Positions 1-64,000 of a DNA stretch of 64,000 bases are shown piece after piece; within the stretch, counting starts at the first letter, position 1, and each line of letters begins with the position of its first letter. The position numbers were made by a program, and so were the translations under genes. This DNA comes from Candidatus Crickella caballi. GTDB taxonomy: Bacteria; Bacillota; Clostridia; Peptostreptococcales; Anaerovoracaceae. The notes beneath the pieces are model-generated. The model was not told where the DNA came from. It worked only from the letters and a program-made list of their open reading frames with translations, and searched no databases. The stretch lies in contig JAGHUV010000002.1 of the NCBI GenBank assembly GCA_018064665.1, positions 16,254 to 80,253 of the forward strand, written 5' to 3'.

Positions 1-2
1 TC

Positions 3-1322
3 GACTGGAAGCTTCTGGCTATATCACTGGCGGCAACGATGCTTTGCTCGATGGGAGCTACATGGGTATCCGTTTCGGCGGATTTCAAAGAAGCACCGTC
101 TGAGCTCATCAGACCGAAGACACCGAGCGCAGGTAAGAGAATATTGCTTGAGCGAATCAAACCTGTATGGAATCACCTGAGCTTCCTGTATAAAGTATCG
201 ATGCGTAATATCTTCAGATACAAGAAGCGCTTCTTTATGATGGTTCTCGGAGTGAGCGGATGCACAGCACTTCTAATTGCGGGAATCGGCATTAACACGA
301 CGATATCGCGAGTTGCGGAGTATCAGTTCGGCGAGGTTTCGCTTTACGATTATCAGCTTATTTTCAGCAAGAACATGGACGCGGACAGACAGGCGGATTT
401 TATGAAGTTTGCAGAGAAAGAGACCGATGGACGAGTGGGAGATGTGCTCTTCCTGCATTCCGCAAATCTTGACGCGTACAATGGTAAGAAGAAAATCGAA
501 GCGACCTGCGTTGCGACAGACAGCGCTGATTTTGGCCGTTATATAAATCTGCATTACGGAAGTGAAGAGCTTCCGTACCCGGGCGACGGGGAATGTATCA
601 TAGTTCGCAAGGTTCAGAAGGAGCTTGGAGCGAATATTGGCGATGAGATCACCCTCAAGGAAGGCTACCGGGATATGACCGTCAAGGTCGCCGGAATTTG
701 CGATTATTATGTAGGCGAAGTGGTCTTTATGAACAATTCGACCTATGAGGCGGGTATGGGCAAAAAGCCTGAGATAAAGACGGCTTATGTTCTGGCGCCG
801 AGCGGGTCGGATGAGGTTGCGACTAGAGAGATAGCAACTGCCGCAGGACAGTATGATGATGTTGCAGCAGTATCTGTTAATCTTGATACTATAGACGTTG
901 TAGACAAGATGATGGAGAGCCTTAAGGCGATAGTATTCGTAGTAATTCTGTGTGCAGGACTTCTGGCTTTCATCGTTCTGTTCAACCTTACGAATATCAA
1001 TATTACGGAAAGAATAAGAGAAATAGCAACGATCAAGGTGCTGGGCTTTAATCAGCTTGAAACCTCGCAGTATGTTTTCAGAGAGAACATTTTCCTGACT
1101 GCAATTGCGGCGCTTGTGGGAATTCCTCTGGGCAACTGGTTATTGCGTTTCGTAATAGATAATATCGTAGTAAGTATGATATACTTTCAACCGAGATTAA
1201 AACCTGCAGACTATGTGATCGCGGTTGTGCTGACCTTCGTCTTCGCATTGATAGTTAATCTCGCAATGCAGAAAAGACTTAGAGATGTCAGTATGACGGA
1301 ATCACTTAAATCAATAGAATAG
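3..1322 (+). CDS. ABC transporter permease, FtsX-like, C-terminal part (5' truncated by window edge)
   Basis: Reading frame open from base 3; MacB/FtsX-like periplasmic segment, then 3 TM helices near the C-terminus (VVILCAGLLAFIVLFNLTNINITERIREIATIKVLGF). Confidence 0.85.
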   Translation, partial: DWKLLAISLAATMLCSMGATWVSVSADFKEAPSELIRPKTPSAGKRILLERIKPVWNHLSFLYKVSMRNIFRYKKRFFMMVLGVSGCTALLIAGIGINTTISRVAEYQFGEVSLYDYQLIFSKNMDADRQADFMKFAEKETDGRVGDVLFLHSANLDAYNGKKKIEATCVATDSADFGRYINLHYGSEELPYPGDGECIIVRKVQKELGANIGDEITLKEGYRDMTVKVAGICDYYVGEVVFMNNSTYEAGMGKKPEIKTAYVLAPSGSDEVATREIATAAGQYDDVAAVSVNLDTIDVVDKMMESLKAIVFVVILCAGLLAFIVLFNLTNINITERIREIATIKVLGFNQLETSQYVFRENIFLTAIAALVGIPLGNWLLRFVIDNIVVSMIYFQPRLKPADYVIAVVLTFVFALIVNLAMQKRLRDVSMTESLKSIE

Positions 1323-1333
1323 AGGTAATTAAA

Positions 1334-1813
1334 ATGAAAACATTCACAATCGAAATGGAAGCCGGCGGAATCATGAAGGGCGAGCTCTATGAGGATATCG
1401 CACCTAAGACGGTTGCAAACTGGGAGAAGTTAGCCAATGAAGGCTTCTATGATGGACTTATTTTCCATAGAGTAATTCCTGGCTTCATGATCCAGGGAGG
1501 ATGCCCTAACGGGAACGGAATGGGCGGTCCGGGATATACGATCGAAGGTGAGTTCACAATGAACGGCTTCAGAAATGATCTCAGGCACGAGAGAGGCGTC
1601 CTTTCAATGGCAAGGGCTATGGATCCTGATTCTGCGGGATCACAGTTCTTCATAATGACCACGACCTCGCCGCATCTTGACGGACAGTACGCAAGCTTTG
1701 GCCGCGTAACTGAGGGAATGGAGGTTGCTGACGAAATCGTAAGCCAGAGAAGAAACAGAATGGACAAGCCTCTTGTTGATCAGGTTATTAAATCAATCAG
1801 AGTAGAAGGATAA
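1334..1813 (+). CDS. Peptidyl-prolyl cis-trans isomerase, cyclophilin type
   Basis: FHRVIPGFMIQGGCPNGNGMGGPGYTI...GSQFFIMTTTSPHLDGQYASFGRV is a classic cyclophilin core. Confidence 0.95.
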   Translation: MKTFTIEMEAGGIMKGELYEDIAPKTVANWEKLANEGFYDGLIFHRVIPGFMIQGGCPNGNGMGGPGYTIEGEFTMNGFRNDLRHERGVLSMARAMDPDSAGSQFFIMTTTSPHLDGQYASFGRVTEGMEVADEIVSQRRNRMDKPLVDQVIKSIRVEG

Positions 1814-1821
1814 TAAAGGAA

Positions 1822-2937
1822 ATGGAACCCAGAAGAGGAAAAGCTCAGGAAACAAAGCTGACACTTGAATTGTTAAGGCAGCTGCTCAGACGCGATGCCA
1901 AGCTTGAGGCGTCGCTTAAACAGGATCTCAGGATCAAGACTTTTGCTGCAAGCTTTCTTGCGGCTGTAGCACTCGTTCTGACGATCTTGAACATTGTAAA
2001 GGGATATACCATAATGACGATCGCTACAGGTATTCTGGTAGCAGGGTTTACTTCGGCGGCTGTTATAGTCGGTAAGTATAAGAACAGAGACCTGGCTATG
2101 AGAATCATGGCATTTATGGTAATGTTCATGTTTACATTCTTTGCATTGGGCGCGAAGAATGAGGGCTTTGCGATCCTGTGGATAATGCTGGTCCCGCTTC
2201 TGTCTTCATATATTCTTAATGCAAGAATGGGACTGATGCTGTCGTGCTACTTTGAACTGCTGCTGATAATAATGTTCTATACTCCATGCAGGAATTTCTT
2301 CGAGGGAAGCTACAGCGAAACTTTTATGATTCGATTCCCTATTCTCTATCTGGCAACTCTGGTTGCATCATACGTAATGATTTTGCACAGAGAAATCTAC
2401 GCTTCACGCGTTGAGAGAATGGCATATTATGATGGCTTTACAGGCCTTGCCAACAGAAGAAAGTATGAGGAAGTCATAAATGAAATTGCGGAAGTTGACA
2501 GAATAGCTGCTTCGGAAGGAAAGAAAAGCCCTTATGCAGATGTTTCGGTAATCGTAATCGATGTTAACGGACTTAAGGCTATTAATGACAGCGTAGGACA
2601 TGATGCCGGTGATGAACTTATCAGAGGAGCAGCAAGCTGTGTCAGCAGGTCATTCCTTAAATCGATTGTCGTTGCCCGTACCGGAGGAGATGAATTCTGT
2701 GTTATTACAGATGCAGATGAGAAATCATTGAGGGAGCAGTTTGATAACTGCAATACATATATGAAAGCGTGGAAGGGAAAATATTCCGACAGCCTGTCGA
2801 TGTCATTCGGTCTTGCAAGCAGCAATGCTTATCCGGGTGAAAGTATAAGAACACTGGTTAAGCTGGCAGATAATGACATGTATAAGAATAAGGCTGCATA
2901 TTACAATACGTCCGAGCATGACAGAAGAAGGAGGTAG
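1822..2937 (+). CDS. Membrane-anchored GGDEF-domain protein (putative diguanylate cyclase)
   Basis: Several N-terminal hydrophobic segments followed by a GGDEF domain with intact ARTGGDEF motif. Confidence 0.9.
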   Translation: MEPRRGKAQETKLTLELLRQLLRRDAKLEASLKQDLRIKTFAASFLAAVALVLTILNIVKGYTIMTIATGILVAGFTSAAVIVGKYKNRDLAMRIMAFMVMFMFTFFALGAKNEGFAILWIMLVPLLSSYILNARMGLMLSCYFELLLIIMFYTPCRNFFEGSYSETFMIRFPILYLATLVASYVMILHREIYASRVERMAYYDGFTGLANRRKYEEVINEIAEVDRIAASEGKKSPYADVSVIVIDVNGLKAINDSVGHDAGDELIRGAASCVSRSFLKSIVVARTGGDEFCVITDADEKSLREQFDNCNTYMKAWKGKYSDSLSMSFGLASSNAYPGESIRTLVKLADNDMYKNKAAYYNTSEHDRRRR

Positions 2938-4235
2938 TGATGAGCGCGTACCTTGAGAAGCTTAAGAATGCTGAAGAAGTTGTCTGGATCAACCCTGAGA
3001 AGCTAACTGCTGAGGAGGGCCTTGCACGTATTGAATTCAGCGAAGCGGATATTGATGATGCAGCTGCAAGACTTGTAAGATTTGCACCGCTTATCGAGAA
3101 AATGTTTCCGGAAACCTCAGAGACGGGCGGAATAATTGAGTCACCACTGACTGAGATAGAAGCGATGAAGGATGTGCTCAATGCGGAGGGAGCCGAGCTT
3201 GAAGGCAGACTTTTCCTGAAAAGGGACAGTGATCTTAAGGTGTCAGGATCTGTTAAGGCAAGAGGCGGAATCTATGAAGTACTTAAGCATTCTGAAGACC
3301 TTGCTATCGAGTCGGGCCTTCTTACAGGTTATGATGACGATTATACAAAGCTTGCTTCTGATGAGGCCCGCGAGTTTTTCAGCAGATATAAGATTCAGGT
3401 AGGCTCGACCGGAAACCTGGGCATGAGCATAGGAATAATGTCAGCTGCACTTGGATACAATGCCATTGTACATATGTCGATGGACGCAAAGCAGTGGAAG
3501 AAAGATCTTCTGCGCCAGCGCGGTGCAACTGTAATCGAGTATGACGGAGATTACGGTGCAGCTGTTGTACAGGGAAGAACGGAGTCTGATGCGGATCCGA
3601 TGAGCTATTTTGTCGATGATGAGAACTCTTCGGCGCTGTTCCTGGGATATGCTGTTGCAGCCAAGAGAATAGAGGCACAGTTCAAGGAACAGGGCGTAAC
3701 TGTTGACGATGAGCATCCTCTGTTTGTATATATCCCATGCGGTGTCGGTGGTGCTCCGGGCGGAGTAACTTTCGGAATGAAGGTCGTTTTCGGAGACAAT
3801 GCACATTGCTTCTTCGTGGAGCCTACACAGTGTCCTTGCATGGTAGTAGGACTTGAGACAGGAAAGATGTCGGACATCTGCGTTCAGGATATAGGTCTGA
3901 CAGGATTGACAGAGGCTGACGGACTTGCTGTAGGCAGGCCTTCCGGTCTTGTTTCAAGATTCATGAAGCTGCTTCTCAGCGGAGAATTTACGGTGGATGA
4001 TGAGAAACTCAATCCGTACCTCAGGAAGCTGTGGAAGAACGAAGGAATCTATATTGAGCCAAGTGCTTGTGCGACCTTTATCGGACCTGCAAGAATGTGT
4101 TCGAGCACAGAGGGAAAGAAATATATTGCAGATAATGAATTAGAGGCTAAGATGGCTAACGCAACTCATGTTGTATGGGCTACGGGCGGATCTATGGTAC
4201 CTCAGGAAATCAGGGAGAAGCTTTTAAATGAATAA
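2937..4235 (+). CDS. dsdA: D-serine ammonia-lyase
   Basis: SVKARGGIYEVLKHSEDLA PLP-lysine region, GSTGNLGMSIGIMSAALG and CGVGGAPGGV motifs typical of DsdA. Confidence 0.93.
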   Translation: MMSAYLEKLKNAEEVVWINPEKLTAEEGLARIEFSEADIDDAAARLVRFAPLIEKMFPETSETGGIIESPLTEIEAMKDVLNAEGAELEGRLFLKRDSDLKVSGSVKARGGIYEVLKHSEDLAIESGLLTGYDDDYTKLASDEAREFFSRYKIQVGSTGNLGMSIGIMSAALGYNAIVHMSMDAKQWKKDLLRQRGATVIEYDGDYGAAVVQGRTESDADPMSYFVDDENSSALFLGYAVAAKRIEAQFKEQGVTVDDEHPLFVYIPCGVGGAPGGVTFGMKVVFGDNAHCFFVEPTQCPCMVVGLETGKMSDICVQDIGLTGLTEADGLAVGRPSGLVSRFMKLLLSGEFTVDDEKLNPYLRKLWKNEGIYIEPSACATFIGPARMCSSTEGKKYIADNELEAKMANATHVVWATGGSMVPQEIREKLLNE

Positions 4236-4605
4236 TGATTTCAGTAAGGATGAAGTGCTGATTCTCAGGAATATGAATGCGATTGCCGATAATTTCCCAT
4301 GGGAGGGCAGGAAGGCAATTGCTATGGCAGCTGAATACTTCTCGGTTGAGGGTATTGATGCAGACATTATGAGAATGAAGGAGTGCGAGGAAATTATCAG
4401 AAACAATACACGTTTTCTGTCTCCGTTCAGAGGTCATCTCAAGATGGTGCTCATATGTCAGATGTATGATAAGGAAAATCCGGAGGAATTTTTCTTCAGC
4501 ATTCAGGAAGAGGGTGCTGAGCATTATCTGGAGAAGCTTCTTGAAGAGGATGATATTTTCGCTGAATTCCTCAGAGGCGCAATGCACGCAGATATATTCG
4601 CATAG
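4228..4605 (+). CDS. Conserved hypothetical protein
   Basis: 125-aa ORF overlapping the dsdA stop, codirectional; no motif recognised. Confidence 0.65.
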   Translation: MNNDFSKDEVLILRNMNAIADNFPWEGRKAIAMAAEYFSVEGIDADIMRMKECEEIIRNNTRFLSPFRGHLKMVLICQMYDKENPEEFFFSIQEEGAEHYLEKLLEEDDIFAEFLRGAMHADIFA

Positions 4606-4611
4606 GGAGAT

Positions 4612-5424
4612 TTGCCATTGAATACACCGAGTGAAATTGTAAGTAACTATATGACGATCGGAAAGGGCAAATGCGCTCTGCCGACATGGAAGCTGCTGGT
4701 TCTCGGTATACTTGCAGGCCTGTTTATCGGTCTGGCAGGACTGGGGGCAACAACAGCAGCTGTTTCAATTTCGCTTGCTTCAGTGTCCAAATTGGTCGGA
4801 GCGTGTATATTCCCGGCTGGTCTTATTATGGTGGTAATTGCCGGAAGCGAGCTTTTTACCGGCAATTGTCTGCTTGTGATTCCCCTGCTTGAGGGTGAGA
4901 TCAAAGCGGCTGCGATGCTCAGAAATTGGATGTTTGTATATATCGGCAATTTCATCGGAAGCATTGCTGTTGCAGCAGGTGCGGTTTATAGCCACCAGCT
5001 TTCTCTGTTTGGAGGAGCAATGTCTACTGCTGTAATCTCAACGGCTGTAGCAAAGTGTTCGATGACTTTCGGAGAGGCACTGCTCAAGGGTGTTTTCTGC
5101 AATATTCTGGTTTGCATAGCTGTATGGCTCGGTATGGCGGCCAAAGAGGTTTCGGGTAAGATTCTCGGAATATTCTGGCCTATTATGCTTTTCGTATTAT
5201 GCGGATTTGAGCACAGTGTTGCCAATATGTATTACATAGGCGCGGGCTTGTTTGCTCTGGGCAATCCGGATTATCTGGCAGCGGCCGGAGCAGCCGGTAT
5301 AGAGACGAGCGCTTTGACATGGTGCAACTTCTTCACAGCTAACCTTTTGCCCGTGACAATAGGCAACATTATCGGTGGTGGAGTGGTAGCGGCTGCATAT
5401 TGGGCTTGCTATAGAAAGAAATAA
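4612..5424 (+). CDS. Formate/nitrite transporter family protein
   Basis: TTG start; FNT-type sequence (GLFIGLAGLGATT, GSELFTGNCL, FCNILVCIAVWLG, GFEHSVANMYYI). Confidence 0.9.
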   Translation: MPLNTPSEIVSNYMTIGKGKCALPTWKLLVLGILAGLFIGLAGLGATTAAVSISLASVSKLVGACIFPAGLIMVVIAGSELFTGNCLLVIPLLEGEIKAAAMLRNWMFVYIGNFIGSIAVAAGAVYSHQLSLFGGAMSTAVISTAVAKCSMTFGEALLKGVFCNILVCIAVWLGMAAKEVSGKILGIFWPIMLFVLCGFEHSVANMYYIGAGLFALGNPDYLAAAGAAGIETSALTWCNFFTANLLPVTIGNIIGGGVVAAAYWACYRKK

Positions 5425-5560
5425 AAAATTTGTACTGACAAAAATATTTGTACTGACGCCCGAAGGTTTAACTGAGGGGAAAGGCAATGACATCAGATTT
5501 ATATATGCTGTTATTTTGATGCGCCTTTCACAGGCGCATTTTGATTTAAAGGAGTATAGG

Positions 5561-5806
5561 ATGGAGACAAGACTTGCAATAATCGGTATTATCGTCGAGG
5601 ACCGTAAAGCATCAGAGCAGATCAATGTGCTGCTCAGTGAATTTGCAGAATACATCAAAGGGCGCATGGGACTGCCTTACGAGGAGAGAAATGTTTCGGT
5701 CATAAGCGTCGTGATTGATGCGCCGATGGATGCCATAAGCACGCTTTCGGGTAAACTGGGAGCACTGCCCGGCGTAAGCACTAAGACTGTTTATTCAAAA
5801 AAATAA
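5561..5806 (+). CDS. TM1266-family iron-only hydrogenase system putative regulator
   Basis: METRLAIIGIIVEDRKASEQINVLLSEF...GRMGLPY...VISVVIDAPMDAISTLSGKLGALPGVSTKTVYSK; start placed at the ATG after GGAG. Confidence 0.85.
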   Translation: METRLAIIGIIVEDRKASEQINVLLSEFAEYIKGRMGLPYEERNVSVISVVIDAPMDAISTLSGKLGALPGVSTKTVYSKK

Positions 5807-5838
5807 AAATAGTAAATAAAAAACAGGAGGGAAGAAAT

Positions 5839-6810
5839 ATGAAGAAAATGTATAAGAAATTATCAGTACTGCTGCTGATACTTTCGATGCTGGCTGTTTC
5901 GATGCTGACGGCCTGCGGAAATTCGACTGAGCTCTCGGATAAAGTTAAGCTTGGCACCTTGAACGGACCGACAGGAATGGGCCTTATAGATCTGCAGGAT
6001 AATGAAAATATCCGGATGGATACCTATCAGGCACCTGACGAGCTCGTGCAGAAGCTGATAAGCGGAGATGTTGATGTTGCATGTCTTCCATCAAACATGG
6101 GCGCAGTCCTCAATGCCAAAACAGACGGCGATGTTGTTGTTCTGACGACGGTGGTAAATGGAGTTCTCTGGCTGCTTGAGAATGAGGGAGACGGTGAGCT
6201 TTCAGCTCAGTCAATGGAAGAGCTCAAGGGCAAAACTATTTTCGCAAGCGGCAAGGGCGGTACTCCTGAATATGTACTTCAGGCACTTCTCGAAAATGCC
6301 GGTCTGAAGATGGGTGAAGACGTAAAGGTCGAGTGGCTTGATGCACATGCAGATGTTGCACAGAAGCTTATGGCAACAGAGGGTGCTTTCGCACTTCTGC
6401 CTGAACCATTTGCATCAACAGTACTGAGTAAGAATGAAAAAGTCGAGGTTGCTGTGGATATCAATGATGCATGGAATCAGATGACAGGTCAGGAGCTGCC
6501 GATGGGGATACTTATTGCTAAGAAAGAGTTTGCAGAAAGCAGAGCGGACGATGCTGACACGCTTCTTACACTTGTAGAGGCATCGGTTGAAGACGTTAAG
6601 GGAGCTTCTGAGGAAGTGATCGGAAAGATCATTGATGTGGGGTTCATGGATAATGCAGTGCTTTGCGAGGATACTATCCCAAGGCTTTCACTGACTTGCC
6701 TTTCTTCAGAGGAGAACAGGGAAACGCTGACAGCTTTCTACGAGATTCTGTATAAATGCAATCCTGCTGCAGTAGGCGGCAAGATGCCTGAAGAGTCGCT
6801 GTTCTATTAG
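5839..6810 (+). CDS. ABC transporter substrate-binding lipoprotein (NitT/TauT/SsuA-THI5-like)
   Basis: Signal peptide with lipobox LTAC; periplasmic binding protein fold sequence (LGTLNGPTGMGLIDL...VDVACLPSNMGAVL). Confidence 0.87.
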   Translation: MKKMYKKLSVLLLILSMLAVSMLTACGNSTELSDKVKLGTLNGPTGMGLIDLQDNENIRMDTYQAPDELVQKLISGDVDVACLPSNMGAVLNAKTDGDVVVLTTVVNGVLWLLENEGDGELSAQSMEELKGKTIFASGKGGTPEYVLQALLENAGLKMGEDVKVEWLDAHADVAQKLMATEGAFALLPEPFASTVLSKNEKVEVAVDINDAWNQMTGQELPMGILIAKKEFAESRADDADTLLTLVEASVEDVKGASEEVIGKIIDVGFMDNAVLCEDTIPRLSLTCLSSEENRETLTAFYEILYKCNPAAVGGKMPEESLFY

Positions 6811-6864
6811 TACTTAGTCAGGCACACAAACAGCTTAAATACAGATAAAGACAAAGCAATTCAA

Positions 6865-8280
6865 ATGAACAAAAAGCTGAAATGGATTTTAATAAGCATA
6901 TTCTGGCTTCTGCTGTGGCAGGCGATATCGATGCTTGTGGGCAGCAGCCTGCTTCTTCCGGGACCATGGGAAACGGCAAGAGGTTTATTTGCTCTGCTTG
7001 CAGATGGCAAGTTCTATGCAGATGTGACGGCAACTGTCGGAAGATGTCTTCTGGCAATTCTGCTGTCACTGGCAGCCGGCTTTTTGTTGTCCATTCTTGC
7101 TTACAGAAACAGAGCGATAAGGGACATCCTTTCACTGCCTGTGGCATTGTTCAAGACGGTACCTGTAATGGCTGTTGCGATATATATGCTGCTTCTTCTT
7201 TCTGCGGGGAATGTCCCGGTGCTGGTATGCTGGGTAATGTGTTTCCCTATTGTCTATACAAATTTACTGACGGGTCTCGATAACCTTGATGCAGAAGTGC
7301 TTGAGATGGCAGATGCTTATGAGATAACAGGAAAAAGGAGAATGCGGTTCGTATATATTCCGGCTCTTTTCCCGTACTTCAAATCAGCGGCAAGCATTAT
7401 TGCGGGAATGTCCTGGAAGGCAGTTGTTACGGCTGAGGTGCTTTCCGTACCGCAGTTTTCACTGGGATATGAGCTTATGAATTCCAAATACTACCTGAAT
7501 ACGGATCTGCTCTTTGCATACGTTGCTGTCATTATTCTGATAAGCATGCTTTTTGAGAAACTCATAGTAAAGCTCCTCAAGCGTATGGAACCTCGCGAGT
7601 ATGAAGGCAGCAGAATTATTAAAACAAATAAAGCTCATGCTGAAGCTGCGCGGGACGTGCACACTGACGATAGGCAAGAGAACGCAGACATCATTGCACC
7701 ACGCATAGAGCTTCGGAATATCAGCAAATCCTATGCTGATAAGAAGGTGCTTGAAGACTTCAATATGGTCATTGAGTCGGGCAAAGTGACGGCTCTCATG
7801 GGCGCTTCGGGAATCGGAAAAACAACAGTTGGCAGACTGATTTGTCGAAGGGAAGAACCTGACGGCGGAGAATTAATTTTTAGTGATGAGACAAGCATTT
7901 CAGTACTGTTCCAGGAAGACAGACTTCTGCCATGGCTCAATGTATTTGACAACATAGCTATCGTTCTCGATAATACAGATAGAGTGTCAAAGATACTAAG
8001 CGCTGTCGGGCTGGGCAGTGAACTGAGCAAGCTTCCTTCACAGCTATCAGGCGGAATGTGCAGAAGGCTTGCAATTGCCAGGGCTTTCGCATATGCCGAA
8101 GACAAGAGCGCCGGTCTGCTAATTGCGGATGAGGCGTTCAGAGGCCTTGATGACGAAACAAGAAACAGCGTTATCGAGAGAGTCTGGAAAACGGGAATTG
8201 CCGGAAGGACAGCGCTTCTCATCACTCATTCCAAAGAGCTGGCCAAAGAGCTGGCTGATGATATTGTTTGCTTGAACTGA
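6865..8280 (+). CDS. ABC transporter, permease domain fused to ATPase domain (NitT/TauT-like)
   Basis: N-half: SsuC/TauC-like TM domain with EAA-like loop (EMADAYEITGKRRMRFVYIPALFP). C-half: Walker A GASGIGKTT, LSGGMCRRLAIARA, Walker B LLIADEAFRGLD, H-loop LLITHS, all in one frame. Confidence 0.9.
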   Translation: MNKKLKWILISIFWLLLWQAISMLVGSSLLLPGPWETARGLFALLADGKFYADVTATVGRCLLAILLSLAAGFLLSILAYRNRAIRDILSLPVALFKTVPVMAVAIYMLLLLSAGNVPVLVCWVMCFPIVYTNLLTGLDNLDAEVLEMADAYEITGKRRMRFVYIPALFPYFKSAASIIAGMSWKAVVTAEVLSVPQFSLGYELMNSKYYLNTDLLFAYVAVIILISMLFEKLIVKLLKRMEPREYEGSRIIKTNKAHAEAARDVHTDDRQENADIIAPRIELRNISKSYADKKVLEDFNMVIESGKVTALMGASGIGKTTVGRLICRREEPDGGELIFSDETSISVLFQEDRLLPWLNVFDNIAIVLDNTDRVSKILSAVGLGSELSKLPSQLSGGMCRRLAIARAFAYAEDKSAGLLIADEAFRGLDDETRNSVIERVWKTGIAGRTALLITHSKELAKELADDIVCLN

Positions 8281-8358
8281 AGAGCCGGCTGACAAAATTA
8301 CTTATTAAATAAAATTGTTTGTTAAGAATGCTTACATAAAGATTGGCGGTGAGATGTA

Positions 8359-9168
8359 ATGATAGGAGCAATGATAGGAGATATAGTTGGAAGCAGATTT
8401 GAGTGGAGCAGTTCGAAGAGCAAGGATTTTGAACTGTTTGCGTCCGGAGTGAGATTCACAGACGACACAGCTATGACGGTTGCTGTTGCGGAAGGAATTC
8501 TGCAGTCACTTGATACTGACGACGAGGAATATGTTCGTTCATGCATCAGGGAGCAGATGCGACTGTTTGGAAACAGATATCCCTACGCCGGATACGGCGG
8601 GCACTTCATAGAGTGGCTGGCTGACCCAGAAATGGGCGCATACGGATCCTACGGAAACGGTTCGGCAATGAGAGTCTCAAGTGCCGGCTGGCTGTTTGAT
8701 GATCCTTTTACAACAAGAAGATATGCACGTTTATCTGCCGAAGTAACTCACAATCACCCTGAAGGGCTGAAGGGTGCCGAGTCGGTTGCCATGGCAATTT
8801 TCTGGGCCAGAAAAGGCAAGGACAAAGCCTTCATCAGGGAGTATATAGAGACTGAATTCGGCTACGACCTGTCCGCCACTTGCGATGATATCAGACCGGA
8901 CTATTCATTTGATGTAAGCTGTCAGGGCTCTGTTCCGCAGTCAATCATTGCATTCCTTGAATCAGACTCATTTGAGGACGCTGTCAGAAATGCAATATCA
9001 TTAGGAGGGGATACTGATACTATGGGAGCAATGGCAGGCTCCATAGCAGAGGCATATTACGGAATTCCGGAGGATATTAAGGCAGCTGCATTGGATATTA
9101 TTCCGGAGGATATGCGGGAGGTAGTACGGAAGTTCGAAGCTGTAAAGGCAGAACGGGCAATTAAATAA
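8359..9168 (+). CDS. ADP-ribosylglycohydrolase family protein
   Basis: GAMIGDIVGSRFE, FTDDTAMTVAVAEGIL, GGDTDTMGAMAGSIAEAYYG motifs (DraG fold). Confidence 0.93.
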   Translation: MIGAMIGDIVGSRFEWSSSKSKDFELFASGVRFTDDTAMTVAVAEGILQSLDTDDEEYVRSCIREQMRLFGNRYPYAGYGGHFIEWLADPEMGAYGSYGNGSAMRVSSAGWLFDDPFTTRRYARLSAEVTHNHPEGLKGAESVAMAIFWARKGKDKAFIREYIETEFGYDLSATCDDIRPDYSFDVSCQGSVPQSIIAFLESDSFEDAVRNAISLGGDTDTMGAMAGSIAEAYYGIPEDIKAAALDIIPEDMREVVRKFEAVKAERAIK

Positions 9169-9174
9169 TGCCAA

Positions 9175-9457
9175 TGCCCTCACTTTTGGAACATGAAACC
9201 GTAAAACCGTTGAAAATAAAATGAAAAATTCCAATTGCTTCTTGCATGACCGCACTGAAGGCAGGCTCAAGTGAAGCATTTGAGAACCAAATTGGAATTA
9301 GAAACGCGCAAACCCTTGATATTACAAAATTTAATTCCAAAACAGCATTGCTGCTCATGACGATGATCCGAGACAGACTTGCTTTAGGTGCGGGAAATTG
9401 GAATTATTGGGCTAAAAATCAAGGCTTTCAGCGTTTCATGTTCCAAAAGTGAGGGCA
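9175..9457. repeat. 283-bp non-coding element with 25-bp perfect terminal inverted repeats, copy 1 (MITE-like)
   Basis: TGCCCTCACTTTTGGAACATGAAAC at 9175-9199 is the exact reverse complement of 9433-9457; internal blocks are shared with 50053-50335 in opposite orientation. Confidence 0.9.
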
Positions 9458-9519
9458 AAGAGGTCGAAAGAGCGAGTAAGTCGCGAATTAACGCGATGAA
9501 AATAGGGATGGCCTCATTC

Positions 9520-9587
9520 TTTCAAGATACTAAGTGCTTCAGGATGACAATTCCTTCAAGATTACAATTGCTTCAAGACTACAATTA
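9520..9587. repeat. Four degenerate 17-bp tandem units (CTTCAAGATTACAATTG-like)
   Basis: Units at 9520, 9537, 9554 and 9571, each 17 bp: TTTCAAGATACTAAGTG / CTTCAGGATGACAATTC / CTTCAAGATTACAATTG / CTTCAAGACTACAATTA. Confidence 0.8.
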
Positions 9588-9603
9588 CTAATAACTAAAA
9601 TAA

Positions 9604-9648
9604 GGCTGTCGCTTCTAAGGTTTATCCCCGGATGCGACAGTCTTTATT
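9604..9648 (-). terminator. Hairpin terminator downstream of the PTS IIC gene
   Basis: GGCTGTCGC (9604-9612) pairs with GCGACAGTC (9634-9642); on the - strand the stem is followed by TTATTTTAG. Confidence 0.7.
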
Positions 9649-9688
9649 AGACAGCTTTTATTATTATAAGCATTATTATAAGCAAATG

Positions 9689-10783
9689 TTACAGAGTCAG
9701 ATCTCCGTCCTTGACCCATCCCAGTTTGCGACATACTGCATTGATAAGCGGTGCGAGTATTGCAGGAAGCACGAAGCAAATCAGTATAAGTCCGAGCCAG
9801 TCTGTTCCTGTGATTGCACTCTTGGCTCCTGAAGCTATATCTGCAACCCATCCTGAGTAAACTCCGATCTGTCCTACCAGCCCGCAGGTGCCCATTCCGC
9901 TGGATACAGCGGCACCGTTCATCTTCATATGGAAGACACAGGTGGAAATTGGCCCGGTTATTGCAGCGGTAAGTGTAGGAGCGATCCAGATTCGAGGGTT
10001 CTTTACAATGTTACCCATCTGAAGCATTGATGTCCCGATACCCTGGGATACAAGTCCACCCCATTTATTTTCAGGGAATGACATAACGGCAAAGCCGACC
10101 ATCTGAGCGCAGCAGCCTGCGACAGCTGCACCGCCTGCCAGACCTGTAAGTCCGAGTGCTGCACATATTGCAGCAGAGCTGATAGGTAATGTCAGAGCCA
10201 TACCTATAATTACGGAAACGATGATGCCCATCATGAAAGGTCTGAGATCGGTAGCCCACATTACCAGGTCACCAACCTTCATTGCGGCTGCACCGAGTCC
10301 CGGTGCCCACCACGCGGCGAGAGCAACACCGACGCCGATTGTCACGGTCGGTGTAACAAGGAGGTCGATTCTGGTTTCACCTGCGACCATTTTGCCGATC
10401 TCAGCAGCGATAATTGCGATGAAGAGTACGGCAAGAGGTCCGCCTGCACCACCAAGTCCGTTAGCAGCAAAACCTACTGCTGCAAGGGAGAAAAGCACAT
10501 ATGGCGGTGCTTTAAGTGCATGGCCTATGGCAACTGCCATTGCCGGCCCTGTCATTGCAATAGCAAGACCGCCTATTGTGTATTCAACACCGTTAACCGT
10601 GCAGATGGATGAAGTCAGAAAAGCAATATTAAACTGCGTACCTATTGTGTTAATGATGGTTCCGATTAGAAGCGAACAGAAGAGTCCCTGTGCCATAGCT
10701 GAAAGAGCATCAATGCCGTAACGCTTGGCCGATACTTCAATGTTCTTTCTCTCGAGGAAAGACTTAACAGAATCCTTAGTCAT
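9689..10783 (-). CDS. PTS-type sugar transporter subunit IIC (EIIC_2-like) membrane protein
   Basis: Gly/Ala-rich polytopic protein; N-term FLERKNIEVSAKRYGIDALSAMAQGLFCSLLIGTI typical of this family. Confidence 0.8.
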   Translation of the reverse strand: MTKDSVKSFLERKNIEVSAKRYGIDALSAMAQGLFCSLLIGTIINTIGTQFNIAFLTSSICTVNGVEYTIGGLAIAMTGPAMAVAIGHALKAPPYVLFSLAAVGFAANGLGGAGGPLAVLFIAIIAAEIGKMVAGETRIDLLVTPTVTIGVGVALAAWWAPGLGAAAMKVGDLVMWATDLRPFMMGIIVSVIIGMALTLPISSAAICAALGLTGLAGGAAVAGCCAQMVGFAVMSFPENKWGGLVSQGIGTSMLQMGNIVKNPRIWIAPTLTAAITGPISTCVFHMKMNGAAVSSGMGTCGLVGQIGVYSGWVADIASGAKSAITGTDWLGLILICFVLPAILAPLINAVCRKLGWVKDGDLTL

Positions 10784-10907
10784 TTTAATCCTTTTACTTT
10801 ATAATATACGAGTAATAGAAATATGCTTATATCTCGGCGACTGATTGATGTCGCGTGTGTACGCTTGATTATAACATATACGATTACTAATTGTGAAAGA
10901 GGGAATT

Positions 10908-11972
10908 ATGTCCAGAGCAAAAAAGAAAAAATCAAATAAGTTATTACTTATAATTATTCTGGTGCTGGCGATACTTGTTGCAGGCGGCGGATATTATACA
11001 ATAGGAACAGGTGCGGTTGAGCCGGGCAATGACGAGATCGTTCTTGTTGAAATACCAAGCGGTACAGGTGCATATGGCATTCTGGATATTCTGAATGAGG
11101 CAGGTCTTATAAAGAATATGACATGTGCCAAGATCAACGCAAGAATCGGAGGATATAACAGCCTTCAGGCTAATACATATGAATTCAGCCAGGGTATGAC
11201 TCTTCGAGAGATCATGAAGGCTATCAACACAGGAGACTTCAATTATGTATCCAAGAAGTCGATTGTTATCAATGACGGACTGAGACTTGAGCAGGTTGCT
11301 TCGGCAATGGCGGCTGAACTCAATCTTAGCAAGGACGAGATAATGGCAAAATGGTCGGATAAGAGCTACGTTAAGGAGCTCATCAATGACTACTGGTTCT
11401 TAACAGACGATGTGCTGGACAAGGACGTCATGTATCCGCTTGAAGGATATCTGTATGCAGACACATATTTCCTGACAACACAGGATCCGTCAATCGACGA
11501 TCTTACAAGAATGTGCCTTGACAGAATGGATACCGAGCTGACAAAGCGCAAGTCAGAGATCGAGGCTTCGGGGTTCTCCGTTCATGAGTTCCTGACGCTG
11601 ACATCGATAGTAACCAAGGAATCAAGTGCAGACGATCAGGCCAAAGTTGCAGGCGTATTTATAAACCGTCTCGACCAGGGAATCTCCCTCGGAAGCGATG
11701 TAACCGTATGCTATATTTACCAGGAGGACAGAGTTGAGCTTAAGGTAAGCCAGCTCGAGAATGACAGCCCATACAATACGCGTAAATTCGCAGGACTTCC
11801 TCCGGGACCTATCAGCGCAGTTATAGGAGATGCAATGGATGCAGTTCTTCACTATGAGAAGTCCGATAACATCTTCTTCTTCGCAGACGAAGACGGAGTG
11901 GTTCATTACTATAAGACAGAAGCTGATTTTGAGCAGGGAATCGAAGACGAAGGACTGCTTAAGGACAACTAA
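10908..11972 (+). CDS. mltG: Endolytic transglycosylase MltG (YceG-like)
   Basis: LTLTSIVTKESSADDQAKVAGVFINRLDQGISLGSDVTVCY...SPYNTRKFAGLPPGPISAV. Confidence 0.93.
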   Translation: MSRAKKKKSNKLLLIIILVLAILVAGGGYYTIGTGAVEPGNDEIVLVEIPSGTGAYGILDILNEAGLIKNMTCAKINARIGGYNSLQANTYEFSQGMTLREIMKAINTGDFNYVSKKSIVINDGLRLEQVASAMAAELNLSKDEIMAKWSDKSYVKELINDYWFLTDDVLDKDVMYPLEGYLYADTYFLTTQDPSIDDLTRMCLDRMDTELTKRKSEIEASGFSVHEFLTLTSIVTKESSADDQAKVAGVFINRLDQGISLGSDVTVCYIYQEDRVELKVSQLENDSPYNTRKFAGLPPGPISAVIGDAMDAVLHYEKSDNIFFFADEDGVVHYYKTEADFEQGIEDEGLLKDN

Positions 11973-12035
11973 GATGAATGCAACAGGTCAGACGGGCACT
12001 CCCGCTGGCCTGTTTATTTATGATATAATGCGGGC

Positions 12036-13118
12036 ATGAGATATAACTATGCAATTATCGGTGGCGGTGCATCAGGGCTGATGCTGGCGGCACTGGTCGA
12101 TTTGAATAAATGCAAAGCAACAGGCGTGATTTATGAAGCCACTTCCGTACTCGGCTCCAAGATTCTTATGAGTGGCGGAGGAAGATGCAATATTACTCAT
12201 GACGGCTCAATTAAGGATTTCCTTCAGGCATACGGAGAAGCAGGCAAGTTCCTCAGGAAAAGTCTGTATAAGCACAACAATCTTGAGCTGATCAGATGGC
12301 TGGAGCAGGAGCTTCCGACTGTATCGGAGGAAGGAAGAGTGTTCCCTGCCGGCTTTAAAGCATCTGATGTGCTCAACTTCCTGCTGAAGAAGGTTAAGTC
12401 AAACGGATGGACCATACAGTCCGGATGCAAGATAGCGAGGCTCGAGGAAGTGGACGCAGATGATATCATCGTAGCCTGCGGAGGTATCACATATCCGGAA
12501 ACGGGCTCGGACGGATCCATGCTAAAGATTCTTGCGGAAATTGGTGTAAATATAGTGGAGCCAAGATCGGCTTTGGCACCTATAAAAATCAAAGACTATC
12601 CGTATTCGCAGCTGGCCGGAGTATCTGTGAAGGATGTTACTGTCAGCATTGAAGGATCGGGCAAAACGCATCGCTGCAGCGGAGATATACTGTTTACACA
12701 TAACGGCTTTTCAGGACCTGCAGTACTGAATATTTCAAAGTATGCAGCCCCGGGTGACAGGATAAGTATCAATTACAGAAAGCGACCGGAAGAGCTTCCT
12801 AAGAGGCTGTATAAGGCTATTGAAGAGCGTTCGCGCGGAGCGAGTGGAGACATAAGAACCAAGGCGCTGAGCAGAATGCTTGAGAACGATTTCTTTACTG
12901 TCGGGTCGGTAGACAGTCGCGGAATGGTTACGCACGGGGGCGTTGCTTTGTCTGAGATAAATCCTGCCACGATGGAGTTAAGGCCGCATCTGTATGCTAT
13001 CGGCGAAGTGATAGACGCGGATGGAATTACGGGTGGCTACAATTTGCAGATGTGCTATTCTACGGCAGCGACGGTTGCCGATACGATACTGAAAGCGAGA
13101 TCCGAGCAGGAGAGCTGA
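12036..13118 (+). CDS. HI0933/BaiN-like NAD(P)/FAD-dependent oxidoreductase
   Basis: NYAIIGGGASGLMLAAL, GSKILMSGGGRCNITH, C-term GEVIDADGITGGYNLQMCYSTA. Confidence 0.92.
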   Translation: MRYNYAIIGGGASGLMLAALVDLNKCKATGVIYEATSVLGSKILMSGGGRCNITHDGSIKDFLQAYGEAGKFLRKSLYKHNNLELIRWLEQELPTVSEEGRVFPAGFKASDVLNFLLKKVKSNGWTIQSGCKIARLEEVDADDIIVACGGITYPETGSDGSMLKILAEIGVNIVEPRSALAPIKIKDYPYSQLAGVSVKDVTVSIEGSGKTHRCSGDILFTHNGFSGPAVLNISKYAAPGDRISINYRKRPEELPKRLYKAIEERSRGASGDIRTKALSRMLENDFFTVGSVDSRGMVTHGGVALSEINPATMELRPHLYAIGEVIDADGITGGYNLQMCYSTAATVADTILKARSEQES

Positions 13119-13159
13119 TGTATTGGTGAATATAAATTTAAGGAAAGGAAGGTGACGGT

Positions 13160-13720
13160 ATGATGGTTGAATTGCCATTCACACAGGAGCTTATGAACGG
13201 AAAAGGAGAATCGAGAACTGTTAACTTTCGTAAAGCAGGTCCGGAAGATCTGGGTGCTGTTATGAAGCTGCAGGAAGAGATCATGAATGCACTTCCTGAT
13301 AAGGACCTGTATGCACCTTATTCGAGAGAGGAGACTCAGGTACAGCTGGAGGAGGATGTTTGCTTCATTGCTGAGTGCGATGGCGAGGTTGCAGGCTTCA
13401 GCGTGCTCGTTCCTAACGATGCGGACAATCCGAGAAACTACGGAAAGCTTTTCAATTACGATCGCGAGCAGATGGCGGCAACTGCTTCTTTTGACCTCAC
13501 AATGGTAGCACCTAGGTTCAGAGGACTCGGAATACAGAGAGACTTCAACAAGCTTCGTACGGGAGTTGCATTAGAGATGGGAGCCAAGGAAGCGCTTACT
13601 ACTATTTCACCGGATAACCCATACAGCTACAGGAACTTCCTTGTGCTGAACTTCGATATCGTCGACACAAGAGAGCTGTACGGCGGCAAGAAGAGATATA
13701 TTCTCCGCAAAGAGTTCTAA
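13160..13720 (+). CDS. GNAT-family N-acetyltransferase
   Basis: GNAT-like fold pattern; LTMVAPRFRGLGIQRDFNKL acetyl-CoA binding-like segment. Confidence 0.75.
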   Translation: MMVELPFTQELMNGKGESRTVNFRKAGPEDLGAVMKLQEEIMNALPDKDLYAPYSREETQVQLEEDVCFIAECDGEVAGFSVLVPNDADNPRNYGKLFNYDREQMAATASFDLTMVAPRFRGLGIQRDFNKLRTGVALEMGAKEALTTISPDNPYSYRNFLVLNFDIVDTRELYGGKKRYILRKEF

Positions 13721-13735
13721 TAATTATACGAGAAA

Positions 13736-13779
13736 CCTCTATTTCCTACCTTGACAATAGGAAATAGAGGTGTTATTAT
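13736..13779 (+). promoter_or_regulatory. Putative feo promoter embedded in a 13-bp inverted repeat (also a likely terminator stem)
   Basis: CCTCTATTTCCTA (13736-13748) / TAGGAAATAGAGG (13758-13770); TTGACA (13751-13756)-17 bp-TATTAT (13774-13779). Confidence 0.7.
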
Positions 13780-13839
13780 AATTAACGAGTTAGAGATGAC
13801 TAACTCATTGAAAAGACTGAAATTTCAAGGGGGTACAGG

Positions 13840-14061
13840 ATGAAAACGCTTAAGGATGCAAAAGTTGGTCAGACAGTAACTGTTAAGACGGTTCGCGGAG
13901 AAGGACCGACCAGAAGAAGACTGATGGACATGGGCATTACAAGAAATACAAAAATACTCATTCGCAAATTCGCACCTCTCGGCGACCCGGTGGAGCTCGC
14001 TTTGCGAGGATATGAGCTTACGATAAGGCTCAGTGAGGCAGAACTGATAGAGGTGGCATAG
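13840..14061 (+). CDS. feoA: Ferrous iron transport protein A
   Basis: 73 aa SH3-like FeoA (GEGPTRRRLMDMGITRNTKI...) directly upstream of feoB. Confidence 0.92.
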   Translation: MKTLKDAKVGQTVTVKTVRGEGPTRRRLMDMGITRNTKILIRKFAPLGDPVELALRGYELTIRLSEAELIEVA

Positions 14062-16245
14062 ATGAAGATAGCACTTGCAGGAAACCCGAATTCGGGCAAA
14101 ACGACATTATTTAATGACTTAACGGGCTCAAACCAGTATGTTGGAAACTGGCCCGGCGTTACTGTTGAGAAGAAAGACGGTAAGCTAATCAATCGCCCGG
14201 AAATCATAATTCAGGATCTTCCGGGAATATACTCACTGTCACCGTATACTCTTGAGGAGGTTGTAACAAGAAAGTATCTCGTTGAAGAAAGACCTGATGC
14301 AATAATAAACATTATAGACGCAACATCGATAGAGAGATCACTTTACCTGACCACACAGCTTCTGGAGCTTGGCATTCCGGTTGTTATTGCTCTGAACATG
14401 ATGGATCTGGTTGAAAAGAACGGAGATACTATAGATATCGGGAAACTATCCAAAGAGCTTCGCTGCCCGATAGTACCGATTACAGCACTTCGCAAATGCG
14501 GATGCTTTGATGCAGCCAATGAAGCGATAGCGCTGGCACAGAGATATGAGCAGAAAGAGGCACCTCACATTTATAGCGGAGAGGTTGAACATGCTTTGGC
14601 ACATATTGAAGAGTCTATTGATGGACTGATTCCTGATAATGTACTGAGATGGTATGCGATAAAGCTGTTCGAGCGTGATCCAAGAGTCCTGGAAGAGCTG
14701 AAAGATAAGCTTCAGGGAGATCACACTAACAGACTCGAAGGTCATCCTAATGCGGACCATACTCATCCTACAGGTGAGGAGTTTGATCTGTGGGAGCACC
14801 TTGAAGAGCACATTAAAGAGTGTGAAGCTATAATGGATGAGGATTCCGAATCCGTCATAATAAATGAGCGATATGATTACGTTGAGAAGGCCTGCATGAA
14901 ATCTGTGCATAGAAAGCACAAAGCGGGCGAACTTACTACCTCGGATAAAATCGACCTTATCTTTACGCACAGAATATGGGCGCTTCCTATATTCGCTGCA
15001 GTAATGTTTCTCGTATATTACATTTCAATCACGCTGCTTGGAACAGCGGCAACAGACTGGACTAATGATGTTCTCTTCGGGACATGGATTCAGCCGGCGG
15101 TGGGACATCTGCTTGAGGGAATCGGTGCATCCTCATGGGTAATTTCCATGGTTGTAGACGGAATAATTGGAGGACTTGCGGCACCGATAGGCTTTGCACC
15201 GCAGATGGCAATAGTATTTCTGTTCCTGTCATTCCTTGAGGACTGCGGTTATATGTCGAGGGTTGCCTTCGTAATGGACAGAGCGTTCAGGAGATTCGGT
15301 CTTTCCGGCAAATCGTTCATACCGTTTCTCATCAGCTCGGGCTGCGGGGTTCCGGGAATCATGGGTACGAGGACGATCGAGAATGTTAAGGACCGCAGGA
15401 TGACTATGATTGTAACGACGATGATTCCTTGCGGAGCTAAGATGCCGATTATCGCGGCAATCGCCGGATACATCTCAGGTGGTTTATGGTGGCTTGCGCC
15501 GACAATGTATTTTGCAGGTATTGGAATGGTTATTGTAAGCTGCCTGATATTAAAGAAAACAAAGAAGTTCGCAGGTGAGCCAGCGCCGTTTGTAATGGAG
15601 CTTCCTAAATACCACATGCCGCTGGCTATGAATATGCTGAGACATACATGGGAGAGGGTGTGGGAGTTCCTGAAGAAAGCAGGAACGATACTCTTTATCT
15701 GCTGTGCTATCATGTGGTTCCTTTCAAACTTCGGATTCACAGCTTCCGGACTTGGTCCGGTGTCAGCAGCAGATTCGCTTATGGCTAAGCTCGGAGGATT
15801 TCTGTCCTGGCTGTTCATACCGCTAGGCTTTGGAAACTGGCAGGCTGTTGCAGCAAGCATCTCGGGCTTCGTTGCCAAAGAGGGCATAGTATCAACTATG
15901 GGCGTGCTTGCGGGAGTCAGCGCGGCCGATGCGGCAGGCGGATTTGCTTTTGCAGCATTTCTTCCGAACGCGATTGCTGCTGTTTCGTTTCTGATCTTCA
16001 ATCTGTTTGATTCGCCTTGCTTTGCGGCGATTACGACGATGGCGCAGGAAATGGGAGACCGCAAATACTTCTGGTTCGCAATCGGATTCCAGAATCTTAT
16101 GGGGTACAGTGCTGCACTGATTGTGTATCAGGTGATAGGTCTGTTTACAGGAACTGTACCGTTCACATGGATGACAATTCTTGGATTTGCTGCACTTGCA
16201 GGCATCATTTACCTAATCGCGCGTCCGACACCTAAGGAGAAATAA
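14062..16245 (+). CDS. feoB: Ferrous iron transport protein B
   Basis: G1 GNPNSGKTT, DLPGIYSLSPYTLEE, Gate motifs SSGCGVPGIMGTR and IPCGAKMPI. Confidence 0.98.
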   Translation: MKIALAGNPNSGKTTLFNDLTGSNQYVGNWPGVTVEKKDGKLINRPEIIIQDLPGIYSLSPYTLEEVVTRKYLVEERPDAIINIIDATSIERSLYLTTQLLELGIPVVIALNMMDLVEKNGDTIDIGKLSKELRCPIVPITALRKCGCFDAANEAIALAQRYEQKEAPHIYSGEVEHALAHIEESIDGLIPDNVLRWYAIKLFERDPRVLEELKDKLQGDHTNRLEGHPNADHTHPTGEEFDLWEHLEEHIKECEAIMDEDSESVIINERYDYVEKACMKSVHRKHKAGELTTSDKIDLIFTHRIWALPIFAAVMFLVYYISITLLGTAATDWTNDVLFGTWIQPAVGHLLEGIGASSWVISMVVDGIIGGLAAPIGFAPQMAIVFLFLSFLEDCGYMSRVAFVMDRAFRRFGLSGKSFIPFLISSGCGVPGIMGTRTIENVKDRRMTMIVTTMIPCGAKMPIIAAIAGYISGGLWWLAPTMYFAGIGMVIVSCLILKKTKKFAGEPAPFVMELPKYHMPLAMNMLRHTWERVWEFLKKAGTILFICCAIMWFLSNFGFTASGLGPVSAADSLMAKLGGFLSWLFIPLGFGNWQAVAASISGFVAKEGIVSTMGVLAGVSAADAAGGFAFAAFLPNAIAAVSFLIFNLFDSPCFAAITTMAQEMGDRKYFWFAIGFQNLMGYSAALIVYQVIGLFTGTVPFTWMTILGFAALAGIIYLIARPTPKEK

Positions 16246-16457
16246 TGAATTTAAAGTTAGCAGATACAGTTGTAATAGCGATACTTGCAATCCTGCTATT
16301 TATAGCGGTAAGAGTTATTGTACGCAATAAAAAAGCCGGCAGGAATTCCTGCGGCTGTGGTTGCTGCAGCTCATGCTCAGGATGCAAGAATGCGAATTCT
16401 TTCGATAAGACTTTCGGTAGGGACGAGTTTTCTGAAGACAGCCTTTCCGAGAAATAG
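16245..16457 (+). CDS. FeoB-associated Cys-rich small membrane protein
   Basis: One TM helix followed by SCGCGCCSSCSGCK; ATG overlaps the feoB stop. Confidence 0.85.
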   Translation: MNLKLADTVVIAILAILLFIAVRVIVRNKKAGRNSCGCGCCSSCSGCKNANSFDKTFGRDEFSEDSLSEK

Positions 16458-17099
16458 GCTGATGCAGATCCATACCGTAAGTATGATGCCGGCCGTTTCA
16501 CTTATGATGTCTATGGTCATGAGATTGACCAGATTATCTGTCGCGGGATTCATTATCCACAGATAATTGTCAAAGAGCATTTCGTGAACAAAGTCATAGG
16601 CCTTGTCGAAATTTATTGCAAATACTATTACAGATACAACGGCAGCTACTGCTGCTATACGAATTGTACCGATAAAGCTGCGAGCAAAAATCGCGGCTTT
16701 TTTCGTTGCAAGCAGTATGAGCACGCCGATGGTGCTGATTACCAGCGCAATATTTCTGACTCTAATCATCCTAAGGAAAATCACTCTGCAATCTGAAAGA
16801 TGGTGGAGCTCGCGATTGTTGAAGAAGGCCTGATCGGAGCCTGTAGTTTTGACCTCGTCGAGGCGGTCTCTTTGGCCAAGAAGGTAATCCATCGTTTCAC
16901 AGCTTATGCGTACCGCTTCTTCGCTACCATACTCAGTAGCGATTTCATTTTCGTGTGCAGCAAACTCACGTTCAAACCAGAATCTGCTTCCACAGAAAAA
17001 CTGACCGACACTTATGAGAAATACAAGAAGCATCAGCAGTGTAAGCAGTATTGATATAATTCGTGAGAGTTTCTCGTGCATGCTGTCATTATAAGGCAA
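16377..17099 (-). CDS. TIGR01906/DUF1461-like integral membrane protein
   Basis: About 240 aa with several TM segments; FFNNRELHHLSDCR motif resembles DUF1461. Confidence 0.75.
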   Translation of the reverse strand: MPYNDSMHEKLSRIISILLTLLMLLVFLISVGQFFCGSRFWFEREFAAHENEIATEYGSEEAVRISCETMDYLLGQRDRLDEVKTTGSDQAFFNNRELHHLSDCRVIFLRMIRVRNIALVISTIGVLILLATKKAAIFARSFIGTIRIAAVAAVVSVIVFAINFDKAYDFVHEMLFDNYLWIMNPATDNLVNLMTIDIISETAGIILTVWICISLFLGKAVFRKLVPTESLIERIRILAS

Positions 17100-17227
17100 A
17101 ATAAAACAAATAGAAAGGGTGTTGCGCTTTAATGCGCTAAAGTGTTAGAATGCCATTGTACAAATGAGTATTTACTTTGAACAGAAGCATTCACAAATGA
17201 GAATTCGAAGGCTCAAGGAGGTTATAC

Positions 17228-17518
17228 ATGATCACGGATCAGGAACGTAAGAACATGCAGCAGTTCTACAAGGCTATTCTGTCGCTCGAAACCGAGGACG
17301 AGTGTGATGCCTTCTTTGAAGACGTTGCAACAATTAAGGAGCTGATTGATATGTCTGCGAGACTGGAGGTAGCAAAGATGCTTGATGAAGGCAAGGTTTT
17401 CAGCGAAATCAGTCAGAGTACAGGCGCAAGCTCGGCGACTATCAGCCGTGTAAACAAGTGCATAGGATACGGATCGGGCGGATACAAGATGGTGCTCGAC
17501 AGAATAAAGGATAAATAA
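17228..17518 (+). CDS. TrpR-like / YerC-YecD family DNA-binding protein
   Basis: LEVAKMLDEGKVFSEISQSTGASSATISRVNKCIGYGSGGYKMVLDR. Confidence 0.88.
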   Translation: MITDQERKNMQQFYKAILSLETEDECDAFFEDVATIKELIDMSARLEVAKMLDEGKVFSEISQSTGASSATISRVNKCIGYGSGGYKMVLDRIKDK

Positions 17519-17530
17519 TACTGAATAAAA

Positions 17531-17562
17531 AAGGGGATTGCTCGTGTTGAACAATCCCCTTT
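17531..17562. terminator. Bidirectional terminator between convergent genes
   Basis: AAGGGGATTG...CAATCCCCTT with A-tract upstream and T-rich tail. Confidence 0.8.
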
Positions 17563-17579
17563 ATCGTGCCTTTATAATA

Positions 17580-18317
17580 CTATCCTTCGTACTTGAAGCA
17601 GTCCATGAATCTCAGCTTGAAGAGATTTCTCTCGTGCAGCATATCGATCTTCTCTTTGTGCTCAAGATTCTCAATCTCGCCTGTTCTGATGTACTTGTCG
17701 AGCTCTTCATAAGTGAAGCCGAGCTTCTCCTCATCTGACATTCCGGAGAGTCCGTCTGTAGGAACTTTCTCGATAAGAACAGAAGGAACTCCGAGCTCTC
17801 TTCCGATAGCTCTTACCTCAGCTGTAGTGAAGAATGACATCGGGCTGAAGTCTCCTACGGAATCACCGTATCTTGTCGAATAGCCGACCCAGTCTTCGGA
17901 AAGATTGCAGGTATTGCATACTCTTCCGTTCTTGCTTTGGCCTACTGCATACAGAGTAGACATTCTGAGTCTTGGCGGAAGGTTGATTCCTGAGTCCTTG
18001 CTGAACTCAATACCTGCTGCCTGTATTTCCTCCACGAGTGAATCGAATGCGCCTGAAATATTGACGATATAGTGCTCGATACCGAGATGGCTTACGAGAA
18101 GATTTGCCATATCAATATCCGACTGATCTCCGTTAGGCATCAGCACACCGATTACTCTGTCCTTGCCCAGAGCTTCAACACAAAGAGCAGCAGCGATGGA
18201 GCTGTCTTTGCCCCCGCTGATACCTACGATTGCATTGCATCCCGGGCCGTTTTTGTCAAACCAGTCGCGTATCCACTGAACTGTGGCAGCGCAGGCTTTC
18301 TTAGCATTAAAATCCAT
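17580..18317 (-). CDS. nadE: NAD(+) synthase
   Basis: GISGGKDSSIAAALCVEALG, CNLSEDWVGYSTRYGDSVGDFSP, VPTDGLSG. Confidence 0.95.
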   Translation of the reverse strand: MDFNAKKACAATVQWIRDWFDKNGPGCNAIVGISGGKDSSIAAALCVEALGKDRVIGVLMPNGDQSDIDMANLLVSHLGIEHYIVNISGAFDSLVEEIQAAGIEFSKDSGINLPPRLRMSTLYAVGQSKNGRVCNTCNLSEDWVGYSTRYGDSVGDFSPMSFFTTAEVRAIGRELGVPSVLIEKVPTDGLSGMSDEEKLGFTYEELDKYIRTGEIENLEHKEKIDMLHERNLFKLRFMDCFKYEG

Positions 18318-18361
18318 AATATATCCTCCTCTTTGCGAGCGTTATTTGTTTAATTCGAGTG

Positions 18362-18411
18362 AATTATAACACAGTATTACCACAATAAAATAGAGCGGCT
18401 GTGTTATAATT
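18362..18411. promoter_or_regulatory. Divergent promoters with mirrored extended -10 elements
   Basis: AATTATAACACAG (18362-18374) is the exact reverse complement of CTGTGTTATAATT (18399-18411), between divergent nadE and the HD-domain gene. Confidence 0.7.
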
Positions 18412-18454
18412 TTATCGTAAGTTCAGCTGTGAGAAAGAAGGAGGCACCGAGCCA

Positions 18455-19420
18455 ATGAAACCTTATTATATAAAAAATCTTGTAGTCGATGAGACTCAGC
18501 TTATTGAGGACTATTACCTTGTTAAGAACTCGGATATCAGAGAGGGCAACCAGGGTAAGAGGCATCTTCATCTTACGCTTTCTGATGCGACCGGTGAGAT
18601 TCAGGCGGTCAAGTGGAACCTTACAGGTGATGAGATTGAGCGATTCAGCCGCATCAAGACCGGAATGGTTATAAAGTTCGGCGGAAGATGCAAGGAGTAT
18701 AGAGGCAGCAAGCAGCTCGTTATCGACAGAATAGGCGGTCTGATCAATCCTGACAACATGGTTAGGGCTGACTATTTCAAAGCTGCACCTGAGAGCTCAG
18801 AGTCTATGTATGATTTCATCACAGGCAGGATAAAGGCGATGCAGGATGAAGAGCTTATGGAGCTTTGCCTGAGCTTCTATGAAGAGAACAAGGCAAGACT
18901 TATGTACTATCCTGCAGCAATGAGCAATCATCATGCTGAATACGGCGGACTCCTGTATCACGTTAAGAGAATGATGATGATGGCAGAAAGAGCATGCGAA
19001 GTATACACCAATCTGGATAGGGATCTGCTTATCGCAGGTGTTGCAATTCACGACATTGAGAAGCTGAACGAGATAGCTTCGGATGAAAACGGTGTGGTTC
19101 CGGATTATACACTTCAGGGCAAAATGCTCGGACATCTTGTTATGGGCGTGGCAGCGATTCATGACAGATGCGAGGAGCTTGGCATAGACGAGGAGAAGGC
19201 GCTTCTTCTCGAGCACATGGCTATATCACATCACTATGAACCTGAGTTCGGAAGCCCGAAAAAGCCGCTTTTCCCTGAGGCAGAGATGCTTCACTATCTT
19301 GACATGGTAGATGCCAAGATGTTCGACATGGAGGATGCACTTGCCAATGTTGAGCCGGGTGGCTTCAGCGACAAGGTGTTCACTCTGGATAACCGCAAGC
19401 TTTATAAGAAGACATTTTAA
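18455..19420 (+). CDS. YhaM-like 3'-5' exoribonuclease (OB-fold + HD domain)
   Basis: N-term OB-fold nucleic-acid binding segment; HHAEYGGLLYHVKRM...AGVAIHDIEKL HD signature. Confidence 0.88.
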   Translation: MKPYYIKNLVVDETQLIEDYYLVKNSDIREGNQGKRHLHLTLSDATGEIQAVKWNLTGDEIERFSRIKTGMVIKFGGRCKEYRGSKQLVIDRIGGLINPDNMVRADYFKAAPESSESMYDFITGRIKAMQDEELMELCLSFYEENKARLMYYPAAMSNHHAEYGGLLYHVKRMMMMAERACEVYTNLDRDLLIAGVAIHDIEKLNEIASDENGVVPDYTLQGKMLGHLVMGVAAIHDRCEELGIDEEKALLLEHMAISHHYEPEFGSPKKPLFPEAEMLHYLDMVDAKMFDMEDALANVEPGGFSDKVFTLDNRKLYKKTF

Positions 19421-19423
19421 CTG

Positions 19424-21637
19424 ATGCAGAAGACGGGCAGACTCAGCAAGATAATATTTAACAATCGGGAGAACGGCTATACTGTTGCGGTGTTCGACAC
19501 AGAAGACGGAGCTATCAGGATAGCCGGCTCTTTTAATGAGCCCAAAGAAGGCGGCCAATACAAGCTTGAGGGCAGCTTTACAATTCATCGTAAGTATGGA
19601 GAGCAGTTCAGTGTTACAAGCTATGAGGAGCTTCTGCCTGAAGGTGTTGAGGCTATATATGAGTTTCTTGCTGCCGGAAACATTCGCGGCATCGGACCTA
19701 AGACGGCACAGCTGATAACAGAGGCCTTCGGAGAAGACAGTCTTCGCATCATTGAAGAGGAGCCTGAGAAGCTGCTTTCGATAAAGGGAATCGGTCCTTC
19801 GAGCATGAGCAAGATAGCGGAATCCTATGGTGAATCGAGGGATTTTGCACGCATATCGCTCGAGCTTAAGGAGCTTGGCGTTGAGATGTCGCATGCCGTA
19901 AAGATTTTCAAGCTGTATGGCAAGGAGTCGGTAAATATCGTCAAAGAAAACCCGTATACGCTGGTCGAGGATGTTTATGGAATCACTTTTCAGAAGGCGG
20001 ATGCTATAGCTGAGAAAATCGGATACGATGCCGACAGTGAGTTCAGAATCGAGAGCGGAATCAAGTATGTGCTTAAGACCTGGGCAATAGGCGGAAGCAC
20101 TCTGATGCCGCAGGAAACTCTTGTTGAACAGGTAATCAGACTGCTCGACACACAGACGGAAAAGGTCGAGGACAGCATCAGAACAATGGCCTTCAATGGA
20201 GAGATACAGACGGACATAATAGACGATGCTCCGGTTGTTTACCTCTACGGCTACTACTATGCAGAGCAAAGGATAGCCTCCAATCTCAGAAGAATTCTCT
20301 ATGCGAACAGAGCGGCGATTCCGGCGGTCATAGATAATCTTATCAATGATGCGGAAATGCAGCTGGCAAGAGAGTTCGGGGATGTAAGTCTGTCGGATGA
20401 GCAGAGAAGCGCTGTAAGAGGAGCTTTGCTTGGTAATGTTTCGGTAATCACCGGTGGACCGGGAACGGGAAAGACCACAATCATCAATGTGCTGGTGAAC
20501 ATCTTTAAGCGTCTCGATTATGAAGTGGCACTCGCTGCTCCGACGGGACGTGCTGCCAAGAGGATGGAAGAGGCATCGGGAAAACCTGCGCAGACAATAC
20601 ACCGCCTGCTCGAATACGTTTATTCCGAAGATATGGATGAGATGAGCTTTGGGCGTAACGAAGAGCGTCCGCTTGAGTATGACGCAATAATCGTGGACGA
20701 GGCATCCATGATCGATATCATGCTTATGGACGGACTGCTTGCCGCGATCAAAGACGGAACAATACTGATTATGACCGGAGATGCGGATCAGCTGCCGTCG
20801 GTAGGTGCGGGAAATGTCCTTAAGGATATTATTGATTCTGAGTATGTATATACAGCAAGGCTGAAGGAGATATTCCGCCAGGCACAGGGAAGCAGAATAG
20901 TAACCAACGCACATATGATCAATAACGGGGAATACCCGGAGTTCGGTGGCAAAGAAAGCGATTTCTTTGTGATTACAAGAGCAAATGAGGACGATATAGT
21001 TTCGGAAATCAAGGGACTGGTCGATGGCAGGCTGGCAGAGCACTATGACTTTGTAAACGATGCTTCGGACATTCAGATACTGACGCCGACCAAGAGGGGC
21101 GTGCTGGGTGCACCAAGCATGAATTCGATACTACAGGAGGTAATCAATCCTGCGAACAAATCCCTTAGCGAGCTCAAGATAGGCAGCCGCACCTTCCGAG
21201 AGGGAGACAAGGTGATGCAGCTTAGGAACAACTATACGGCCGAATGGCAGGATGCTGATAGCCTTATGCAGGGCGAGGGTATCTTCAACGGAGATATGGG
21301 CACCGTAGAGAGCATCGATACAGAGAACAGGACTATGCTTGTGAGAGCGGACAATCGTCTGATCAGATATGAGGGAGAAATGTTTGAGGAGATAGATCTG
21401 GCCTATGCGATAACAGTGCACAAGAGCCAGGGCTCCGAATTCCCGGTAGTGATACTGCCGATGTGGCAGTATCCGCCTATGCTCATGACTCGCAATCTGC
21501 TTTATACTGCGGTAACCAGAGGTAAGAAGCTGGTGATAATAATCGGTAATCCGAAATATATGCAGTGGATGATTGACAATAACAGAGCGGACGGAAGGTA
21601 TACCGGACTTAAGTACAGACTTAACGAAATGATATAG
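19424..21637 (+). CDS. recD2: ATP-dependent RecD-like DNA helicase (RecD2)
   Basis: TGGPGTGKTTIINVL Walker A, VDEASMID, LAAPTGRAAKRM, AITVHKSQGSEFPVVI; N-terminal HhH region. Confidence 0.95.
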   Translation: MQKTGRLSKIIFNNRENGYTVAVFDTEDGAIRIAGSFNEPKEGGQYKLEGSFTIHRKYGEQFSVTSYEELLPEGVEAIYEFLAAGNIRGIGPKTAQLITEAFGEDSLRIIEEEPEKLLSIKGIGPSSMSKIAESYGESRDFARISLELKELGVEMSHAVKIFKLYGKESVNIVKENPYTLVEDVYGITFQKADAIAEKIGYDADSEFRIESGIKYVLKTWAIGGSTLMPQETLVEQVIRLLDTQTEKVEDSIRTMAFNGEIQTDIIDDAPVVYLYGYYYAEQRIASNLRRILYANRAAIPAVIDNLINDAEMQLAREFGDVSLSDEQRSAVRGALLGNVSVITGGPGTGKTTIINVLVNIFKRLDYEVALAAPTGRAAKRMEEASGKPAQTIHRLLEYVYSEDMDEMSFGRNEERPLEYDAIIVDEASMIDIMLMDGLLAAIKDGTILIMTGDADQLPSVGAGNVLKDIIDSEYVYTARLKEIFRQAQGSRIVTNAHMINNGEYPEFGGKESDFFVITRANEDDIVSEIKGLVDGRLAEHYDFVNDASDIQILTPTKRGVLGAPSMNSILQEVINPANKSLSELKIGSRTFREGDKVMQLRNNYTAEWQDADSLMQGEGIFNGDMGTVESIDTENRTMLVRADNRLIRYEGEMFEEIDLAYAITVHKSQGSEFPVVILPMWQYPPMLMTRNLLYTAVTRGKKLVIIIGNPKYMQWMIDNNRADGRYTGLKYRLNEMI

Positions 21638-21666
21638 ATTCCTCGGATAAAGCATGAGGAGCAGAC

Positions 21667-22425
21667 ATGAAAAACAGAATATGGAATGAGATACTCGAAC
21701 GAATATATCCGAGTGATCTGTACTGCATATGCTGCGGCAAAATCATAGACGGCAGCAGGATCTACAGGCTGTGTGATGACTGTATGGAAAGCATGAAGTG
21801 GGCTACGGGCAGACTTTGCGACAAGTGCGGAAAGCCTCTTTCAGTAAACGACCCGTGCGAAACCTGCTTCAATTGCAGAGAGCATCTGCACAGCTTCGAC
21901 AGGGGTTACACATGCTGTGAGTATGGAACCAACGAGAGGTGTATTGTATATTCAATGAAATACGATGACAGATCGGACATTGCCGGCACAATCGCAGATA
22001 TGATGGCAGACAGGATGCTCGCTTTGTATGAACCCGAAGAACTTGCAGGAAAGTACGATCTCCTGGTGCCGGTGCCGGTTTCGGACAAAAGAAAAGGGCA
22101 GAGAGGCTACAATCAGGCGGCACTTATCGCAGCTCATTTTTCTGAAAATACGGGCATAGAGTACAGGGGCGAAATACTGCAGAGAATGCGGGAGACCAAA
22201 GCGATGAAAGGCCTTGCACCGGATGAAAGAAAGGCAAATATCAGAGGGTCTTTTGCGGTGAGAAAAAAGGCACTGGACAGCATAAGCGGAGCTGAATGTC
22301 TGGTGGTTGATGACATATATACAACGGGGGCTACAATCGACGAAATCGCCTCAGTTTTAAAGGCTCACGGTGCCTCTACAGTAGACTTTCTGTCTTTCGC
22401 AAATGGTGCGGATGTGGTAAAATAA
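21667..22425 (+). CDS. ComF family phosphoribosyltransferase-like protein
   Basis: Zn-finger-like CxxC repeats; PVPVSDKRKGQRGYNQAALIA; VDDIYTTGATIDE PRPP loop. Confidence 0.92.
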   Translation: MKNRIWNEILERIYPSDLYCICCGKIIDGSRIYRLCDDCMESMKWATGRLCDKCGKPLSVNDPCETCFNCREHLHSFDRGYTCCEYGTNERCIVYSMKYDDRSDIAGTIADMMADRMLALYEPEELAGKYDLLVPVPVSDKRKGQRGYNQAALIAAHFSENTGIEYRGEILQRMRETKAMKGLAPDERKANIRGSFAVRKKALDSISGAECLVVDDIYTTGATIDEIASVLKAHGASTVDFLSFANGADVVK

Positions 22426-22434
22426 AGTTGAATA

Positions 22435-22612
22435 TTGGTAAGGTCATGTTCGTGGTTGAAAGTCCATGCCAGATACGGGCAAAGGGACCCACGTAAGCAG
22501 TGAGCAAGAGGCCGCTGTGATCATGGCGTATCTTAGAAGTAAGTCCTCCGGTAATCCGGGTCAAGGCGAGTGTGGGGGCAAAGACCAGGTCGAGTGACCG
22601 AGCCGATATTTT
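22435..22612 (+). ncRNA. raiA RNA: raiA structured RNA motif candidate
   Basis: About 180-nt GC-rich structured non-coding region (GGTCATGTTCGTGGTTGAAAGTCCATGCCAG...GGTCGAGTGACC) between comF and hpf/raiA, the known genomic position of the raiA motif; boundaries approximate. Confidence 0.75.
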
Positions 22613-22639
22613 TTCATTTTTTTCAAGGAGGAATATGCT

Positions 22640-23173
22640 ATGAAGATTCAGATTTCCGCTAAGAATTATGATATGAGCGACAAACTGCATGCTTATATCG
22701 AAGAGAAGTTGAGTAAGCTCGAGAAGTACTTCAACGAAGAAGCAACAGCTAATGTGGTTGTTTCCAAGCTTAAGAACATACCCAAGATAGAAACAACAAT
22801 CAATGCAAAGCAGGCTGTTTTCAGAGCCGAGATAGTAAATGACAGCATTTACGATGCAGTGGATATGGCTGCAGATAAGCTGTCCAGCCAGATGACCAGA
22901 CTTAAGGGCAAGCTGGAGTCAAGATATAAAGAGAATAAAGCACTCAAGCTGGAGTTCGTTCCTGAGCCTGAGGATGATGCTTATGAAGAGGAGATGACCA
23001 TCGTCAGAAGAAAGCAGCTTGAGCTTGAGCCGATGGTTGCTGAAGAGGCTATTCTTCAGATGGAGATGCTGGGACATGATTTCTTCGTGTTCCTTGATAT
23101 GGACACTGATGCAGTAAGCATTGTATATAAGAGGAAAGGTAATGCTTACGGAATTATTGAAACAGACAGATAG
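22640..23173 (+). CDS. hpf: Ribosome hibernation-promoting factor, long form
   Basis: ISAKNYDMSDKLHAYIEEKLSKLEKYF; C-term MEMLGHDFFVFLDMDTDAVSIVYKRKGNAYGIIE. Confidence 0.96.
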   Translation: MKIQISAKNYDMSDKLHAYIEEKLSKLEKYFNEEATANVVVSKLKNIPKIETTINAKQAVFRAEIVNDSIYDAVDMAADKLSSQMTRLKGKLESRYKENKALKLEFVPEPEDDAYEEEMTIVRRKQLELEPMVAEEAILQMEMLGHDFFVFLDMDTDAVSIVYKRKGNAYGIIETDR

Positions 23174-23207
23174 AGAATCTAACTGACGTAAGGTAGGATG
23201 CGGTTTA

Positions 23208-25040
23208 ATGAATTTTAAAACCAAAGAGCTTAAAGAACTGGAAGACTTATTGAATTTTGACTATGGCAGTAAGGAGCCGGCCTCAACCGAGGCCGAGCTC
23301 TATACTGCTTTAAGGAGACAGAGCAGTATAGAGCATGACGCAGCTGAAGCAGAGAGAAGAGCTCGCGCTGCAGCTGAAGAAAAAGCTCGCAACGAGGCAA
23401 GAGCCCACGCAGAAGCAAGGGCACGTGCCGCAGCTGAAGAAAGAGCACGCTATGAAGCAAGAGTTCGTGCTGCGACTGAAGAGAGGGCGCGCTATGAGGC
23501 AAGAGTTCAGGCGGAAGCAAGAGCCCGTGCTGCGGCTGAAGAGAGAGCGCGCTATGAAGCAAGAGTTCAGGCAGAGGCAAAAGCTCGCGCTGTGGCTGAG
23601 GAAAAAGCACGCAGTGAAGCAAGAGCGCAGGCAGAGGCAAGACTTCTTGAGGAGAGAAGAGCTGCAGAGCAGGAAAGACTTCGCATGAATGCGCTTGAGG
23701 AAGAGGCTGCCAGAAAGAAAGCACAGGAAGAAGCGTACGCAAGATACAGAGCAAACTCTGCTAATAATGCAGGCGTTACTAGCAGTACAAAGGCAAATCG
23801 CAAGGCTGAGAAAAAAGCCGCAAAGAGAGCTGCCGCCGGGGCTGCATCAAAGAAGGCTGCTCGTGGGGCGGCCAAGGCTGCTAAAGGGGCAAAATTCAGC
23901 AAGGCACTTGCCACTATCTATGTAATTGCACTTGCTGCTTTTGCGGCGGTTATGACTGTAATGAACGTGTTGCCGTTCAAATATCTTATTGCAATGTACG
24001 TTGTACTGGGAATTCTGAGTCTGATTATTGTTGCTCAGCTTTGCAGGGTAAGAATTAAGAAATGGGCCAGGGCTCTTGCTACGTTTATGGCAATAATACT
24101 GATATCGGTATATGGACTTGGATGTGCATACGCACTGGGTACTCTGGATTTCCTGAGCGGTTCATCAGTAAAAAACGATGCCAAGGTAGGAAAGATTTCC
24201 GAGGATTCGTTCAACGTGCTGATAACCGGAATGGATGTATGGGGAACAATCGACGAACCGGGTAGATCGGATGTTAATATGATAGTAACCGTAAATCCTA
24301 AGACCGCAACAATTCTGCTTACGTCAATTCCTCGTGACTATGAGATAAGGATGCCTAATTACGGCTATGCAACAGATAAGCTGACTCACACGGGTTTTTA
24401 CAGTCAGGATACAACAATACAGGCAATAGAGGATTTGCTGAGCATCGACATTAACTATTATGTGAAAGTTAATTTCGATACTATTGTAAGATTTGTAGAT
24501 GCAATCGGCGGTCTCGATATCTACAATGAGACGGAATTCAGGGGATCCCTGAATGACCATCTCTACGAGCAGGGCAACATCCATGTCCAGGGACGCGGAG
24601 CATTGTATTATGCAAGAGAGAGAAAGGCATTCAGCGAGGGAGATAATCAGAGAGTTAAGAACCAGCAGATAATATTCAGCGCGATGCTGGAGAAGGCAAT
24701 GTCGAGCAAGACTATGATTCTCAGCTATAGCAATGTGCTGAACAGCATGGACGATTATTTCCAGATGAGTTTTTCATCCAGAGAAGTCAGAACACTTGTA
24801 AAGATGCAGCTGGCAAAGAATCCGAAGTGGAAGATTTACAAAAATACTCTTTACGGCCAGGGTGCAAATAAAACAACTTATACGGGTGGAAGTCAGCTGC
24901 TGTATGTTACAGAACAGAATGCGACAAGCATCGCATATTCAAGCGGACTGATCAATGCAGTCCTTGAAGGTCAAACACTCGAAGAGAACGAAGATAAAAC
25001 AATTTCGATAGTTGGAGCTGAAGAAGGAGAGAATCAGTAA
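23208..25040 (+). CDS. LytR-CpsA-Psr (LCP) family protein with long Ala/Arg/Glu-repeat N-terminal region
   Basis: LCP core (FNVLITGMDVWG...RSDVNMIVTVNPKTATILLTSIPRDYEI...GRGALYYARERKAFSEGDNQRVKNQQ); hydrophobic TM segments; repeats EARVQAEARARAAAEERARY upstream. Confidence 0.9.
   Translation: MNFKTKELKELEDLLNFDYGSKEPASTEAELYTALRRQSSIEHDAAEAERRARAAAEEKARNEARAHAEARARAAAEERARYEARVRAATEERARYEARVQAEARARAAAEERARYEARVQAEAKARAVAEEKARSEARAQAEARLLEERRAAEQERLRMNALEEEAARKKAQEEAYARYRANSANNAGVTSSTKANRKAEKKAAKRAAAGAASKKAARGAAKAAKGAKFSKALATIYVIALAAFAAVMTVMNVLPFKYLIAMYVVLGILSLIIVAQLCRVRIKKWARALATFMAIILISVYGLGCAYALGTLDFLSGSSVKNDAKVGKISEDSFNVLITGMDVWGTIDEPGRSDVNMIVTVNPKTATILLTSIPRDYEIRMPNYGYATDKLTHTGFYSQDTTIQAIEDLLSIDINYYVKVNFDTIVRFVDAIGGLDIYNETEFRGSLNDHLYEQGNIHVQGRGALYYARERKAFSEGDNQRVKNQQIIFSAMLEKAMSSKTMILSYSNVLNSMDDYFQMSFSSREVRTLVKMQLAKNPKWKIYKNTLYGQGANKTTYTGGSQLLYVTEQNATSIAYSSGLINAVLEGQTLEENEDKTISIVGAEEGENQ
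23340..23645 (+). repeat. Imperfect 60-bp (20-codon) in-frame repeats in the LCP N-terminus
   Basis: EARAHAEARARAAAEERARY / EARVRAATEERARY / EARVQAEARARAAAEERARY / EARVQAEAKARAVAEEKARS / EARAQAEAR. Confidence 0.85.
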
Positions 25041-25043
25041 AAT

Positions 25044-25883
25044 ATGATTGGTGAGATTGCGGGAATCATTGCAAGTATCGGTTTGACCGATGTAATAGAT
25101 ATTCTCATTGTTGCTTTTCTCGTATACAAAGCAACAAGCTTCATCAGAGAGACAAGGGCACAGCAGCTTGTACGAGGCATTGCTCTTGTAATTATTACAT
25201 TTGCTGTTTCGGAGCTTTTCAATCTGAATCTGTTGAACTGGTTACTCAAAAGCTTAATCACGGTTGGCATCATAGCACTTGTTGTTCTGTTTACGCCGGA
25301 GATAAGAAGAGCACTTGAGCAGCTGGGAAGAAAGGGCGTTCTTACAGACAGATTCAAGGATATAAGCAGAGAGGACTCAATAGCCACAGTTCACAAGATT
25401 ATTGATGCTGTAGAGGATTTCGCATCTACGAAAACAGGAGCTCTTATTGTTATCGAGAGAGATACCATGCTGAATGATATCGTCGGAACCGGCGTTGTAA
25501 TAGATGCCAACCTTTCGGTAAGACTTCTGGGCAACCTGTTCTATGAGGGTTCTCCTTTGCATGATGGTGCCGTAATAATAAGGGGAAGAAAGGCATATGC
25601 TGCAAGTTGTGTACTTCCGCTCACAGAAAGGACCAATATCGGAGGTAATCTGGGAACAAGACACAGAGCCGGTGTAGGAGTGAGCGAGATTTGCGACGCT
25701 CTGGTTATCATTGTTTCGGAGGAGACCGGTGCAATATCAATTGCGGAAGCCGGAGTGCTTACGCGAAACATACACATCAAAACTCTTGAAGGCAAGCTGA
25801 TAGATATCTATCTGCCGGAGAGAGAAGCGGAGAAGAGCTTCCTGCAGAAAATACTGGGAGGAGGTAACAGAGATGAGCAATAA
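25044..25883 (+). CDS. cdaA: Diadenylate cyclase CdaA
   Basis: DAC domain: EGSPLHDGAVIIRGRKAYAASCVLPL and LGTRHRAGVGVSE. Confidence 0.97.
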   Translation: MIGEIAGIIASIGLTDVIDILIVAFLVYKATSFIRETRAQQLVRGIALVIITFAVSELFNLNLLNWLLKSLITVGIIALVVLFTPEIRRALEQLGRKGVLTDRFKDISREDSIATVHKIIDAVEDFASTKTGALIVIERDTMLNDIVGTGVVIDANLSVRLLGNLFYEGSPLHDGAVIIRGRKAYAASCVLPLTERTNIGGNLGTRHRAGVGVSEICDALVIIVSEETGAISIAEAGVLTRNIHIKTLEGKLIDIYLPEREAEKSFLQKILGGGNRDEQ

Positions 25884-26787
25884 AGCCAAATCAGGCCTGA
25901 GCATAGTTCTGTCCCTTTTGATAGCATTTGCTGCATGGGTATTCGTTATAATCAATTACTATCCTACCAAGGATGTGACATTTCACAGTGTTCCGATAGT
26001 CTTCCAGGGAGAGGACAATCTTGCATACTCTAATCTGGCTGTTGAGAAGGCATCAGATGAGTCTGTCGACGTTACGCTGAATATAAAGCGATCCGAAATC
26101 AGGAACATAAGTGATGAGGACATTCAGATTATCGCAGATGTGAGTGATGCGGAGAAGGGAAGCAACACTATTAAAATTGATGTGCTTCCTCCTGAAGGTG
26201 CAAGTGTTGTTAAGAAAAGCAGAAGCACAGTAAACATTGCGGTTGATATATGTGAGAGCAAGACAATAGATGTTGCTGCTGTCTTTGGAGATGCTTCCGA
26301 AAACGGTGAAGAACCTGTTTTAGAAAGCATTAACAGCAGCACGGTCGTTGCATATGGTACTTCTGATAATTTAGACAGGGTCAGCTGTGCAGCACTCAGA
26401 TTCAAATCAAGTGAGCTGGCAGCGGGATCGGTGAATTTCGAAATGGCACCGGTCGCTTTGGACAATAACGGAGAAACAGTGCCACATATTGTTTTCTATC
26501 CTAGAACTGTCAAGGGAGATGCTTTTGCGGGCGTAACAAAGACGGTAAAGCTCAAGCTCAATATCAGCGATAATCTTATTTATGAAAAGGACATAACTGC
26601 ACCGGAAAAGATTACTGTTAAGGGCAGTAGCGAGGCGCTGGAGAAAATCAATCAGATAGAAACAGAAGTGATCGATTTGAATTCAGTCTCGAAAGATTGC
26701 GAAATCGCACTTCGTTATAAACTTCCTGAGGGAGTAAATATAGCGCAGGCATCATTGGGAGAAGTCCTTACGGTGACTGCTAAGTAA
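25873..26787 (+). CDS. cdaR: YbbR-domain regulator CdaR
   Basis: N-terminal TM then YbbR-like repeats; lies between cdaA and glmM. Confidence 0.88.
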   Translation: MSNKAKSGLSIVLSLLIAFAAWVFVIINYYPTKDVTFHSVPIVFQGEDNLAYSNLAVEKASDESVDVTLNIKRSEIRNISDEDIQIIADVSDAEKGSNTIKIDVLPPEGASVVKKSRSTVNIAVDICESKTIDVAAVFGDASENGEEPVLESINSSTVVAYGTSDNLDRVSCAALRFKSSELAAGSVNFEMAPVALDNNGETVPHIVFYPRTVKGDAFAGVTKTVKLKLNISDNLIYEKDITAPEKITVKGSSEALEKINQIETEVIDLNSVSKDCEIALRYKLPEGVNIAQASLGEVLTVTAK

Positions 26788-26805
26788 TAAAGAGGAGAAA
26801 TTATA

Positions 26806-28161
26806 ATGGGCAAGTATTTCGGCACCGATGGATTCAGAGGCGAGGCTAACTGCGAACTTACTGTTGACCACGCGTTTAAAATCGGACGTTATATCGGTAG
26901 CTTCTATGCTAAAGACGGTCACAGACCGCAGGTTGTAATAGGTAAGGATACAAGACGCTCAAGCTATATGTTTGAGAATGCGCTTTGTGCGGGCCTGACA
27001 TCTTCAGGAGCGGATGTATATCTCCTGCATGTTACTACGACGCCAAGTGTTTCATACATCACACGAATCGATGACTTTGACTGCGGCATTATGATCACGG
27101 CCAGCCATAATTCCTTTCAGGATAATGGCATTAAGCTGATCAACAGTCAGGGAGAAAAGATGGAAGAGTCTGTACTTGCAGGACTCGAGGCTTATCTGGA
27201 CAGCGACGAGAAGATCCCGTACGCATACAAGGACAAGATCGGATATGTTGTTGACTACTCGGCAGGACGCAACAGATATATCGGCTACCTTATTTCCATC
27301 GCTACAAGATCATATAAGAAATACAGAATCGGCCTTGACTGTGCGAACGGAAGCTCATGGCAGATGGCCAAGAGCGTTTTCGATGCACTCGGCGCTGATA
27401 CTTATGTAATAGGCAATAAGCCGGACGGCCTGAATGTAAACGTTGACTGCGGTTCGACACATATCGAGAAGCTGCAGGCTCTCGTTAAAGAGAACCATCT
27501 TGATGCAGGATTTGCATTTGACGGTGATGCCGACAGATGTATTGCTGTTGATGAGAACGGCAGTGTTGTTAACGGAGACCATATCATCTATATGTGTGCA
27601 AAGTTCATGCATGACACCGGCAAATTAGGTAATTCCAAGGCTGTAACTACAGTAATGTCCAATATGGGTCTGTACAAGGCTTTTGACGAGCTGGGAATCG
27701 GATATGAGAAAACGCCGGTAGGCGATAAGTATGTAGCTGAGAATATGAGAGAGAACGGCTATCTGATCGGTGGTGAGCAGTCAGGACACGTTATTTTCGG
27801 AAACCTGTCAACAACAGGCGACGGAATCATGACTGCAATTAAGATCATGGAAGTAATGACAGAGACGAAGGAGCCGCTGTCGGCTCTTGCTGCTCCTGTT
27901 GTTATGTATCCGCAGGTACTCAAGAATGTCGTAGTAACAGATAAGGACGAGACACTTCAGTGCAAAGAAGTCGTAGAGACTGTAAAGAAGGTCGAGGAAG
28001 AGCTGGGAGATGAAGGAAGAGTGCTTCTCAGAAAGAGCGGTACCGAGCCTCTTCTCAGAGTAATGGCTGAGGCAACAAGCCATGAGAGATGTGAAGCTGC
28101 TGTTGATGAGATCATAGCGGCTATGAATAGAACAGGAAGACTTGTTGAGGTGAAGAAATAA
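26806..28161 (+). CDS. glmM: Phosphoglucosamine mutase
   Basis: MGKYFGTDGFRGEAN, ITASHNSFQDNGIK, FDGDADRCIAVDENG, RKSGTEPLLRVM. Confidence 0.97.
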   Translation: MGKYFGTDGFRGEANCELTVDHAFKIGRYIGSFYAKDGHRPQVVIGKDTRRSSYMFENALCAGLTSSGADVYLLHVTTTPSVSYITRIDDFDCGIMITASHNSFQDNGIKLINSQGEKMEESVLAGLEAYLDSDEKIPYAYKDKIGYVVDYSAGRNRYIGYLISIATRSYKKYRIGLDCANGSSWQMAKSVFDALGADTYVIGNKPDGLNVNVDCGSTHIEKLQALVKENHLDAGFAFDGDADRCIAVDENGSVVNGDHIIYMCAKFMHDTGKLGNSKAVTTVMSNMGLYKAFDELGIGYEKTPVGDKYVAENMRENGYLIGGEQSGHVIFGNLSTTGDGIMTAIKIMEVMTETKEPLSALAAPVVMYPQVLKNVVVTDKDETLQCKEVVETVKKVEEELGDEGRVLLRKSGTEPLLRVMAEATSHERCEAAVDEIIAAMNRTGRLVEVKK

Positions 28162-28820
28162 TGACAGAAATCAAGGAACTGTTTGATTTGAGCAAAACCA
28201 TTGCAGCACCTCTTTTCGAAGGGAAGAAATATCCGTGGGAGGTTCTTGATGAAATTAAAGGATTTATTCTTGAACTCGGTCCGACGCTTCCTGCCGATGA
28301 ATATGATAATCCTGAAGAAGGCGTATGGATTGCCAGGGATGCCAAGGTTTTTCGGTCTGCATACATCGGAACTCCATGCATTATAGATCACGGTGCAGAG
28401 ATAAGACACTGCGCATTTATCAGAGGAAGCGCTATAGTAGGTAAGAATGCTGTTGTAGGCAACTCGGTAGAGCTTAAGAATGTAGTGCTCTTTGATAACG
28501 TTCAGACTCCGCACTTCAACTACGTAGGAGACTCCGTTCTGGGCTTTAAGGCACATATGGGTGCAGGCTCCGTTACCTCCAATGTTAAGAGCGACAAGAC
28601 ACTTGTTGTTGTCAAAGAGCCGGAACAGGAAATCGAGACCGGACGCAGAAAGTTCGGTGCTATGCTCGGCGATAATGTTGAGGTGGGTTGCAACAGCGTG
28701 CTCAATCCGGGCACGGTTATCGGAAGAGGTACAAGCATATACCCTACAAGCAGCGTGAGAGGTGTTGTGCCGGCCGGATGCATTTATAAGGACAAAGACA
28801 ACATCGTTGAAAGACGATAG
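28161..28820 (+). CDS. Left-handed beta-helix acyltransferase / GlmU-C-like nucleotidyltransferase-associated protein
   Basis: Hexapeptide-repeat region (IDHGAEIRHCAFIRGSAIVGKNAVVGNSVELKNVVLFDNVQTPHFNYVGDSVLG). Confidence 0.85.
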   Translation: MTEIKELFDLSKTIAAPLFEGKKYPWEVLDEIKGFILELGPTLPADEYDNPEEGVWIARDAKVFRSAYIGTPCIIDHGAEIRHCAFIRGSAIVGKNAVVGNSVELKNVVLFDNVQTPHFNYVGDSVLGFKAHMGAGSVTSNVKSDKTLVVVKEPEQEIETGRRKFGAMLGDNVEVGCNSVLNPGTVIGRGTSIYPTSSVRGVVPAGCIYKDKDNIVERR

Positions 28821-28862
28821 GATGTTAACTGAAATTATTGAATGAACTGAAAGGATACCTAC

Positions 28863-29771
28863 ATGGAACCGATTCTAGTAATTATGGCTGCAGGAATGGG
28901 CAGCAGATATGGCGGCAATAAGCAGCTTGACAAGATCACCGATCAGGGCGACATTATTATGGACTTCAGCCTTTTTGATGCGTATGAAGCAGGCTTCAGA
29001 AGAGTTTGCTTTATCATAAAGCACGATTTTGAAGATGTGTTCAAGGCTCATATTGAAGGCGGCGCCGGCAAAAAGTATGAGACGTATTATGCTTTCCAGG
29101 AGCTTGACGATCTCCCTTCCGGATACAGTGTGCCTGAGGGAAGAACCAAGCCTTACGGAACAGGACAGGCGGTGCTCGCCGCAAGAGATATTATCGATGC
29201 ACCATTTGCAGTAATCAATGCAGATGATTACTATGGCAAGGAATGCTTCGTTAAGCTGTACAGCTTCCTCAAGAACGATTGTGATGCGGCTCATCACTGC
29301 ATGGTAGGTTTCAAAATAGAAAATACTCTGTCGGAGAACGGAACGGTTTCCAGAGGAATATGCACCTCCAGGGATGGCAAGATGACAGGCATCGTTGAGC
29401 ATCTTGCAATCGCAAGAGAAGCAAACGGAGAAATTACCGACACTCATGAGGACGGAAGCAAGGAAGTGATTCCGTCGGACGCACCTGTATCGATGAACTG
29501 CTGGGGCTTCTCAAAGGAGTATGTTGATGCTATCAAGGCAGGTTTCGTAGAGAGACTGGAGGTCATCAATAAGGAGAATCCGCTCAAAGGTGAGTTCTAT
29601 ATTCAGTCTCCAATCAACGCTCAGATCGCCGAGGGCAGCTGCGAGTATAAGATACTGACATCGGGAGATAAGTGGTTTGGAGTTACTTATAAAGAGGACA
29701 AGCCTGATGTTGTTGCTAAATTCAAAGCTCTTAAAGAGGACGGAACATATCCTGTGGAGCTTTGGGGATAG
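28863..29771 (+). CDS. NDP-sugar nucleotidyltransferase family protein
   Basis: MAAGMGSRYGGNKQLDKI N-terminal nucleotidyltransferase motif; VINADDYYGKECF. Confidence 0.9.
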   Translation: MEPILVIMAAGMGSRYGGNKQLDKITDQGDIIMDFSLFDAYEAGFRRVCFIIKHDFEDVFKAHIEGGAGKKYETYYAFQELDDLPSGYSVPEGRTKPYGTGQAVLAARDIIDAPFAVINADDYYGKECFVKLYSFLKNDCDAAHHCMVGFKIENTLSENGTVSRGICTSRDGKMTGIVEHLAIAREANGEITDTHEDGSKEVIPSDAPVSMNCWGFSKEYVDAIKAGFVERLEVINKENPLKGEFYIQSPINAQIAEGSCEYKILTSGDKWFGVTYKEDKPDVVAKFKALKEDGTYPVELWG

Positions 29772-29825
29772 GACATAAGATCATAAAGGATAGAAAATAA
29801 CAGATAGAATATAATTATTAAGCAT

Positions 29826-29862
29826 AAAAAATGTCTGTGGACCGTGGTCCACAGACATTTTT
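29826..29862. terminator. Bidirectional terminator between convergent genes
   Basis: AAAAAATGTCTGTGGACC GT GGTCCACAGACATTTTT near-perfect stem. Confidence 0.92.
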
Positions 29863-29894
29863 GCTACGTATTGTTTTGCATATTGTTCCAATAA

Positions 29895-31556
29895 TTATTT
29901 ACTGAGGCGTTCGCGAACCTTAGCCTCGCCCATAATCTGCTGAATTGTCCATACATCAGGAGACTGTGCGCGTCCCATAAGCTTGATTCTGATAACTGTG
30001 CTTACATGACCTACATGACCCTTGAAATCATCAGGATTCTTCTTATAGTCCTTAGGTTTTGCTGCATATCCAAGCTCAGTAGCAAGCTCACGAATTTTGG
30101 CGAACCACTGCTCGTTGTCATCGCTGTGGTCGTAGCTTTCGAGATAAGCTGAAAGAATTTTATCTGCGTCTTCAGCAGCCTCTGCCGGATACTCGTCAAC
30201 TATCTCGAAGGATTCATCGAAGAAATAGCTGATGAAGTCCATGATCTGACGAGCATAAACAAGATCGGCTCTCGGTCTTGCATCATGACGTCCGATGTCC
30301 AGTATCTGCTCGAGCAGTGCCATATCTCTGAAAGCGTATTCATACTCAGGCGCAAATTCTTCTGACCATGATTTCAGCCATGCTGCGATTTCGCAGGCAG
30401 GAATATTGAGCATTACACCCTTGCTGACATCGTTGAGCTTGTCGAGGTCGAAAAGTGCACCGGAGGAGCTCATCTTCTCAGTAGTGAATTCGAATTCGTC
30501 AACTGATGCTTCAGGATTAGCTGCACGCCATTCCTCGTAATTGGAGTTGAGAATAGTGAGCAGATATTCGCGTACTGCTGCAGGATGGTAGCCCTGGCTT
30601 CTGTAGTAGTCAAGTGAAAGCTCAGGGTCTTTTCTCTTGGAGAGCTTTCTCTTGTTGCCGTCTTCTCCGATCTTCATAAGCTGAGCTGTGTGGCAATAAA
30701 CAGGAATATCCCAACCGAGATCATTGAAAAGCTCAATGTGGATAGGAAGGGAAGGAAGCCACTCTTCACCTCTAACAACATGAGTTGTTCTCATAAGATG
30801 GTCGTCAACAACATGTGCAAAGTGATATGTAGGAATACCTGTCTGCTTCAGAATTACGATATCCTGAAAATTCTCAGGCACTGACAGTTCTCCGCGTACA
30901 GCATCTGTTACAAGATGTCTTACAGCTTCGTCCGCACGAACGTTAGGGGTTCCCTGAGACTTAAGTCTGATAACGTATGGTTCTCCGGCTTTGAGCTTGG
31001 AAAGCATTTCCTCCTCGATTGCAGGATCCTTATCCCAGTCTCTGTACTTTGACCAGCCTGCATAGATTCCCGGAGTCAGCTTCTCTGATTCCTGTTTCTC
31101 ACGAACAGCAGTGATCTCGTCCTCGCTCAGGAAGCACGGATAAGCAAGTCCCTTTGAAAGGAGCTCTGCTGCATAAGTGCGATAAATCTCTGCGCGGTGG
31201 CTCTGTGTGTAGTCTCCGTATGAACCGATATCTCCGGTCTCGGTAACTCCTTCATCGAACTTGATGCCGAAAAAGTCCAGCGATGTGATTATTGTTTCAA
31301 CTGCGTTCTCAACAAAACGCTTGTCGTCTGTATCCTCGATACGGAGGAAGAACGTACCGCCGCTCTGATGCGCAAGGCGTTCGTCAACGAATGCTCCGTA
31401 TAGATTGCCAAGATGAATGAAGCCTGTCGGACTCGGACCGAGACGCGTTACTTTGGCTCCCTCAGGAAGCTCACGTGCAGGGTACATCTCCTCGTAGTCA
31501 GCAGGGCTTTTCTCAAGATTAGGGAATATCAGTTTGCTGAGTTCAAGATTATTCAT
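29895..31556 (-). CDS. gltX: Glutamate--tRNA ligase
   Basis: RLGPSPTGFIHLGNLYGAF (HIGH) and KRKLSKRKDPE (KMSKS-like). Confidence 0.95.
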   Translation of the reverse strand: MNNLELSKLIFPNLEKSPADYEEMYPARELPEGAKVTRLGPSPTGFIHLGNLYGAFVDERLAHQSGGTFFLRIEDTDDKRFVENAVETIITSLDFFGIKFDEGVTETGDIGSYGDYTQSHRAEIYRTYAAELLSKGLAYPCFLSEDEITAVREKQESEKLTPGIYAGWSKYRDWDKDPAIEEEMLSKLKAGEPYVIRLKSQGTPNVRADEAVRHLVTDAVRGELSVPENFQDIVILKQTGIPTYHFAHVVDDHLMRTTHVVRGEEWLPSLPIHIELFNDLGWDIPVYCHTAQLMKIGEDGNKRKLSKRKDPELSLDYYRSQGYHPAAVREYLLTILNSNYEEWRAANPEASVDEFEFTTEKMSSSGALFDLDKLNDVSKGVMLNIPACEIAAWLKSWSEEFAPEYEYAFRDMALLEQILDIGRHDARPRADLVYARQIMDFISYFFDESFEIVDEYPAEAAEDADKILSAYLESYDHSDDNEQWFAKIRELATELGYAAKPKDYKKNPDDFKGHVGHVSTVIRIKLMGRAQSPDVWTIQQIMGEAKVRERLSK

Positions 31557-31654
31557 AATAATCGATTTCTCCTTGTATTATTAGTATTGTATTATGCAAA
31601 TTCAACTCATTTATTATAACGCAAGATGGCAGCCTTATGCTATAATAAATGTGT

Positions 31655-31819
31655 ATGATTATTTTTAAGATACTTTTGATTATTTTAATAGCTGCACCTT
31701 TTATTGCAATACTCTGTGCGCTCTTCTACAAAGCACGCGAGTATTCTGTTAAGCTGAATCGGGAAGACAGAGCGATGGAAAGAGAACGCAGGAGAAGAAG
31801 AACGGGCGGCTATTATTAA
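31655..31819 (+). CDS. Small (54 aa) single-pass membrane protein with Arg-rich C-terminus
   Basis: ATG 31655, stop TAA 31817-31819: MIIFKILLIILIAAPFIAILCALFYKAREYSVKLNREDRAMERERRRRRTGGYY; below the ORF-track cutoff; preceded by TATAATAAAT. Confidence 0.55.
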   Translation: MIIFKILLIILIAAPFIAILCALFYKAREYSVKLNREDRAMERERRRRRTGGYY

Positions 31820-31839
31820 TTTGCGGATGAGGTCAATAC

Positions 31840-32463
31840 ATGGCTAAAGCTTTGTTTATTACATTGGAAGGCGGAGACGGCGCAGGAAAGTCGACTCAGA
31901 TTGAGAATATCAAGAAGTACTTTGAAGAGAAGGGCAAAGAGTGTGTTATCACTCGTGAACCGGGCGGAACTCCTGTGGGAGAGAAGCTACGCGAAGTGCT
32001 TTTGGATTGCTCTAACGGCGAGATGGAGGATGTTACAGAGATGATGATTTTTGCAGCATCCAGGGCTCAGCATGTCAGAGAGCTTATCAGACCTTCACTT
32101 GCTGATGGCAAGATCGTTATCTGCGACAGGTTTAAGGACTCGTCACTGGCATATCAGGGAATCGGAAGAGATCTGGGCGACATGGTTGAGAATGTGAATA
32201 ATATTGCAGTGGACGGACTTGTGCCTGATATTACATTCTGGCTCGATGTGGATCCTGAGACGGGCAAAGCGAGAGCTTCCAATGCCGGAGAGCTTGACAG
32301 ACTCGAGAGAGAGAAGATGGATTTTCATCAGAAGGTATATGAGGGCTATCTCAAGCTCTGCAGGGAAAACCCTGAACGCATCAAGAGAATCGATGCAACA
32401 AAGCCTATAGAAGAAATTAAGGAAGATATATATGCCGAGCTCGATAAACTCGTTAATTGTTAA
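31840..32463 (+). CDS. tmk: Thymidylate kinase
   Basis: FITLEGGDGAGKSTQIENI, REPGGTPVGE, DRFKDSSLAYQGIGR. Confidence 0.97.
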   Translation: MAKALFITLEGGDGAGKSTQIENIKKYFEEKGKECVITREPGGTPVGEKLREVLLDCSNGEMEDVTEMMIFAASRAQHVRELIRPSLADGKIVICDRFKDSSLAYQGIGRDLGDMVENVNNIAVDGLVPDITFWLDVDPETGKARASNAGELDRLEREKMDFHQKVYEGYLKLCRENPERIKRIDATKPIEEIKEDIYAELDKLVNC

Positions 32464-33241
32464 TATATGTGAGGGCGCAAGTGCGGCTCACGCCTTTATA
32501 GTGGAGGGCGTAGCCGGCGAGGCCCGCAGCAGTTTTGTTCAGGAGTTGGCTGAGGGCCTCTCCTGCCAGGCCGCAGATCCGGCCGACAGACCTTGCGGCA
32601 GATGCTCAGCCTGCATACAGATCAAGGCGGGTACCAATATGGATATTTACCATATGAGTATGAGCGGCAAACAGGGCTACAAAGTAGAAGATGATGTTGA
32701 GCCTTTTATTGAAAAGCTCAGCATGTCTCCGTACGGCAGATACCGCATAGGAATAATAGACGAAGCGGATCTTCTGAGTGAAATCGTTCAGAATAAACTG
32801 CTCAAAACACTGGAGGAACCGGAACCGGGCTCCGTAATCATTCTGGCTGCATCCAACAGAGACAACCTGCTCCAGACTGTACGTTCAAGATGTTCACTGA
32901 TAAGAATGAGCGACTATGTGGGCGAGGATGATGAAAGCCGGGAGCACAATGAAGCAATTCGTGATGCAGCAGGCTTCTTTGTACAGACCGGCAGAGACAG
33001 AGCTGCTTTCTGTGACTTCCGTACGGATACAGACAAGAAAATCAAATCTCGAGAGGATGCTCTTGAAATGCTCTCCATTGCAGAGGAAGGCTGCAGGGAC
33101 TGTATGATTAGAGGAGAGCTTCCGGGCGAGATGGCGCGCAGAATAGATCTGATCGAAACTGCGAAGATGGATATACAGAGACAAATGGATTATAAAAAAG
33201 CTTTAAGAAGACTTTTCCTGGAAATGGAGGATATATGGTAG
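32432..33241 (+). CDS. holB: DNA polymerase III delta' subunit-like protein
   Basis: CGRCSACIQIKAGTNMDIYHM; IIDEADLLSEIVQNKLLKTLEEPEPGSVIILAASNRDNLLQTVRSRC; next to tmk and the PSP1 gene. Confidence 0.88.
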   Translation: MPSSINSLIVNICEGASAAHAFIVEGVAGEARSSFVQELAEGLSCQAADPADRPCGRCSACIQIKAGTNMDIYHMSMSGKQGYKVEDDVEPFIEKLSMSPYGRYRIGIIDEADLLSEIVQNKLLKTLEEPEPGSVIILAASNRDNLLQTVRSRCSLIRMSDYVGEDDESREHNEAIRDAAGFFVQTGRDRAAFCDFRTDTDKKIKSREDALEMLSIAEEGCRDCMIRGELPGEMARRIDLIETAKMDIQRQMDYKKALRRLFLEMEDIW

Positions 33242-34158
33242 AGATAGTTGGCGTTGGTTTTATGAAGTCGGGAAAGACCTATTACTTCGATCCTAAGGGT
33301 GAGAAGTTTGAGCTGGGCGACATGGTTATTGTTGAGACTGCCCGCGGACTCGAGCTTGGCCACATACTGATAACCAACAAGGAGATAGAAGAAGAGGAGC
33401 TTGTAGCTGAACTGAAGCCGGTAGAGCGCAAAGCAACCGACAAGGATCTGGCTGCATATCAGGAGAATCTTGCAAAACGCGATGATGCTATGAAGGTGTG
33501 TGCCGAGAAAATTGCCAAGCACGGACTGGAAATGAAGCTCATCGATGTTGAATTTATGATTGACGGAACCAAGATAGTATTTTACTTCTCGGCAGACGGA
33601 AGAGTAGACTTCCGTGAGCTTGCCAAGGACCTTGCCGGATACTTCAAGAATCGTATCGAGCTGCGCCAGATCGGCGTAAGAGATGAGGCCAAAATGCTTG
33701 GCGGAATCGGAATCTGCGGACGCCCGCTTTGCTGCAGCAAGTGGCTCTATGACTTCCAGCCTGTATCGATCAAGATGGCAAAGCAGCAGAATCTTTCGCT
33801 GAACCCTGCCAAGATTTCAGGTACGTGCGGTCGTCTGATGTGCTGTCTGAACTTTGAGGACAATACATACAAAGAACTTCGCAAGGGCATGCCTAAGGAT
33901 AACGAACGGGTTGATACTCCTGACGGCTATGCCAAGGTTGTAAATGTTGACTACTTCAACGGCAAGATCAACTGCAGAGGAATCGATATCGATCCTGACA
34001 CAGGAGAAGAAATATTCTCGCAGGAAATCAAGACATACAACAAAGAAGAAATAAGAAGAAGAGACAAGAAGGACGGTAAGAACGAGCGGGATACAGATAT
34101 ATCGGAGAAGCTCGACGCCGAAGAAATGCGCGAACTTGAAGAGCTCATGAAGGAGTAA
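33235..34158 (+). CDS. PSP1 domain protein (RicT/YaaT-like)
   Basis: IGICGRPLCCSKWLYDFQPVSIKMAKQQNLSLNPAKISGTCGRLMCCLNFE. Confidence 0.95.
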   Translation: MVEIVGVGFMKSGKTYYFDPKGEKFELGDMVIVETARGLELGHILITNKEIEEEELVAELKPVERKATDKDLAAYQENLAKRDDAMKVCAEKIAKHGLEMKLIDVEFMIDGTKIVFYFSADGRVDFRELAKDLAGYFKNRIELRQIGVRDEAKMLGGIGICGRPLCCSKWLYDFQPVSIKMAKQQNLSLNPAKISGTCGRLMCCLNFEDNTYKELRKGMPKDNERVDTPDGYAKVVNVDYFNGKINCRGIDIDPDTGEEIFSQEIKTYNKEEIRRRDKKDGKNERDTDISEKLDAEEMRELEELMKE

Positions 34159-34161
34159 GAA

Positions 34162-34887
34162 ATGGAGCGTGTTGATGATACCGGATTCGGAGGCATTCGC
34201 GTAATCCAGAACGAAGGACTTGGCTATGGAGTGGATGCTGTATTGCTTGCAGCGTTTGCTGCCGGAGAGACAGGTGCCAAAGGTATTCCTGAGGGGAGAG
34301 TTCAGAGGATACTCGATATAGGAAGCGGAAGCGGAATAATCGGCTTTGTGCTGCTTCACAAGATTAAGGACAGCACGGTACTGGGTGTGGACATTCGCGA
34401 AGGCGCTGTCGACAGAGCAACGAGAGCTGCTGCGCTTAACGGTCTTGAAGACAGAATAAGCTTCGAGCTTGCAGACTGTCCGATGCTGACGGGCTTTGAT
34501 GCAGTAGTCACCAACCCGCCATACTTCAGGAAGGGCTCGGCTGTTCCGAACTCGGGCGATGACAAGTATATTGCCAGACATGAAACCAGTGCACAGCTGA
34601 GTGATTTCATTGATGCCGCATACTCGGCGCTCGACAAAGGCGGAAGCCTGTACATGGTGCACAGACCGGACAGACTTGTAGATATTCTGGCTGAGATGAG
34701 GGCTCGTGGAATTGAGCCCAAAGAGCTACAGCTCGTAACACCTCATCCGGGTGAAGCTGCAAACATAGTTCTTGTACATGGTGTAAAAGGCGCCGGAAAA
34801 GAGCTTAAGCTGCTTCCTGATATATCGGTTCACAATGCTGACGGAAGTTATACTGAAATTATAAATAGAATATATGAACGCAAATAA
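34162..34887 (+). CDS. tRNA1(Val) adenine(37)-N6 methyltransferase-like protein
   Basis: LDIGSGSGIIGFVLLHK SAM motif, VVTNPPYFRKGS NPPY motif; TrmN6/YabB-like. Confidence 0.87.
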   Translation: MERVDDTGFGGIRVIQNEGLGYGVDAVLLAAFAAGETGAKGIPEGRVQRILDIGSGSGIIGFVLLHKIKDSTVLGVDIREGAVDRATRAAALNGLEDRISFELADCPMLTGFDAVVTNPPYFRKGSAVPNSGDDKYIARHETSAQLSDFIDAAYSALDKGGSLYMVHRPDRLVDILAEMRARGIEPKELQLVTPHPGEAANIVLVHGVKGAGKELKLLPDISVHNADGSYTEIINRIYERK

Positions 34888-34926
34888 AAAATGGGTCATT
34901 GTTACTGTCCAAATGGCCCGTTTTTT
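34886..34926 (+). terminator. Rho-independent terminator
   Basis: GGGTCATT...AATGGCCC followed by TTTTTT. Confidence 0.75.
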
Positions 34927-34975
34927 GTTATAATGAATCCAAAGATTATGTTCTGAATGAAAGGAGAACCCCCCT

Positions 34976-35251
34976 ATGTTAACAATGGATCTTAAGAGCG
35001 TACTGATCAGTATCCTGCTGATCGCACTCATTGTTCTTGTAATCTATCTTATCGTTCTGATTAACAAGCTTACACACACTATTAAGAATGTTAATTCAGT
35101 AATGGACGGCGGCGAGAAGGCTGCAGCTAACGTTAAGGAGAAGGTTGACAACAAGGTTGCTGTAGTTAAGGAGAAGACTGCTATCGTTGAGAAGTATGCA
35201 GGCAAAGGACTCGGACTCGTTTCCGGAGTAGTAGCAAAGTTTATAAAGTAG
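34976..35251 (+). CDS. Small membrane protein (DUF948-like)
   Basis: N-terminal TM then amphipathic KEKVDNKVAVVKEKTAIVEKYAGKG. Confidence 0.6.
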   Translation: MLTMDLKSVLISILLIALIVLVIYLIVLINKLTHTIKNVNSVMDGGEKAAANVKEKVDNKVAVVKEKTAIVEKYAGKGLGLVSGVVAKFIK

Positions 35252-35272
35252 TACTGAAGGAGAAGTGTTATT

Positions 35273-35704
35273 ATGACAACTAATCAGATTTTAGTTATTT
35301 GCCTCATCGTTGTGCTTGTCGGCTTCCTCGCAGTACTCGGTAATATGGGCATTAATGCAGTCGCTCTTCTGAAGAAGGTCAAGGAGCTGGTAGCTGCAGG
35401 TAAGGATTTCGTAGGCGGAGCAAAGGAAACCGTTGCCAAGGTTGGAGACAGCATGACTTCAACTGCCAATCACCTGGTTGAGACATCTGATACAACTACT
35501 AAGGTTATCGGTGCTGCAGGTGCAGGAATCATCGGATTCAGCCTTATCAGTGCAATTTTCAGAAAGCTTTTCAAGAGAAAGAGCAGAAAAACAGCTAAAG
35601 CAGTTAAAAAATCTGAAAAAGAGCTGAAAGCTGCAAGAAAGGCAAGCAAAAAAGCAAAGAAAATTCAGAAAAAAGCTAAAAAATTAGCAAAAAAAGGACT
35701 TTAG
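35273..35704 (+). CDS. Small membrane protein with Lys/Ala-rich C-terminal tail
   Basis: N-terminal TM; AAGAGIIGFSLISAIFRK second hydrophobic segment; tail KRKSRKTAKAVKKSEKELKAARKASKKAKKIQKKAKKLAKKGL. Confidence 0.65.
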   Translation: MTTNQILVICLIVVLVGFLAVLGNMGINAVALLKKVKELVAAGKDFVGGAKETVAKVGDSMTSTANHLVETSDTTTKVIGAAGAGIIGFSLISAIFRKLFKRKSRKTAKAVKKSEKELKAARKASKKAKKIQKKAKKLAKKGL

Positions 35705-35713
35705 GAGCAATAA

Positions 35714-36982
35714 ATGGCAAAAATTCTTGTCAATAACAATGGGCCATTACATGGAGAGGTAGAGATCAGCGGTGCGAAGAATGCTGTCCTGCCTCTTCTT
35801 GCAGCGACTTTAATGACAGAAGAAACCTGCGTTATAGAAGGAACACCCGAGCTGGCAGATGTAGATGTGATGAAGAAAATGCTTCTTCAGTACGGCGCCG
35901 AAATTGACGACTCAGAGAAAAGCGTTCTCAAAGTCACAGCAAGGGAAATCGCTTCGGTTGAAGCAGATCCGGCAGTCGTTCAGGAGATGAGAGCATCGAT
36001 TTTCACTATGGGACCTATGCTTGCGAGAGCAGGCAAGGTTGTGATGCCTATGCCTGGCGGATGCACTATAGGAAAGAGACCTATAGATCTTCATCTGAAG
36101 GGCTTCAGAGCACTTGGCGCTGAAGTTATCGAAGAAGAGGACAAGGTTATAGTTACTGCACCTGACGGACTTGTCGGAGATGCGATTTATCTCGATTTCC
36201 CAAGTGTAGGTGCAACTGAAAACATTCTCATGGCAGCAACGCTTGCCAAAGGCATTACAGTAATTGAAAATGCAGCTAAGGAGCCTGAAATAATTGATCT
36301 TGCCAATCAGCTTAACAAGATGGGTGCCAAGATCAAAAGTGCAGGTACAGACATGATTCGAATAGAAGGTGTTGAAAAGCTCAACGGATGTATACATGCT
36401 GTAATTCCGGATAGAATAGAAGCGGGAACATTTATGCTGGCAGCAGCAATAACAAGAGGCAGAGTTCTTGTTAAGAATGCTATTCCGGGACACGTCAGAC
36501 CAATCATTTCCAAGCTCAAGGAGAGCGGTGTCAAGGTTGATCTCACTTTGGACGGTATACTTGTAGATGCGACAGAAGGAACTCTGATTGCTACGGATAT
36601 CAAGACATTACCGTATCCCGGTTTTCCGACGGATATTCAATCGCCTTTTATGGCTTTCCTTACAACTGTTAAAGGAGAAAGCATAGTAAGAGAGACTGTA
36701 TTCGAAAATCGTTTCATGCACGTTATAGAGCTTAACCGAATGGGGGCCGGAATCACAACATGGAATTCCAGTGAAGCAACAATACCGGGAGGTAAGAAGC
36801 TGTATGGTGCAAAGGTCAGAGCGACGGACTTACGTGCGGGAGCAGCAATGGTGCTTGCAGGACTGGTTGCGGATGGAACAACAGAAGTTAGCGAGATATA
36901 TCACATCGAAAGAGGATATGAGAACTTCGTAGGAAAGTTTAAGGCTATCGGTGCTGATATTATGAAGATAAACGAGGACTAA
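35714..36982 (+). CDS. murA: UDP-N-acetylglucosamine 1-carboxyvinyltransferase
   Basis: GPLHGEVEISGAKNAVLPLLAATLM; GGCTIGKRPIDLHLKGFRALGAEV. Confidence 0.97.
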   Translation: MAKILVNNNGPLHGEVEISGAKNAVLPLLAATLMTEETCVIEGTPELADVDVMKKMLLQYGAEIDDSEKSVLKVTAREIASVEADPAVVQEMRASIFTMGPMLARAGKVVMPMPGGCTIGKRPIDLHLKGFRALGAEVIEEEDKVIVTAPDGLVGDAIYLDFPSVGATENILMAATLAKGITVIENAAKEPEIIDLANQLNKMGAKIKSAGTDMIRIEGVEKLNGCIHAVIPDRIEAGTFMLAAAITRGRVLVKNAIPGHVRPIISKLKESGVKVDLTLDGILVDATEGTLIATDIKTLPYPGFPTDIQSPFMAFLTTVKGESIVRETVFENRFMHVIELNRMGAGITTWNSSEATIPGGKKLYGAKVRATDLRAGAAMVLAGLVADGTTEVSEIYHIERGYENFVGKFKAIGADIMKINED

Positions 36983-36992
36983 GAGGAGCACT

Positions 36993-38933
36993 ATGGCGGA
37001 TATTCAGTATCTGAAACTTTTAGCTGAAAAATACCCTAACCGTAAGGCTGTAAGGACTGAGATCATCAACCTCAGGGCTATCCTTGCTCTGCCCAAGGCA
37101 ACGGAGTTTGTGCTGAGTGATATTCATGGAGAATATGACGCATTTCAGCATTTTGTAAGAAGCGGCTCCGGAATGATAAGAATGAGAATCGACGAGGTGT
37201 ACGCAGATACTCTTACAGAGCAGGAATGCGATGACCTCGCTTCGCTTATTTACAATCCTCGTGCAGAGATGGCAAGAAGACATAAGAATGAGGAGAATTA
37301 TGATAAATGGTGTGCTAAAGCCATTGTCCGACTTATTCGAATCTGCAGAGTGGTAACCAATAAATATACCCGTTCCAAGGTAAAGAAGCGTCTTCCCAAG
37401 GCTTCGGCATATATTCTGGATGAGCTACTGTTCACGGATGACGTAGAAGACAGACATAAGTATTACGATGAAATCATTGAGTCGATTATTGAATACGAAT
37501 CAGCAGATGATTTCATTGCAGATCTGTCAGACGTTATCAGCAATCTGATGGTTGACAGGCTTCACATAATAGGAGATATTTATGACAGAGGCCCTAAGCC
37601 ACATGTTGTAATGGACTATCTCATGGCTAACCGGGGAATCGACATTCAGTGGGGTAACCATGACATACTCTGGATGGGTGCAGCCAGTGGAAACAGATCG
37701 TGTATTGCGAATGCAGTTCGAATCAATGTAAGATATAATAACTTCGATATGCTCGAGGTTGGATACGGAATCAATCTCAGGCCGTTGTCATCACTGGCAC
37801 AGAAGATATATGCTGATGATCCTTGCGAGTACTTCTATCCGAATGTGCTTGAGACAAATAAGTACGATCCTATTCCGGAAGCACATGCGGCTAAGATGCA
37901 CAAGATGATTTCTGTGATCCAGTTCAAGTGTGAGGGGCAGGAGATAATGAGGCATCCTGAGTATCATCTGGACCACAGGATGATGCTCGACAAGATCGAT
38001 TACGAGGCAGGCACGATCGAGCTTTATGGCAAGACCTATGAGCTCAGAGACAAGAGCTTTCCTACCATCGATCCTAAGCATCCATACAGGCTGACAAAGC
38101 AGGAGGAAGAGGTAATGGTAGCTCTTGAGGCATCCTTCCTCAAATCGGAAAAGCTGCAGTCACATATCGACTATATGCTGTCACACGGCTCTCTATATAC
38201 CATAAGTAACGGAAATCTCTTCTATCATGGATGCATTCCGTTCAACGATGAAGGTGAGCTGAAGGAAGTCGAGATGTATGGAGAGAGATATTCGGGACGC
38301 AAGTACTTGGACAAGCTTGACAGTATGGTCAGACAGGCGAGACATGTGCACGATGAGGACGGCGGAGATGCTGCTGCAATAATGTGGTATCTGTGGCTTG
38401 CAGAGAACTCGCCACTGTTCGGCAAGGACAAAATGACAACCTTCGAGCGCTACTTTATTGAGGACAGGAAGACTCATAAGGAAAATGCGGCTAAATATTA
38501 TAAGCTGATCGATCAGGAATCTGTCGCAGAGAAGATACTTACGAACTTTGGATTGAAGACTGAAGTAGGAAAGATCCTTAACGGACATGTCCCTGTGAAG
38601 ATCAAAGACGGAGAGACTCCAATCAAAGGCGGCGGAAAGATATTTATCATTGACGGCGGAATTTCCAAGGCTTACAGAAAGACGACGGGAATTGCAGGAT
38701 ATACAGCTATTCTTACCTCTAAGCACATGTATCTTGCAGAGCATAAGCCGTATGAACCGCTTAAGGAGGACGGAACACAGGTATTCAGCAGACCTGTTAT
38801 GCACCTTATCGAGACCCAGCCTACAAGGCTCAGAATATCGGATACAGATAACGGTGCGGAACTATTTCTTCAGATCAAAGAGCTCGAGGAGCTGAATGAT
38901 GCGTTCAAGCGCGGATATATTAAGGAAAGGTAA
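36993..38933 (+). CDS. fbp: Fructose-1,6-bisphosphatase, class III
   Basis: SDIHGEYDAFQHFVRSGSG, HIIGDIYDRGPKPHVVMDYL, IQWGNHDILWMGAASG. Confidence 0.96.
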   Translation: MADIQYLKLLAEKYPNRKAVRTEIINLRAILALPKATEFVLSDIHGEYDAFQHFVRSGSGMIRMRIDEVYADTLTEQECDDLASLIYNPRAEMARRHKNEENYDKWCAKAIVRLIRICRVVTNKYTRSKVKKRLPKASAYILDELLFTDDVEDRHKYYDEIIESIIEYESADDFIADLSDVISNLMVDRLHIIGDIYDRGPKPHVVMDYLMANRGIDIQWGNHDILWMGAASGNRSCIANAVRINVRYNNFDMLEVGYGINLRPLSSLAQKIYADDPCEYFYPNVLETNKYDPIPEAHAAKMHKMISVIQFKCEGQEIMRHPEYHLDHRMMLDKIDYEAGTIELYGKTYELRDKSFPTIDPKHPYRLTKQEEEVMVALEASFLKSEKLQSHIDYMLSHGSLYTISNGNLFYHGCIPFNDEGELKEVEMYGERYSGRKYLDKLDSMVRQARHVHDEDGGDAAAIMWYLWLAENSPLFGKDKMTTFERYFIEDRKTHKENAAKYYKLIDQESVAEKILTNFGLKTEVGKILNGHVPVKIKDGETPIKGGGKIFIIDGGISKAYRKTTGIAGYTAILTSKHMYLAEHKPYEPLKEDGTQVFSRPVMHLIETQPTRLRISDTDNGAELFLQIKELEELNDAFKRGYIKER

Positions 38934-38941
38934 TTGGAATA

Positions 38942-39037
38942 ATGCTAGCAACTAAAATTCTTGGAGGCATACTGGTTGTATTATGCATCTGGTATGTAGC
39001 ACTGCTTATTAAGGAAAATCACAACAGAAAATTATGA
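38942..39037 (+). CDS. Tiny (31 aa) putative single-pass membrane protein, overlapping the next start
   Basis: MLATKILGGILVVLCIWYVALLIKENHNRKL; stop TGA overlaps the ATG at 39034 (ATGA), suggesting translational coupling. Confidence 0.45.
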   Translation: MLATKILGGILVVLCIWYVALLIKENHNRKL

Positions 39038-40269
39038 GAAACATTATTATTGGACAATCTGGCGGCCCAACAGCTGTCATCAATGCTTCGCTTTATGGAG
39101 TTGCCATGGAAGCGAGAGAACAGGGCGTACACGCCTATGGAATGGTCAACGGTATCGAAGGATTCCTTGAAGACCGTATCGTTAATCTTTCAGACTACAG
39201 CAGAATGAAGGATTTCGATCTGCTTAAGACTACACCTGCCGCATTTCTCGGAAGCTGCAGATACAGACTCCCTGAGGATCTGGACAATGCGGTTTATTCA
39301 ATCGTATTTAAGAAGCTTGAAGACCTTGAGATTGATGCCTTCTTCTATATCGGAGGAAACGACTCGATGGATACTGTCGACAAGCTGAGAAGATACGGAA
39401 AGCAAATCGGCTCCGACATTTGTTTTGTCGGTGTTCCTAAAACCATCGATAACGATCTTGCTGTTACAGACCACACACCGGGTTATGGATCAACGGCCAA
39501 ATTTGTTGCGGCTACTGTTCGAGACATCGTATGGGATGCGGGCGTATATGCAAGACCTGTTGTAACAATCGTAGAGCTGATGGGACGTAATGCAGGATGG
39601 GTAACTGCCGCAAGTATGCTTGCGAGAACCTCGTTTGAGCCTAATCCTATGCTGATCTACCTTCCTGAGGAGACTTTTGATGTAACAGATTTTATCAGAG
39701 ACGTTAAGGAGGCGCTTTCTGAGAATAATTCTGTAGTTATCTGTGTTTCCGAGGGTATTAAGGACAGCACCGGAAGACTTATTTGCGAGTACGAAGAAGA
39801 ATCAATGGAGGATCAGTTCGGACACAAGATGCTGGCAGGATGTGCTGCTGTACTTGAGAGATTTGTCAAGAGAAGCATCGGATGTAAGTGCAGATCCATT
39901 GAGCTCAATCTTCCTCAGCGTTGCACTTCCATCATGATATCCGCTACAGATTCAGATGAAGCAGAAGCCGCAGGCAGATTTGCACTGAAGAGTGCGATGA
40001 TGAACAAAGGACTCGCTAACGGCAAGGTTGTAATATTCAAGCGCGCAGAAGGCCCTAAGTATCATATTGAATATGAGATGGTTCCGGTTGAGGAAGTCAG
40101 CAATAAGGAGAAGCTCTTCCCTGAAAAGTGGATCATCAACGGCAATGACATTTCTGTTGATTTCCTTGAGTATGTAAGACCTCTGATCCAGGGAGAGAAC
40201 CACATCAAATATGAGAACGGTATCCCTAAGATCATGAAGCCTGCATATAACAACAATCAGAGCTTCTAG
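39034..40269 (+). CDS. 6-phosphofructokinase, PPi-dependent type by active-site residues
   Basis: IGGNDSMDT and GVPKTIDNDLAVTDHTPGYGSTAKF. Confidence 0.9.
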   Translation: MRNIIIGQSGGPTAVINASLYGVAMEAREQGVHAYGMVNGIEGFLEDRIVNLSDYSRMKDFDLLKTTPAAFLGSCRYRLPEDLDNAVYSIVFKKLEDLEIDAFFYIGGNDSMDTVDKLRRYGKQIGSDICFVGVPKTIDNDLAVTDHTPGYGSTAKFVAATVRDIVWDAGVYARPVVTIVELMGRNAGWVTAASMLARTSFEPNPMLIYLPEETFDVTDFIRDVKEALSENNSVVICVSEGIKDSTGRLICEYEEESMEDQFGHKMLAGCAAVLERFVKRSIGCKCRSIELNLPQRCTSIMISATDSDEAEAAGRFALKSAMMNKGLANGKVVIFKRAEGPKYHIEYEMVPVEEVSNKEKLFPEKWIINGNDISVDFLEYVRPLIQGENHIKYENGIPKIMKPAYNNNQSF

Positions 40270-40304
40270 TAATATTTCAAATTTTGGAAATATAATGAAA
40301 AAAT

Positions 40305-40338
40305 AAGGAGTAGTGGTTATTCATCACTACTCCTTTTT
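40305..40338 (+). terminator. Rho-independent terminator
   Basis: AAGGAGTAGTG gttattcat CACTACTCCTTTTT. Confidence 0.88.
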
Positions 40339-40419
40339 GATTGTCTTTCTAAGATTAAAGCCGTGGCTCTGCGTCAGCTCCATATGCAAAAGTCTTATCG
40401 CATTATGACCGTGACGTTA

Positions 40420-41151
40420 TTACTCAACTGTGTAGTTTATTACTCTTGCTTCAGGATAAAAGCCTGCATGCCTGTCTGCAGCAGACATCTTCTTGATTGT
40501 CTTGATGGCTGTAATGTATAGAATTACTACGAAAATGAGAAGCATGTACTCTGAAGTCGATGTTCCGAGGAAAGCAAATGTATCATATATTCCATGAATG
40601 ATCATTGGAACTATCAATGCCATTAGCTTGAAAAATGTTGATTTGCCTTTCATGCCAAGAATGGAGTTCTTCTTAGCAAGTGCATAGAAAACACCCATGA
40701 ATACTCCGCAGAAGGCATGAAGCGGAACAGCAGTAAAAGCTCTTACAATTGCTGTCTGCAGACCATATTGCGATACATACATTATATTTTCGAAAACTGC
40801 AAAGCCGACCGCTGAGGAAACTCCGTAAACGATGCCGTCGAATCTGTAGTTGAACGATTTGCTCTTCCAGCTGCCAATCTTAAGAGCAAGATATTTGAGA
40901 AGCTCTTCCCAGAAAGCCGCCAGTCCGAATGCATTTACCAGAGCATATCCGAGTGAACCCTCAGGGTAGCGCGGGAAAAAGGTTTCGGCAAAAGCCTCCA
41001 CGTATCCGGCAATAATGCATACTATTGCACCGAATGCGATGATTTTCAGAATCAATCCGAGAGGTTCCTTCTCAACCTTATCCTTGGTATATACGTATAA
41101 AACAATAAGCAGGCCCGGTATTATCGCGAGCGCCATCAACTCTTGACTCAT
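40420..41151 (-). CDS. PrsW-like intramembrane metalloprotease (CAAX-like family)
   Basis: Polytopic; FWEELLKYLALK, FDGIVYGVSSAVGFAVFENIMYV, HAFCGVFMGVFYA motifs. Confidence 0.88.
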   Translation of the reverse strand: MSQELMALAIIPGLLIVLYVYTKDKVEKEPLGLILKIIAFGAIVCIIAGYVEAFAETFFPRYPEGSLGYALVNAFGLAAFWEELLKYLALKIGSWKSKSFNYRFDGIVYGVSSAVGFAVFENIMYVSQYGLQTAIVRAFTAVPLHAFCGVFMGVFYALAKKNSILGMKGKSTFFKLMALIVPMIIHGIYDTFAFLGTSTSEYMLLIFVVILYITAIKTIKKMSAADRHAGFYPEARVINYTVE

Positions 41152-41252
41152 ATTAACGTCCTTTCGATTACTTAAGCTTCGATTTATTTTAGCACAAAAA
41201 TCCATATAAATGTTATAATATTAAAATCAATAGGAGTGAAAAGGTGAACTTA

Positions 41253-42224
41253 ATGAAGAAGATAGCAGTACTTACAAGCGGTGGAGATGCACCGGGAATG
41301 AATGCGGCAATAAGAGCTGTTGTGCGTAAGGCCATTGCAGCAGGCATGGAGATTTACGGAGTAAGAAGGGGATACGAGGGACTTATCGACGATGATATTG
41401 TTCAGATGACGAGCAGAGATGTCGGAGGAATACTGTATAGAGGAGGTACTGTTTTAAGAACTGCAAGAAGTGAACGCTTTATGGATCCGGCCTGGGTCGA
41501 TGTTGCAGCAGAGAATCTTCGCAAGAGGGAAATCGAAGCAATAGTTGTTATCGGTGGCGATGGAACCTACCGCGGCGGACGCGAGCTCTCTCAGAGGGGA
41601 ATTACTGTTGCCGGAGTACCTGCAACAATAGATAACGATCTCGGATACACAGACTATACCATAGGCTTCGATACTGCAGTTAATACTGTTGTAGAGCTGA
41701 TAAACAAGATAAGAGACACTTCTGATTCTCACAAACGTACGACTATCATGGAAGTAATGGGGCGCAGCTGCGGGGACATCGCTCTTTATTCGGGCGTAGC
41801 TTCCGGTGCAGATATAATACTGCTACCTGAGATAGATATGGATATAGCAAAGCTCGTTGACAGAGTACGCACGGGTCGGGAGCTGGGTAAGTCCCATATC
41901 CTGATTGTAAAAGCAGAGGGCGTGGATATGCCTACCGGAGAGCTGCGGGAGATGCTTGAGAGCTTGACGGGACAGGAGACCAAAGCTGTCATCCCGGGAT
42001 ATATCCAAAGAGGAGGAGACCCGACCGCTCACGACAGACTCGTTGCTGATGTAACAGGCGGAATGGCGATAGACCTCCTGGAAAACCCGGACAAGAGACC
42101 GGCAGACAGTTTTGCGGTTGGTGTTCGCGGAACCAAAGCATTTGCAGTATCACTTGAGCAGGCCATCACAGAGAAAGCAGAATTTCGTCAGGACCTGTAT
42201 GAACTGGCTGAGGTATTATCATAA
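41253..42224 (+). CDS. pfkA: ATP-dependent 6-phosphofructokinase
   Basis: VLTSGGDAPGMNAAIRAVV, GGDGTYRGG, GVPATIDNDLGYTDYTIGFDTA. Confidence 0.96.
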   Translation: MKKIAVLTSGGDAPGMNAAIRAVVRKAIAAGMEIYGVRRGYEGLIDDDIVQMTSRDVGGILYRGGTVLRTARSERFMDPAWVDVAAENLRKREIEAIVVIGGDGTYRGGRELSQRGITVAGVPATIDNDLGYTDYTIGFDTAVNTVVELINKIRDTSDSHKRTTIMEVMGRSCGDIALYSGVASGADIILLPEIDMDIAKLVDRVRTGRELGKSHILIVKAEGVDMPTGELREMLESLTGQETKAVIPGYIQRGGDPTAHDRLVADVTGGMAIDLLENPDKRPADSFAVGVRGTKAFAVSLEQAITEKAEFRQDLYELAEVLS

Positions 42225-42262
42225 TGATTTAAAAGCACGACTTAAAAACAGACAATTTATTG

Positions 42263-42291
42263 TTGACAAGCATATTTTATTCAGTTATAAT
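42263..42291 (+). promoter_or_regulatory. Sigma-A-type promoter upstream of tRNA-Glu
   Basis: TTGACA (42263-42268), 17-bp spacer, TATAAT (42286-42291). Confidence 0.88.
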
Positions 42292-42344
42292 GGCACTTGC
42301 GTCGGACAGATAGCCCAACCCGCGAATACAGACGCAAGTGAATA

Positions 42345-42420
42345 TGGCGCATTGGTCAAGAGGTCAAGACGTCGCCCTCTCACGGCGGAATCCAGGGTTC
42401 GATTCCCTGATGCGCTACCA
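42345..42420 (+). tRNA. tRNA-Glu (CTC)
   Basis: Cloverleaf: acceptor TGGCGCA/TGCGCTA, anticodon loop CTCTCAC, TTCGA T-loop, encoded CCA. Confidence 0.92.
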
Positions 42421-42462
42421 CGACTAAAAAAGAGATGTGAAAGCATCTCTTTTTTAGTCGTG
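42419..42462 (+). terminator. Terminator after tRNA-Glu
   Basis: CACGACTAAAAAAGAGATG tgaaag CATCTCTTTTTTAGTCGTG, 19-bp perfect stem. Confidence 0.88.
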
Positions 42463-42495
42463 TTTTCGTATCAGTAGGAGAGGGCGCTTGGTTCG

Positions 42496-42584
42496 TATCC
42501 GGTTGTATGGTGAATTGCTACAACCGGATAATGCGCTGTCAAGGACGCCGAAGGCGCCGCCGGGCGGGCAAGCTGCTTGACAGC
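42496..42584. other. Cluster of two strong hairpins, unknown function
   Basis: TATCCGGTTGTA/TACAACCGGATA (42496-42507/42519-42530) and GCTGTCAAG/CTTGACAGC (42535-42543/42576-42584). Confidence 0.6.
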
Positions 42585-42650
42585 AGCATCTTCCCGTGCG
42601 CTTTTATATGATGATGGAGATGTGAAAGCATCTCTTTTTTCTATTATAAA

Positions 42651-42697
42651 GGGACCCGGGGTAAATGTCCTTGAATGGTCATTTGGGGACAGGGTCC
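42651..42697. repeat. REP-like imperfect palindrome
   Basis: GGGACCCGGGGTAAATGTCC...GGTCATTTGGGGACAGGGTCC. Confidence 0.5.
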
Positions 42698-42752
42698 GGA
42701 TGTTGGATAGGTTTAAAAAGAACTATACGATTTTGAACGAAAACGAGAAGAC

Positions 42753-43011
42753 TCAGCTCTGACGAAAAGCTGAGTCTCTTTGTTCAAGATTCATTCTACC
42801 CATCTCTGAAACAAGTACATTAAAGGCTCGGATAATCTGAAGACGGTCTTCTTTGCACATAGACTGGAGCAGTATTTCCAAAGAAAAAGGCTTAATAATG
42901 CAGCTCTTTAGCTGATCAAATCCTACTCAGGTTGGCTTCACAAAGCAGTTGGAAAGTGTAAAAAACAGCTTTCTTATTTACAACTACCTTGACAAACGAC
43001 GGTTTGCAGGA
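42753..43011 (-). pseudogene. Possible decayed gene fragment with frameshift(s)
   Basis: - strand: SCKPSFVKVVVNKKAVFYTFQLLCEANLSRI then +1 frame VGFDQLKSCIIKPFSLEILLQSMCKEDRLQIIRAFNVLVSEMGRMNLEQRDSAFRQS*; protein-like composition in two abutting frames. Confidence 0.35.
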
Positions 43012-43127
43012 TTATAACTGTCTAAACCTTGTATTGGTAATGGTGTAGTATTTCCAATGTATGAATTGGCATTGGATGTGATTGGGAAGGGCCTAATGAA
43101 ACTGCCTGTAGAATAGAGAAAAACATA

Positions 43128-44219
43128 ATGAAACATAGAGTTTTTTCAAGAATAATAATAGTTGCTATTGCGCTTGCAATGATATTTGGGGGAGCAGATA
43201 TGTGTTTTGCTGCAACCTCATATAGTATAGTAACCAACGAAGGAGGAAGCAGATTCGATGTTCGCATCGCAGCCAACGAGAAAACATGGGGTTACGATAC
43301 AATTCAGGGTGCATGCGCATATGACGGATATGCATATATGTCCCTGTATAACAGACAGAATGAAAGAATTAAGATTGCCAAGGTAGATTTGAAGACAATG
43401 AAAGTTGTTCAAAAGTCCGCGGCTTTGGCGTGCAAATGCCATGCTAATTCAATGACATATAACGCCAATAATAACACCATTGTAATATGCAGAGGAAAAG
43501 GCGGCAGGAAAAGTGTGGCAATAGTAAATGCCTCCACCTTGACCCTGAAAGGAACTAAAACAATAAAAATCAGCAGTAAAATGGCAGGAGGCAAATATAA
43601 GGGAATTTCCTCAATTGCATATAATTATGAAAACAATTTCTATATTGCAAAACTTACAGGAAAAGACAACAAAATTGTTAAGCTGAACAGTTCTTTTAAA
43701 CCGGTTAAGAGAATAAAAATAAAAGGAAACAGAAGTTACTTGCTTGCTCAGAGTTTGTATACTCAGGGAAATTTTATGTATGATGTGCAGAGCTTTAAGG
43801 GCAAGCATAAATATAACCTGATTACAGTAAGAAATGTAAATACCGGCAAATTGCTTGGAAGAATTACCATTGCCAGTGGAAAGAGCGGTCAGCTCTACGA
43901 GCTCGAGAATGTGTTCCGTGACGGGAACCAGTGGTATATCAGTTTCTATAGGGCCAAGGTACTGAAAAAGGGCGATCAGGACAGAAAAAATTATCTCTGT
44001 ATGATTAAAATGCCGAGCAAGCTTCAGATGTATGTTCCTGAACCTAAGCCGGTGGTGGACGAGCCGGCTGCAGAGAATATCGAAGATGGAGTAGCTGAAA
44101 CACCGGCTGTGGAGAATATCGAAGTTGAAGTGGTTGAAACACCGGCTCAGCCTGAAGAGAATCCAACACCGCAAAATGAAGAACAGAGTCAACAGTTGCC
44201 GGTAGAAGAATCCCAATAA
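43128..44219 (+). CDS. Secreted protein of unknown function, with acidic/Pro-rich C-terminal tail
   Basis: Signal peptide (IIIVAIALAMIFGGADMCFA); beta-propeller-like repeats; tail ENIEDGVAETPAVENIEVEVVETPA. Confidence 0.75.
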   Translation: MKHRVFSRIIIVAIALAMIFGGADMCFAATSYSIVTNEGGSRFDVRIAANEKTWGYDTIQGACAYDGYAYMSLYNRQNERIKIAKVDLKTMKVVQKSAALACKCHANSMTYNANNNTIVICRGKGGRKSVAIVNASTLTLKGTKTIKISSKMAGGKYKGISSIAYNYENNFYIAKLTGKDNKIVKLNSSFKPVKRIKIKGNRSYLLAQSLYTQGNFMYDVQSFKGKHKYNLITVRNVNTGKLLGRITIASGKSGQLYELENVFRDGNQWYISFYRAKVLKKGDQDRKNYLCMIKMPSKLQMYVPEPKPVVDEPAAENIEDGVAETPAVENIEVEVVETPAQPEENPTPQNEEQSQQLPVEESQ

Positions 44220-44242
44220 GGAGCTTAATATTAAGATAGAAT

Positions 44243-44273
44243 GGAGATGTTCATAGGAGCATCTCTTTTTTTT
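44243..44273 (+). terminator. Rho-independent terminator
   Basis: GGAGATGttcataggagCATCTCTTTTTTTT. Confidence 0.75.
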
Positions 44274-44382
44274 GAACCCGTTTCACTGATTTATAATATA
44301 ATAAAGAAAAACTGAGAACATAAACGAATAACTTTTAGCTTGAATACATATAGTAAAAGTGTTATCCTCAACAGGTAGGCGA

Positions 44383-44459
44383 CGGGATGTGGCTCAGCTT
44401 GGTAGAGCGCCTCGTTCGGGACGAGGAGGTCGCAGGTTCAAATCCTGTCATCCCGACCA
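44383..44459 (+). tRNA. tRNA-Pro (CGG)
   Basis: Acceptor CGGGATG/CATCCCG, anticodon loop TTCGGGA, GGTTCAAATCC T-arm, encoded CCA. Confidence 0.94.
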
Positions 44460-44462
44460 AGC

Positions 44463-44498
44463 AAAAACCTTGAAATCATCATGATTTCAAGGTTTTTT
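44463..44498. terminator. Terminator after tRNA-Pro, likely bidirectional with gpmI
   Basis: AAAAACCTTGAAATCA tca TGATTTCAAGGTTTTTT. Confidence 0.88.
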
Positions 44499-44568
44499 GT
44501 TTCTCTTTCTGAAACAGCTGCTATTCAGCAGCCAGCTGTCTCAATTCTGCATATGTGCTATTCGCTTA

Positions 44569-46095
44569 TTATTTTACATCTACCAGCACATCGCCTTCCA
44601 TTCCTTCAGGAACTTCAAGTCCCATCAGGGTCAGAAGTGTAGGTGCGATATCTGCAAGCTTACCTGTGTTGGTCTTGAAAGGAACAGGCTCATTGCATAT
44701 ATGGCAAAGCGGAACCATCGAAGTCGAGTGCTTTGTAACAGCATTACCCGATTCGTCAACCATGTAGTCTGCATTACCGTGATCGGCTGTAAGGAGAATC
44801 TGTCCGTCTGCAGCGAGAATTGCATCGGCAATCTGTCCTACGAGTCCGTCAAGAGTCTCTATAGCTTTGACTGCGGCATCAAACACACCTGTGTGTCCGA
44901 CCATGTCAGGATTTGCAAAGTTCAGAATAATCAGGTCGTACTTGTCAGCTTTGATCTGCTCGATAACTGCTGCTGCAACCTCAGGTGCGCTCATCTCAGG
45001 CTGCATATCATAGGTCTCGACCTTAGGTGAATTGATGAGGATTCTGTCTTCGTTCTTATTAGGAGCTTCAACTCCTCCGTTGAAGAAGAAGGTTACATGA
45101 GCATACTTCTCGGTCTCAGCAATTCGAAGCTGCTTGAGTCCCAGGTCAGCGATGGTTTTGCCGAGGGTAGGGTCAACATCCTCAGGTGGGAATGCGACCT
45201 TAACATTAGGCATAGCTGCATCGTATTCTGCCATGCATACATAAGTCAGTCCGCTGACTTTCTTCTTACGCTCAAAGCCATCGAATTCAGGGTCTACAAG
45301 TGCTCGAGTGATTTCGCGGGCTCTGTCAGGTCTGAAGTTGATGAAGACTACGGAATCGTTGTCCTTAATTGGAACTGCATTGACTACAGTTGGGAGAACG
45401 AATTCATCGGTTTCACCCTTGGCATAGGACTGGCTGATAGCATCCTGCGCATCGACAGCGCTGATTCCTTCACTGAGAGTCAGAGCATCATAGGCTTTAA
45501 CCAGACGCTCCCATCTCTTGTCTCTGTCCATTGCATAGAATCTTCCGGAAATGACACCGATCTTACCGAGGCCTATTTCCTTCATATAGTCCTCAAGTGG
45601 CTTCAGATAGTCCATAGCGCTCTTCGGCGGAACATCTCTTCCGTCAAGATAGCAGTGAACGATGACCTCAGGCACTCCATTCTTCTTGGCCATATCAAGA
45701 ACTGCCTTAAGATGGTCAAAGTGACTGTGTACGCCTCCGTCCGATATAAGGCCCATAACGTGCAGGGTGCGACCCGGCTCGCAGGCATTTGACATTGCCT
45801 CGAGAAGAACAGGATTTTCAAAGAACGAGCCGGAACGAACGGCTCTTGTGATCTTGAGCAGATTCTGGTAAATAACGCTGCCGGCACCGATATTCAGATG
45901 TCCGACCTCTGAATTTCCCATCTGTCCTGCAGGGAGACCTACGGCCTCTCCGCTTGCTTCTATAGTTATGAATGGATAGTCTGCAAAGAATCTGTCGAGA
46001 TTAGGCTTCTTAGCTGCAGCTATCGCATTGCCCTCGTTGTTGTCACGAATGCCGTAACCATCGAGGATCATCAGCATTGTTGGTCTGTGTTTCAT
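44569..46095 (-). CDS. gpmI: 2,3-bisphosphoglycerate-independent phosphoglycerate mutase
   Basis: MLMILDGYGIRDNNEGNAI, GQMGNSEVGHLNIGAG, LILNFANPDMVGHTG, TADHGNAD. Confidence 0.96.
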   Translation of the reverse strand: MKHRPTMLMILDGYGIRDNNEGNAIAAAKKPNLDRFFADYPFITIEASGEAVGLPAGQMGNSEVGHLNIGAGSVIYQNLLKITRAVRSGSFFENPVLLEAMSNACEPGRTLHVMGLISDGGVHSHFDHLKAVLDMAKKNGVPEVIVHCYLDGRDVPPKSAMDYLKPLEDYMKEIGLGKIGVISGRFYAMDRDKRWERLVKAYDALTLSEGISAVDAQDAISQSYAKGETDEFVLPTVVNAVPIKDNDSVVFINFRPDRAREITRALVDPEFDGFERKKKVSGLTYVCMAEYDAAMPNVKVAFPPEDVDPTLGKTIADLGLKQLRIAETEKYAHVTFFFNGGVEAPNKNEDRILINSPKVETYDMQPEMSAPEVAAAVIEQIKADKYDLIILNFANPDMVGHTGVFDAAVKAIETLDGLVGQIADAILAADGQILLTADHGNADYMVDESGNAVTKHSTSMVPLCHICNEPVPFKTNTGKLADIAPTLLTLMGLEVPEGMEGDVLVDVK

Positions 46096-46213
46096 AATCG
46101 CCTCCGATAATTTTGTCGCATAAATTATAGCACATAGCAGATTATATGATAAGTAGCACGGCTCGACAAGTCGCTGAAATGCTTTTAAGGAATAGCGTAA
46201 GTGCATGCAAATG

Positions 46214-46260
46214 GGTATAATATAGACAATATATTCGAATCAGAACAGGTATAATATAGA
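46214..46260 (+). promoter_or_regulatory. Duplicated extended -10-like element upstream of addA
   Basis: GGTATAATATAGA at 46214-46226 and again at 46248-46260, 34 bp apart. Confidence 0.55.
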
Positions 46261-46285
46261 TAAAAGATTTGCGTTAAGAGGAGAA

Positions 46286-49200
46286 TTGCAAATGGGCGTT
46301 GGTAAATTTACTCCCGAGCAGCAGAAGGCGATAGAGACTTTGGACAAAAGTATTCTTGTTGCGGCAGCGGCCGGTTCAGGCAAGACCGCGGTTCTGGTGC
46401 AGAGAATTATTAATATTATTCTTGAAGGCAAAGCCGAAGTGGATGAAATGCTCGTTGTAACATTCACCAAAGCTGCGGCGGCAGAGATGCGTCTCAAGCT
46501 CGCCAAGGCGCTTAAGGAACGCATGCGGATCGATCCGTCGAGCAAGGACAGGCTGAAGCCACAGCTATCCAAGCTGTACAGAGCATATATTTCGACTTTC
46601 GACAGCTTTGCGGTAAGACTGATCAGGGAGTTTTTCTATGAAATAGATATAGAGCCGAATTTCAAAGCCTGTGATGAGGTGCAGTCCGTACTGCTGCAGA
46701 GGCAGGCTGTTGACGAGCTTTTCGAGGATGGTTTTGAGAACGACAATATTATTGAAGGCGGTTCCTTCAGAGAGTTTCTGAGACTGTATTCCAGGGAAAG
46801 GAACGAAGAGACCTTTAAGAACGGTCTGCTTGAAGCATATGCCAAGCTCAGGACTATCCCTGACTATTTCGACTGGGCATACAAGAAGGCTGAGGAGCTT
46901 AATGTAAGCAAAGAGAATCTGTCGGAAACCGGCGTCGGCAAAGCCATGTTAGAAGATGCGGTTTCTGCGCTGAATGAGGCCTGCGATGCGGCGTGCAAAA
47001 TCAAAGAACTGTTCGAATCAGTTGGTCTTGAGAAAATGTACGAGAATAAGCTGGCCAACGAGATCTCTATGCTTGCGACAATAAGAGAAATGCTGGAGGA
47101 CGGATTATCTGAAGAGCTTCTGTCCGCTTTGCAGAGCATAGAATACATTACTTTGAGATCGACCAAGGACGATAAAGAAAGCTATGAATGCATCAAGGAT
47201 GAAGTTGCAGGATTGAGATCGGTATATAAGGAGGCAATCAAGAACTGGAAGTCCTGCTATATGATGCCATCTTTTGATGTAAGACTCAGTGAGATGCATG
47301 CAAGCTACGCATATACAGTATATTATCTTGACCTGCTCAGGAAATTTGAGGAGTACTACGAAGGCCTGAAGAAGGAGAACGGGCTTCTCGACTTCTCGGA
47401 CATGGAGCATTATGCGGTCAGCATACTCAAGCATCAGTCGGCTGCCGACATATTGAGAAAGAGATTTAAATTCATCTTCATCGATGAGTATCAGGATACC
47501 AATAATATACAGGAGCATCTTATCAGCAGAATTGCCCGTCCGGACAATGTGTTTAAGGTAGGAGATGTAAAGCAGAGCATTTACAGATTCAGACAGGCTG
47601 AGCCGGCAATTTTCGAGAGAACCTACAGAGAATATTCCGATGAGGCCGAGGGCAATGCTATTGCTATAGACCTTAACAGAAACTTCAGAAGCAATGATCA
47701 CACTATTAGATATATCAACAGAGTTTTCGAGTCCGTGATGGAAGGATACGACGACAAAGCAAAGCTGTATACAGGCCTTTGCGAAGGTATGGGATATGGC
47801 GATGAGTATGACCTGATTCCTGAGCTTCATGTCCTGACATATGATGCTGCTGAAGACGAGGGCTTCGAGGCTGAAGCTGATGAAGCGGATGTGCAGGACG
47901 GCGGTGCTGATGAGGAGATCGTCAACATCTCCAAGGAGGAAGCCGAATTCTCATATATTGCTGAGCTGGTTGATGGAATAATCGGAACCGAGTTCTACGA
48001 TTCGGCGGCCAAAGTAGTGCGGAAGGCTGAACCGAGAGATATTGCGATTCTAATGAGATCGGTCAAGCATAAGGGTGACCTCATGACAAGAACGCTTCGC
48101 AATCGCAATATCCAGGCACACATCAATGATGACGACGATTATTTTGATACAGTGGAGATCGGCATAGCGGTTTCGCTTCTCTCAAGCATAGATAATATGA
48201 AGAGAGATGTTCCGCTTATTGCGACTCTCCATTCGGAAATCTTTGGCTGGACTGCTGAGGAGCTTGCGATCGTAAGGGCAGAGTATGAGGGCTCTCACAG
48301 AGATCCTTTCTGGATGTCACTTAATGCATATGCCGAGAGCGGAAGCAAAGAGGATATCAGAAGCAAAGCCGAGGAGACGATTGCGCAGCTTAAGGACTGG
48401 AGAGAACTCTCGCACATGATGCCTCTTGAAGACTTCATCTGGCGCGTTTTGGTAGAGTCGGGATACTACATGTATGCGGGTGCCATGAACGGCGGTGACA
48501 GAAGACAGGCCAATCTGAGAGTGCTCGTTGACAGAGCAAGAAAATACAGTGAAGAAAGCATCTGCTCGCTCAGCTCGTTCCTGGATTTCATCGGAGTAAT
48601 GAAGAGCAAGGGTGTAAAGAACGGACAGGCAAGCCTTCTCAGTAAGGAGGACAATGTTGTACGCATCATGACGATCCATAACAGTAAGGGTCTTGAATAT
48701 CCGTTCGTCATAGTGGGCAATCTCGGCAACAAATTCAATACGGATTCGAAGGGGCAGAAGTTCAGCTTTGACTCAGAGCTGGGCGTCGGATTGAGTTATG
48801 TCAGCCCGGACAGAGCTTATTGGAGATCGACTCTGATGCAAAGAGCAATCAACAACAAGAATGTGAGGGAAGAATTCAAAGAAGAGCTCAGAATTCTCTA
48901 TGTTGCCATGACAAGAGCAAGAAACAAACTCATAATGGTAGGAACCGTTAAATCTCTTGAAAAGCTCAGGGAAGGATCAAGCAGGAGAAACTTCCTAGAG
49001 GTTATGAGAGACTCGCTGAATACCGAAGCTAACGAATTCTATACGAGACATGTCTTTGCTGATGCTGCAGGAAAGAAATTCGTGGGAATCAAAGAGCTTC
49101 TTGCTACAAGACCGTCAGAATTAAAGGGCTCTGCGCTCGATGTATACCAGGAGGTCAGCAGAAGACTCGGATATGAATATCCTTATTCAGATATGCTGGA

Positions 49201-49873
49201 TGTAGCGTCCAAGTATTCTGTAAGTGCGATTCGCAAGGACGAGCTTGCTAAGGAGCAGGCCAAGCTTGATGCTGATGCAGGAGTCGGTGAGAACGGAGAT
49301 GAAATGGTTAAGCTTTGGAAGAGCAGTGACCACAAGAAGAAATCCGGTGCAGCCGATGCGGGTATTGCATATCACAGGATCATGGAATTCATTGATTTCG
49401 GTAAAGCCTGCGATAAGTATGGAAATGTGGATTCTGCATATATCCGAGAAAGAGCTGAATTCCTTAAGCAGCATGGTGCAATCGATGATGGCGTGTTCCG
49501 CGCTTTGGATCTTAGTAAAATCGAGGCATTCTTCCGTACACCACTCGGACTGAGAGCTGCAAAGGCGGCTGCAGGCGGCAAAATATATAAGGAGAAAGCT
49601 TTCACTCTGAAAACAGAGCATGAAGGAAGAAATGTCCTTGTCCAGGGTGTTGTGGACTGCTGCTGGGAGGAGGACGGAGAGATGGTTCTTGTAGACTACA
49701 AGAGCAGCTACATCAATCCTCGCAAGGATTACCGTGAAGAGCAGGAGCGGATCAGGCATGAATACAGGAGACAGGTTGAGATCTATTCTGAGGCGGTTGA
49801 AAAAGGCCTTGAAAAACCGGTCAAGGAGGCATACCTGTACCTCTTTGTTTCATCTGATGCTATACAGATTTAA
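46286..49873 (+). CDS. addA: Helicase-exonuclease AddAB, AddA subunit
   Basis: FTPEQQKAIETLDKSILVAAAAGSGKTAVLVQRI; FIDEYQDTNNIQ; TIHNSKGLEYPFVIV; C-term nuclease VDYKSS; start may be 46292. Confidence 0.95.
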   Translation: MQMGVGKFTPEQQKAIETLDKSILVAAAAGSGKTAVLVQRIINIILEGKAEVDEMLVVTFTKAAAAEMRLKLAKALKERMRIDPSSKDRLKPQLSKLYRAYISTFDSFAVRLIREFFYEIDIEPNFKACDEVQSVLLQRQAVDELFEDGFENDNIIEGGSFREFLRLYSRERNEETFKNGLLEAYAKLRTIPDYFDWAYKKAEELNVSKENLSETGVGKAMLEDAVSALNEACDAACKIKELFESVGLEKMYENKLANEISMLATIREMLEDGLSEELLSALQSIEYITLRSTKDDKESYECIKDEVAGLRSVYKEAIKNWKSCYMMPSFDVRLSEMHASYAYTVYYLDLLRKFEEYYEGLKKENGLLDFSDMEHYAVSILKHQSAADILRKRFKFIFIDEYQDTNNIQEHLISRIARPDNVFKVGDVKQSIYRFRQAEPAIFERTYREYSDEAEGNAIAIDLNRNFRSNDHTIRYINRVFESVMEGYDDKAKLYTGLCEGMGYGDEYDLIPELHVLTYDAAEDEGFEAEADEADVQDGGADEEIVNISKEEAEFSYIAELVDGIIGTEFYDSAAKVVRKAEPRDIAILMRSVKHKGDLMTRTLRNRNIQAHINDDDDYFDTVEIGIAVSLLSSIDNMKRDVPLIATLHSEIFGWTAEELAIVRAEYEGSHRDPFWMSLNAYAESGSKEDIRSKAEETIAQLKDWRELSHMMPLEDFIWRVLVESGYYMYAGAMNGGDRRQANLRVLVDRARKYSEESICSLSSFLDFIGVMKSKGVKNGQASLLSKEDNVVRIMTIHNSKGLEYPFVIVGNLGNKFNTDSKGQKFSFDSELGVGLSYVSPDRAYWRSTLMQRAINNKNVREEFKEELRILYVAMTRARNKLIMVGTVKSLEKLREGSSRRNFLEVMRDSLNTEANEFYTRHVFADAAGKKFVGIKELLATRPSELKGSALDVYQEVSRRLGYEYPYSDMLDVASKYSVSAIRKDELAKEQAKLDADAGVGENGDEMVKLWKSSDHKKKSGAADAGIAYHRIMEFIDFGKACDKYGNVDSAYIRERAEFLKQHGAIDDGVFRALDLSKIEAFFRTPLGLRAAKAAAGGKIYKEKAFTLKTEHEGRNVLVQGVVDCCWEEDGEMVLVDYKSSYINPRKDYREEQERIRHEYRRQVEIYSEAVEKGLEKPVKEAYLYLFVSSDAIQI

Positions 49874-49945
49874 TTCATCTGATATGGTGCAGATTCAACT
49901 CATCTGATACGGTGTAGATTCAACGCATCTGATACCAAATGAATT
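49846..49945 (+). repeat. 25-bp tandem repeat spanning the addA stop codon, about 3.6 units
   Basis: TGTTTCATCTGATGCTATACAGATT / TAATTCATCTGATATGGTGCAGATT / CAACTCATCTGATACGGTGTAGATT / CAACGCATCTGATACC. Confidence 0.88.
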
Positions 49946-49984
49946 AGACATTTTAAGAGTAATAAAAGATATTCAATAAAAGAG

Positions 49985-50038
49985 GGGCTGTCGCCCCAAG
50001 GAATGAAAACCTTAAGAAGCGACAGCCCTTTATTTTTT
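49985..50038 (+). terminator. Rho-independent terminator of addA
   Basis: GGGCTGTCGC (49985-49994)/GCGACAGCCC (50019-50028) followed by TTTATTTTTT. Confidence 0.85.
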
Positions 50039-50052
50039 AATAATGCACTCTT

Positions 50053-50335
50053 TGCCCTCACTTTTGGAACATGAATCGCTGGAGGCCTTGATATTGAAAA
50101 CAATAATTCCAATTCTGTTCGACCAAAGCGGTTTCTACTCGCGCGATCACTTTAGGGTGAGATTCGGTTTTGGAATTAAATTCTGTAATATCAAGGGTTT
50201 GCGCGATTTCAATTCCAATTTAGGTCCTTGATATTTCGCATGAACAGGTCTTTAGGAAGCTCTTGCAGGAGACGATTGGAATTTTTAAATTTATTTTCAA
50301 GGGTTTCAGGGTTTCGTGTTCCAAAAGTGAGGGCA
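50053..50335. repeat. 283-bp non-coding element with terminal inverted repeats, copy 2 (inverted relative to copy 1)
   Basis: TGCCCTCACTTTTGGAACATGAA...TTTCGTGTTCCAAAAGTGAGGGCA; same length as and collinear with reverse-complemented 9175-9457. Confidence 0.9.
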
Positions 50336-50407
50336 AAGACGGCTTTTGCAAACACTTTTTAACATTTACGAATTGTCCCGGGGCATTGACAGCATGTTCG
50401 TGTTCTG

Positions 50408-51577
50408 CTATCCGATGATTTTGCCGCCTCCGAGTACATATTGGTCGCTTTCTATGTCATAGAGTACGACCGATTGTCCTCCGGTTATCGCGCGCTGAGG
50501 CTCATCGAAAACTACTTTGACCGTGCCGTCATCGCATGGAGCTACTGTGCAAGGCGCCTCCTTGTGTCTGTAACGAATGCGTCCGAGCGCTCTGAACGGT
50601 GCATCCGGCTTTGCAATGGACACCCAGTTGAATTCCTCTGCTGTCAGCTCACTGCTGAAGAGATCCTTGTCATCAGCAAGGACAACCTCGTTCTTATCCA
50701 TGTCAAGCCTGTATACGTACATAGGCTTCTTGAGCGAAAGACCGAGGCCTTTTCTCTGTCCGACTGTGTAGTTGATTATTCCCTTATGGATGCCGAGTGT
50801 GTTTCCGTCCATATCTACGAAATACCCGTCTCGGTAATCCTTGCCGGTATAGTTTCTTATAAAGCCGGCGTAATCGCCGCCCGGTATGAAGCAGATGTCC
50901 TGGCTGTCCTTGGTTCCGGCGTTGACAAAGCCCTGTTCCTCGGCAATTCTTCTGACATCACTCTTGTCCATATGACCCAAAGGAAATATCGTGCGTGCGA
51001 GGGTTTCCTGATCGAGAGAATAGAGGAAGTAGCTCTGATCCTTGGCAAGATTGGTGGATTTGCGCAGCTTCATTCGATCTTCGCCTTTCTCGATAATGGC
51101 ATAGTGACCAGTTGCAAGCATAGGTGCCTCTTCCATATTTCCTTCAAAGCCTTCATCGCTGTCATCTATGAGTTTGCCGAACTTGATGCATCTGTTGCAA
51201 TCAACACAAGGGTTAGGGGTGAGGCCACTTTCGTAAGCCTGTACGAAAGGATCGACTACAAATTCCTGAAACTCGTTGCGATAGTCGACCGACATGAATT
51301 CTATATCCAGCTTGTCTGCAACGGCACGGGCAAGGTCAAGTCCTGTCAGCTTGTCGTTATCTGAGAAATGGCCGGAATCGCTGTTTAAAGAGCTGCCTGA
51401 ATCACTGTTTAAGTCGAAGTCTGAAGAAAATTCGTCATAGGATTCTTCGTTGTCACTGTATTCTCCACAAAGCCTCATTGTGACTCCGATTACATTGTAG
51501 CCCTGCTCCTTGAGAAGGAATGCAGATACGCTTGAATCCACGCCTCCGCTCATTCCAACAAGTACTGACTTGCTCAT
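50408..51577 (-). CDS. mnmA: tRNA-specific 2-thiouridylase
   Basis: VLVGMSGGVDSSVSAFLLKEQGYNVIGVTMRL, NPCVDCNRCIKFG, GTKDSQDICFIPGGDY. Confidence 0.95.
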   Translation of the reverse strand: MSKSVLVGMSGGVDSSVSAFLLKEQGYNVIGVTMRLCGEYSDNEESYDEFSSDFDLNSDSGSSLNSDSGHFSDNDKLTGLDLARAVADKLDIEFMSVDYRNEFQEFVVDPFVQAYESGLTPNPCVDCNRCIKFGKLIDDSDEGFEGNMEEAPMLATGHYAIIEKGEDRMKLRKSTNLAKDQSYFLYSLDQETLARTIFPLGHMDKSDVRRIAEEQGFVNAGTKDSQDICFIPGGDYAGFIRNYTGKDYRDGYFVDMDGNTLGIHKGIINYTVGQRKGLGLSLKKPMYVYRLDMDKNEVVLADDKDLFSSELTAEEFNWVSIAKPDAPFRALGRIRYRHKEAPCTVAPCDDGTVKVVFDEPQRAITGGQSVVLYDIESDQYVLGGGKIIG

Positions 51578-51699
51578 CTGTGTTACCTCCACTTTTGTAT
51601 ACGATTATACAAAATCTTTACTTTATTACGCGTTTGGTTGTATAATGCGACTACAATTATATCACATTGAAACGATGCGATTAACATGGGAGGTAAAAT

Positions 51700-52773
51700 A
51701 TGCCAAATCCTAATAATCCTAATACAATTGACAGACATTATGTATTGCGCAATAAGGAAAATGCGACTGAGATCATTGAGAGAGCAATGGTTGAGGCAAG
51801 AAAGAAGATTCCTGAGGGCGCAGTTGCAACGTATATTCCTGAGCTTGGCAAGGTAAATCCGGATCAGCTTGGAATCTGTGTTTATCCGCTGTCGGGTGAG
51901 AAGATTTGCATAGGTGATTATCAGGAAAGATTTACGATCCAGTCGGTTTGCAAAGTGATCATGCTGATAGTTGCACTTGAGGTATGCGGCTACAAGAAGG
52001 TGTTCGAGCTCGTAGGAACGGAGCCATCGGGCGAAGCATTCAACTCGCTCGTTGAACTCGACCTTAACGACTCAAAGCCATACAATCCGCTGATCAACTC
52101 GGGTGCTTTGGCAGTATGCGGGCTTCTGCTCAAGGAGGTCTCGTTCCAGGATATGCTGAGATATTCAAGAGACCTGTGCTCAGATCCGGACATCGAGCTT
52201 AACGAGACAGTGTTTGCTTCTGAAATGAAGACCTGCTCAAGAAACCGTTCCATAGCATATCTGCTGGAGAGCAAGGGCATCATCACTTCCGACGTTGAGG
52301 ATACTTTGAGATTCTATACTAAGATGTGCTCACTGAGCGTTACAGCTGAATCACTTGCTGCGCTCGGCAAGAAGCTGGCTAATGACGGTGTATGTAATCT
52401 GACAGGAACAAGATACATGTCATCAAGAACAGCCCGTTATGTCAAAACTCTGATGCTGACATGCGGCATGTACGATGGCTCGGGAACTTTCGCTATCAAT
52501 GTAGGTATTCCTACGAAGTCAGGTGTAGGCGGCGGCCTTCTCTCTGTATCTGACAAGAGAGCGGGTATCGGCGTGTTCGGACCTTCACTCGATGAGAAGG
52601 GGAACAGCATCGCAGGCTGCAAGCTGCTTAGAGAGATTTCCAACGAACTGAGACTCAACCTGTTCTACGATCCTGAGTGGAATAAGGACGAGGAAGAAGA
52701 AGGCAAGGAAGGAAATTATACAAGCGAGACTATTTCACATGATATTATGCAGCACGTTAAGCAGCATACATAA
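51700..52773 (+). CDS. glsA: Glutaminase
   Basis: GKVNPDQLGICVYPLSGEKICIGDYQERFTIQSVCKVI; PYNPLINSGALAV; GIPTKSGVGGGLL. Confidence 0.95.
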   Translation: MPNPNNPNTIDRHYVLRNKENATEIIERAMVEARKKIPEGAVATYIPELGKVNPDQLGICVYPLSGEKICIGDYQERFTIQSVCKVIMLIVALEVCGYKKVFELVGTEPSGEAFNSLVELDLNDSKPYNPLINSGALAVCGLLLKEVSFQDMLRYSRDLCSDPDIELNETVFASEMKTCSRNRSIAYLLESKGIITSDVEDTLRFYTKMCSLSVTAESLAALGKKLANDGVCNLTGTRYMSSRTARYVKTLMLTCGMYDGSGTFAINVGIPTKSGVGGGLLSVSDKRAGIGVFGPSLDEKGNSIAGCKLLREISNELRLNLFYDPEWNKDEEEEGKEGNYTSETISHDIMQHVKQHT

Positions 52774-52803
52774 TATCCTCCAAAACAGAAAAAGATATTA
52801 AGG

Positions 52804-52830
52804 AAAGGCGGTCCGGTTCGGGCCGCCTTT
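52804..52830 (+). terminator. Rho-independent terminator of glsA
   Basis: AAAGGCGGTCC GGTTC GGGCCGCCTTT. Confidence 0.8.
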
Positions 52831-52899
52831 AATATTTACTGAATGATATTTAAATATACAGTATAGCCAAGTCGCATGAAATGGTGAATTGATTCTGCT

Positions 52900-54660
52900 T
52901 TACAGCTCGCTGCAGGCTTCGCTGAGATAGATTAACTCATCACCCGAAAGCAGCGGTGAAAGCCTGTTATATACGTCTCGATGATAAGCATTGATCCATT
53001 CAGCTTCTTCTGCTGTGAGAAGGCCTATGTTAATTGCGTCCTTCTCATAAGGACAGAAGGTGATGGTATCGAGTACTATATCTCCGTTGTCGCACTGTCT
53101 GCAATATACTTCGTTCTCAATTCTTATACCGTATTTTCCTTCAAAGTAAAGACCGGGCTCATCCGACATTATCATTCCGGGGATAAGAGGTCTTGGATCT
53201 GCGTATCTGTTCATTATGTTAGGCGGCTCGTGCACGCCAAGGACGTGTCCCACGCCGTGGCTCAGGCCGTGATTGAAGTCAAGACCCTGCTCCCTCAGAG
53301 GCTCACGGCCTGCTGAATCAAGCCATTTGCCACTCATGCCCGGCTTGATTACCGCACGAGCCATTGCAATATGCGACTTAAGCACATAGGTATAATTATC
53401 AATCATCTCCTGAGTGAGAGGACCTACGGCAATCGTTCTTGTAATGTCGGTTGTTCCGTCGTAATACTGACCGCCGGAATCAACCAGAAGAAATCCCTTC
53501 GGTTCGACAACAGCAGAACCCTGCTTCGGCGCTGTGTAATGTATTATTGCGCCGTTAGCTCCATATGCGGCTATCGTCTCGAAGCTGAGGTCGAAAGCGC
53601 CGCCTTCCAGACGGATCTCATCAAGCTTTCTTGAAATTTCATACTCTGTATAGCCTTCGGATACGTGCTCCTTTACATATTTGATAAATCGAAGCATTGA
53701 AGCTCCGTCTCTGATATGAGCCTGCTTAGTTGCGGCAAACTCGATATCGTTCTTGCTTGCCTTCATCTCCTGTATAGGAGAGCTGTCTTCAACCAGTCCG
53801 ACACCATCCGGAGCTGCGTAACACAGGTTGTAGCAGGTGCTTGACGGATCGTACCATATCGTTTTGCCGGCTTCTATTGAAGAAATAGCTCTGTGGATAT
53901 CCTGATAATTACCATCGGCAAGCGTGAACATCTCGCAGCTTGCCGAACCGACCAACACATAGGCATAGAATATCGGAGTGTATGCAATATCGCTTCCTCT
54001 CAGATTGAGAAGCCATGCAATTTCCATAAGATCACTGACGAGCAGATAATCCGCTCCTTTGTCTCGCATTGCAGCTCGAACTCTTGCGAGCTTTGAATCT
54101 GAGCTTTCGCCGGCCGATTCGATCGGAAGCTCCCATATCTCATGCGCCTCTATCTGAGGTCTTGCAAGCTCAGGCTCTGCAATCGCAGCTTCCTCCCATG
54201 CTTTGCTGACCAGGTCATACTCCGAAACAATTTCAACGGAGAATTCCTCGAGTTCATCTTCGAAGAGCATGCCTGTTTCACCCATGACGATGTTTCCGTC
54301 AAAACCGAGAACATATCCGTTGTAATATCCCGTGGATTCATCGAAGGTGGTCTTTGCCAGAGCGATGAGAAACTCGAGTGCCGTAGGGACTCCCGGTTCA
54401 CCCATTTTCATTAGGGCAATACCGCTGCCGTCGAGCTCTTGCTCGGCCTGCAGGAAGAATCTTCCGTCAGTCCACAGAAATGCGGCCTCAGGAAGTACTA
54501 TTAATGTGGCATTTTCGCCGCTGAAGCCTGTAAGAAATTCACAGCATTTAAAGTGATCGTGCACAAACTCTGACCCGTGACAGTCTCCGCTTGGCACGTA
54601 ATACACCTGTATGCCGTAATATTTCATAGCTTCTTGAAGTCGTTTAATTGAATATCTCAT
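52900..54660 (-). CDS. M24-family Xaa-Pro aminopeptidase (long form)
   Basis: VDSGGQYYDGTTDITRTIAVG, HGLSHGVGHVLGVHEPPN, EPGLYFEGKYGIRIENEV. Confidence 0.94.
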   Translation of the reverse strand: MRYSIKRLQEAMKYYGIQVYYVPSGDCHGSEFVHDHFKCCEFLTGFSGENATLIVLPEAAFLWTDGRFFLQAEQELDGSGIALMKMGEPGVPTALEFLIALAKTTFDESTGYYNGYVLGFDGNIVMGETGMLFEDELEEFSVEIVSEYDLVSKAWEEAAIAEPELARPQIEAHEIWELPIESAGESSDSKLARVRAAMRDKGADYLLVSDLMEIAWLLNLRGSDIAYTPIFYAYVLVGSASCEMFTLADGNYQDIHRAISSIEAGKTIWYDPSSTCYNLCYAAPDGVGLVEDSSPIQEMKASKNDIEFAATKQAHIRDGASMLRFIKYVKEHVSEGYTEYEISRKLDEIRLEGGAFDLSFETIAAYGANGAIIHYTAPKQGSAVVEPKGFLLVDSGGQYYDGTTDITRTIAVGPLTQEMIDNYTYVLKSHIAMARAVIKPGMSGKWLDSAGREPLREQGLDFNHGLSHGVGHVLGVHEPPNIMNRYADPRPLIPGMIMSDEPGLYFEGKYGIRIENEVYCRQCDNGDIVLDTITFCPYEKDAINIGLLTAEEAEWINAYHRDVYNRLSPLLSGDELIYLSEACSEL

Positions 54661-54701
54661 ATTTGCATTATATAATAAAAAAGTGCGAAAAAGGAGAGTG
54701 T

Positions 54702-55250
54702 ATGAATATTACTGTTTATTGTGGTGCAAATGTAGGAAATAACCCGGTGTTCAGTGAGGCAGCAGCTGAGCTGGGCAAATGGATGGGAAACAACGGACAC
54801 ACGCTGGTATACGGTGCCGGTAAGTTTGGCATGATGGGAATTGTTGCGGATGCTGTTCTTGACAATGGTGGTGAAGCCATTGGTGTCACACCGCAATATT
54901 TTATTGACAGGGACGAGACACATGAGGGCCTTACTGAGCTGTTTGTTGTAAGCAATCTGTCAGAGCGAAGAAGCGAGATGATGAAGATCGGAAATGCATT
55001 TATTGCACTGCCGGGAGGCATGGGAACGCTCGATGAGATAACGGAAATCTTTGCAAATAACAGACTTCATCAGTTTGACACTGAAAGCGGCATGAAACCT
55101 GCTATACTTTTCAACGTTGCCGGCTATTACGACGGCTTCCTGGAATGCCTGCGACAAATGATAGAAAAGGGCTATTACAGACAGGAGGAGTATGACGACA
55201 TAATCGTTGCCGACTCAGTTGAAGACATTGCAAAGGCCCTGAACCAATAA
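54702..55250 (+). CDS. LOG family protein (TIGR00730-like, putative phosphoribohydrolase)
   Basis: VYCGANVGNNP; YGAGKFGMMGIVADAVL; ALPGGMGTLDEITEI (PGGxGTxxE). Confidence 0.93.
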   Translation: MNITVYCGANVGNNPVFSEAAAELGKWMGNNGHTLVYGAGKFGMMGIVADAVLDNGGEAIGVTPQYFIDRDETHEGLTELFVVSNLSERRSEMMKIGNAFIALPGGMGTLDEITEIFANNRLHQFDTESGMKPAILFNVAGYYDGFLECLRQMIEKGYYRQEEYDDIIVADSVEDIAKALNQ

Positions 55251-55276
55251 ACTGAAACTAAGACAGAACGTAGCTG

Positions 55277-57370
55277 ATGAAAAATTTATTTAAGAACTTA
55301 TTACCTTACAAATGGATAGCACTGCTGATTCTCCTGCTCTTATTCGGGCAGGCGTTTTGTGATATGAACCTTCCGCAGTATACGCAGAAGATGATCGATG
55401 TCGGTATTCAGAACAAAGGCATAGAACACATCCTTCCGCAGATGATGGAAGACGAAGAATTCGATGCGCTGTATGAGCTGTGTAATAACGAGCAGAAAGC
55501 TGTGCTGGATGATGTGTATGCCGGGGAAGCTCCACGCGCATACAGTGACGATGTTACCGAAGAGACGCTTGAAGCGGCTGATGAACTCATGCTGGATCCT
55601 GTTGTCGAAAGATACAACAGCCTGAACAAGGGAACAAAGCAAAACGCTGAGCAGACCGAACAGGAGGCGAGTCTTGAGAGCTTATCCGAGGATGCCGAGA
55701 ATGAGACTCTGCTTGCAATGGGCTATGCTTATGCTGCTCAATGTGATGAGGCTGCGGGTGTTGATGTAGACGCGATTCAGAGCAGTTACATGTGGAAGTG
55801 CGGCCTTATGATGTTCCTGATGGCGATACTTATGCTGATCTGCACTATCGCTGTTTCCTTCCTCTCGTCAAGAGTAGGTGCGGGAATAGGAAAGGATCTC
55901 AGAGGCAAGCTCTTCAGAAATGTTATGTCCTTCTCTACATATGAGATGGACAGCTTCCACACGTCCTCGCTGATAACCCGTGCGACCAACGATATTCAGC
56001 ATGTTCAGATGACTTCGACTATGCTGCTCAGAATGATGCTGTATGCACCGTGCATCTGCACATGGGCGATTATCAAGGTATATCAGACGCATGCGCATAT
56101 GAATTTTGTAATAGTGACCGGAACTGTCGGTCTGCTGCTTCTTCTCGGCGGAGTTATGACTGTCGTTACACCTAGATTCAAAATCATGCAGACTCTCGTT
56201 GACGGGCTTAATTCTGTTTCGCGAGAGATACTCACGGGTATACAGGTAATCAGAGCCTTTGGCAGAGAGAAGACCGAAGAGCATCGCTTCAATGATGCCA
56301 ACAAAGCACTGTATAAGAATCAGCTCTTTACATCGCGTATGATGACGCTGCTGACTCCGATTATGATGATCGTTATGTATGGCCTTGCGATATGGATCAT
56401 GTGGGTTGGTTCAAAGCGCATAGATACCGGAACTATTCAGGTCGGCGCGCTGACTGCTTTCATATCCTATGCGATGATGATCGTTTCTTCGTTCCTCATG
56501 ATTGCCGGAATGTTCCTGTTCCTGCCGAGAGCGGGTGTTGCAGCGGATCGTGTTCAGGAGGTCATCACGACACAGACTTCGGTCAAGGATGCGGAGGATG
56601 CGGTTTCAATCGGACGCGACGTCAAAGGTCTTGTTAAATTCGACCACGTATCCTTCATGTATTCGGATGCGGAGGAAAACGTATTGACCGACATTGATTT
56701 CGAGGCAAAGCCGGGTGAGACAACTGCAGTCATCGGATCTACGGGCTGCGGCAAGACTACGCTGATAGATCTTATTCCAAGATTCTACGATGTGACTGAG
56801 GGTGCTGTTTCAATAGACGGCAAGGATATACGCAAGCTCACTCTTGAATCACTGAGACATGCAATAGGATATGTTCCGCAGAAGGGCATCCTTTTCTCGG
56901 GAACAATAGAAAGCAACATAAGATTCGGAAAGCTGAATGCCAGCGATGAGGAAGTTGCGGAAGCAGCAAGAACCGCGCAGGCAGACGATTTCATAGAAGA
57001 GAAAGAAGAGAAATACGAAAGCTATATTGCACAGGGCGGTACCAATGTCTCCGGAGGACAGAGACAGAGACTGTCCATAGCAAGAGCACTCGCCAAGAAG
57101 CCTAAGATACTTATCTTCGACGACTCGTTCTCTGCACTGGATATGAAGACTGACGCAGAACTGAGACGCGCTTTGGCCGAAGAAGTGGCGGATGCAACCA
57201 AGATCATAGTAGCGCAGCGTGTAGGAACAATACTGCATGCTGAACAGATAATTGTTCTCGATGACGGCAGAATTGTCGGAAAGGGAACACACGAAGAACT
57301 GATGAATAGCTGTGATGTATATCGTGAGATTGCTGAGTCACAGCTGTCGGAAAAGGAACTGTACGGTTAA
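55277..57370 (+). CDS. ABC exporter, TMD-NBD half-transporter 1
   Basis: GSTGCGKTTLIDLI, NVSGGQRQRLSIARAL, LIFDDSFSALD (Asp at catalytic Glu position), VAQRV (Gln at H-loop). Confidence 0.94.
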   Translation: MKNLFKNLLPYKWIALLILLLLFGQAFCDMNLPQYTQKMIDVGIQNKGIEHILPQMMEDEEFDALYELCNNEQKAVLDDVYAGEAPRAYSDDVTEETLEAADELMLDPVVERYNSLNKGTKQNAEQTEQEASLESLSEDAENETLLAMGYAYAAQCDEAAGVDVDAIQSSYMWKCGLMMFLMAILMLICTIAVSFLSSRVGAGIGKDLRGKLFRNVMSFSTYEMDSFHTSSLITRATNDIQHVQMTSTMLLRMMLYAPCICTWAIIKVYQTHAHMNFVIVTGTVGLLLLLGGVMTVVTPRFKIMQTLVDGLNSVSREILTGIQVIRAFGREKTEEHRFNDANKALYKNQLFTSRMMTLLTPIMMIVMYGLAIWIMWVGSKRIDTGTIQVGALTAFISYAMMIVSSFLMIAGMFLFLPRAGVAADRVQEVITTQTSVKDAEDAVSIGRDVKGLVKFDHVSFMYSDAEENVLTDIDFEAKPGETTAVIGSTGCGKTTLIDLIPRFYDVTEGAVSIDGKDIRKLTLESLRHAIGYVPQKGILFSGTIESNIRFGKLNASDEEVAEAARTAQADDFIEEKEEKYESYIAQGGTNVSGGQRQRLSIARALAKKPKILIFDDSFSALDMKTDAELRRALAEEVADATKIIVAQRVGTILHAEQIIVLDDGRIVGKGTHEELMNSCDVYREIAESQLSEKELYG

Positions 57371-59235
57371 TGGCGGATAATTATAACGAAAAACAGAATA
57401 GTCAGAAGTCCAGGAAGAGAATGGGCAAGGGACCGAGCGCAGCGCTTGCTCCCGGTGAAAAGCCTAAGAATTTCCGCAAGGCTGTGAAGAATACCATCAA
57501 CTATATGGGCGCATATAAATGGGCTGTTGTGTGCGTATTCTTTATTGCCGCTCTTGCGACGGTCTTCGAGACTCTCGGACCTGCTGTTATGGGCAAGGCA
57601 ACGACTACGCTGGCGGAAGGTCTCATGGCCAAGATTCATGGCACCGGCGGAATCGATTTTGAAGCTATAGGCAGAATACTGCTCATCACTCTCGGTCTGT
57701 ATGCGACCGGCGCAATCTTCCAGTTTGTGCAGGCGTGGATCATGAACAATATCACTCAGAAGGTAGTATTTAATATGCGTCGCGATATCTCGGAGAAGAT
57801 AAATCGCATGCCTATGAAATATTTCGAAACCGTGCAGACGGGCGAGATTCTGTCGAGAATAACCAACGATATAGATACCCTCGGACAGGGACTCAGTCAG
57901 AGCGTGTCGAATTTCATATGGTCAACGGTAAGCCTTGTCGGAATAATTGTTGTAATGCTTTACATCAACTTCAAGCTTACTCTTGTCGCACTCATTACAA
58001 TCCCGCTGTCCGCAGCATTCATGGCGGTTCTCATTAAGGTGTCGCAGAAGCACTTTGCGGCTCAGCAGGAGAATCTCGGAATAATAGACGGCCAGGTTGA
58101 AGAGAACTTTACGGGACATCTTGTCATCAAAGCCTTCAACCGTGAGGAACGCGTAATTCGTGAATTCGATAAGACCAATGAGAAGCTTTATGAGTCGGCC
58201 TGGAAATCTCAGTTCCTGTCAGGACTGATGAGACCGGTAATGATGATCGTAAGTAACATGGGCAACGCTGCTGTAGTACTGGCGGGCGGAATACTTTGTG
58301 CAAAGGGTGCAATCGGAGTCGGAGATATTCAGGCTTTCATTCAGTATGTAAGAAATCTCTCTGAGCCTGTCCAGACTATTGCGCAGATAATGAATCAGGT
58401 GCAGTCGATGGCGGCTGCTGCCGAGCGTGTATTCGAGTTCCTCGATGAAGAGGAAGAGGTCGAGAGCGAGGATGTGGCTGAAGTTTCACCTGAGGAGATA
58501 CGGGGAGAGGTTGAGTTTGATCATGTTTCCTTTGGCTATGATGAGGGAACTACAATCATAAAGGACTTCAGTGCCAAGGTTGAGCCGGGGCAGAAGATCG
58601 CGATCGTCGGTCCGACCGGCGCAGGCAAAACAACCATGGTCAAGCTGCTGATGCGTTTTTACGACGTTAACGGAGGCTCGATAAAGCTCGACGGAAAAGA
58701 CATCCGCGAATACAGCCGCAAGAGTCTCAGACAGAATTTTGCTATGGTACTTCAGGACACGTGGCTTTTCAAGGGAACTATTCGTGCCAATATCAAATAC
58801 GGAAACGAGAAGGCTGATAACGACGACATCATCAAGGCTGCCAAAGCTGCCAAGGCTCATCACTTTATTAGAACTCTGGCAGGCGGATACAAGATGGTGC
58901 TGAATGAGGATGCGTCCAATATTTCCGAAGGACAGAGGCAGCTGCTTACAATTGCAAGAGCGATTCTGGCAGACAGAAAGCTGCTCATTCTTGACGAAGC
59001 GACTTCCTCGGTCGATACGAGAACCGAAGAAGAAATCCAGAAGGCGATGGATGCTCTGACCAGGGGCAGGACCAGCTTTATCATAGCTCACAGACTGTCT
59101 ACAATCAGAAATGCCGATATGATTCTTGTAATGAATCATGGCGATATAGTTGAGCAGGGTACTCACGAGGAACTGCTCGCAAAGGGCGGTTTTTATGCAG
59201 ATTTATACAACTCACAATTTGAGGAGGTTGGTTAA
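57370..59235 (+). CDS. ABC exporter, TMD-NBD half-transporter 2
   Basis: GPTGAGKTTMVKLL, NISEGQRQLLTIARA, LLILDEATSSVD, IIAHRLSTI; start abuts the previous stop. Confidence 0.95.
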   Translation: MADNYNEKQNSQKSRKRMGKGPSAALAPGEKPKNFRKAVKNTINYMGAYKWAVVCVFFIAALATVFETLGPAVMGKATTTLAEGLMAKIHGTGGIDFEAIGRILLITLGLYATGAIFQFVQAWIMNNITQKVVFNMRRDISEKINRMPMKYFETVQTGEILSRITNDIDTLGQGLSQSVSNFIWSTVSLVGIIVVMLYINFKLTLVALITIPLSAAFMAVLIKVSQKHFAAQQENLGIIDGQVEENFTGHLVIKAFNREERVIREFDKTNEKLYESAWKSQFLSGLMRPVMMIVSNMGNAAVVLAGGILCAKGAIGVGDIQAFIQYVRNLSEPVQTIAQIMNQVQSMAAAAERVFEFLDEEEEVESEDVAEVSPEEIRGEVEFDHVSFGYDEGTTIIKDFSAKVEPGQKIAIVGPTGAGKTTMVKLLMRFYDVNGGSIKLDGKDIREYSRKSLRQNFAMVLQDTWLFKGTIRANIKYGNEKADNDDIIKAAKAAKAHHFIRTLAGGYKMVLNEDASNISEGQRQLLTIARAILADRKLLILDEATSSVDTRTEEEIQKAMDALTRGRTSFIIAHRLSTIRNADMILVMNHGDIVEQGTHEELLAKGGFYADLYNSQFEEVG

Positions 59236-60966
59236 ATGAGAACATACGCAGAGGAATATGAATACTGGCTGAACTCTGAAATCGTTGATGAGGTGACCAA
59301 GGACGAACTGAGGACCATTGCCGGAAATGACGCGGAAATCGAGAGCCGTTTTGGCGGAATGATGTCTTTCGGTACCGCTGGCCTTCGTGGAACTATGAAA
59401 GCCGGCACGATGAATATGAATGTTTATACAGTCAGACTTGCGACTCAGGGCATGGCCAATCTCATTAAATCAGAGGGCGGAGATCTTCAGGGCGACCATC
59501 ATGAAGGCAATGGCGTTGCGATTGCGCATGACTCAAGACTGAACTCCAGGCTCTTCGCGGTTGAGGCGGCATGTGTACTTGCTGCTAACGGCATCAGGTC
59601 TTATCTCTTCGATGAGCTGAGACCTACGCCTGAGCTTTCGTTTGCTGTACGAGAGACGGGAGCTATTGCGGGCATCAATATAACTGCCAGCCACAATCCT
59701 AAGGAATACAACGGCTACAAAGCTTACTGGGCGGACGGTGCACAGCTCGCTCCGGAGCATGCCGATGTTGTTGCTGCGGAATTCAGGAAAATTGACATCT
59801 TTAACGATGTCAGAACTATGAATTATGATGAGGCTCTTGAATCCGGACTGATTGAGATTATCGGAAGCGAAATAGACGAGAAGTATATGGCTTGTGTTCT
59901 CGAGCAGTCGGTAGGAAGAAAATATATTGAGGCGGCGGCAGCCGATATTAGCATAGTCTATACGCCGTTCCATGGTGCAGGTTACAAGCTTGTTCCTGAG
60001 ATATTAAGAAGGATAGGAATTGACGATATCATTACTGTAGACGAGCAGATGATCCCGGACGGAAATTTCCCTACCGTCAAATCGCCAAATCCTGAGAACA
60101 CCGAAGGCTTTGCGTTGGCACTTGAGTACGCCAAGAAGAATAAGGCGGAGTTCATCATCGGAACAGATCCGGACAGCGACCGCTGCGGAGCTGTAGTAAA
60201 GCTTGATGAGAAGAGATTCGGAGAAGACAATTATATGGTGCTGTCGGGCAACCAGATGGCATGCCTTATGATGGACTATCTCTTCACAGTCAGAAAAGAG
60301 CAGGGTACCTTGCCTGAAAATGCAGCAGCCTGCAAATCAATTGTTTCAACAGTGATGGCCAACCGCATCTGCGAAATGAACGGGGTTAAGCTCTTTGAGG
60401 TTCTGACCGGCTTCAAGTTCATCGGCGAGAAAATCAAGGAGTTTGAAGAAAGCGGAGACTATTCATTTGTATTCGGCTTTGAGGAAAGCATCGGATTCCT
60501 GGCCGGAACTTATGCCCGAGATAAGGATGCTGTTGTAGCGACAATGCTCATGGCTGAGCTGGGCTGCTATTATAAATCCAAAGGAATGACAGTCTATGAC
60601 GGACTGCAGGAAATCTATAAGAAATACGGATACTACAAGGAGCACACACAGTCCATCATATTTGAAGGCTTTGATGCTCAGGGGAAGATGGCGGATGTAA
60701 TGGTCAGGCTGAGAGCAAATCCACCGCAGGCAATAGGCGAGGGAATGAATGTAATCAGAACCATCGACTATCTCGATGACATACCGGGATTTACTAAGAG
60801 CAATGTTCTCTTCTATGAGCTTGCGGAAGGCTGTGCACTTGCGGTAAGACCTTCCGGTACAGAACCTAAGGTCAAGGCTTATGTAATGGCTCAGGGCAGC
60901 TCGGAGGAAGATGCCGGCAGACGCTGCGAACTCATTGCAGAAGCCGCAGCACAGATGCTGTCATAA
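59236..60966 (+). CDS. Phospho-sugar mutase (phosphoglucomutase/phosphomannomutase family)
   Basis: FGTAGLRGTMKAGTMNMNVYTV, ITASHNPKEYNGYKAYW, GTDPDSDRCGAVV, RPSGTEPKVK. Confidence 0.95.
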   Translation: MRTYAEEYEYWLNSEIVDEVTKDELRTIAGNDAEIESRFGGMMSFGTAGLRGTMKAGTMNMNVYTVRLATQGMANLIKSEGGDLQGDHHEGNGVAIAHDSRLNSRLFAVEAACVLAANGIRSYLFDELRPTPELSFAVRETGAIAGINITASHNPKEYNGYKAYWADGAQLAPEHADVVAAEFRKIDIFNDVRTMNYDEALESGLIEIIGSEIDEKYMACVLEQSVGRKYIEAAAADISIVYTPFHGAGYKLVPEILRRIGIDDIITVDEQMIPDGNFPTVKSPNPENTEGFALALEYAKKNKAEFIIGTDPDSDRCGAVVKLDEKRFGEDNYMVLSGNQMACLMMDYLFTVRKEQGTLPENAAACKSIVSTVMANRICEMNGVKLFEVLTGFKFIGEKIKEFEESGDYSFVFGFEESIGFLAGTYARDKDAVVATMLMAELGCYYKSKGMTVYDGLQEIYKKYGYYKEHTQSIIFEGFDAQGKMADVMVRLRANPPQAIGEGMNVIRTIDYLDDIPGFTKSNVLFYELAEGCALAVRPSGTEPKVKAYVMAQGSSEEDAGRRCELIAEAAAQMLS

Positions 60967-60975
60967 AAGTATATG

Positions 60976-61018
60976 ATCAATGCATAGCAATCAATGCATA
61001 GTAATCAATGCATAAGTA
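60976..61018. repeat. 14-bp tandem repeats ATCAATGCATAGYA x3
   Basis: 60976-60989, 60990-61003, 61004 onward. Confidence 0.8.
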
Positions 61019-61060
61019 ATTCATAACATAATTAAATCATAACATAATTGATTCATAATA

Positions 61061-61104
61061 AATACAGTAGCAAAAGGCATATGTGAGCCATTGCTACTGT
61101 ATTT
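61061..61104. terminator. Hairpin AAATACAGTAGCAA / TTGCTACTGTATTT
   Basis: 14-bp perfect inverted arms with A/T-rich flanks, downstream of the mutase gene. Confidence 0.65.
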
Positions 61105-61155
61105 ATATTATTTGACAAATTATTTAGCAGTAATATGAGTGCTTCTTCTTGTACG

Positions 61156-61415
61156 GCACCCGCAGAGGTGGGATTTTGGTGGTTTGCTCGTGTTTTGCGC
61201 GAATCCATAGGATGCAGCCGACCCCCGCAAAGGTTCGATTTTAGCATTTTGCTCGTGCCAATCTCAAATCCATAGGATGAAGCCGACCCCCGCAAAGGAG
61301 GGATTTTGGTGGTTTGCTCGTGCTTTTCATGAATCCATAGGATACAGCCGACCCCCGCAAAGGTGGGATTTTAGCAGTTTGCTCGTGTCAAGCGCGAATT
61401 ATTGGTACCTTAGAG
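61156..61415. repeat. Four-unit 65-bp tandem array with alternating A/B subtypes
   Basis: TTTGCTCGTG recurs at 61183, 61248, 61313 and 61378 (period exactly 65); GAATCCATAGGATGCAGCCGACCCCCGCAAAGG shared. Confidence 0.9.
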
Positions 61416-61503
61416 TTATAAAAACACTGCGTACAAGTATCGCAGTGTTTTTTAAAAGGCGTTAATGAGAGCCTGTCTTGAGGTATACGGTTCAAAGTTA
61501 TCC

Positions 61504-62508
61504 TTATTTCGAGAATCTCTTGTCAAACAGTCCGTGGACCTTGTTGATTTCGGTTACTGAAATAAACGCATGAGGATCAAGCTCGTAGATGTGTCTGATT
61601 GCTTCATCGCATTCGTGCTTGGTTACGATCGCTTTAAGTATATTGGTCTGTGTTTCGGTGTATCCGCCTTCGCCGTACCAGCTTGTAACTCCGCGGTCCA
61701 GGACCAGAGAAAGCTTGTGACCGAGGACAGGTTCCTTGGAGTATACTGTCAGCTCCATGTAGTGGTTCTGCATGTGGTATTTATCCATTGCCCAGGACAG
61801 GATTGCAGCAAAGAAAATTGAATATACAGCATTCTCAATACCGTATGCAAAAGCACAGATGGTGTAGATGCAAACATTGATTATCATGTTCATCATGCCT
61901 ACACTGAAGCCCGGCTTTCTGCTGGAAAGAACCATTCCCATTACATCACCGGCGCCACATCCGGAGCCTGCTGTAAGAACAAGACCTACTCCTATACCGC
62001 CGAATACACCTGCGGCGATGCAGCTCATTACTTCATTCTGAATAATTGACTGACTCAGTACAGGAATAACTGCGATTTCGGCAGAGAGAACAGTGATTGA
62101 AAAAACAGTTCTGAAGAGGAATTTCTTGCCCAGTGACTTTGCTCCCCACAGAAGAACAGGAATGTTAATACCCCAGTATATTAATCCAAGCCATGCTATG
62201 CCCGGAATTGCAGGGATGTGCAAAACATCCTCGATGAGTGCGTCGACGAGCTGAGCTACACCCATTGCACCGCTACAATACAGATTAAAAGGTGTAATGA
62301 TAAGATTCATTGACAATGCGAGCATTGCATTTCCAATTGTAATCATTACGAGCTGTTTAACCATGCGCAGCTTGTCATCTTTCTCAGTTCTGCTGTTGAT
62401 TTCTCTTAACTTATTCATACATTCATTTTCCCGAAAATGCCGAGAAACACTCCCCTTTGTCTTAATCAAAACACATGTATAGTAACATATTTTTCTTGCA
62501 GATAACAT
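61504..62508 (-). CDS. YitT family membrane protein (DUF161 + DUF2179-like)
   Basis: GNAMLALSMNLIITPFNLYCSGAMGVAQLV; GGIGVGLVLTAGSGCGAGDVMGMVLS; C-term YTETQTNILKAIVTKHECDEAIRHIYELDPHAFISV. The true start may be an internal ATG. Confidence 0.88.
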   Translation of the reverse strand: MLSARKICYYTCVLIKTKGSVSRHFRENECMNKLREINSRTEKDDKLRMVKQLVMITIGNAMLALSMNLIITPFNLYCSGAMGVAQLVDALIEDVLHIPAIPGIAWLGLIYWGINIPVLLWGAKSLGKKFLFRTVFSITVLSAEIAVIPVLSQSIIQNEVMSCIAAGVFGGIGVGLVLTAGSGCGAGDVMGMVLSSRKPGFSVGMMNMIINVCIYTICAFAYGIENAVYSIFFAAILSWAMDKYHMQNHYMELTVYSKEPVLGHKLSLVLDRGVTSWYGEGGYTETQTNILKAIVTKHECDEAIRHIYELDPHAFISVTEINKVHGLFDKRFSK

Positions 62509-62586
62509 AGTATAGATGTAAAATTAACCGTCAAATTTGTGAACATAGATGTCAGACAATAACGTAGGTCGTCATATGTAACATAC

Positions 62587-63801
62587 GTGAGAGGAGCCAT
62601 TAAAATGGGTGATATGGAAAGAAGAGTTGGAACAGTATCAAGAGGAATCAGATGTCCGATTTTCCGTGAGGGAGATGACCTTGCGCAGATGGTAACAGAC
62701 AGTGTTCTGGCAGCAGCTGAGAGCGAAGGCTTCAGCATGAATGACAAAGACGTTGTATGCATTACAGAGTCTGTTGTTGCAAGATGCCAGGGTAACTATG
62801 CAAGTGTAGATGCAATCGCAGCTGACGTAAAGGCAAAGCTCGGCGGAGAGACAATCGGAATTATCTGGCCTATTCTGTCAAGAAACAGATTTGCAATCTG
62901 CCTCAGAGGAATGGCAAAGGGCGCAAAGAAAGTCGTTCTGATGCTCAGTTATCCTTCAGACGAGGTTGGTAACGCACTGCTCACATTCGATCAGATCGAT
63001 GCAGCAGGTATCAATCCTTACAGCGATGTACTTACACTTGAGAAGTACAGAGAGCTTTTCGGAGAGAACAAGCACCAGTTCACAGGCGTTGATTATGTTG
63101 CATACTATGGCAACCTCATCAAGGAGATGGGTGCAGAGGTTGAGATTATCTTTGCTAACCACGCTGAGGAAATCCTGAAATATACTAACAATGTTATTGC
63201 CTGCGATATTCACACTCGCGCAAGAACCAAGAAGATTCTGAAGGCTCACGGAGCTAACGTATACGGAATGGATGACATTCTCACAGCTTCAATCGACGGA
63301 AACGGATTCAATGAGAAGTACGGACTGCTCGGTTCCAACAAGGCAACTGAGGAGACTATCAAGCTCTTCCCACGTGACTGCCAGGGCCTCGTTGAGGACA
63401 TTCAGGCAAGAATCGAGAAGGCAACAGGAAAGCACGTTGAGGTTATGGTTTACGGAGACGGCGCATTCAAGGATCCTGTTGGAAAGATTTGGGAGCTTGC
63501 AGACCCTGTAGTATCACCTGCATATACAAGCGGACTTGAGGGAACTCCTAACGAGCTGAAGCTTAAGTATCTTGCAGACAATGATTTTGCAGAGCTTTCC
63601 GGAGACGAGCTTAAGGCTGCTATTTCTTCAGCAATCAAGGCTAAGGAAAGCGACCTCGTAGGAAACATGGCTTCAGAGGGAACAACACCTCGTCGTCTTA
63701 CAGACCTGATCGGATCACTTTGCGACCTGACTTCAGGATCCGGAGATAAGGGAACACCTGTTGTTCTTATCCAGGGTTACTTCGATAATTACACAAACTA
63801 A
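62587..63801 (+). CDS. F420-0:gamma-glutamyl ligase family (CofE-like) protein
   Basis: GTVSRGIRCPIFREGDDLAQMVTDSVL...DVVCITESVVARCQGNY; family assignment from recalled patterns. Confidence 0.8.
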   Translation: MRGAIKMGDMERRVGTVSRGIRCPIFREGDDLAQMVTDSVLAAAESEGFSMNDKDVVCITESVVARCQGNYASVDAIAADVKAKLGGETIGIIWPILSRNRFAICLRGMAKGAKKVVLMLSYPSDEVGNALLTFDQIDAAGINPYSDVLTLEKYRELFGENKHQFTGVDYVAYYGNLIKEMGAEVEIIFANHAEEILKYTNNVIACDIHTRARTKKILKAHGANVYGMDDILTASIDGNGFNEKYGLLGSNKATEETIKLFPRDCQGLVEDIQARIEKATGKHVEVMVYGDGAFKDPVGKIWELADPVVSPAYTSGLEGTPNELKLKYLADNDFAELSGDELKAAISSAIKAKESDLVGNMASEGTTPRRLTDLIGSLCDLTSGSGDKGTPVVLIQGYFDNYTN

Positions 63802-63868
63802 TCTGAGATTCTGATTCGCAATCAGAGATGAAAGCGGATTATGAGTCCGATACGGATGATCGGTAATA

Positions 63869-63904
63869 AAAAAAGGCGTGATAACGATTTCGTTATCGCG
63901 CCTC
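63869..63904 (+). terminator. Hairpin terminator-like structure
   Basis: GGCGTGATAACGA ttt CGTTATCGCGCC preceded by an A-tract. Confidence 0.6.
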
Positions 63905-64000
63905 AGACCGTAGACAAAGCTCTTTTTCAGGCTATCGCCTGAAGGAGGGCTTTTCTTATGCGAATATCATGTTGTAATCGGTGCGAAGTAACGCCTGAAA

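Follow-up and report, generated by a model that had tools for sequence, protein, structure and literature searches.

What kind of element occupies positions 9175 to 9457 of the 64,000-nucleotide stretch of Candidatus Crickella caballi DNA analysed here (hereafter the window), and what keeps its parts in order? An earlier note described the locus as 283 bp long, with exact 25-bp inverted ends and four short internal A/T motifs (M1 to M4), and all of these features are present. A second copy, also announced there, lies at 50053-50335 on the minus strand. The judgement that no convincing protein is encoded stands as well, as no convincing open reading frame and no codon periodicity could be found. 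With respect to its nature, the locus was thought to be either a MITE or palindromic mobile element, or a repeated structured RNA. The present analysis is based on searches combined with selected stretches of the source genome, a draft assembly of 1.449 Mb in 42 contigs that is 94% complete and is the only genome of its species analysed.

Anatomy of the element

Sequence comparison across the assembly places the element in a family of 22 loci within the same genome, a degree of matching far beyond chance. Eighteen of the 22 are complete copies of 271-284 bp. The remaining four consist of one copy cut off by the start of a contig (C22) and three truncated or deleted forms: a left end only on C16, a 177-bp form on C29, and a 41-bp form at C11:69659 in which the outer ends alone are kept. 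The parts of the element, and the second copy in the window, are as follows.

9175-9457, plus strand: whole element, copy 1, 283 bp
9175-9236, plus strand: left terminal inverted repeat, 62 nt, outer 25 bp perfect, starting TGCCCTCAC
9184-9236, plus strand: R1, first copy of the 53-bp motif, with TTGGAA at 9186
9237-9289, no strand: spacer S1, free in sequence, fixed in length (0 indels in 13 copies)
9290-9342, plus strand: R2, middle copy of the 53-bp motif, including the core of the earlier note
9343-9395, no strand: spacer S2, free in sequence, nearly fixed in length
9396-9448, minus strand: R3, third copy of the 53-bp motif, inverted
9396-9457, minus strand: right terminal inverted repeat, 62 nt
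50053-50335, minus strand: element copy 2, 283 bp, between addA and mnmA, with R motifs at 50064, 50170 and 50276

The organizing principle of the element is three oriented copies of one 53-bp motif. This motif, R, has the form TTGGAA-N37-TTCCAA with the core AAACCCTTGA, and all complete copies fit the layout R(+)-spacer-R(+)-spacer-R(-). Once R3 is reverse-complemented, the three motifs can be aligned over their 53 bp with no gap, one R3 of 54 bp excepted. At the edges, TTGGAA is near-invariant and TTCCAA invariant, and TTGA occurs within the core. Throughout the window, TTGGAA-N37-TTCCAA is found six times, each time within one of the two element copies (at 9186, 9292 and 9398, and at 50064, 50170 and 50276). 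Genome-wide, a sequence model of R gives 59 strong matches, every one inside an element, with three per complete copy.

The inverted repeat arms are 62 nt each, 77% complementary and separated by 159 nt, with perfect pairing over the outer 25 bp. They are conserved among the 18 complete copies, and the terminal TGCCCTCAC lies directly outside the outer copies of R. What had been taken for a 33-nt core belongs to the middle of R2, a further copy of the 53-bp motif from which both ends are built. Similarly, the A/T motifs, formerly read as brackets of hairpins, make better sense as edges of R, a DNA motif present three times in defined orientations. The two segments of about 53 nt are spacers, unrelated in sequence to R, that diverge freely in sequence and hardly in length.

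Conservation and spacing

Across 13 aligned copies, the mean pairwise identity of R1, R2 and R3 is 93, 85 and 90%, whereas that of S1 and S2 is 42 and 49%, with shuffled spacers at 25%. Between copies the spacers remain homologous and change by gradual drift, some pairs being up to 75-77% identical. In the same alignment, at least 226 substitutions but no indels were counted in S1, and at least 176 substitutions in S2, whose length changes by -1 or -2 alone; one further copy outside the alignment has a change of -1 in S1. As for larger changes of length, S1 is 11 bp shorter in one copy of the family and S2 is 11 bp shorter in a second, and the 177-bp form, with two R motifs, is short of exactly one 106-bp unit (-106 bp). 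These larger changes, three events only, are all close to whole helical turns.

Measured from start to start, TTGGAA is followed by TTCCAA after 43 bp and TTCCAA by the next TTGGAA after 63 bp, and the pitch of R is exactly 106 bp, or approximately 10 helical turns. By arithmetic on these observed spacings at 10.5 bp per turn, 43 bp amount to 4.1 turns and 63 bp to 6.0 turns, placing the six half-sites on about the same face of the helix. GC content is 49% in the spacers, 38% in other intergenic DNA and 30-36% in R. A spacer GC of 49% is unexpected for a supposedly free sequence. One reading of the element, which we consider unlikely, is that of a length-locked array of six phased half-sites that shapes a looped or wrapped DNA complex at convergent gene ends. 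It would be a species-specific architectural module to which a putative protein of the host or of a mobile element binds, and its spacers would be under constraint for length and composition and not for sequence.

RNA, coding and CRISPR-like readings

The long inverted arms would suit a repeated structured RNA or a transcription terminator with two large hairpins, and two single spacers do fold well (L028, z -4.7; L020, z -2.4). However, on average the spacers fold no better than shuffles (mean z -0.14 and -0.55), contrary to the proposal that each segment of about 53 nt could form a hairpin. The RNAalifold consensus fold of the copies has 49 pairs, a covariation term of +0.65 and one pair with one double change, which is essentially no compensatory change. 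All-pairs covariation on the copy alignment gives no signal either, and mutations in the terminal inverted repeats break pairs without compensation. The element has no Rfam match even at E<=1, and no terminator-like site was detected at 9000-9800 of the window. On the lack of covariation, of an average folding signal in the spacers and of an Rfam match, a structured RNA with hairpins was rejected, and we consider the RNA or terminator reading very improbable.

Some copies have an open frame that spans S1-R2-S2, and the order repeat-spacer-repeat-spacer-repeat resembles that of a CRISPR-like array with captured spacers. A coding element was rejected because substitutions show no codon periodicity (764/774/826 in S1) and the small changes in S2 are -1 or -2 rather than multiples of 3. 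In CRISPR arrays the repeats are identical and the captured spacers unrelated; here the spacers are instead homologous between copies and drift gradually. Since searches of plasmid and phage sequences with the element also found no match, spacer capture was rejected too. We give coding and CRISPR-like explanations almost no credence.

Distribution among relatives and other genomes

A search with the R model found the family absent from 46 relatives in the genus. Weak matches of the model in these genomes were set aside: they are single, several are terminator-like TTGAAATTTCAA palindromes, and they are without TTGGAA/TTCCAA edges. A divergence-tolerant R-R pattern found the family absent from 396 other genomes of an order-level sample, in which 12 genomes have single chance-like matches. 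The end sequence was also scanned for in GTDB r220, a collection that may leave out the source genome, and yielded 32 single matches where chance would give about 61; no match was accompanied by a partner end or an R motif. A lack of further copies in this or related genomes would have spoken against the earlier note; this genome supplies them, with 22 loci in all, and no relative has one. As judged from these comparisons of sequence, the family is found in this species alone among the genomes searched.

Three orthologous junctions in relatives are without the element, with flanks too diverged to place the insertion point to the base. In one relative (G011), both the addA/mnmA junction, the site of copy 2, and the transporter/PTS junction, the site of copy 1, are present without it; the latter is also without the ADP-ribosylglycohydrolase gene that precedes copy 1. 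The third junction, between g4978 and lplA, is without the element in 14 relatives, in which lplA is oppositely oriented. Loss from the relatives could explain these absences as an alternative to insertion. At the G011 addA/mnmA junction (L228, about 1335-1490), a different long inverted repeat, GTGAGACGGCAGCCTGCCGG ... CCGGCAGGCTGCCGTCTCAC, is located where the source genome has copy 2.

Ends, possible mobility and transposase searches

Similarity between copies stops within about 5 bp of the ends of the terminal inverted repeats. The outward flanks favour (T/A)(T/A)G(A/G), a bias that may reflect the choice of target or a slight continuation of the ends themselves. The earlier note had suggested testing empty sites for target duplication. 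Empty sites were found at the three junctions above; no target-site duplication of 2-9 bp stands above permutation in the 18 copies (2-bp identity in 4/18 against 3.7 expected, and nothing longer). In old copies, duplications could have been lost over time.

No autonomous element with the same ends was found in the draft assembly, where all end matches either pair within an element or are remnants. Two transposase families, rve and DDE_Tnp_1, were searched for in the source genome. No rve transposase was found, and the single DDE_Tnp_1 gene lies on a 1565-bp contig (L181, genome contig C37) without R motifs, where its 446-aa reading frame runs off the contig end. Upstream of this gene is a hairpin, TGCCTTCCAATCTCATTTGGAGGGCATTG, that faintly resembles the element end. 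Elsewhere, the last ~330 bp of contigs C28 and C29 hold near-identical copies (283 and 177 bp, respectively), and both contigs end 18 bp beyond. Since the two copies share their flanks but differ in the genes upstream, the element is there part of a longer repeat, the continuation of which is absent from the assembly.

Mobility, the other half of the earlier proposal, fares better than the RNA half. Dispersed copies, sharp ends of the terminal inverted repeats, the absence of a convincing open reading frame, intergenic location, element-free orthologous junctions and deleted derivatives all suggest that the element has been mobile. In its terminal inverted repeats, copy number, non-coding sequence and empty sites it works like a MITE, without being a proven one, since neither a target duplication nor a partner was found in the draft genome.

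Probable recombination between copies

The identities of S1 and S2 between copies are weakly correlated (r=0.37), and the best partners differ by spacer; in L011, for example, S1 is like that of L005 and S2 like that of L008. This mosaic pattern suggests that recombination between copies has shuffled the spacers, probably at R2. A related observation concerns lplA (L119:4978-8342, genome contig C5), which has been inverted in place when compared with 14 relatives in the genus; in those, g4978, lplA and a dihydrolipoamide-dehydrogenase-like gene all share one strand. Only one of the inversion breakpoints carries a copy of the element.

These observations, along with the loss of exactly one 106-bp unit in the 177-bp form, could mean that the element is a recombination substrate, in which R is the site where a site-specific recombinase or homologous recombination acts and R-R exchange shuffles, inverts or shortens the element. 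However, ordinary homologous recombination between repeats explains the mosaic, the 177-bp form and lplA, the second lplA breakpoint is without an element, and no recombinase was identified. Moreover, recombination alone leaves the dispersal to 22 non-homologous sites unexplained, and we consider this explanation improbable.

Genomic context

The copies are intergenic, none having been seen inside a confidently called gene. Among the 15 copies with callable neighbours, nine lie between convergent genes, against a background of 16 in 117 junctions (binomial p of about 4e-5 when counted by junctions and 6e-4 when counted by base pairs; the figures are approximate, as the genes were called with a simple codon-usage script). 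In pneumococcus, the same bias of BOX, RUP, SPRITE and IS elements has been taken to mean that mobile, parasitic DNA is tolerated downstream of genes (PMC3049150). Convergent bias alone is thus no argument for a host function.

Convergent placement also bears on the possibility that the element serves the host by offering a series of sites to a topoisomerase or a protein that structures the nucleoid, and is kept at gene 3' ends for supercoiling or insulation between convergent genes as proposed for REP/BIME. Such an array may have spread initially as a mobile element. This role is consistent with the helical phasing, with the fixed length and with an R that is strongly conserved in almost every copy, as well as with the retention of all three R motifs by nearly every complete copy; the higher GC of the spacers than of other intergenic DNA further suggests a constraint on composition. 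Yet parasitic repeats share the convergent bias, terminal inverted repeats with sharp ends are unnecessary for such a role, and the array has no conserved function, being missing from each of the 46 genus relatives searched. We regard a host-serving array as unlikely, though it is the main rival.

Two other features were observed nearby. A terminator-like hairpin family (GGCTGTCGC...GCGACAGCC) adjoins several copies, at about 9604-9650 of the window and in the right flanks of L003, L007 and L010. A raiA RNA (RF03072) is located at 22439-22602 on the plus strand of the window, with a complete model match of 127 bits.

Comparison with known repeats

Prokaryotic MITEs such as Correia, RUP and ERIC resemble the element in being short and non-coding, with terminal inverted repeats, many dispersed intergenic copies and no transposase (PMC10969869). 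Some carry a site bound by a host protein, as is the case for IHF in Correia. The element here differs in that no target duplication or autonomous partner was found. In addition, we know of no MITEs of the Correia, RUP or ERIC type in which the end motif recurs a third time internally, at a fixed pitch of 106 bp.

The BOX element of Streptococcus pneumoniae is likewise modular, with repeated internal modules, restricted to a species and over-represented between convergent genes (PMC3049150). BOX has differing outer modules, a variable number of boxB modules of identical type, a predicted RNA fold, terminal inverted repeats and target duplications (PMC3049150), whereas in the present element inner and outer modules are the same motif, their number is nearly fixed at three and the spacers are unrelated to them. 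Variation in module number of the BOX kind was not seen in the 18 complete copies, all of which have three R of one kind; one 177-bp form has two. BrickBuilt of Porphyromonas gingivalis is also a MITE with repeated internal units, described as a minisatellite inside a MITE (PMC4596501), in contrast to three oriented 53-bp motifs with diverging spacers of fixed length. Finally, REP/BIME sequences share the intergenic location at gene 3' ends and a proposed protein-binding role. REPs are 20-40-bp palindromes (PMC3733652); R is not a unit of this type, being 53 bp long with 6-bp inverted edges and an asymmetric core.

Proposed mechanism and significance

The best reading, and one that we hold to be fairly probable, is a non-autonomous MITE-like element that is mobilised in trans, with R as a putative bound site and the spacers as phased rulers. 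A trans-acting protein, either a transposase or an accessory DNA-binding protein, would most likely bind the three R sites together, and the same protein would pair the two element ends. The R(+)-R(+)-R(-) array would act in cis by presenting six TTGGAA/TTCCAA half-sites on roughly one face of the helix. The intervening spacer DNA would be free in sequence, with its length keeping the R sites in phase. The dispersal, the repeat anatomy, the contrast between conserved R and divergent spacers of fixed length, the convergent bias and the three element-free junctions are direct observations; we infer that a protein binds, that transposition spread the copies, and that the length is fixed because the sites must stay in phase.

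To our knowledge, most bacterial MITEs are known merely as a pair of ends. The copies in this genome form a natural mutagenesis series in which one motif is fixed, the spacers are nearly randomised and the length is locked, and the series may read out the bases and spacings needed by a putative DNA-binding complex. With a transposase as the binder, the ends would be of an unusual architecture that includes a third, internal site; with a host protein as the binder, the element would represent a new class of architectural DNA between genes.

Follow-up and report, generated by a model that had tools for sequence, protein, structure and literature searches.

Transposon ends of the Mu and Tn7 type carry several recombinase sites, in direct order on one side and inverted on the other. 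Descriptions of bacterial interspersed repeats usually rest on sequence or on an RNA fold. BOX elements of Streptococcus pneumoniae, composed of boxA, boxB and boxC, range from 67 to 637 bp with the number of tandem boxB modules and are nearly confined to one species and a close relative (PMC3049150). REPs are palindromes of 20 to 40 bp with GTAG/CGTC-type tags (PMC3733652).

The element described here is 283 bp long and occurs twice in the window, that is, the whole stretch of 64,000 nucleotides that was analysed. Copy 2 occupies positions 50053 to 50335 and lies on the minus strand, along which its units follow in the order L, core, R. From its plus-strand start, a terminal 11 bp, TGCCCTCACTT (50053 to 50063), is identical to that of copy 1 at 11 of 11 positions, and comparison of the copies places its inverted counterpart, AAGTGAGGGCA, at 50325 to 50335. 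Between these ends lie unit R (50064 to 50112, plus strand), which carries TTGGAA and TTCCAA boxes and is oriented opposite to the other two; spacer S2 (50113 to 50169); the core unit (50170 to 50218, minus strand), with TTGA at unit position 25 to 28 on the minus strand; spacer S1 (50219 to 50275); and unit L (50276 to 50324, minus strand). Units R and L were delimited by copy alignment and a box scan. Both spacers are divergent and of fixed length, with 26/57 positions of S2 and 33/57 of S1 identical to copy 1. Copy 1, located by a whole-genome search, lies on the plus strand at 9175 to 9457, with L at 9186 to 9234, S1 at 9235 to 9291, core at 9292 to 9340, S2 at 9341 to 9397 and R at 9398 to 9446. 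The search paired the two copies at E = 1.4e-52 and found about 18 more in the genome.

The sequence-only reading had aligned the two copies without gaps and with equal block spacing. This proved exact: the plus strand of 50053 to 50335 and reverse-complemented 9175 to 9457, 283 bases each, align gap-free over 283/283 positions, 210 of them identical. Successive blocks match at 44/52, 10/10, 22/53, 10/10, 29/33, 10/10, 30/54, 10/10 and 45/51 positions, so that the three identities estimated by eye (29/33, 22/53 and 30/54) were all correct on recount. The block boundaries are only one possible cut; an alignment of all copies instead gives 11-49-57-49-57-49-11, in the order end, L, S1, core, S2, inverted R, end. 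The element thus comprises three 49-bp units of the form TTGGAA-N37-TTCCAA, two direct and one inverted, with a 106-bp period and two 57-bp spacers. Box centres inside a unit are about 42 bp, or four helical turns, apart. The element opens with TG and closes with CA, and its inverted arms of 62 bp are 77% identical.

Other repeats accompany the element or lie elsewhere in the window. A terminator-like hairpin, GGGGCTGTCGCC...GCGACAGCCC, at 49985 to 50038 is a separate repeat beside copy 2 and outside the element, and a related one lies near 9600 to 9650, by copy 1. Terminator-like hairpins of the form GGCTGTCGC...GCGACAGCC, flanked by T runs on either side, often adjoin element copies, whose orientation with respect to these terminators is mixed. 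The window also holds a raiA RNA (RF03072, 127 bits) at 22439 to 22602 and imperfect direct repeats at 23357 to 23680, which fall within a long reading frame and are spaced by 18, 42 and 60 bases, and at 61154 to 61399, with 65-base spacing.

The source genome of the window, G000, is a draft assembly of 1.449 Mb in 42 contigs, 94% complete, and contains about 20 copies of the element. Thirteen are of the main type, all 281 to 284 bp. Variant copies measure 283 bp (C21 and C28), 282 bp (C27), 271 bp (C11_21k) and 272 bp (C3_23k); the 177-bp copy on C29 corresponds to the C28 copy with exactly 106 bp, one unit plus one spacer, missing. The set also includes one partial copy, at the start of a contig, and remnants. 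At the C28 and C29 contig ends, about 45 bp of left flank are common together with the element while the upstream genes differ; thus, the duplication was bigger than the element. A 42-bp tandem repeat bearing the element end AAAAGTGAGGGCAAAGAGGCGGGATGCGAGCGCGTAGAGG adjoins an element at two further contig ends (C39, 1 to 94; C22, 157 to 229).

Conservation across these copies is strongly non-uniform. Mean pairwise identity among the main copies is 93% for L, 86% for core and 88% for R, compared to 44% for S1 and 53% for S2. The spacer values exceed those of reversed-sequence controls (20% and 31%, respectively), indicating that the spacers are homologous and have diverged through substitution rather than being freshly acquired. 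By Jukes-Cantor distances on a star tree, a rough guide, the spacers of the 13 main copies have accumulated roughly 650 substitutions. Nonetheless, S1 is 57 bp in 13/13 copies and S2 in 10/13, the others being 55, 56 and 56 bp, so that spacer length has changed three times at most. The earlier suggestion of selection on architecture, not recent copying, is supported by this locked length and uneven conservation: once all genomic copies were collected, the outcome was the opposite of the indels throughout and uniform divergence that neutral decay would leave.

The element sequence was not found in 23 genomes of the same genus and 16 of the same order, and BLAST found no match to it in phage or plasmid records. 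When 84,980 species genomes and IMG/VR were scanned for the pattern, each collection gave one chance match; both were inspected and discarded. Exact TTGGAA-N36-38-TTCCAA occurs 58 times in G000 versus 0 to 3 times in each of 46 congeners. As far as the searched collections go, the TTGGAA family is restricted to one species.

The nearest congeners were chosen by MnmA identity (G011, 73%; G013, 70%) and sampled in part, along with two others. A scan for ungapped imperfect palindromes, which uses no sequence query, revealed a second family in G011, with seven or more arrays of four 49-bp units, GTATCAG...CTGATAC. Judged by their central motif, two units are direct and two inverted, and unit starts are typically 106-96-106 or 106-106-106 bp apart. 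When the sequence examined was scanned for any 6-mer serving as inverted boxes in repeated units, two families emerged, TTGGAA in G000 and GTATCA in G011, plus one isolated chance match; in both families the unit is 49 bp long and the period close to 106 or 95/96 bp. TTGA stands at unit position 25 to 28 in 53/53 G000 units and in 19 of the 26 distinct G011 units, within a unit-centre consensus of AAAcCcTTGAaAtT and aaA.c.TTGaaatt, respectively. Among 57 unit-to-unit periods from both species, 50 fall at 104 to 107 bp (43 of them at 106) and 7 at 95 to 96, with none at 97 to 103; the shorter class accounts for 2/38 periods in G000 and 5/19 in G011. The periods, which form two length classes among copies that are related and not independent, and the box spacing all fit whole turns at 10.5 to 10.6 bp per turn. 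The sister species share unit length, central motif and helical period with different boxes, which makes a testable case for duplex-DNA geometry as the target of selection or transposition. No other result argues as strongly as these two families that geometry rather than box sequence has been kept.

Shorter-period arrays were also found. About five further G011 arrays have TTAAGGGG...GGCAC boxes, two direct and two inverted, at a period of 62 to 63 bp (six turns). G013 has two types with a period of about 60 to 63 bp: one with TTGTCGCTAT...AAAAGTACAT, whose nine copies stand side by side over 261 positions with zero indels, and one with TTTGTCGCAAT...GACATACAT, in three copies. These six-turn arrays are similar to the element in their phased conserved boxes, divergent fixed-length spacers and inverted halves; they lack the 49/106 geometry, and their relatedness is unproven. 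No arrays were present in the roughly 310 kb of G044 or 330 kb of G021 sampled. Phased inverted boxes and ungapped imperfect palindromes form a search signature that catches families missed by sequence searches.

Several repeats of other kinds were seen in these genomes. At 11506 to 11707 of G013 locus L233, a lone long imperfect palindrome with CAGTTACC...GGTAACTG boxes is possibly a member of another phased-box family. G013 also carries a separate, simple palindromic family, an approximately 80-nt hairpin, GTACC...GCCCGTTCCTAACGGGTACAT, with about 77 copies in 770 kb (e.g., L223:6429-6623 and L182 near 18122). An intergenic element of about 90 nt, GAGGCTTTGCGGTAGCCGGTACTTAGCGATT...GAGCTTAGTACCGCTGCGTTAAGCCGCAACGAGGCGAGAGCCGTACTC, is common to G000, G011 and G013 (L121, L123, L124, L127, L128, L133 and L138, the last with a match near 1501); its flanking inverted repeats differ in every copy, and it looks like a structured RNA or a mobile element, with no Rfam match.

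We consider it moderately probable that the TTGGAA element is MITE-like, intergenic and once mobile, that its units are putative protein-binding sites set in helical phase on duplex DNA, and that each copy is kept by purifying selection. The element would have spread within the lineage, probably after its split from the sister species. In each 49-bp unit, inverted boxes four turns apart would flank a central AAACCCTTGAAAT-like motif; units 10 (sometimes 9) turns apart, inverted overall, would present their sites on the same DNA face to one multimeric protein complex, in which the protein would bridge three or four units. The divergent segments, for which payload, loops and spacers had all been proposed, fit best as spacers, serving perhaps as rulers whose sequence may drift and whose length may not. 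The bound array may now be maintained locus by locus, mostly at the 3' ends of convergent genes. We infer a protein that reads the boxes, most probably the transposase or recombinase behind the spread of the elements or a descendant of that enzyme. The arms are each conserved to their own consensus and not to one another within a copy, as expected of site recognition rather than hairpin pairing. Old MITE copies should lose their boxes, yet these keep them; a purely selfish reading thus needs an added host role, and box retention favors some role at individual loci.

More tentatively, and as a possibility that we would not call probable, the families may represent a class of chromosomal nucleoprotein arrays, within one bacterial clade, with fixed geometry (49-bp units at 9 or 10 turns, with related-looking arrays at 6) and boxes replaced between sister species. 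If so, a fast-evolving DNA-binding protein would co-evolve with dozens of sites per genome.

Alternatively, a host architectural protein, related to the nucleoid or to topology, might bind the arrays at mostly convergent 3' ends, so that they are kept for a host role and are not mobile DNA. We regard this as rather unlikely; it retains that much weight because old copies keep their boxes. Retention of the boxes in each old copy while the spacers saturate implies selection on individual copies, and the helical phasing also suits a bound protein. Moreover, of the 18 classifiable G000 copies, 13 have convergent neighboring genes and none has divergent ones, against a crude background of about 8 convergent gaps in 50 within the window. 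The rough P value is about 2e-7 against that background, or 3e-5 taking one gap in four as convergent, with counts that are not independent since the copies are related. However, the families of G013 and G011 showed no convergent bias, and the boxes differ wholly between sister species, with positions mostly not common to G000 and G011 at the few comparable loci, which is unusual for a host system. At two loci, the element is present in G000 while the orthologous gene end in G011 has a terminator and no element; this insertion-like turnover speaks for the once-mobile reading and, together with the species-specific families, implies that arrays have been gained or lost. One G011 array, of family 1, is found 342 bp away from the orthologue of a G000 gene that neighbors an element copy; we took this as coincidence.

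It is improbable, in our judgment, that the paired arms act as a structured RNA or DNA hairpin, either in a functional transcript (a terminator or an mRNA 3' stabilizer) or as a cruciform. Single copies do fold as RNA with z of about -7 relative to shuffles, owing to the 62-bp inverted arms, and in one G000 copy the terminal TGCCCTCAC/GTGAGGGCA changed in step to TGTGCTCGC/GCGAGCACA. In the G013 family, the B boxes are modestly more complementary within copies than between them (P = 0.003 and 0.03), and pairing may matter in that family. In the most telling test, however, arm complementarity in G000 was 0.797 within copies versus 0.801 between copies. Furthermore, alifold found compensatory change in 1 of 49 consensus pairs on one strand and 0 of 53 on the other, our own covariation scan found no covarying helix above its permutation control, and Rfam 15 gave no match at the element at gathering score or at E ≤ 1. 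The proposal that the divergent segments are loops is not supported in this family, on the same arm and covariation results and on the weak folding of the spacers alone (mean z of about -0.3 to -0.6 versus shuffles).

Very unlikely is an ordinary MITE in neutral decay, its fixed length coincidental. Such an element would be short, multicopy, intergenic and species-restricted, with inverted ends, as this one is. The reading is already contradicted by the non-uniform conservation and the near absence of indels over the spacer substitutions, and other boxes occupy the same geometry in the sister species. No target-site duplication was found either: the 12-nt flanks of 18 copies hold no direct repeat, although old copies could have lost one. 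The missing duplication also counts against the once-mobile reading favored above, as does the failure to find an autonomous element with the same ends in the 94%-complete assembly, where every intact end pair encloses an array of 177 to 284 bp and the single ends are remnants or contig ends. A payload role for the spacers, which do differ from copy to copy at fixed length, whether as guides, as antisense or as captured sequence in the manner of CRISPR, is scarcely credible and already contradicted, because spacers from different copies are homologous in register, 15 spacers from eight copies hit nothing in their own genome beyond themselves and the homologous spacers of sister elements, none matched among 50,697 phage records, and the whole element matched no plasmid.

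These results bear on how the element compares with known systems. A CRISPR array was rejected as a likeness, since the last unit is inverted and the spacers are homologous between copies and without phage match. The arrangement of sites, with the TG start and CA end, resembles Mu/Tn7 ends, a resemblance only: the element has no transposase gene, no 5-bp target-site duplication and much longer units, and to our knowledge its site sequences are unrelated. Like MITEs, it is short (283 bp), non-coding, multicopy (about 20), intergenic and species-restricted, with long terminal inverted repeats; it differs in showing no target-site duplication or partner insertion sequence, in its conserved boxes beside saturated spacers and in a constant unit number with spacing set by helical turns. 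With REPIN/RAYT systems (PMC3116915) it shares an inverted repeat pair with a variable middle, an extragenic location and populations that persist within a genome, whereas its units are 49 bp with TTGGAA boxes and a conserved consensus that contains neither GTAG nor CGTC. In architecture, it is like BOX in being modular and intergenic, with inverted outer modules and an inner module that can be lost, as the 106-bp module missing from the C29 copy illustrates; it differs from BOX in its nearly fixed unit number and its length-locked spacers.
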